Positions 1-31,466 of a stretch of 31,466 nt of DNA are shown here, one piece after another. Position numbers and translations under genes: made by a program. Below the pieces are notes generated by a model. The model saw only the letters and a program-made list of their open reading frames with translations. It was not told where the DNA came from and did no database searches. Within the stretch, counting starts at the first letter, position 1. Each line of letters opens with the position of its first letter. This stretch comes from Spirogloea muscicola. Lineage: Eukaryota; Streptophyta; Zygnematophyceae; Spirogloeales; Spirogloeaceae. The DNA is taken from assembly GCA_009602725.1 (NCBI GenBank), contig WELB01000238.1:90094-121559 (forward strand). Direction: 5' to 3'.

Positions 1-1
1 C

Positions 2-3000
2 GCTGCGGGCCACGCCGGCGGCCCCTCCCCGTCGCAGCAGCCCCCCGAGGCCGCCGCGGCGCCTGCGGCGGCTGGCCGCGGCTGGCTGGGTGCCTTCAGC
101 TCCGCGCTGCTCGGCTTCGTCTGGCCGAAGTGGGCCCCTGTCGCCGAGGAGGCCACGCCCGCAGGTGACGCGCCTGCCTCCCATCCCATCCCTCCTCCTC
201 CCCGCTGCAGGCTCCTCAACGTCCTCCAGCGGTCGTGCTCACTTCCAGCTCTATCCGCGCCCGGCAGGGCAACTGAGGCCCCTCCAATCCTGACCCGGCA
301 TAGCGGTGGCGCTTGCCAAGGCAGCCCCTTGCCGCTGCTCCGGACCTGCACTGATGGGCGGCTCTACCTTCTCGGTGCCTGGCAGTTGACGGCGAGGCCG
401 AGGTCGAGCCAGCACAAGTGGAGCCGCCATCCACGGATGCCAGGCTCTTGGACGACTTGGTCCAGAAGCTGATCCGGACGAGAGCCAGCAGCGGCTTGAC
501 CAGGTTTGTCCCCACCTGTACTGGTCGCGAGCGCGGTACATCTACAGGGACTCCGCCCTCCGTAATCACATCGCTGGCAGGGCTCTGCCGCCAACGTTGA
601 CCATCCTGACGCCCCTCGCTCTTGGTCCTGTTCCCCCCACCCCACCAAAGCACGCCCTCCACAGGCCAGATTCATGCGAGGGGGTCCTCTCCTCTGCGGA
701 GCGGGTCGCTTGCAGCCATGATCTTTCACCTCAAGCCATGGGTTTCAGCTCGTATTTGCTGACATGTCCATTCCGGCCTCAGTTTTGCACTGACGCCTGC
801 ACAGCCTCTGGCCTTTGGCGAACCCCTGGAGTAGCTTCTGGCTGTTGGGAATGCCTGCAGAGGACCTCTGGCTGAGACTCACCGACATCCGATGTGCAGG
901 GAGGAGTACGAGCGCGTGAACTCGCTGTTGGCCCTCTCCGAAGACTTGGTGAGGGATGGCAGGGAGGAGGCCCGATTGGAGGTTCGGGAGAGTAGCAAGG
1001 GCAACTCAATGACGTTGAGGCTTGATTCCAGCACCCCAGGTCCAGTGTCCAGGCTGGTTGACGGCGTTGCCGAGCACTTCTTCACACCCCCATCCACGGA
1101 GGTGAGCACTGCCTCTGACTGCACACCACTCGCTCAAACACGCCCCATGAGGCTCTGGCTGCTCGCCCCTCGCGTAAGCTGGCTGAGATGTCGTGCTCCT
1201 GCCAGCTGGCGATTGCCGAGGGAGCACTTCCTGTGGAGGTAGCCAAGGCCTACATGGGTGAAAGGCGAGGCAGGACGCCAGCTGCAAGGCTCTCGTCACG
1301 TCTTGGATCTCCGATGGTGGAGGCCACGCTGGCATGGTCAAATACCCGGGCCACCGTCCAGCCTGCTTCAGCAACCCAGCGAGCTGAGGAGGGGTTCCCA
1401 GTGGCAGGAAAGGGTGCTGCTGCGGTTGCAAGCAATCTGCACACGCCTCGGACGCCTCTGCCAGTATCATTGGTGCAAGTGCCCGTGCCTGAGTTTCAGC
1501 CAGGACCTAGCGAGTCTGACCTGGCATTGGAGGTGGCGGGAGCACACGGAGGAGCCAGCTCGCCCACAACAGGAGGAGGTAGCATTCGTGTTGGGCAAGC
1601 TGGAAGGACTCCGTATGCTCGGCCTGGTGCTTCTGGTGCAGCTTCGATCCGGGTAGGCCACGCGACATTGCGGAGACTCTTTGAAGTGCTAGCTGCCCGT
1701 AGCCAGTGGCAGCGCTCAGTGGCGGCAGTGAATGGGCCAGCCCCTGCACTGACTTTGTGAGCTCGCCTTAAGTGTGGTGCAGAGGCCTCGGTACGCTTCA
1801 AGTATAATAAAGTTTCTGTGTCACATGGGTGTTTCGAGATCTGACAGACAACATGTTCTCATTGCTTTAAGCAGTTGAGGGATGGTTTCACGCCAGGCCC
1901 ACCTCGTTGGACTCCACTGCGACCCTCCAGAACTGGGGGAAAAGAGGTGGGTGCTGCTATTGGGTAGGCTCATCACGGGGCCAGCTTGTGTATTGTGCAT
2001 CACATTGTGCAGGTGGCAACCTTTGGGCCACATCATCTGACACAAGCAGCTGAAGTTGCTTGTTGCCAATAGCTGCAAACAGTGGGGCTGGTGCCCGCAT
2101 CCTGGTTTGTCGTGATGACAGCTCTTTAGTGGGGGTGTCTTCATGGGTGGCAGTGTACCAGCCTCGGCACACTGTCGGGCTGTGCACCTCTGCTTGATTG
2201 TATGTGATTGAAGGGAGGGTGCTTTGCCACTGGATTGCTAGTAGGCTGTCAGAGCTCGTTCATTGAAGCCAAGCGCGGCTGCTGGCACACCACCTGCACG
2301 CCGCTGTGGTGATGTGCAGCTTCTGCAGAGAACGAGCGTTGCATCGAACATGGCCTGGGCGTCGGCAGGGCCAATCCGCAGGGTGCGGCACAGGTCCACA
2401 GGAGGGCCATATGGTGCCAAGCCCGCCGCATGGATGTCAGCGACTGACAGGCCACCCTCACTTCGGCAACAGCAGGAAGGCCCGTCTGGCTCTCAAGGAG
2501 CCGCTGACGAGAAGCTCAAGGAGGGGAAGGGCCTGCTACCGCTTGGCGCAGTGCCATCGCAGTCCAGCGAAACAGCACGGAAGATCCTGGAGACCCTGGA
2601 CAAGATGACCCCTCCTCCTGCGGCGGGCAGCCTCAGCCAGCTGGAGCGGGAGTTGAGGACTGTCAGGGGCCAGCAGCGGCGTCAGTCACGCGCTGACGAG
2701 CTCATCGAGGGCGAGCAGCCACGGATGGTTGCTGCTGGGATAGGTGCACAAGGGCAGCCCTTTTTGGACGCGCTTATGGACAGTGGTCTCAGTGTCCGGG
2801 CCAAGCGGAGCATGGAGAGCCTGGAGCCACCTCCTCCTCTGGCGTCGCTGGAGGAGGTTGCCCCTAAGCACATGGGCACAGCCGCAGAAGAATTCCCGCA
2901 AAGTCAGAACCGCATGCCCCATTGGTCAAAAGAACTAGAAGGCAGGTGAGTTCTGGCTGAGTGGGTGGACATGTAGCTGCCCCACTCGGTCCTGTGGCTG

Positions 3001-6000
3001 CAGTGCAACTTGGCTTCGTGACTACCTTCATTGGCATCAGCTTAGCTCTGTATGAGGTGCTTCACCTGCTGCTTATGCTGCTGCTGCTGCTTCTGCTTCT
3101 GCCTCCCAGCTGCGCCAGTTGCGATCACTCTTAGCCCCATCGAAGTCAGACCGTCTCTTGCCACTGCTTACCTACCTCGTACTATCCTCCACTCTCTCGC
3201 ACCTTCTTTCCTCTTGACAAGGCCCCTCCGTGTGCCGCTTCTTGCTGATCACAGGAGAGCTGAGGCCAGTACTTACACGAGCTCACTGAGCACGGCAGGC
3301 AAAGCCATAGGTATCCCTGTTGGAAACAGCCCTCCCTCTTCACAGGGGCAGGCTGAGCGGCGCAGACATGCGGAGAGCAGCCAGGGAGGAGTTGTTCTGA
3401 CTGAGGGCAGGCCTGGCACCATGGGTCCCCCCGCCAACAAGAAGGGCTTTCGGATGAGTGCTTCTTTCCTTGAGGTCAGTTGCCCCTCATTGCTCGTGCT
3501 CAACATGTCCCTCAAATCACGTCAAGAAGATATCACCAGCTACTCAGTTGCAGTTGCTACAGGCCCAAAGCCCGTAGGTGGAGCATATAAGCCACGTGTC
3601 CTAACCTCTCTGCTCCTGCACGGCTGGTTTACACAGACAGCCCTAGTAGTCGTATGCTTTGGCAGTTGTCGATCACAAAAGCAGGTGGCTGTCTCCGGCT
3701 GAAAGTATTGGGTTTGGCAAATGTACCAGGACGATGCAGCATCAGATGGTGAAGCAAAGCAGCAGAGTGGATCGTCAGACGCTGCCAACCCGGCAGCTTC
3801 CGTGCGGACGTCTGTTACGCACTCGAGAGGAGCCTCCTCTGCCTTGAAGCTGCTGCCTCCATTTTTTACGCCGCTGCCCGCTGATGTACCTTTGGCCAAA
3901 GCATCGCAATTTGGGCCCATCTTTGGTGCTGAGGAGGGGTCAGTGACGGCCTTTGCTCCTGTTGACTTGCCGCCTCTCCCCCCTTCCTCAGACTCCCCCC
4001 CCGCCTCCAAGCTCCTCCCCTCACCCTTCTCCACCCTACCAGTGCCTCAATTCAGTTTCGGCCAGGGGCCGTCTGGCGGCAACAGCAGCCTGGACTTCTC
4101 AACTCCACCCGGCAGCCAGAGTCAGCTCCAGGGGCTGTTGTCAGAGTCCCCCCCCAAGTATGACTTTGGTTCCCATTCCGAAAAGGTTCCAGCTCAATCA
4201 GCAGAGAGGTGAGCTTATGGCTTGAGCCTTTACTTGTGGTCCATTGATCAAGTGCGGTTGCACGTATGCCTACTCGCTGTAAAGAAGATCCACCGCTGGG
4301 CAACAAGAGCAGCATCTTGCAGACGTGCCAGACTTTTACTGCAAGCCTTTGTAACCTTATTCACTGATGTTCACAATGAGTGGTTCAGATGTACTGAGTG
4401 GGTCAGATCTCCAATCTTGCTAGAGTAGCAGCTGGCAAGTCGTGAGTGCATCTCATGCATGTGCGTCTTGAACATCTCAGGGGCCCTGCTGGCGAAATTC
4501 CACCCCTGAGGTTTGACCAGGTCAGCGACTTTGCGGCGCAAAAGGAGACGAACACAGGTACAAACACAGGTGAGAATTGAGACCGTTGTATAGAGAAGCT
4601 CACCACAACCATTAGTCCCTGCAGAGAGCTTGGGCTTGAGTTTAGCTGCACAGGAAGAGCAGCAGGCAGGCACCCACACATCTGCATGCCAACTGCAGGG
4701 CCAGCAGCAGGGAGCGAGGGTGCTCCACCTGTGCTTGGGGCGGGGGCACCTCTGGCCTTCCCTGCTCTTCGGCCTCAACATGCTGCTCGGGCAGATGAGA
4801 ACAGAACCTCAATGCCGCCACCTTCCTTCTCCGTAGCACCTTCGTCGTCGTCATCACTGTTTGCCATCCCCAAAACCAGCACTATGGCACTTGAGGCTCC
4901 GGCAGGAAGCCTGGCGCCCTCCCCCTCTGCAAGCAGTGAAGCAGCCACGTCCAAAGAGCACAGTGAGGCTGCTCAGAGCGCAAGTGCAACTGCTACACTA
5001 GCCACAGGGCCATTGGTAGTGCCCCCCAGGTTTGTGTTCAGCACAATCTCTTCCTCAACCGTGGTTCCAAGCCCTGCTGCAATTCCCATCACGGGCTCCC
5101 TTCCGGGCTTTCCCGGAGCTGCTCAAGTACCGGCTTTCCTTGGAGGCTCCACGCCGGATGCCACTGGCCTCAAGCCCACAGCAGAGGCAACAGCGTCAGC
5201 GGCTGCCGTAGCTGATACAGGTGCACTAGGGACTAGTACAACCTGCCTGCCTTGTGTAGCACATCCTGATTGAGGTCCACTTGCCCTTCCTTTGGTCCCT
5301 AACTATGTATTTAGCCACTGCTAGAACTCCTCCTTGGGCTTTGGCATGAGTCTGGGTAATCAGCCTCTTTGCATGTCATGCAACTCGCTGCCTTGCTCAG
5401 ACAGGCATGGCCAACGCCCCTGATCTGCAGAGAAGTCGGAGCAAGGGCGCCCTGCCAAGAGGCCAGCAGCAGATGATGGTGAAGGAAGCCGCCAGCTGAA
5501 TCCACCCCAGTGGAATGAGGCAACATCAGCATCCAAAGGCTTGGCAGGGCCCATTTTCGGGGCACCATCTGCGAGCCAGTCACCGTCCTCAGCTTTCGTC
5601 ACTCAATCAACCCCAGCAACCATACCCACCTTTTTCAGCGCCCCGTCGTTCGGCCAGCCCGACACATCAGCCTCTGCAGACAGTGCAACCACATCGGCAG
5701 CTTTCACCACCTCCTCATTCGGCTTCGGAGCTGGGACATCTTCTGCACCTTTGTTCGGCAGCGGGGTAGGAGGCAGCCTCTTCAACAGCGCTGCAAGCGC
5801 AGCACCCTCTCTCTTCAGTGCAGCTCCACCGTCCAGCTTCAGGCCGCTCGGATCCGGGGGCTTTGGGAGCGAGCCACCTGGGACAAGCTCAAACGCGGTG
5901 GATCACGTGGCTGTGGCCCGTTCTGCGCCTGTCTTTGGCTCAACTCCGGGCTCCATTGCGAGCAGCCTTCTAACATTGGTGCCTGCTCAATCAGTCAATC

Positions 6001-6873
6001 CCCCACCTGCGTTGCCATTTGGTACATTCGCCGGTGCTGGCTTGGCTGACGGGGCCGCGTCCAGCTTCCCCACCAGTCCCTTCCAGTTTGGCTCCAGGAC
6101 TGCTCAGCCTGGGGCTGAAAGCAGCGGGTTTGCATTTGACACATCCAAGTTCGGGGCCTCACCTCCAGCCAGTAATGGGGCTCAGGTAAGCCTGTAGCTG
6201 TCCTGGAGTGCACTGGTATGAGCTTAGTATCTTGCGCAAGCTCATGATTGAATGTTGCAGGATGTATGACAAAGCTGCCATATTTCCTGTTTTCGTGGTA
6301 TCAGCCACAATCCAGTCTCTTCCAGCCTGGTACAAAGCAGAGATAGACCTTGACTGGCTTGACTTCTCCGTGTCATCATGACTTCTCAGTGCCATGGGCA
6401 CAAGAGTCTCTGTTTGTCATCCTTGTAGAAACCTTGGTTGTACCTGTAAGCAGACATTGGCTACATGACACATATGGAATGGTATTGTGCCCGTGCAATC
6501 GCAGACGATGGAGGATAGCATGTCCGAGGAGCCATTTTCACCTCCTCGGCCAGTGCCCCAGCCGGCCCCATTCAATAGTGCAGGAGCGGCAGGCAGCCCC
6601 TTCACCTTTGGGCAGCAACAATCAGCTCAACTGCCTGGGAGTGACCAGCCAGGCGCCAACCCATTTGCCTTCTCGGCAGGCGTCGGTGTCAATCCCTTTG
6701 CCCCTGCTCCGTCGCCTTTCCAAGGTGGAGCTCCCCCCAGCATGCCTGCTGGTGGGCTGACTTTCACCGCTGGAGAGGCGCCAGGCGGCTTCTCTCTAGG
6801 GGCTGGAGGAGGGACCACGACGGGGGGCAGGAAGATCCTGAAAGTCAAACGGCCACACAGACGTGGGAGGTGA
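2..6873 (+). CDS. NUP1: NUP1/NUP136-like FG-repeat nucleoporin (5' partial)
   Basis: Nuclear-basket nucleoporin of the plant NUP1/NUP136 type, acting in mRNA export and nuclear shape. Proposed exons, all joining in phase: 2-164, 386-503, 900-1101, 1206-1652, 2245-2945, 3041-3056 (a 16-nt microexon), 3346-3474, 3730-4208, 4481-4569, 4699-5220, 5431-6185, 6505-6873. They give about 1,329 residues; the start codon is upstream of the window. Motifs in the family's order: an amphipathic GWLGAFSSALLGFVWPKW near residue 30, PVEVAKAYMG, GRTPYARP, ARKILETLDKMTPPP, KKGFRMS, then an FG/FxFG-rich half (FSFGQG, FGFGAG, LFGSG, VFGSTPG, FQFGSR, FTFGQQQ) and the basic end GRKILKVKRP. The motif order supports the name; FG nucleoporins diverge fast elsewhere. 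The least certain points are the microexon, the exact ends of exons 1206-1652 and 2245-2945, and whether 4557 or 4569 is the donor. Confidence 0.85.
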
Positions 6874-7343
6874 GGCGAGCTGGGCCACCCCTAGACATGC
6901 ACACCTGGGGCAAGACCACAGCAGGCTGCTCCAGAACAACCCAAGGCAGGGTCGTCTTCCATCTCACCATTCCAATCTTTCGGTGCACCGCTCGCGGGTT
7001 GCACAAGAGGTCTTCAATGCCTGCCTCCATGTGACTTGGGAGTCGCTGACGTCATGCCAGCTAAGAGAAGCTCCTGATTGGAGCATAGTCAGACCTGCAC
7101 TTGGCTGTGTGCAATAGATTGCTGATCAGTCTCTTCCATAGGTCTGCACTGCAGATGCGTGCCCCATTCGTAACGTTCACTGAGCAACAACGTTCTTTGA
7201 CGCAAATGCACCCCAGTCAAGGCATGCGCCCAGGTCCCCATCTCGAGCACATGAGCCGTTGCTTGCACCGATTTAGATAGCAAGTGGTCTCAGACTTGAG
7301 GCCAAGGTGCTTAGCCTCGCTGACAAATAGCCCACACAGGATC

Positions 7344-7348
7344 TGTAA
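7344..7348 (+). terminator. Candidate TGTAA polyadenylation signal for the nucleoporin gene
   Basis: TGTAA is the polyadenylation motif used by many green algae. This is the first plus-strand copy after the stop codon, about 470 nt downstream. A 5-mer is weak evidence. Confidence 0.25.
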
Positions 7349-7706
7349 CGGGGCATTATCTCTCCTCATACAAGCGGTGGGTGGCAAGGTAACAAATCCT
7401 AACCTGCCGCCTGTCCTCACCGTCCTTGCAGAACGGATGCCATCTTCCAGGCCTTCAGAAACTCCAGATATAACCGTCTAGCATGTAGCATTATGCGGGC
7501 CATTTACAAGCTCAATTAGCAGTCGTTGGTACGGTCAAATATGGATCTGGAGGATTTGAATGCCCGGAAAAGTGCTACATGCTGGAGCCATGGGATTGGC
7601 CAAGGGCAACAGACGCTACTACCGACATTCTGCAATTCTGCTCTTATAAAAGCGAGAGGATGCAGCGCCTGCATGCATGTCAGGCATATGGAAGCCAACA
7701 AGGACT

Positions 7707-7711
7707 TTACA
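7707..7711 (-). terminator. Candidate TGTAA polyadenylation signal for the PRP6 gene
   Basis: Minus-strand TGTAA about 240 nt after the PRP6 stop codon, at a plausible distance for an algal 3'UTR. It is weak as a 5-mer; a second minus-strand copy lies near 7505. Confidence 0.3.
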
Positions 7712-7953
7712 AGGCTTCGACACTAAGAGAATTCTCATCTTGACCAGGAAGTGGGCTGACATGCAGTCGATCAAAAAAACAATGGTGGAAGATGAAGCTG
7801 TCCCCAACGGCCAGATTGCTAGTAAGGTGGTGTCTATTCCAGGGGGGGCGTTGGCTATGTGATGGCCTGACCAGGAACAATTAGTTCACAAACAAATGTG
7901 TTTGGGAGCATGGTTCCACCAACAGTGAGGAAGAGGTGCTGTACAGATGGACA

Positions 7954-10900
7954 CTAACTTCCATTGGCCTTGGGGCCAACACCCTGGCTCTCTGCTTCAT
8001 CCTTCCCGATAGCCACAGCCACCTTCTTCAAGATAGCTTCGGTTGACAGATGCGAGCTCTCAATAGCCTTCGAGACCTTGCACCACCTCTCTCCATGTCG
8101 AGGTTCCGCTGCCTTGCACCTCACCACTACATCTTCCTGCTGATTTTCGTCTCCATACTGGCGCACATAAGCGCAGCAAATACAAAGGTCAACATCGTAG
8201 TGATGTACACTCTCTGCATCAACCGGATTGCATCCATCTCCTAACAAGGGCCAGACGAAGATGAGTGGAATCAGAATCATACAACATGGGAAAAAAGAAA
8301 CCCGCTTACCTGAAGCTCAAAACGATAGGCCTGCGCCCAGAAGTCACCTATGTCTGGAGCAAGCGTAATAGCCCGATTGAACCAATTTCTGGCCTTGTCC
8401 ACCTTGTGGTCACGCCAGAACAGCACCGCAACTGCGCATATGACGTAAGGATCATGGTCGCATCGCTTCAATGCATCCACACTCTTCGACTTCCGTTGAG
8501 GTCGAGGAGCCAGCTCAATAGCTTCAGCCCACAATCGTCCGCTTGTTGGACAGTCCTGCATGAGGAAACATGCCGCTAAGAGTGAGCGTGCATCACATTG
8601 CAGCTAGCCACAAGCATCTACAATCATCCCAGCAATCATATTCTCCTGGGAAGCATGTCAAGAACATTGCCCGTTAAGAGAGGGTTAACATGTTCAGAAA
8701 TGTCATGGCACAGTCCCAATTCCTCCAGTCACAAAGGCACATGATGCACACTGCCACGAGTTCAGGTCTGCACCATAGGCCTCGATACAAGTAGGCAACA
8801 TCTTCGTCTTGTGATACTCATAAGCCCAATTAGGGTGCAAAGGAGCCCATAACATATGGACGACAAACGAAGATCCTATTGGGACTGACTGGACTTCATG
8901 GAGGCAAACAGGTACTTGGCCAGCAGGGCTGTCACGTACCTGAAGAGCTTTGGCCATGAGCGCATCAGCCGCTTTCCTGTTGCCAGCATGGACCTCCACC
9001 CGGACTGCGGCCAACCACAGCTCAGGATTCTGCGGATTCTTATGCCTCGCTTGCTCCAAGACAGCCCTGGCCTTGCTCACACTGCTTGCCCTCTCTTCCA
9101 GCTGCCCCCAGCCACATGAGAAGGTCACATTCAGCTCATGCAAGCGGCATCATCGCCCGTGGTCCACCAATTGCAAGATAAGGTGTGACCAGCACATCAC
9201 ACTTGCAGGCAGGCATGCGGAGGAGTGCCTCCATGATGTTGTCGGGCATCAAGATGGGGCGGACTACACGAAAGTTCAGCCAACTAACCTGAGCATAGCA
9301 CAACCAAAGAGGAGTGCTCGATGGGCAGCGCTTGAGGCCTCGAAGGTACACATCTCTGGCCTCTACGATCCTTCCCTCCCGGGCCTCCAGTTGGCCAAGC
9401 ATGAGCCAGAGTTTGTGCATGTCAGGAAACTTAGCAATACTCTCCTCCAATAGCGACCTCTCCTCTGCCACATTCCCAACCTGAACAGAAGCCGTGCTTG
9501 CTTGTGAGACAGATGTCCACTGCTCTTTGCCGACCAGAGGATGAGAGCAAGTAAGGGAGTGGATAGTCCTACACATCTTCCGGATCTCATGATGAGAGGG
9601 TGTCCAGATACAATGTGAGCTCTATGTATAACCTGCCAATGCACGACCACAAAGGCCGCACTTGCAGCATGATACATCCTCTGCAAAGTCAGCTGTGGCT
9701 GTTACCTCCCGCTCAAGGATGGCAGACTTCATCCACACGCGTTCTGTGCCCTCCCTTTCCCTGGCCTTAGCTAGGAGTATTCGAGCCCTCTCCGGCTCAT
9801 TGTTCTCAAACTCCAGCTTGAAGGCAGCAAGCCAGATCTCTTCTGAGTTTGGAATGTGGTATGAAGCTTCCTGAAGGATTGCCCTGGCGGATGGCACATC
9901 ACCTGCAAGCCACTTCTCTTTAGCCCCCATGAGCCACAGCACCTCCGCCAGAGGGCAGTAGGTGACAGCTTTTCTGAGAAGAGTATCCAGGCTGTCAGTG
10001 GTGCCGTGTGCCTTCTCCAGCTGAGCTGCCTTGAGCCAGATGGACTTCTTCCCAGGGAACACACTCAGAGCATGCGCATAGATGGCCCTTGCCGTCTCGA
10101 TGGAGCCTCTCTTCTTCACCTCATCTGCATCAGCCATCCACGTACGCTTCCTACCACATCACCCCGCAACAGCACAGCCCTATCAGTCGCAGCCAAAATT
10201 CGAATGAAACCCGCGCTTGTCATGGCTTAGCATCAGCTATTCGCAACCTATCTGTGCAAGGACATGCCTCTTTCATCCCCACGCTTCAGAGAAGCAAGTC
10301 AGCGCAGAGGCTGCCTCACGCCCATGCTGGTGATTGCACAACACCCACATTGGTGATCCTGCAAGGAATTGCACATGGTCCAGCTTCTCTTACCTGTCCT
10401 CCTCCTCAATACCGATGCCCACACACGAGTTAACAATGGCTTGGCAGGTGACCACAGAGCCAGCTCTCTCAGCCGCTTCAGCATCCTTTAACCAAGCTTC
10501 ACGGTCAATCACAACTCCCATGTCCAGGAGCTCCTTCACAGCCCTACTGATGATTTTCCCCACATTTGGCTGCACATGTATGCAAATCAGTATCAGGGCA
10601 TGCCTGCAGAATATAACATGGGACACAGCATCAGTGGTGACAGATCACGAGACAGGAGCATGCTGCATGCCAGAAGAGTGCAGCTCCAGATGATGCTCAG
10701 TGAAATTACCCCATTGTTGTTAGCTTCCTCAAGCTTGGCGGCCGTGATCCATATAGCTGGCTCAGTGGGCAACGCTTTGCGGGCCTTGTTAAGGACTCGT
10801 TTTGAGTTTTCATAGCTCTCAAGCCTCGCTAGAGCCAGCCACAGCTCAGTGTGAAGAGGACAGCACTCCACGGCCCTGGAAAGGAGGACACGGGCATCAT

Positions 10901-12561
10901 CCTCGTTGGCAAGCTCCACCACAGCTTTCCACAGCCTGACCGAGTCTGGAATGTGCTCCAAAGCCTTCCTCAGCACCCTGGACTTTGCATTATCGTCTTT
11001 TTCCAGCCTCGCAGCCTGCAGAGGCATGACCCCCTCAGTCAGAGTGAACAACACAGCATCGCAGCACCCTAGGACAGTCTCTCTTGCTTTGATGGACAAT
11101 TCAGTGCCACTGGCCAAATTTGACAAGGCCAGTGGTGCCTCCGTTCTTCATGCCTATCCATGGAGATAACCCAAAGCTCACCTGCATCCAGAGCTTGACA
11201 GAGTTGGGAATTGCCTTCACTCCTTGTGACAGGACCTGCCGGGCGCTCTCAGGGTTGGCCAACCGGCATGCCTCTATCCAGACATCCTCGTTCTTAGGAC
11301 ATTCTTGACATCCCTTCTGGATGAAGTTCCTCGCAGCCTGAAGCTTGCCAGCCACCTCCTCCAGCCTTGCAGCAGCTATCCACCCTGGAGCATGCTTGGG
11401 GTTCGTCTGTATGACGGACTTAAGCAGCAGTCTAGCCTTCTTGATGTCTGATATCTCAGCATCGCTCGTGATCTACAGAGGCGAGCACGAGAGGCGATAA
11501 TGTCAGGTTGGAAGTGAAGGAGACTGACAATGTGCTGACGTAGGCTGTGCAGCTATGCGAGCCCACATGCCGTATCCTGACGCATGCCTGATGACTTGCC
11601 AGGTCGAATCAGGGCGTGAGCTTACTCAACTTAGTGGTTGGCTGTAGAAGTTGGCTCTGACAAAGCATGGGCGTCGGCACAGGCACAGGACACAGCTCAC
11701 CTTCATGCTCTTGAGATCTGTCAGGTAGCCTTTTGGGTCGACCACCGTCTGGCCCGTCACCGAGTCCGACAGCCGATCGAGCTTCAAGCTGAGCACAGTG
11801 CCTCGGCCCTCACCAACGGCAGTCAGGTCAGTGACGGGAGTCTGGCTCATGGGCGTCTCCAGGCCGTTGGTGGTGCCGAGCGCCCCTGCTCGGCGAGGGT
11901 CCAGAGCAGTGACATGCACCTGCTCTTGCCGGGCCTTCTCGAGCAGCGTGTCCGGGACAGGCACAAAGCTCTCAAAGCGCTTGCGCTTGTTGCGCAGGCT
12001 GTAGTCGCCAATCTCGGGGATGGCATCCCACTGCTCGCTGGGCATGGCGGCCATGCTCCGCTTGACGTCCGCAAACTGCTCCGTGATCTTGGGATTGGAG
12101 GCGCGGTACTTCTCAATCTCCTCCTTGAGACGCGCCTCGCGCCGCTCGCGGCGACGCGAGTCCATGCGCTGGTCGATGCTGTCCCACACCTCGTCCGCCT
12201 CGCGGTCGTCCTCGTCGTACTCGCCGCTGGCAAAGAGCCCGACATCGTTGCCTTCGAACTCGTCAAACTTCTGGTTCTCGTCGTACTTCTTCACCTCCTT
12301 GTCCTCCTCCTCCGCACCACCAGCGTCGTCGTCATCGTCCTTGCCTCGACCGCGACCCGCGGCGCCGCCGGGACCGGGGGGAAGGGCTGCAGCGGCGGCG
12401 CCCGGGGCGCCGCGCTCGGGGAGGTCGGGTGCGGCGCGTGCCGGGCCGATATCAGAGCGGGTGGTGAACCCGGTGGCACCACGGCCGAGGCCAGCGACGT
12501 AGTTGGGAGGCGGGCGAGTGTTCAGGTCCAGACGCTCCTTGCGCACCACGGGCGCCTGCAT
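7954..12561 (-). CDS. PRP6: Pre-mRNA-processing factor 6 (PRP6/STA1), U4/U6.U5 tri-snRNP component
   Basis: Bridges U5 and U4/U6 snRNPs in the spliceosome. Nine exons on the minus strand: 12561-11701, 11472-11182, 11015-10710, 10569-10394, 10150-9706, 9480-9289, 9101-8940, 8555-8310, 8157-7954. All have GT-AG borders and compatible phases, giving 960 residues (human PRP6 941). The PRP1 N-terminal domain starts the protein, with [19 protein letters not shown] at residues 18-36 and later the Arg/Glu-rich [15 protein letters not shown]. From about residue 288 there are tandem HAT repeats, e.g. [52 protein letters not shown] and [15 protein letters not shown]. The C-terminus has [14 protein letters not shown] and [12 protein letters not shown]. 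The ATG at 12561 is 17 codons before the conserved start of the domain. The N-terminal ubiquitin-like domain of land-plant STA1 is not seen in exon 1. Confidence 0.97.
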
Positions 12562-12738
12562 GGCGACAGCAGGCAGCGGGCGCCGCGGAGGGCGGCGAGG
12601 GCCGGGGCGAGGCGGGGGCGGCAGTGCCGCCCGAGAGCAGCGGCTGCTGGGAATGAGGGGGGCGAGCTGAAGGGCGGCGAGGGGGAGAGCTGGCTGCTGA
12701 TGAAGAGAGGCGGGTGCGACAGGCAGCTATGCAACGAG

Positions 12739-12785
12739 AAGACGCTTCCAGTATAGGGCGATGGCTGTGAGAGGCCAGCTCAGAG
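12739..12785 (-). mobile_element. LINE 3'-end relic (stem-loop and tail) in the PRP6 5' flank
   Basis: On the minus strand a GAGCTGG...CAGCC stem-loop (about 12780-12762) is followed by GGAAGCGTCTTCTC, the same downstream sequence found after the stem-loop near 15067-15084. No coding part is retained. It lies about 180 bp upstream of the PRP6 start codon and abuts the tail of the next copy. Confidence 0.55.
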
Positions 12786-13076
12786 AAAGAAGAAAGAAGA
12801 AAGTGCTCGCCCATTGAGAATAGGGGCTGGAACAACCAGCCCGAAAGAGAGAAGGCGCGCGGGGCGCATGAATTGAAAGGGAGGCCAATTCAAGCCAATA
12901 CATTGTTCAGGCAGAGTCGAGTGCAGACTAAACAATGCTACATAATACGGAGACCTAATCTAAGGTACCTAAGATGACATTAGTACCCACGGGTGAGCAC
13001 AAACAAATCTGACAAGCTAACTTGGGGAGCTGGAGCGCCGCCACGAAAGCCGGAGGCCTGACTTAGAGCGCGCCCT
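12786..13076 (-). mobile_element. 5'-truncated LINE fragment: REL C-terminus, 3'UTR, stem-loop, tail
   Basis: Read on the minus strand, codons from about 13075 give RALSQASGFRGG... and end SDLFVLTRGY-stop (stop 12982-12980). This matches the C-termini near 15378, 16496, 18623 and 19014. A 140-nt 3'UTR follows, then the stem-loop GGGCTGG/loop/CCAGCCC (12842-12824), CTCAATGGGCGAGCAC and a TTTC/TTC-type tail running to about 12780. The C-terminal reading is short but is repeated in many copies, which makes chance unlikely. Confidence 0.75.
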
Positions 13077-13097
13077 GCACGTTGATGAAGAGCCCGA

Positions 13098-13211
13098 AAA
13101 AGAATGAACAGAGTACGAGAAGGGGGCCAGGGGAAGCGCTAAGTACAGGGTGCAAGAACCGACAGCGCTTCCCCTGGCCCCTTCTCGTACTGTGTTTATT
13201 CCTTTCTGGGC
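13098..13211. repeat. Inverted repeat made of two head-to-head LINE 3'UTRs
   Basis: About 44 bp at 13098-13141 (AATGAACAGAGTACGAGAAG...) is repeated almost perfectly in reverse at 13168-13211. About 26 nt separates the arms. The same module is the 3'UTR segment just before the stem-loop of the copy at 18846-18990, so the palindrome is two oppositely oriented 3'UTRs. Confidence 0.75.
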
Positions 13212-13930
13212 TGGCTTTTCCGGCCCCTATCGACCCCTTTTGCGCGACGCCGGCTACCGAGCGGTCGTGGAAGTCAACAATATCATGCCTATCACCACGG
13301 ACGCCCAGGGACGTCATCATCGCCGCACACCTGACATTGTGGGCGTGCAACCTGGTGGAGGACCACGGGCCCTGGTCGACGTTGTTGTTACGGAGTCATA
13401 TAAGGGCCCAGCATCGACACACATCGCTGGGCATGCAGTGGGCGGTGCAGAACAAAGGAAACTACTCCGATTACCCCCAATGCGATCAGCTCCTGCCAGC
13501 GGCAATCGACATCTATGGCTGTCTGGGTCCTCGTTTCCACACTCTGCTTCAACACATTGCCAATCTAGGCTACACTCGACGTGCAGATGTGTTTCCAGCT
13601 GAGATGGGCTTGCCAGCTGCATATCTGTCGCTCTTGCGACGGCGAGTTTCGGCCTGTTTGCATCGTGCTCAGGCTAGTGCCTTGCACCAGAAAGCTGGGC
13701 GAGCTCTGATTGGTGGCAGAAGGGCTCCGTTTCTGGCATCTAGTATTCATGCATCGATAGTGACCTTTATGTTTTGACCCGTGGTTATTGAGCGAGTCAA
13801 TCTGCTGTAGGTTATGTAGTTCTTTAGATGTGCTTGCCATTGTACTTGGCCATTTGGCCTACATTTGTTTCTTATACACGAAATTTTTCTTTTTCTCAAT
13901 GGGCGAGCCCTTCCTTCCTTTAGGCACCTT
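13208..13930 (+). mobile_element. LINE fragment with frameshifted REL domain and 3'UTR
   Basis: Begins at a stem-loop (13208-13226). From about 13222 it encodes RDAGYRAVVEVNNIMPI, then RRTPDIVGVQPGGGPRALV and DVVVTES. After a frameshift near 13395 it continues YPQCDQLLPAAIDIYGCLG and LSLLRRRVSACLHRAQ to a stop at 13777. The PD...(D/E)...VVVTE...F.P.A.D..G.LG pattern is the REL domain found at the C-terminus of a group of algal non-LTR RT proteins. The 3'UTR carries CTCAATGGGCGAGC with a CTTCC tail (13894-13925). The 3' half is duplicated in reverse at 19313-19703. Confidence 0.75.
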
Positions 13931-13939
13931 GATTTCGGT

Positions 13940-14045
13940 TTCCGAATTATGTAGCCCTGTTTAGTTTGCCCAAGACTGCCTGAACAATGTATCGGCTTGA
14001 ATTGGCCCCTATTTCATTTCATGCGCCCCGCGAGCCTTCTCTCTC
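13940..14045 (+). repeat. LINE 3'UTR segment, inverted relative to 12846-12960
   Basis: The tract with GCCTGAACAATGTAT, GGCTTGAATTGGCC and CATGCGCCCCGCG matches the minus strand of 12960-12846, i.e. the 3'UTR of that copy. It lacks the stem-loop and abuts a minus-strand C-terminus at 14046, so two copies meet tail to tail. A diverged third copy lies at 30450-30540. Confidence 0.7.
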
Positions 14046-14110
14046 CTAGTAACCCCGAGTCAGCAGCCGCAAGTCGGAGCAACTTGCAGCCGAGGTGCCA
14101 GCCGAGTGCA
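14046..14110 (-). mobile_element. Very short LINE C-terminus fragment
   Basis: Minus-strand codons give SDLRLLTRGY followed by TAG (14048-14046). It is one of the repeated REL C-termini. Only about 20 codons can be followed before similarity is lost. Confidence 0.6.
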
Positions 14111-14394
14111 CCCGGTACGGAGCGGTGGGAGGTGGTGTGAGACTGCAGGCGCGTGGCACGCATGTTTGGAGGTCAGATCAAATTACCACACTGTTCGGGG
14201 GCTGTGGAAACTTAGCTCTGGCGCCGTGGATGACTAGCACAGTCTGCCCCAGGCGGGCCATCTGCTTCACCTGCAACAGTAGGCCGGTGGCAGCGACTGT
14301 GGTCAAACACGGCATGTACTCTGCAACAGTACTGGTGCTGTCTGCCTATCTTTGAGGCCCATTTGATAGTTTGCAAAGGGCTTGCTATCTTTGC
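14111..14394. other. Unassigned stretch between LINE fragments
   Basis: No recognisable coding, RNA or repeat signal. It contains short cysteine-containing ORFs without a family pattern and is likely decayed repeat or former intergenic sequence. Confidence 0.4.
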
Positions 14395-14894
14395 AAAGGA
14401 GAGCCAACGAAGTAACTGAAACTGTGTATGATCAACGACCTCATGCTCAAAACGACGAGGAGGCGAGGACTGTGAAATGCCAGCCCAAAAGAAGAGTGGA
14501 GAAAGATGGCCCTGTTGCCCAGCCTGCGGCTCCGCATAGTGCAGCGGCAGGTCTCAAGGAGCAAAAGTATGCAGATCATCCTGCTCGCGACGAGTTTGTC
14601 GCGCTCGCAGTTAACGTCCACGGGGCGTTTTAGACTCGCTGGCTTGACGTGATCCAGCGGCTTGTGCGGCGTGCTGTGACCCATCGCCAAGTGCAGCAGA
14701 ACGAGCAGGCCCGTTCAATGCCGTTGGGGCGTTTGCCCGGGTGTCAAGGTACAGAACGCAAGGTACAGAACGCACCTTGCCATCTCCCTGCAGCGTTTTA
14801 CCTGCTGCGCTCCTTGGTGTTTGCCGTCCACTTGCGGGCATGCCGGGCCTTCGCTTGCTGCCTCCGCATTAGGGCAACATTTTCCGGCCTCTAG
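14395..14894 (+). mobile_element. LINE fragment: REL C-terminal half
   Basis: On the plus strand the REL motif QKYADHPARDEFVALAVNVHG (14562-14626) is interrupted by a stop at 14631-14633. It continues in another frame with VRRAVTHRQVQQNE and SLVFAVHLRACRAFA to a stop at 14892-14894. Half of the family stem-loop (ATGCCAGCCCAAAAG, about 14475) lies at its 5' side, suggesting a junction with another copy. A tandem duplication of GGTACAGAACGCA occurs at 14748-14773. Confidence 0.65.
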
Positions 14895-15039
14895 ACACTT
14901 CGGTCTGCCCTTCTTGACCAGAGGAGATTGATTGTTCAGAGTCGCTGACACGACAAAGTCTCGTATCTTCTGCGCCTTCTTCCCTTTCAGACCTTAATTC
15001 ACCTTTTCTGATTGTTATACCGAGAAGCTTTAGGAAAGA

Positions 15040-15150
15040 GGAAAGACGCTTCCAGGAGAGGGCGGTGGCTGGGAGAGGCCAGCCCAGAGAAGAGACTGAA
15101 CAACGTTTAGCCAAGCGCCTCTCGGCCCCTTCGGACCTTGTCAGGACGCC
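15040..15150 (-). mobile_element. LINE 3'-end relic (stem-loop and tail)
   Basis: Minus-strand reading: TGTTCAGTCTCTTC, then the stem-loop GGCTGG/CCAGCC (15084-15067), then GGAAGCGTCTTTCC and further CTTTCC units. The post-loop sequence matches the relic at 12739-12785. No coding sequence is retained. Confidence 0.6.
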
Positions 15151-15229
15151 CCTGTGGATGAGCTTGACGATATTCAACGCAGGGAAAATCTGGCTGTGAG
15201 ATGCCAGGTGCAAAGAAAGTGGCTCTCCC

Positions 15230-15540
15230 AAAGAGGAAGTGGCACTCCCAATGGGGGCAAGGGCTGCGAAAAGCCAGCCCAAAAAGAATTGACAAAAGTT
15301 TGGAGGGGCCTACACGCATTTAGCAGCTACGAAGGGGCCTGAAGATGCTATGTCAGAACAGGGGGAGGATGGATCACTCAGTAGTTACGAGTGAGGAGCC
15401 TCAGATCCGACAGACTAGCTGCCGAAAATTTAACCCCCTGACGAAAGCCCGAGGCCGCAGCGAGAGCACGGCCAGCACGCAGATGCAGAGCGTGGGCCAT
15501 GGACCGCTGAAGGGATACTAACAATCTTTCACGATACACC
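15230..15540 (-). mobile_element. 5'-truncated LINE fragment: REL C-terminus to 3' end
   Basis: Minus-strand codons from about 15530 read LVSLQRSMAHALHLRAGRAL, then AAASGFRQG and LSDLRLLTRNY-stop (15380-15378). This is a clean, undisrupted 50-residue C-terminus. About 100 nt of 3'UTR follow, containing TTGTCAATTCTTTTT, then the stem-loop (15280-15261), CCCATTGGGAGTGCCAC and a CTTCCTC/ACTTTC tail. It gives the clearest view of the family's stop-to-stem-loop spacing. Confidence 0.75.
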
Positions 15541-15815
15541 AGTTACTTTACTGGAAGTCAATCTTGCTTGATTCGCTTGCCAAGCTGCTGGCATTCTCAT
15601 TGTTTGAGCTCATCTCAGAGAGGCCGGAAGCTCTGGTTGCCACAGCCAGCAGCCCGCCAAGTGCTGCCAGCTCGGAGTCAATGCACTGCCTGCCGACAAG
15701 CCCAGTCGCTATTTAGGCTTGGCACCCGCTTTAGCCAGGACGACGCCTGACCCAGGACTCCCCCTGCTGTGCTGCTCACTGTGACGGCAGGATTGTGTTG
15801 CGGAAGAAGCTCACA
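15541..15815 (+). promoter_or_regulatory. Possible promoter of an orphan first exon
   Basis: This stretch lacks LINE similarity and leads into the ATG at 15816. An AT-rich CTATTTAGG (15709-15717) about 100 nt before the ATG could be a TATA-like element. It is inferred only from position and composition. Confidence 0.25.
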
Positions 15816-15869
15816 ATGCTGCAGTGGATGGCGCTGGTCCTTCTCATGGTCGGCACTGCAACGAGCCAG
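15816..15869 (+). CDS. Orphan signal-peptide-like first exon
   Basis: ATG 15816 opens 18 codons, MLQWMALVLLMVGTATSQ, with a hydrophobic core and an A-T-S-Q end typical of a secretory signal. A GTCAGT donor follows at 15870 (phase 0). The DNA downstream turns into LINE debris by about 15905, so the exons it would join are not recognisable. It may be the first exon of a secreted-protein gene disrupted by retrotransposons. A direct join to the cysteine-rich exons at 23.3 kb fails on phase (they need phase 2). The reading is short, so chance is possible. Confidence 0.35.
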
Positions 15870-15904
15870 GTCAGTGGCCCCTGCTGTTCATCCGCCTGAC
15901 CTCT

Positions 15905-16310
15905 TTAGCTGTACTCCCCTAATCCAGTAGCAATTAGTAACGTCACATCTTGAGCGGTCACTGCAGGATATAGCCCAGGGTCCAGGGAGCCAGCGGGGTT
16001 GAAGTCAGCCGGCTCACCGCGCCTGCGGGACACAGCGCGCCGCGCAAGCCTGGCCAGCAGGTCGAGCCACTGGGACCCGAGAGCCCCATGCACGTCCACG
16101 GCTAGGCGGACGAACGCGTCTGCAGCCGGGTGGTCGGCGTGTTTGGCCGCCTTGCTGCGAGCGGCCTTCGCTGGAGAAGAAAGTGGAGCGTGGCCAGCCC
16201 GCGATGCAAAGAGCCCCGGGTTGGAGCGGTCGACCACATCAGTGGTGACCACGTCAGCGATGCGCGCGCCGCCGCCCGGCCGGACGCCACCAAGTCGACA
16301 GAGCGCGTGT
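15905..16310 (-). mobile_element. LINE REL-domain core fragment
   Basis: Minus strand from about 16310: GVRPGGGARIADVVTTDVV, then AAKHADHPAADAFVRLAVDV and HGALGSQWLDLLARLARRAV. The pattern PGGGxRxxDVVxTxxV ... F.xLAVDVHGxLG equals the REL core of the copy at 13.3 kb. The reading ends at a stop near 15905 without the family C-terminus, which instead lies on the opposite strand at 16340-16496. Confidence 0.75.
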
Positions 16311-16339
16311 GGAGTCCGTCGGTCCCTCGCTCAAGTCTT

Positions 16340-16610
16340 CCAGATGCGTTTGGCCATCGCGATGCAGCGGTCCCTTGCCTTCGCGGTTCACTTGCGCACA
16401 GGTCGAGCTTTGGCGGCGGCCTCCGGCTTCCGTCAGGGCGAAGTCTTTCCGTCGGCTAGCTACTCAAACTTGCATCTCCTGACTAGAGGTTACTGAGCGT
16501 TCCCTAACTGATGTCTTAGTCCTAGTCCTTCGCACTCCGGCTCCTTCAGACCTTGTCCAATCCTGTGGGCTGGCCTTTCCCAGCCACCAGTCAATCTGGC
16601 CGCGCTTTCT
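16340..16610 (+). mobile_element. LINE C-terminus, 3'UTR and stem-loop in opposite orientation
   Basis: Plus strand: QMRLAIAMQRSLAFAVHLRT, GRALAAASGFRQG and SNLHLLTRGY-stop (16494-16496). A 3'UTR of about 70 nt, the stem-loop GGCTGG/CCAGCC (16568-16585) and a tail follow. It is nearly identical, in reverse, to 18690-18480. It separates the two minus-strand REL pieces at 16610-16712 and 15905-16310, so it is either an insertion or an inversion. Confidence 0.75.
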
Positions 16611-16725
16611 TCCGGAGGATTGGCATGACGGAAGAGTTCTCCATCGCCACCGTGTAGCCGGCCTCCTGAAAGATGCCGAACATCGCATCGCGCACGAGAT
16701 CGTGACCCGCTGTACGTTCGCCTCC
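16610..16725 (-). mobile_element. LINE fragment: segment just before the REL domain
   Basis: Minus strand: LLRCATGGERTAGHDLVRDA, then MFGIFQEAGYTV and ending KKARPD. In this protein type the segment C..GG..T..H..VRDA...AGY.V precedes the REL RPD motif. It fits directly upstream of the REL core at 16310-15905. Confidence 0.65.
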
Positions 16726-17300
16726 AGTGGCGCAGCGGAGGAGCTGCGCCGCCAGCTCCGCCAGGTCGTCGACCAGGGCGGCCTCGGCTGCCGCTCGCTC
16801 GCGCGCGTCTGCAGGCCAGCGTTCCTTGGCAGTTGGGCCCAAGTCGCCACGTCGGTGGCGCAGCGCTTCCTCCATGATGGGCGGCCCCTGTTGCAGCAGG
16901 TTGTGGTGATGGCGGCGACCGGCTTTGTCGTTGCCTTTTTAGGTGGCGCTCCGCTCAGCTCAAGACGGGTTACTTGCGGAAAACCTTGCCCTTGCAGAGA
17001 GCGTGGTCCTTGTTGCCCACCTTGCCCACACCACCAACTCGCAAGCGCAGGCGCGCTACATTGCGGCAGTCGACAAGGCGTCTTTCACGGCCACGCTGCA
17101 GCTCCTCCCTGCAACCGACTTGCGCGGCCATGCTCGGCCGCTGTCGGCCGCCTCCCCCGGCGCGGCAGCCTAGCTGTCCGCGCTCCCCCTGTACGACGCC
17201 CTCAGGATGCCGAATGAGCTGGTCCGTACGGCCACCCATCGTCGGCTGGGCCCTCCCTCGCCCTGCCTGCTGGGCGTGCTGCAGTGTGAATGTGGGGAGC
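16725..17300 (+). mobile_element. Inverted LINE segment: GGLG motif, linker and Cys motif
   Basis: Plus strand: DQGGLGCRSLARVCRPAFLG then SWAQVA (GGLGL-type motif after the RT thumb). It continues RYIAAVDKASFTATLQLL, a stop at 17172-17174, LSALPLYDALRMPNELVRTA and CLLGVLQCECG. The order thumb-GGLG-linker-CxCG is that of non-LTR RT proteins, but the flanking pieces are on the other strand. The segment is therefore inverted relative to them. Confidence 0.7.
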
Positions 17301-17930
17301 GGTCGAGCGGTGATTGGCAGGGGGCAGAGTGGCCTGGAACGTCGCAGCTGGCGAGTCGAGGAAGCCAGGGTGGCGGATGAGGGCCGCCACGCCCTCCATG
17401 ACACCCGCGTCGAACGTGGTGTAGGCCTCCAGCACCTCGGGGCAGGGAGGGGTCGTCCGCGCCAGGTAGTGGGGACGCTGCACAAAGCATCTGGTGAGCA
17501 TGGCAAGCGCCAGCTGCAAGTCCTGCAGCTCGGAGAGGCGGGCCACCGGCTGGAGGTGCTCCTGGAGCCGGACGCGTAGTTGCCCGTCGACGAACGACGG
17601 CGTGCCCAATGGGACCCCTAGGATGGTGAGGCCGCTTGGGGGAGTCTGGCACCCAGGCGGCAGGGACAAGGGGGCAGGGAGGCCACGCGGAGACCACGCA
17701 ATGCATTTCTCGGGCCGGATGGTCATTCCGAAAGGCGGCGAGGGCTGTGGAAAGCCAGCCCGAAAACGCGGCTGCTGATATTGAAGAATCGGCTGTAAAG
17801 TGCCAGCCAGATGCATACAGGTGTTCATGACGGAGCCAAAGGCTAGGCAGAAGCCAGCCAAAAAAGAATGGACAAAAAACCAAAGAGCCACAACAGGAGC
17901 CGGAAAGAAGGGAAAAACACAGCTAGGCAT
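17300..17930 (-). mobile_element. LINE reverse-transcriptase thumb fragment
   Basis: Minus strand from about 17725: RPEKCIAWSPRGLPAPLSLP, then TPPSGLTILGVPLG and LSELQDLQLALAMLTRCF, then EGVAALIRHPGFLDSPAATF. The KC.xWSP ... LG.P.G pattern follows the palm in non-LTR RTs. A parallel, more decayed version is at 22.19-21.66 kb. Upstream on the minus strand (17930-17740) is the 3' end of another copy with two stem-loops, so this piece is 5'-truncated at a junction near 17735. Confidence 0.7.
17768..17846 (+). repeat. 79-bp direct repeat, copy 1
   Basis: The tract GCGGCTGCTG...GGCTAG recurs at 18765-18843 in the same orientation with a few substitutions. Both contain TGCCAGCCAGATGCATACAG and GTTCATGACGGAGC. 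Both border LINE 3' ends. Confidence 0.85.
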
Positions 17931-18411
17931 CTAGACAATTAGACACAACGAAACCACAGACAGGGCAGACAGGGCGCCCTCAATACCCCGGTGTCAGCAG
18001 TAGGAATTGAGATGAGCTGAGGGGAGGATGAGCAACCCCGCTGCGCAAACCAGAGGCTGCTGCAAGGGCGCGACCAGCCCGGCGATGCAAAGCAATCGCC
18101 TGGGACCGCTGTAGGGACATAGACAAGCGCATACGGTAGCAGGACACAAGACCCAAAGGCACCGAGCCACCGGGAAGGGCTGCATCCCGTTCCCGGCGAC
18201 GCTGGTCAGCTTGAGAGGCCAGTAGCGAAAGTAACGAGGACCACTGACCCCCGTAACACCCGTGGATGTCCATGGCCAGGGGGTAAAAGGTATCACCCGC
18301 CGGGTGGTCCTTGTACTTGTTCAACTTCTTCTGTTCGGCCACCTTCACAGCATAGCCGGTCTCAGAAGTAATGGGGCCAATGGGAGGAGGGAGGCAACCT
18401 GGTGCCAGCAA
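17841..18411 (-). mobile_element. LINE fragment: REL C-terminal half, 3'UTR and stem-loop
   Basis: Minus-strand ORF from about 18411: LNKYKDHPAGDTFYPLAMDI then HGCYGGQWSSLLSLLA, SLQRSQAIALHRRAGRAL and FLLLTPGY-stop (17982-17980). It is open for more than 130 codons, the longest uninterrupted REL C-terminal half here. A 3'UTR of about 120 nt (TTTTGTCCATTCTTTTTTGG) leads to a stem-loop at 17859-17841. R-G-Y is P-G-Y in this copy. Confidence 0.8.
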
Positions 18412-18469
18412 CCGAGAAAGGCTGCCTGCGCCGTCTGTTCAAGTGACCGGCAGCCCGGGCCGCCCACTT

Positions 18470-18690
18470 GTGTGGGAAAGCGCGGCCAGATTGACTGGTG
18501 GCTGGGAAGAGAAGCGCGGCCAGATTGACTGGTGGCTGGGAAAGGCCAGCCCAAAGGAATGGACAATGTCTGATGGAGCCGGAGTGCGAAGGACTAGGAC
18601 TAAGACATCAGCCAGGGAACGCTCAGTAACCTCTAGTCAGGAGATGCAAGTCTGAGTAGCTAGCCGTCGGAAAGACGTGGGAAGGGATGC
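18470..18690 (-). mobile_element. LINE C-terminus and 3' end with duplicated tail
   Basis: Minus strand: ASYSDLHLLTRGY-stop (18625-18623), 3'UTR, stem-loop (18551-18534). After it a CCAGCCACCAGTCAATCTGG unit is repeated twice. It is near-identical in reverse to 16440-16620, indicating a recent common source. Confidence 0.75.
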
Positions 18691-18764
18691 CTGCCGGGAG
18701 GATGAAGGTGAGGGGAAGGATGGGTGTTGAATCAGGGAAACCAGGGAGTGAATAGAAATGATGA

Positions 18765-18843
18765 GCGGCTGCTGGTATTAAAGACTCGGCTGTAGACTGC
18801 CAGCCAGATGCATACAGGTGTTCATGACGGAGCTAAAGGCTAG
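18765..18843 (+). repeat. 79-bp direct repeat, copy 2
   Basis: Second copy of the unit at 17768-17846, same length and orientation with a few substitutions. It ends exactly where a LINE 3'UTR begins (TTACTGAGTGATTCG). Confidence 0.85.
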
Positions 18844-18990
18844 ATTACTGAGTGATTCGTAGCTGCTTTGTTTCTCTGTGTGCTTGTTTTTCTTAGCGCT
18901 TCCCCTGGCCCCCTTCTCGTACTCTGTTCATTCTGTTTTGGGCTGGCTTTTCCAGCCCCTATCCTCAATGGGCGAGCACTTGCTTGCTTG
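18844..18990 (+). mobile_element. LINE 3'UTR, stem-loop and CTTG tail
   Basis: Plus strand: TTACTGAGTGATTCG, TTCTTAGCGCTTCCCCTGG, CGTACTCTGTTCATTC, a perfect 7-bp stem-loop GGGCTGG/CTTTT/CCAGCCC (18940-18958), CTCAATGGGCGAGCA and a CTTGCTTGCTTG tail. It is a 3'-only copy with no protein-coding part beyond the last codons. Confidence 0.75.
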
Positions 18991-19013
18991 AAGGCTAGGC
19001 AGACAGGGCGCCC

Positions 19014-19105
19014 TCAATACCCCCGTGTCAGCAGCAGCAAGTCAGATGAGCTTGCTACTGCTGATGAGCTGAGGGGAGGAAGAGCAACCCCGCTGCGCAA
19101 ACCAC
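19014..19105 (-). mobile_element. Short LINE C-terminus fragment
   Basis: Minus strand: RSGVALPPLSSSAVASSSDL then LLLTRGY-stop (19016-19014), most like the copy ending at 17980. Upstream similarity is lost near 19105. Confidence 0.65.
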
Positions 19106-19200
19106 AATTGCAGGAGGGAGGTGTCGAAGTCCTTGTACAGCTCGCCCACCATGTCTGTTGGGGCGACGACTGAAGAGGTCGCTAAAAGACGGTCGCATAC

Positions 19201-19292
19201 AGGAAGAAGAAAGTGCTCGCCCATTGAGAATAGAAGAAGAAGGAGGTGCTCGCCCATTGAGAAGAGGGGCTGGAAAAGCCAGCCCAAAAGAA
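19201..19292 (-). mobile_element. LINE 3'-end copy with duplicated tail module
   Basis: Minus strand: stem-loop GGGCTGG/CTTTT/CCAGCCC (19285-19267), then CTCAATGGGCGAGCAC with a CTCCTTC tail, then TATTCTCAATGGGCGAGCAC again with a TTTCTTC tail. The tail module is present twice. Confidence 0.7.
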
Positions 19293-19312
19293 AGTCCAAC
19301 AAAGGACGAGAA

Positions 19313-19703
19313 GGAAAGAAGACCGTGTATTAGAAAGAGATGTAGGCCAAATGGCATAACCTACAGCAGATTGACCCGCTCAATAACCACGGGTCAAAAC
19401 ATAAAGGTCACCACTCGATGCATGAATACTAGATGCCAGGAACGGAGCCCTTCTGCCACCTACTAGAGCTCATTCTTTTTCGGGCTGGTTGTTCCAGCCC
19501 CTATTCTCAATGGGCGAGCACTTTCTTCTACTAGAGCTCGCCCAGCTTTCTGGTGTAAGGCCTGAGCACGCTGCAAACAGGCCGAAACTCGTCGTCGCAA
19601 GAGCGACAGATATGCAGCTGGCAAGCCCATCTCAGCCGGAAACACATCTGCACGTCGAGTGTAGCCTAGATTGGCAATGTTTTGAAGCAGAGGGTGGAAG
19701 CGA
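19313..19703 (-). mobile_element. LINE fragment homologous to 13.5-13.9 kb, with a nested insertion
   Basis: The reverse complement follows 13520-13880: C-terminal coding AEMGLPAAYLSLLRRRVSA and the same 3'UTR past the stop. It is interrupted at 19472-19527 by a 56-bp insertion with a 12-bp target-site duplication. Comparison with 13.7 kb shows the uninterrupted ancestral site. Confidence 0.85.
19460..19539 (+). mobile_element. 56-bp ultrashort LINE insertion with 12-bp target-site duplications
   Basis: Direct repeats CTACTAGAGCTC at 19460-19471 and 19528-19539 flank a 56-bp insert (19472-19527). The insert has ATTCTTTTT, the stem-loop GGGCTGG/TTGTT/CCAGCCC (19482-19500), CTATTCTCAATGGGCGAGCA and CTTTCTT. 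The homologous site at about 13700 lacks it and has one target copy. It equals the 3' terminus of the LINE copies at 12.8, 18.9 and 19.2 kb. Confidence 0.85.
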
Positions 19704-19715
19704 GGACCCAGAAGC

Positions 19716-19760
19716 GCCAGGGGAAGCGCTAAGAAAAACAAGCACAAAAACAAAGCAGCT
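19716..19760 (-). repeat. Truncated LINE 3'UTR module
   Basis: The tract GGGGAAGCGCTAAGAAAAAC and AACAAAGCAGCT is the reverse of 18866-18910. It stops before the stem-loop. Confidence 0.65.
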
Positions 19761-20153
19761 ATGGATCACTCGGATACAGGTCGCTCTTCGCTCGGGTTCA
19801 GGGTCGGGCAGGCCACGCCGCCGCGCCGCATGGCGGCCGCCGCGTCCAGCCGGCAGCAGCCATGACNCAGGGGCTCGCCGCGCGCCGAGGGGCCGTCGCG
19901 CCGCCCGCGCGCCGCCCGCCGGCCGGCCACTGACTCCCTCGGAGCTGCGTGCGCCCCCGTTCCTTCCTCTCTCGCTCCGACGCCCCTGCCGCTCTGAACG
20001 ACCCGTGCGGGCATGCGACGCCCTCTCCGGCTCGAGCGCCTGCTAGAGCCTCCGGCGTCTGCTTCTCAGCTCCTGCCTCACGCTGCGTGGCTCACCTTGG
20101 TAGCCGTTCCCGACTCCCTGACGAGCACCCACCCACTGCCTGCTTCGGAGCAG

Positions 20154-20899
20154 GCCAGAGGCGGCAGCAGTATGGCAACTCGAAAAAGCTGCAGAAGTAC
20201 AGGAAGCTAAAGGAGAGGCTGCGAGGCGAGTCCCCCGATCAGGAGACGGCGCCGGACGACCTTCTCGCACACACTTCTGGCGGAGGCCTCCTTGCCAAGG
20301 TGACGAGACACGATCTAGACCTTGGCTGCGGCCTCTCCATGCCTCCAATCCTCGGACCGGGGGCTCGGCCATGCAAGTAGGTCTCAGGAGCCTGCCCGGA
20401 GCGTTTGGTCGACGCGCCCCCTGGCTTATATCGTTGCTTTGCTTGAGCAAGAGCGTAACAACACAATGCGGCAAAGGCGGCTCGTGCACGCCTCTACTAA
20501 CTGGAGGCGTGCTCGATGGCCGACCTTTGTGACAAGCAGGACGGTGTACAGGAGCCGAGGAGACGTGGTCAAACTGTGCAGCCACATACTTCAAGCCCGG
20601 CTGCATCTGCAGAGGTTAGCATAGGCAACAAGCGCCGTCTCATTGCACGTTCAGAAAAGGTGGGCCCCGCCAACCAGCTTGAGAGGATCAGGAAGCAAGT
20701 TGCACAGAGAAAGGCGGCAGAGGAAGCTGCACGGCAAGCCAAGGCCGCTGAGGCGGCTGCAAGGAGTGCCGCACAGGAGGTTGCGCTGAAGGCGAGGAAG
20801 GAGAGTCAGTCAAAGCTGCGCAAGAGAACGCGCCGGGGCCAGCCAGTTATGAAGCATCGCCTTGAGCATTTGCTCGCGTCCATCCAGAAGGCCAGCTAG
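20154..20899 (+). CDS. FYV7/TAP26-like rRNA-processing protein
   Basis: Small basic nucleolar factor for 40S/18S rRNA maturation (FYV7 in yeast, TAP26/CCDC59 in animals). The diagnostic C-terminus is TRRGQPVMKHRLEHLL, preceded by an Ala/Lys/Glu-rich coiled coil (RKQVAQRKAAEEAARQAKAA). An upstream exon has QYGNSKKLQKYRKLKERL, like the basic N-terminal segment of the family. Proposed exons: 20154-20299 (GTGACG donor, phase 0) and 20540-20899; acceptors at 20552 or 20582 are also in frame. The first exon and ATG are not resolved. An in-frame ATG at 19949 would allow an unspliced low-complexity N-terminus, and an N lies at 19866 in the GC-rich 5' region. A LINE relic ends near 19760, close to its presumed promoter. 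Confidence 0.75.
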
Positions 20900-21420
20900 C
20901 CTCAGAGGACTGGAGCAGTTATTAGTTGCTGTTGTAGATCCGAGCATGATGGGACCAGCAATATTTCGCTCCCGCTTGGACCAATATTTGCAAACCTTTG
21001 TCATGGCTTCCTCACTCACTTCTGAGCAAGTCCCTGTAATACATGCATGCCCTGTTTGTCGTTGCCATCAAGAGTCCACCTCGCATCTCCAGTCTTCTGG
21101 AAGGCGTAGCTCCTCTTAAAATGGCCATCGCGTCCAACCCATACTCCCCATGACGCCTATTTCGAGGTTGCCTCAGTCAGGGGAAGTATACTGCACATTT
21201 GGAGATGACGCCCCTTTTTTCTAGTGCTTTCGCGGAGATTCGTGGAATTCTCAAGATCCTGGCACAACGCTGTTCCAACTTGGTAATAGCAGACAGCTGC
21301 TTACCCATAGCACCAACACTCACTCTGTCGGCTGGGTCCCTTGGACAAAGTCTAGTGCTGCGTCGCCTGTCAATGGACTCCTTTTACAGGTGTCCTTCAA
21401 GCACCGGGAAGAGTGATGGG
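20900..21420. other. 3'UTR and spacer downstream of the FYV7-like gene
   Basis: No gene or repeat is recognised. Short ORFs here show no family pattern. The boundary with the LINE relic on the minus strand is near 21.42 kb. Confidence 0.4.
21035..21039 (+). terminator. Candidate TGTAA polyadenylation signal for the FYV7-like gene
   Basis: TGTAA 136 nt after the stop codon, in the usual distance range for a green-algal 3' end. Confidence 0.35.
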
Positions 21421-22900
21421 CGAGGAAAGGAAAGCTCTTCTGTAAGGGGGCAATGGCCAGCCCAAACAAATGGACAAAGTCTGAAGGGGCAGCAAGGTGC
21501 TAAGAGGTACAGCCTTGCACAAGGCATAGAGTCTCCCTTGGTGCCATCTCATTCTCATTCATCGTAGCCACTTCTGTAGCTGCTTGGTTTTCGATTTCGT
21601 ATGACCAGCCAGCAGCTTGCTGTGAGCTGAGCAGAGACTCACCTGGAACAGGAGCGAGCTACTCTCCCAACACCACTACAGCCTGCTCTAGTGCACCGCA
21701 CCCGTGCACAGGATGGAATGCTGAACACATGGAGGCAAAGTGCGTAAAGCTGCCCAGGTACGCAGCCCTGCATGCGCGGGAAGCTGTCAACAGGCCAGAC
21801 CACCGCAGCTGTTTGACACAGACGCCTGTTGCACGTGCAGCTGCTGGATTGAGAAGTGCAGGATGGTGGATGAGGGCCGCCATGCTCACCTTGATGCCCA
21901 AGTCAACTGTCACATAAGCTGCGTCTTTGGGAGGGAGTGGTAGCCGCAGCGAGGTACAGCCGTCGCTGCACGATGCTCTTGGTGCATAGCGACTGCTTTG
22001 CAAGTCCTGCAAATCGTTGAGCAGGGCCGCTGGCTTTAGGTGCTCATATGACTGTGCGCTCCTCCCCAACAACGGTGCACAGAGGGGACCCCAAGAGGGT
22101 GAGGCCGCCCCGAGGAGTCTGAAACCCTGGGGGCAGCAACCAAGGGACTGGGAGGCCTGGCGGGGACCAGGCTTCGCACTTCTCGAGACCATTCAGATGG
22201 TCAAGCTGAGGGCGGCCAGCTGCTGTTGGAGGGTGGCGACGGCGGGAGTGATGTCGTCCATGCTGCCAAGAAGCATCAAGGCCGTTGGCAAAGGTGGGCA
22301 TGAGGACGCTGGGGTACGCAGCAGCAACGGCCTTCAATGCGTGAGCCAGAGCAGAGAGAAAGCACGCCTTCCGGTCTCCTTGGCCCGTGCCCATTGGCAG
22401 CACTCTCCACCGTGCTGCTTCCTGTCCACAAGGGAAGGTCGCTGGGCAAATGAAAGGCAGCGAGGAGTAGGCCTCCTGCAGCTCCTCTGCAATGGCACCG
22501 GGCTCCACGTTCTTGACAGCACATCCACTGCCAAGACCACCAGGTCCAGGGTGGCGCAGCCCGTGCAACATAGCTTCACTGCCTTGCGCCATACTGGTGG
22601 GGATGGCCAGGTGTGCCTGAGCCTGCCTATGGGCGGCTGCCACAGGGTAAGCCCCACCAGGTGCTACAGGTGCTACAGGCCCTACCAGGTGCACCCTCCA
22701 TTGGCGATGGTTTGGATTCTGCCATGCAAAGTGCTAGTCCCGAGCACCACTGCGCGTGAGGCGGTAGGGACCTTGCCTCGCGGAGAATGTGCCGACACAC
22801 TTGTAGCAGGGCCGGGCCAGAAGTGGCAGGTTCTCCAATCAGCAAGAATGTCTTGTCCCCCTCCAGGAAGAGCTCTCGCACTTGTTGCATGAGCAAGTTG
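21421..22900 (-). pseudogene. Decayed LINE reverse transcriptase with its 3' end
   Basis: Minus strand, several frames. AVKNVEPGAIAEELQEAYSS resembles the RT D.KNAFN region. VLPMGTGQGDRKACFLSALA is motif 4 (QGDP region). PTFANGLDA sits where Y/FADD should be. LEKCEAWSPPGLPVPWLLPP with GGLTLLGSPL is the post-palm segment. SRACRAAYLGSFTHFAS is the GGLGL region with GG lost (WSG). The catalytic aspartates are replaced, so it is inactive. The REL part is missing. The 3' end follows: TTCAGACTTTGTCCATTTGT, a weak stem-loop (21463-21446) and a CTTTCCTTTCC tail. The segment 22627-22896 is unassigned. Confidence 0.75.
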
Positions 22901-23180
22901 GAGGAGCCGCCCGCGCTACCCGGTCCGTCACTGCTCCTGAGCTACTGGCACTTAGCAGCAGCACCAAGAACAACCTCGATGGGGAGAGCTTCTTCGGGGG
23001 GACGCCGCGCTGCCCTGCAGCCAACTGTCCTGAAGTCATCCAGCTGCTGGCTTCCGGCGCCAGGGGAGCGGCCACCGGCAGGAGGGCGGGATCGTTTGCG
23101 ACGCGCAGGTCCTGATGGGGCCGCCGGGGCGCGCCTGCCGCGGTGGTCGGCCTGACCGACATGGAAAGTAGGCTTACAGG

Positions 23181-23236
23181 GTCTAGGTTTGGTGGTAGGG
23201 TTTGGGGTTGAAGGGGCTTAGGCTTCGGGTTGGGCT
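23181..23236 (+). repeat. Degenerate TTTAGGG-like stretch
   Basis: Reads TCTAGGTTTGGTGGTAGGG and TTTGGGGTTGAAGGGGCTTA on the plus strand, i.e. imperfect TTTAGGG units. It lies just 5' of the N at 23289 and of the cysteine-rich gene. Confidence 0.5.
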
Positions 23237-23296
23237 TCCCTGCCAATGTCGTTCCCGACTGCGCCCATCGCCCATCTTTGTTGGGCTGNCCTGCAG

Positions 23297-24893
23297 GAAT
23301 GGGGTCTGCCACGGGAGTTACAATGGTAGGACAGCTTGCCAGCCCGGCTTCTACCCAACCACATTCCAGATCTACTTTGACTACACTGGTTATTACTCTC
23401 CCTACTATCAATATTATGTAGAAGGGCCACCTACCCCCAGCGTGTGCAACACTTATGCGTGCAACGCCACAAGTGGAGCGTAAGTAACTTGCCTGCAGCT
23501 TCCGGTGGTCAACTTAGCCAGCAGCTTCACAACCACAACAATCTGTCCAGATTGCTTCACGATGTATGGCTGGAGTCGTCAAGCTGTGCTTGATAAGGAG
23601 CGCTCTCTGTAATTCTGCTGATAGTTTCTGCTGATATTGTGTACTCTGCGCAGTAATGGTACCGCCTTCTGCCAAGAGCACTCGACTCCAATCACAACAC
23701 CATGTGAAAGTGTTGGGGAATGCAGCTCCGTCTATCATTGCAGGTGTGTCACAGTAGCCCTGCATGCCCCGATTGACACACTCAAGTTTCTCTCTTGCTT
23801 AGGACCCGCATCGTATGTCTAAGCTGTGTGATGTCAGCCTTTTGGAATCGAGTGAGCATCAGGCCTCATGATCACAATACCTTTGGGTAGACTGCATATG
23901 GAACGCAGTCACTTGCTGTGATAGCATTGGGTGCAATTAGTGCTTGACGTCAAATTGGATGTGCCACTGGCAAAGCAAAGTGCTGTGACTAACGTGCTTC
24001 AGTTCTGGGGCGTGCTTTTCGTTGCAACAACGTTGCAGGGATGGCTTCTGTGATCATAGTCAAACATACAACTCACCAGACGGCACGGGCTGTGGTCCAG
24101 TAGGGAAAACCTGCACCAAAAAGCAATGCAGGTGCTGCTCTGACTTCCTCTGACCAGGCTCCTCCTCGTGTTGACCCCCCCTTCTTGGCCCGCAGACTCC
24201 AGCAGCCAGCACAACCAAGGCCCATTTGCAAGATTATTGGGTTTGCGTTCGTGTTACACTGTGCTGAGCTTGCACTGTGGTCGATGGCCAGGCAGGGCAA
24301 TTGCGAGGTCGTGGAAGTCTATCCGAATGGCACTTTCTGCAATACAAATGAGGCCATCCCAAACTCCATTGATCCAAAGTGCCAGGTCAACTCTTGCAAG
24401 TAAGCATCGACATCATTACTTCAGGAGCAGTGCTACTTGCCTATGGGTCTCTACTTCATCTCAATTTGGTGCTTAAAATGTAGAAAGTAGTACGTAAGTG
24501 TTATGTTTGCATGAAAGGAGTGTAATTGCCTTGGAATGTGTGGCCAGCATGTACTTGCCCAGCAATGCTATAAATAGTGTGTCCCACTTGACTCGCATAC
24601 ACAGCAATGGAGAATGTACCAATGTGGTCAGCATCAAGCCGGCCGGCACTTTATGCCAAACCTACGGTTTCACGTACTTCACCAAATTGTATCAATGTGG
24701 AAGCGACGAGTGCTGTCCTCACTGTGATAGTGCTGGCCGATGCGACGAGGACTACAAGAGTGGTCAAGCATGTACTCAATGCACAGCTGGGAATTGTAAT
24801 GAAGGGCCTGGCAGTTGCGAGCCTGATGGATGCACTTGCGTCTTTAGTGAGTGTGTTTACAACTCGCGTCAAGGTTCAATGGTTTCTCCTTGA
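23297..24893 (+). CDS. Modular cysteine-rich protein, probably secreted (5' end unresolved)
   Basis: Five exons, 23297-23479, 23654-23743, 24003-24131, 24292-24399 and 24605-24893, all joined in phase 2, give about 265 residues. The recurrent module is xGxC ... PxGTxC ... C-x4-C with one module per exon. Examples are NGEC...PAGTLC, QGNC...PNGTFC...CQVNSC and SGAC...PDGTGCGPVGKTCTKKQC. Exon 2 lacks the first Cys pair. Exon 1 has a Tyr-rich insert (YYSPYYQYYVEG). The last exon adds more Cys (DECCPHCDSAGRCDED) and ends SECVYNSRQGSMVSP. Such PxGTxC repeats recall disintegrin-like or other extracellular Cys modules, but I do not recognise the family. No signal peptide or earlier exon can be joined; an N at 23289 sits 8 bp before the first acceptor, so the 5' end may be misassembled. 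A GTGAGT inside the last exon (24847) could be an alternative donor. Confidence 0.7.
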
Positions 24894-25062
24894 CGGTGAC
24901 TCTTTGTGGGATTTTTGGGACCGAGCATGCAAGCTCAAGGAAGTAAGGCTTGCAAATTTTAGAAAAGCTTGATCAGATGAACTGTAGCTATACAAGCTAT
25001 GCTGACTGAGCAGTGTGCAATATTATCTTTGAGACTATGCATCAAGATTTTAGGGGCTCATT

Positions 25063-25082
25063 TGTAATATCAACCTTGTAAA
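25063..25082 (+). terminator. Candidate TGTAA polyadenylation signals for the cysteine-rich gene
   Basis: Two TGTAA motifs (25063-25067 and 25078-25082) about 170-190 nt after the stop at 24893, in an AT-rich tract. This supports the gene ending at 24893. Confidence 0.35.
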
Positions 25083-25479
25083 CAATTATGTATGAGGACC
25101 TTTGACATCAGCCAGTATTGGATTTGGGCTTCTGGTTGAATAATGCTTATGGTGGTGTCAAGTATGAGGTGTAGTAGTGAGGCTCTCAGTAATCCGCCAC
25201 ATGTAAAGTCAAATCTGTTATCGCTTTGCAAACGTGTTAGCAACCTAAGAATCAACAAAGTATGCCTGCAGCGCATGTCAGTGGCTTGTTTCACTACCTG
25301 CTATCAACGAGCACTGAGACAGGGTTTCGGATGTAGCAGCAATGCCCGGTATGTTTGGTTAGTCGGTGTGCTGTCGTTTGGCCACCACACCACGTTCTGG
25401 CAAGTCTCTCTAGCAGTGGCCCACTGCAAGTCGTCCTAAGCGGCCCGTCTGCTAGGATGTGAGGGGTCTATCGAAGCAA

Positions 25480-25580
25480 GAGCTCTTCTAGTGTAAGCGG
25501 TGGCTGTGAGAAGTTGTAAGCTCATCCAAAATGAGAGGCCAGCCGACAGGAATGAATAAGGTCTGGAAGGGCCGGAAGGC
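25480..25580 (-). mobile_element. LINE 3'-end relic
   Basis: Minus strand: CTTCCAGACCTTATTCATTC then CTGTCGGCTGGCCTC, a longer interrupted stem closing with CAGCCACCGC and AGAAGAGCTCTTGC. It resembles the 3' ends at 12.75, 15.07 and 21.45 kb, with a longer loop containing ATTTTGGATGAGC. Confidence 0.5.
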
Positions 25581-25591
25581 ATGAAGAACCG

Positions 25592-25621
25592 AACCCTAAA
25601 CCCCAAAAACTAAACCCTAAC
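25592..25621 (+). repeat. Degenerate CCCTAAA (telomere-like) stretch
   Basis: Reads AACCCTAAACCCCAAAAAC then TAAACCCTAA: two exact CCCTAAA heptamers plus variants. On the minus strand this TTTAGGG-type tract lies immediately 5' of the LINE 3' end at 25580-25480. Confidence 0.65.
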
Positions 25622-26283
25622 GCTTAACTCCCTCCCTGACTTCTGCATATAGACGCTCAATTAGTCAGCAAGTGCAAGTCGGAATGATTAGAGGGCGGAA
25701 GAGTGTCGCTTTGTCGCTGTCAAAGGACTTGTAGGAGCACCTTCCAGAAGATCTTGCTTTGCTCGAATACTGGTTCACAGTTATGGTTTGAAGCAAAATT
25801 TGAAGTAGTAATGCCTTGTGAATGGTCTATACTGTTTGCGTGTACATGTCACAACTCTGAAGGCATGCCATGGCCTGATTGAAGCCATGACAGGCTGAAG
25901 TGACGTGCACGGAGTCATGACATGCTCTTTGCCGATCATCTACATGCTCCTGCCACTGCACACTTACAGGGGTCAATTCCTTGTTCAGCACTACATCCTC
26001 GCAATCCAATTCACCACAGTTGGAACAGGCCATTGGACTTGGAAGAACAAGGGAGAAGTAAATGTCTGCCGGTACATGGGACTTCTGCCTTTCTATGTCG
26101 AACAACGCAGAGGTGGCAGTGCTGCAGACAAAAGACTCTGACCATGATATGGATCTCAAATTAGCTCCACCATCACCATCACTTCTCTTGCATACGTTGT
26201 ATTGTAATAAAGTATACCATCGGCACTGCAATCACAGTGTTGGAGCACGTAGCGCAAGTAGGAGCTTGCTATCATGCACATTG

Positions 26284-26400
26284 GAAGTATTGTGTTGATG
26301 ACTACCTTCACTCTTGCAAACGCAAGTCAACAATAAAGTGGTACTGCAATGTGGTACGCATCAATCCCTATTCATGCCTCCGAAGTGCATTCAGCAGTAC
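26284..26400 (+). repeat. Imperfect direct repeat, copy 1
   Basis: Shares AAGTATTG, CTCTTGCAAACGCAAGTCA, GTACTGCAATGTGGTACGCA and GTGCATTCAGCAG, in the same order, with 26764-26870 (offset 480 bp). Confidence 0.7.
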
Positions 26401-26763
26401 TGTATCCCGTAAAGTCGGTCTACCCAACATGGTGGTCGCTCTGCTGAGCGCGAGTGACAATATCCCGTCGAGTGAAAGGTGGTGTTGTTAACAGTTGAAA
26501 ACTTTTACTTTCATCCGACTTCACTAACCGGAAGACAGACAGACACTCATGCTGTTATAAGCAATACGGTGCTGCTCCAGTGGCACGTGCGTCCCATTAC
26601 GGGAGTGCCTGCGCCTGATGACCGTCATCTCTGACAACACTGCCGCTGACCTGGTAAGTGTCTCAGGGTTAGCTTAATAGTCTGTCGAAAGGTCACCGAG
26701 CAGAGCATCATTGAAGTGCCTTTCCTTCACAACCGGCGAATGTTTGTACACGCCCTGCTGAAA

Positions 26764-26870
26764 AAGTATTGCATTGATCTCGACTTTCCCTCTTGCAAAT
26801 GCAAGTCACACAATTTTGATGTACTGCAATGTGGTATGCACCAAAATCTTTCAATGCATTCAGCAGCATT
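26764..26870 (+). repeat. Imperfect direct repeat, copy 2
   Basis: Second copy of the unit at 26284. Both can be read as KYC(V/I)D...SCK-K, but no open gene structure contains them, so they may be decayed exons or a non-coding repeat. Confidence 0.7.
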
Positions 26871-27379
26871 TGGTTCAGGTAGTCGGCCTCTCCATCGAAG
26901 GGACCTTACGCCACGCTACAGGTCTGGACGCATTGTACAGTCCCAGTGAGATGCAAATATCTGGTGTGTGCGCCCACAACCAGCCATTCAGAAGCTGCTG
27001 GTCGAGTTCGGCTAGCAAGCAACCCATACTGCAGCACGGAGATATATAGCTTCCAATGACAATGTAAGAGTCAGACTGGGCCCCACAGAGACGTCAGCAC
27101 TTGCTTCTTTGAGGACAACGCCCCAATGCCGAGACACACACATATCGGAGTGGGAGCCACCAACATCTTCGTTGTTGGCCTTGGCCTTGGCCCCTTTGCT
27201 TGGCCCCTCAGCGCCAAGCAAAGGCGTGGCTGCCATGGCAATTGTGAGCAGGTTCGCTCTGTGCTTGATGCGTTGGCAGCCACCGGCTGGTCAGTCAAGC
27301 TACTCAGGCGAGACGTGCCACCTTTGTCGAGTCTGAGCCCGCCCTCAGACGTCTCAATGACGCCGCTGAAGTAGCATAA

Positions 27380-30300
27380 CTAAAGGCGCTTGGGCTCGTC
27401 AGGCTGCGCCGACGAACGCACGGGCCGGCATGGCGCGGCTCGGCGGCGGCTTGAGCCCGACGCCGGGCCCGCCGTTGAGGCCGCCGNCGCATGCGGCGCA
27501 GGCGCGGCCGCCGCAGGCGCCTGCGGTCCTGCGGTCGCCGGGGTTCCGCTGGCGGCGACCGCAGGCTGCTGGAGTCGGCGCAGCGTGCGCGCGACCTGCA
27601 GCATCGTGGGCCGCGTCTTGGGGTCCTCGGCAATGCACAGGCGCGCGAGCGACACCGTGTCCTGCAGCGCTTTTGCGGAGCCCCACTGAACGCCAGTTCA
27701 ACAAGTAGAAACCCAGTCAAGTCAGTAGACGCATGGTGGCAGCACTAACTACACGTCTACAGACTCAATCAGTAAAGCTTTCGTATTTTTATAGTCGCAG
27801 TGGCACTCTGTCAGACGAGGAAGTCAGTACAACCCATGATGATCCAGAGCCGCATGAGAAATGTGGGATGCCATGGAATGTGGACTCTGGTCAAGACAAT
27901 CACCTGCCCCTCGCACCGTCGATCCACAAGCGCCTCGACCGACTTCTTGGTGTGCAAGGAGCGCGTAGTCCACGCGACGAGGATCTGCTCTGCGCGGGTG
28001 CGCCGCATGTCAATGGCCTGCCGCCCACTGATGAGCTCCAAAAGCACCACACCGAAGCTATACACGTCGGACTTGGCCGTCAGGTGCCCTGCAGCAGCCA
28101 GTCAGGACAGCGGAGGCCAAGTCAACATGAGCAATTGGGACATTAATATAGACTCAGGGAGGTGAGAGGGGCCCTGCCTGCACTGACGGTTATTTATCTA
28201 TGGCAGACTTGTACACTTGTCATCCTTTATGATTAAAAGTGTAGGGTCAAGGCAAGGTCCTGCTCAACATGGAGTGACTGAGCTCAGGATATGGGCTGCA
28301 GGGACGGTCGAGGACCTCTACATTCTAAGTCTGTCTAAGTCTGCCTCTGCAGGCCATGTTGTTAACGGAGCACGTTCAGCAGTCCCCTAGCAGTGACACG
28401 CATCAGAATCTGTGCAAGTAGTCACTCTGTCTGGCAGCTTGGGATCTCCAATGCTTGGCCATTGAGAGAAGCAGAGAAGCAGAGTAGGTTGCTGGGTTCC
28501 ATGAGTGAAAACAGTGATAGGCTGGCTGTGATTAAGTCAGCAAATAATCTCCGGGCTTTGAAATGCAAGGTCAGACAGGGTGCGGCAAGCCTGTCGCACG
28601 GTCAAGGCCAGCAAGCACACCAGACGTGGCCAATGCTCAATATGGCCAGAGAATGTCTAATGGGGTTTTGATGAGCGGCAGTGCTTGAAAACAAGTCACC
28701 TGTAAGCCTCGATCTTTCTCATTATCCTGACTCTGAGCGTCAACAGATTGAGTGAAGTCGGCCTTCTCTTTGAGGCCGACTGAAGTGATCAGGAACACAA
28801 CCTAAACCCTAAACCTGAAACCTAAACCTCAAACCCTAAACCCGAAAACCCGGAAAACCTTTCAGCTGGCGGGGGGCTGGTTAGCCTGAAAAGGGTAATC
28901 ATTGAGGACTGACAGCCATGAGGAGCACAAAAAATAGTGCTCCAGCCTGCTGAGACAGCAGGCAGAGGGGGCGGGATGAGGGAGGGCAGGGAGGTGGGGG
29001 GAGGATGCGGAGCGGCCAGGAGAAAGGAGGGAGGAGGGAGGTGCAGAGGTTGAAAGAGGGAGAGAGGGTGTCAGTGCTGGCAGGGGGCCGGGAGCTGAGA
29101 GACTGGCAGAGGGAAGCGAGAGGAGGGAAGGAGGGAGGGGGAGTCACCAGTGAGCATGTAGTCGGGCGCAGCGTAGCCCATGGTGCCCATGACGCGTGTG
29201 GAGACATGCGACTGCTCTCCAGTCGGCCCGTCCTTGGCCAGCCCAAAGTCCGCCAGCTTCGCAGCCCAGGTCTGCATGCACACGCGGCAGGCATGTCAAT
29301 GCTGCCGTCGGCGGCAGCCGTAGAGGGAGGGAGCAGACATGTGGAGGGAGAAGATAGGAGCTGGGTCCCCAGAGGCAGGGCCCAGAGCCCAAGAAGAGTG
29401 TGGAGAGGAGGGAGGGAGAGAGCAGGGGGAGGACGAGAGGAGGGAGGAGGACCACAGGAGAAGGGGCGGAAGACAGTGAGAAGGGGAGGTGAGGAGGGAG
29501 GAGAGGGCCAGCGCACGCCGTCGAGGAGAATGTTGGAGGTCTTGAAGTCGCGGTAGATGATGGGGTTCTCGAGCTCGTCGTGCAGGTGTGCGAGGCCGAG
29601 CGCAGCCTCGTACGCGACCTTGAGGCGCGCCGCCCATGGCAGCGGCTGCATGTTGCCTGTGCACGAGTGGAGAGAGGAGGGTGACAGCTCTTAGTCACAG
29701 TATGGGGAGGAGATGGGGATGTGGGAGAAGGTGTAGAAGGAAGGGAGAGCCGGGCGAAGGGGCGCGGGAGAGAGCCGCAGGAGGGAGGCTGCAGAGCAAG
29801 AGACCGAGGGTGGTGCAAGGAGGGACGACGGCCGGGGTGCGAAGGGCAGGGCCAGAAGGAGGTGGGAAGGACATATACAATGTCAACAACCGCCACCATG
29901 ATCTCTGTGACCTTCACCAACTAACTCACAGTGAACACCTCTGAGTCTGCCACTCGCTTGTTGGTCTAGGACCGCCAGCGTGATCTCGGTGACCTTCGCT
30001 AGCTAACTCACAGTGAACACCTCTGAATCTGCCACTCGCTTGTTGGGTCAGGACCTCTTTGACCACTCTCTAAAAATCTCGCAGACCTCTGACGGTATGA
30101 CCGTATGAAGGTAGAGGCGGTTTTGGGGCGGCACCGCGCGTGAAGAGGTGGTGGTCGAGCGAGCCGTAGGGCATGAACTCGTACACGAGCGTCTTGGGCG
30201 CGTCCGGGCAGTAGCCGACCAGCCGCACGATATGCGGGTGCGACAGCTGCCCGAGGTAAATCACCTCCGTCTGTGCAGCGAGGGCAGGAGCGACAGGTGT

Positions 30301-31133
30301 GAGTAACGCGCCTCGAGGAGGTGGGAGGGGGGGTGTGGAAGGTGGCCAGAGAGTGGATGATTCAGTGGGTGGACTGTACACAGAGGGCGTCCAGACGAGG
30401 GAAGGAAAGAGGTGGCCAGCACGGCAACTACCACCGGGGAGAGAATGCTCGCGATGCGCATGAGATGAAAGGTTGGCCAGTTCAAGCGGACACATTGTTC
30501 GGGCAAAAACTAGTGCACAAAGAACCGGGGCTACATGAAACGATCTATGGTAAGAGAGTGGACGGAGGACAAGGGGAGGAGAGAGATCCATCTGCACAAG
30601 GAGGAGAAGAGAGGGAGGATGGAGAGACGCCCACTCGAGGAGGGAGGTGCTCGGGGGGGTTTTAAAGTGAGGGAGGCTCAAGATGGAGAATCGAAATATA
30701 GGAGTGTGCATTGAGTGATTGGAGGGCCCAAGTGGCTAAGTACAAAGGCAAGCACATAGACATAAGGCCCCAAAGTGTAGGTACAAATGAGGAGGGGAGG
30801 AGAGAAAGAGAGAGAGGCAGTTCAGAGAGTAGGGGGCACCGACCAGCCACTCGTCGTCGGTCTGCAGGCCCAGGGGGTTGAGCTGCTTGATGGCGACCTG
30901 CAGCAGGCGGCCGCCGTCGTCGATCGCGCCCTTGTACACCGGCCCGAACCCGCCCCCCCCGATCTTCACCTTGAACCCCTTGCTGGCCAGCTTCAGCTCG
31001 CGCTGCGTAAACAGGCGCAGGTGCGACGCCGCCGCCAGAGCCGGCGCCGGCGCCGGCGCCACCGCCCCCTCCCGGCTGCCGCCGCTGCTGTCGTTGTCGT
31101 TGCTGGTGGCGTCGTCCGAGCCATTGCCCGCCG
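27380..31133 (-). CDS. PBS1/PBL-like (RLCK-VII-type) receptor-like cytoplasmic kinase, 5' partial
   Basis: Ser/Thr kinase of the plant RLCK-VII group, usually acting below receptor kinases at the plasma membrane. Exons on the minus strand, phase-compatible: 31133-30844, 30270-30135, 29656-29517, 29271-29148, 28088-27904, 27685-27380. They give about 392 residues; at least one exon lies upstream. A low-complexity N-terminal stretch (Asn/Asp/Ser, then Ala/Pro) precedes [14 protein letters not shown]. Motifs: glycine loop [15 protein letters not shown], the alpha-C Glu in [26 protein letters not shown] (RD kinase), [38 protein letters not shown] and [15 protein letters not shown]. All catalytic residues are present. 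APE is APD, a conservative change at the Glu that pairs with the Arg of TRPTM. The C-terminus is Ala/Pro-rich with an N at 27487. The N-terminal acylation site cannot be judged because exon 1 is missing. Confidence 0.93.
28757..28780 (+). repeat. 8-bp perfect stem-loop in a kinase intron
   Basis: GTCGGCCT (28757-28764) and AGGCCGAC (28773-28780) enclose an 8-nt loop. It lies about 20 nt from a telomere-like tract, the same arrangement as at 25.55 kb. Confidence 0.6.
28799..28858 (+). repeat. Degenerate CCCTAAA (telomere-like) stretch in a kinase intron
   Basis: Reads AACCTAAACCCTAAACCTG..., then AACCCTAAACCCGAAAACCC; about eight heptamer-like units, some exact CCCTAAA. It lies inside the largest kinase intron (29147-28089). 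Confidence 0.8.
29891..30054 (+). repeat. 82-bp tandem duplication in a kinase intron
   Basis: Units 29891-29972 and 29973-30054 are aligned base for base with about ten substitutions. They share GTGATCTC/ATGATCTC, CTAACTCACAGTGAACACCT and TGCCACTCGCTTGTTGG. The duplication lies in the intron between exons 30135-30270 and 29517-29656. Confidence 0.9.
30450..30540 (-). repeat. Diverged LINE 3'UTR relic in a kinase intron
   Basis: Minus strand: TTTTTGCCCGAACAATGTGT, CGCTTGAACTGGCC and CTCATGCGCATCGCGAGC. These match, in order and spacing, the 3'UTR tracts at 12846-12960 (minus) and 13940-14045 (plus). It has no stem-loop. Confidence 0.65.
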
Positions 31134-31466
31134 CTGCGAGGAGGAATAAGAGTGCATGTTGAGTGATGGAGGGTTCGAGCGGCCGGGTACAAACGGCAAA
31201 TTGACAGGTGTACCAGCACCTGCTGCTGCTGTGAGGAGGGAGGCGCACAGGACTTGCTCGATTAGTGGCGCACTATTCACACCATCAGCTCCTTCCTCGC
31301 TCTCTCCTCCATCCTCCCTCTCTCCCCTGTTGATATGTCGTTTACTGCTGTGCTGTTGTACAACTGCTTGCCTTTTCCACACTGCCCCTCCCTCCACCTC
31401 CCTCCGTCCTCCCCATCTCTCCCTCGCTCCCTAACTCCTCATTCTCCTGTCCTTCAAACCCCCCCC
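31134..31466. other. Kinase intron or 5' sequence running off the window
   Basis: The exon ending at 31133 has a phase-1 acceptor, so this stretch is intron and possibly 5' exon sequence of the kinase gene. From about 31290 the plus strand is almost pure pyrimidine, unlike the kinase introns, where the minus strand is pyrimidine-rich. No exon is identified. Confidence 0.4.

What the first reader, a model, noticed from the sequence alone, without database searches (positions are those of the whole stretch)
19460..19539. A 56-bp retrotransposition product: only stem-loop and tail, with 12-bp target duplications
CTACTAGAGCTC flanks a 56-bp insert that interrupts a LINE fragment whose uninterrupted counterpart is at 13.7 kb. 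The insert is exactly the family's 3' terminus: a 7-bp stem-loop plus CTCAATGGGCGAGCA and a TTTCTT end. The shared terminus, target duplication and empty site together imply target-primed integration of an extremely 5'-truncated (or independently transcribed) RNA. It would be among the shortest autonomously recognisable LINE-derived insertions, or a minimal SINE-like parasite of the LINE.
Basis: seen in the sequence. Interest (0 to 1): 0.8.

Follow-up and report, generated by a model that had tools for sequence, protein, structure and literature searches.

The report
Short stub of a copied LINE
A 56-base piece of DNA is the tail end of a jumping gene that began copying itself into a new spot and stopped almost at once; the genome holds many such stubs of many lengths, so it is real but ordinary rather than a new miniature parasite.

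Summary
Window 19472-19527 is a 56-bp insert flanked by a perfect 12-bp repeat; it interrupts a LINE fragment whose uninterrupted (paralogous) relative lies inverted at 13.5-13.8 kb. The insert is identical to the 3' end of an abundant, young ~4.1-kb LINE ending in a hairpin plus CTCAATGGGCGAGCACTTTCTT. Target-primed reverse transcription with extreme 5' truncation explains it. A separate minimal element is not supported: of 100 listed copies of the terminal 22-mer, 66 are truncated below 179 bp, at scattered lengths of 24-173 bp that fit a smooth decay (KS p=0.93), 2 of them at 53-59 bp. Seventeen of 100 lack the full hairpin; one such 34-bp copy (L113) has its own 14-bp duplication. Repeats of 9 bp or more flank 18 of 92 truncated copies against 0.8% of mismatched flank pairs; 74 of 92 show none that long. 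LINE insertions under 50 bp are already described in Anolis (PMC5389967, passage). The reverse transcriptase is R2-like; the endonuclease type is unproven.

The parts
19472..19527 (+). 56-bp insert: 3'-terminal fragment of the LINE family, 5'-truncated
19460..19471 (+). target-site duplication, left copy CTACTAGAGCTC
19528..19539 (+). target-site duplication, right copy CTACTAGAGCTC
19482..19500 (+). 7-bp hairpin GGGCTGG-TTGTT-CCAGCCC near the LINE 3' end
   Evidence: RNA fold (-15.2 kcal/mol for the whole 56-nt insert, which includes a second small hairpin)
19506..19527 (+). 22-nt terminus CTCAATGGGCGAGCACTTTCTT, 1906 exact copies in the genome
19340..19712 (-). host: fragment of another LINE copy, interrupted by the insert
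13522..13816 (+). uninterrupted relative of the host fragment (paralogous empty site), inverted with respect to the host copy
12797..12846 (-). second very short copy (about 50 bp) of the same 3' end, with a repeated TTTCTTC tail
   Evidence: limits read by eye, duplication not clear
19207..19232 (-). 26-nt terminus directly after the tail of another copy (tandem 3' ends)
   Evidence: read by eye

Best explanation
The 56-bp insert is a dead-on-arrival LINE copy. The protein of a ~4.1-kb LINE bound the 3' end of its RNA, nicked the target beside CTACTAGAGCTC, primed reverse transcription at the RNA's TTTCTT(CT) end, and stopped after 56 nt; staggered second-strand cleavage and joining left a 12-bp duplication. 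Shown here: exact terminus, 12-bp duplication, paralogous empty site, near-identical long copies with the same 3' end, and a smooth distribution of truncation lengths in two samples. Inferred: the enzymatic steps, the role of the hairpin in RNA recognition, and whether the stop was polymerase drop-off or host end-joining.
For: Exact insert, duplication and empty site. Long copies L163 and L164 end in the same 3' UTR and terminus; L163, L164 and L165 are 99.85-99.95% identical over about 4.1 kb. In the 22-mer sample 66 of 100 copies are truncated below 179 bp (24-173 bp), consistent with a truncated exponential (KS p=0.93; in the 28-mer sample 65 of 100, 34-173 bp, p=0.60), and the fullest 3-, 5-, 7- or 9-nt window is not in excess (simulated p 0.146 or higher). 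Fitted stop rate about 0.0072 per nt, median about 118 bp. Exact repeats of 9 bp or more: 18 of 92 truncated copies against 67 of 8372 mismatched flank pairs; among copies of 66 bp or less 5 of 37 against 8 of 1332. An earlier, looser test gave 18 of 65 against 2.5%. Clear short examples: L113 34 bp with a 14-bp duplication, L121 55 bp with 18 bp, L064 62 bp with 12 bp.
Against: 74 of 92 truncated copies show no repeat of 9 bp or more; among the 18 shortest (41 bp or less) one does, so for the very shortest the case rests mainly on the shared terminus and the continuity of lengths. Some called junctions are doubtful: L047(-), L115 and L128, all called at 74 bp, share 84-92% of their upstream 25 nt with another copy, and at least five of the 17 copies below 46 bp (L133, L141, L149, L161, L162; by eye) directly follow another LINE 3' end and may be template jumps. 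A constant stop rate over 4 kb would leave almost no complete copies, yet 17 of the 150 rows lie in open frames of 1237 aa or more (two of these frames, 1668 and 5873 aa, are suspiciously long), so stops must become rarer after the first few hundred bases. The samples are the first 100 listed places in contig order with an exact terminus, not a random draw.
Confidence: 0.93

Rival explanations
1. A separate minimal SINE-like element: a short RNA made of hairpin and tail, transcribed on its own and inserted by the LINE protein in trans.
For: The insert holds the complete hairpin and tail, and another copy of almost the same length (L121, 55 bp, 18-bp duplication) exists. The 28-mer sample has 7 of 65 truncated copies at 53-59 bp, which is not a significant excess.
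Against: No size class at 53-59 bp: 2 of 66 in the 22-mer sample and no window in excess in either sample. 17 of 100 copies start downstream of the hairpin's first base, among them L113 with a 14-bp duplication. All 56 bases are LINE 3' end, with no foreign 5' part.
Confidence: 0.03
2. The RNA was a fragment: a degraded or internally initiated LINE transcript that was copied to its end, so that the 5' end of the insert reflects RNA breakage, not an early stop of reverse transcription.
For: A population of randomly broken RNAs would also give smooth lengths.
Against: Not distinguishable by DNA alone; early termination is the usual account of 5' truncation (PMC5389967, passage), and loss of NHEJ factors gives longer ZfL2-2 inserts in DT40 cells (PMC2666801, passages).
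Confidence: 0.03
3. The 12-bp repeat arose by chance, by local duplication or by an assembly error.
For: None found.
Against: The insert is identical to dispersed copies, the junction is gapless once one repeat copy is removed, and repeats of 12 bp or more occur in 15 of 8372 mismatched flank pairs.
Confidence: 0.01

Closest known systems
Severely 5'-truncated LINE insertions, e.g. CR1 in Anolis carolinensis (PMC5389967; start of abstract and passages seen)
   Same: 3' end retained, truncated in 5', and many insertions under 50 bp inferred by the authors
   Different: Here the reverse transcriptase is R2-like by sequence; the host is an unnamed eukaryotic-looking genome
R2-type LINEs (PMC5678591; start of abstract and passages seen)
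   Same: Single long open frame; reverse transcriptase matched in the PDB (E up to 0.01) by R2 proteins only; no APE endonuclease among Pfam hits
   Different: Copies dispersed with variable duplications, not seen at one fixed site; knuckle spacing differs from the published CX2-3CX7-8HX4C; endonuclease domain not confirmed
R2 SIDEs (PMC3414825; start of abstract and passages seen)
   Same: Short derivatives inserted through an R2-type 3' end
   Different: SIDEs join a 5' ribozyme to an R2 or R1 3' end; this insert has no 5' part
Stringent LINEs with a 3' stem-loop (PMC4176376; abstract and section list seen)
   Same: 3' hairpin and short pyrimidine tail
   Different: Hairpin recognition untested here; the paper's LINEs are of the zebrafish L2 type

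Membership tests
LINE (non-LTR retrotransposon) | Reverse transcriptase in the long element | tested here: met
   RVT_1 E=8.4e-16 in the L163 open frame
LINE (non-LTR retrotransposon) | Shared 3' end with variable 5' truncation | tested here: met
   65 of 100 and 66 of 100 copies truncated at scattered points
LINE (non-LTR retrotransposon) | Variable target-site duplications | tested here: met
   18 of 92 with 9 bp or more against 0.8% in mismatched pairs, 74 of 92 without; 12 bp in the window
R2-type (RLE) LINE | R2-like reverse transcriptase and no APE endonuclease | tested here: met
   At E up to 0.01 three PDB sequences match, all R2 (9nl3 7.2e-7, 9dou, 9nl2); no APE family among Pfam hits up to E 0.1
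R2-type (RLE) LINE | C-terminal restriction-like endonuclease | tested here: inconclusive
   The C-terminal 366 aa gave one PDB hit, a topoisomerase at E=1.3; the fold of a window fragment was poor (pLDDT 52.5); suggestive motifs are recalled only
R2-type (RLE) LINE | Zinc knuckle CX2-3CX7-8HX4C | tested here: not met
   L163 open frame reads CX1CX12HX3C at the likely place, by eye; published spacing from PMC5678591
R2-type (RLE) LINE | N-terminal C2H2 zinc fingers | tested here: inconclusive
   Two finger-like motifs by eye; Pfam zf-C2H2_4 E=0.097, below its cut-off
SINE | Discrete element with a head derived from a small RNA gene | tested here: not met
   Insert is LINE 3' end throughout; no size class
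SIDE | LINE 5' end joined to LINE 3' end | tested here: not met
   All 56 bases match the contiguous LINE 3' end
Stringent LINE | Protein requires the 3' stem-loop | not testable with these tools
   Hairpin present; the requirement needs an assay

The most novel reading that the evidence does not exclude
A minority of the 50-60-bp copies, including this one, could stem from a short stable RNA that carries only hairpin and tail and is inserted in trans, hidden under the smooth background of ordinary truncations.
Probability: 0.03. Interest if true: 0.7.

Novelty: new member of a known kind. Interest (0 to 1): 0.25.

Why it matters
It is a clean case of a LINE insertion that stopped within 56 nt. 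The family around it shows that insertions down to 34 bp occur with a clear duplication, and possibly down to about 24 bp, and that the inserted copy need not keep an intact hairpin. The family is of modest interest: its reverse transcriptase is R2-like, yet copies are dispersed and about half of the sampled ones (48 of 100) are 100 bp or shorter, whereas 41% of R4 insertions in Anolis are complete (PMC5389967). Stubs of this size are easily missed by repeat annotation and can look like small unexplained indels.

Tried and rejected
A discrete minimal element: not supported by the length distributions. A possible cluster of 5' ends near 160-166 bp was looked at because several such copies have duplications; the fullest windows in the scan lay elsewhere and were not in excess. 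Ten other copies share the CTACT that follows the tail in the window; this reflects the query, which contained those bases, together with the frequent CT after the tail (55 of 75 copies that end in TTTCTT), not a shared target. A Pfam search of seven window open frames, several of them LINE fragments, gave no reverse transcriptase hit, so long copies were sought in the genome. Endonuclease class: sequence search and structure prediction of a window fragment gave nothing usable. Literature searches; 'restriction-like endonuclease' with 'green alga', 'retrotransposon' and 'LINE' returned no paper. That search rested on an untested guess that the host is an alga; the organism was not identified. 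PMC8226300 and PMC3636483 were seen in passages and are not relied on.

Full report
The observation. The window reads CTACTAGAGCTC at 19460-19471, then 56 bp, then CTACTAGAGCTC at 19528-19539. The interrupted sequence is a LINE fragment with an inverted relative at about 13522-13816. Aligning the two with the insert and one repeat copy removed gives a gapless junction; the relative differs there by three bases. A 114-nt query of joined flanks gave 41 matches from 40 scored of 1467 candidates; 40 of them span the junction at 93-94% and one covers only 48 nt. The empty sites are paralogues, not alleles. The finding is confirmed.

The insert as part of a family. A 62-nt query (insert plus 6 flanking bases) returned 41 matches from 40 scored of 224 candidates, 40 of them (the window included) 100% identical over 60-62 nt. 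The inner 28-mer occurs 1588 times and the terminal 22-mer 1906 times in 153 Mb, with 0 for the reversed controls. Long copies were found through the C-terminal peptide; the three that were fetched (L163, L164, L165) are 99.85-99.95% identical over about 4.1 kb. L163 and L164 end, after the stop codon, in a 3' UTR of about 120 bp that finishes with the hairpin and CTCAATGGGCGAGCACTTTCTT; L165 breaks off within that terminus. The open frame of L163 holds a reverse transcriptase (RVT_1 E=8.4e-16); at E up to 0.01 its PDB matches are three sequences, all R2 retrotransposon proteins (best 7.2e-7). No APE endonuclease was found by Pfam. A restriction-like endonuclease is likely by position and recalled motifs, but neither sequence search nor fold prediction showed it.

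Are the short copies a separate element? Two overlapping samples were examined. The first 100 listed places of the 28-mer were fetched with flanks. For the 22-mer, the first 100 listed places comprise 65 already in the first sample and 35 fetched anew. In the first sample 65 of 100 copies are called truncated, at 34-173 bp; in the second 66 of 100, at 24-173 bp, with 25 of 100 at 60 bp or less and 48 at 100 bp or less. The lower limits are set by the probes. Both distributions fit a truncated exponential (KS p=0.60 and 0.93) and the fullest windows are not in excess; 53-59 bp holds 7 of 65 and 2 of 66. The fitted stop rate is about 0.0072 per nt. In the second sample 17 of 100 copies begin downstream of the hairpin's first base; at least five of these directly follow another LINE 3' end (by eye) and may be template jumps. 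L113, a 34-bp copy that starts at the right arm of the hairpin, has a 14-bp duplication CTTTGGAAGAGCTG, scored 15 by the script because one further base is shared with the element. An intact hairpin in the inserted DNA is thus not needed, and the 56-bp length has no special status. Three called junctions at 74 bp (L047(-), L115, L128) share their upstream 25 nt with another copy at 84-92% and may be a family difference rather than a junction; they were kept in the counts.

Target duplications. For 92 truncated copies (one segmental duplicate, L158, dropped), exact repeats of 9 bp or more at the junctions occur in 18, against 67 of 8372 mismatched flank pairs; for copies of 66 bp or less in 5 of 37 against 8 of 1332. 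A looser earlier test gave 18 of 65 against 2.5%. The window copy has 12 bp. Against this, 74 of 92 show none that long, and of the 18 copies of 41 bp or less one does. Duplication, blunt joining and target truncation are all known outcomes of LINE insertion (PMC2666801, passages) and may account for the rest; misplaced junctions in nested repeats are another cause.

Mechanism. The best account is target-primed reverse transcription that stopped early. Of the 75 copies in the first sample that end in TTTCTT, 55 continue with CT, which fits pairing between the target primer and the RNA end, or a target preference. The stop rate cannot be constant over the whole element, because long open frames of the family are not rare (17 of 150 rows at 1237 aa or more, two of them suspiciously long); early stops followed by more stable synthesis would fit. 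Whether the early stop comes from the enzyme, from host end-joining or from broken RNA is open.

Comparison with what is known. For CR1 in Anolis a large number of insertions under 50 bp has been inferred (PMC5389967, passage). SIDEs of R2 (PMC3414825, passages) and SINEs differ because they carry a 5' part. The finding is a new member of a known kind.

Noticed in passing
window 12797-12846 (-): A second very short copy of the same 3' end, with a repeated TTTCTTC tail. L125 holds another short copy at the same kind of host site (GCGCGCCTTCTC).
   Followed up: partly
window 19207-19232 (-); L162; L049; L133: 3' termini placed directly after the tail of another copy, as if tails were targets or the reverse transcriptase jumped templates.
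   Followed up: partly
L165 3' end: A long copy whose 3' terminus breaks off at CTATTCTC, without AATGGGCGAGCACTTTCTT.
   Followed up: no
genome-wide: 150 scored reverse-transcriptase matches of 985 candidates, many in long open frames; the genome seems rich in retroelements beyond this family.
   Followed up: no
window 9136-9621 (-), probably 8703-11472 (-): TPR/HAT-type repeats with a match to the PRP39 N-terminal HAT profile over its cut-off (one piece tested).
   Followed up: no
window 18478-18542: Perfect 31-bp direct repeat at 34-bp spacing inside a repeated element.
   Followed up: no
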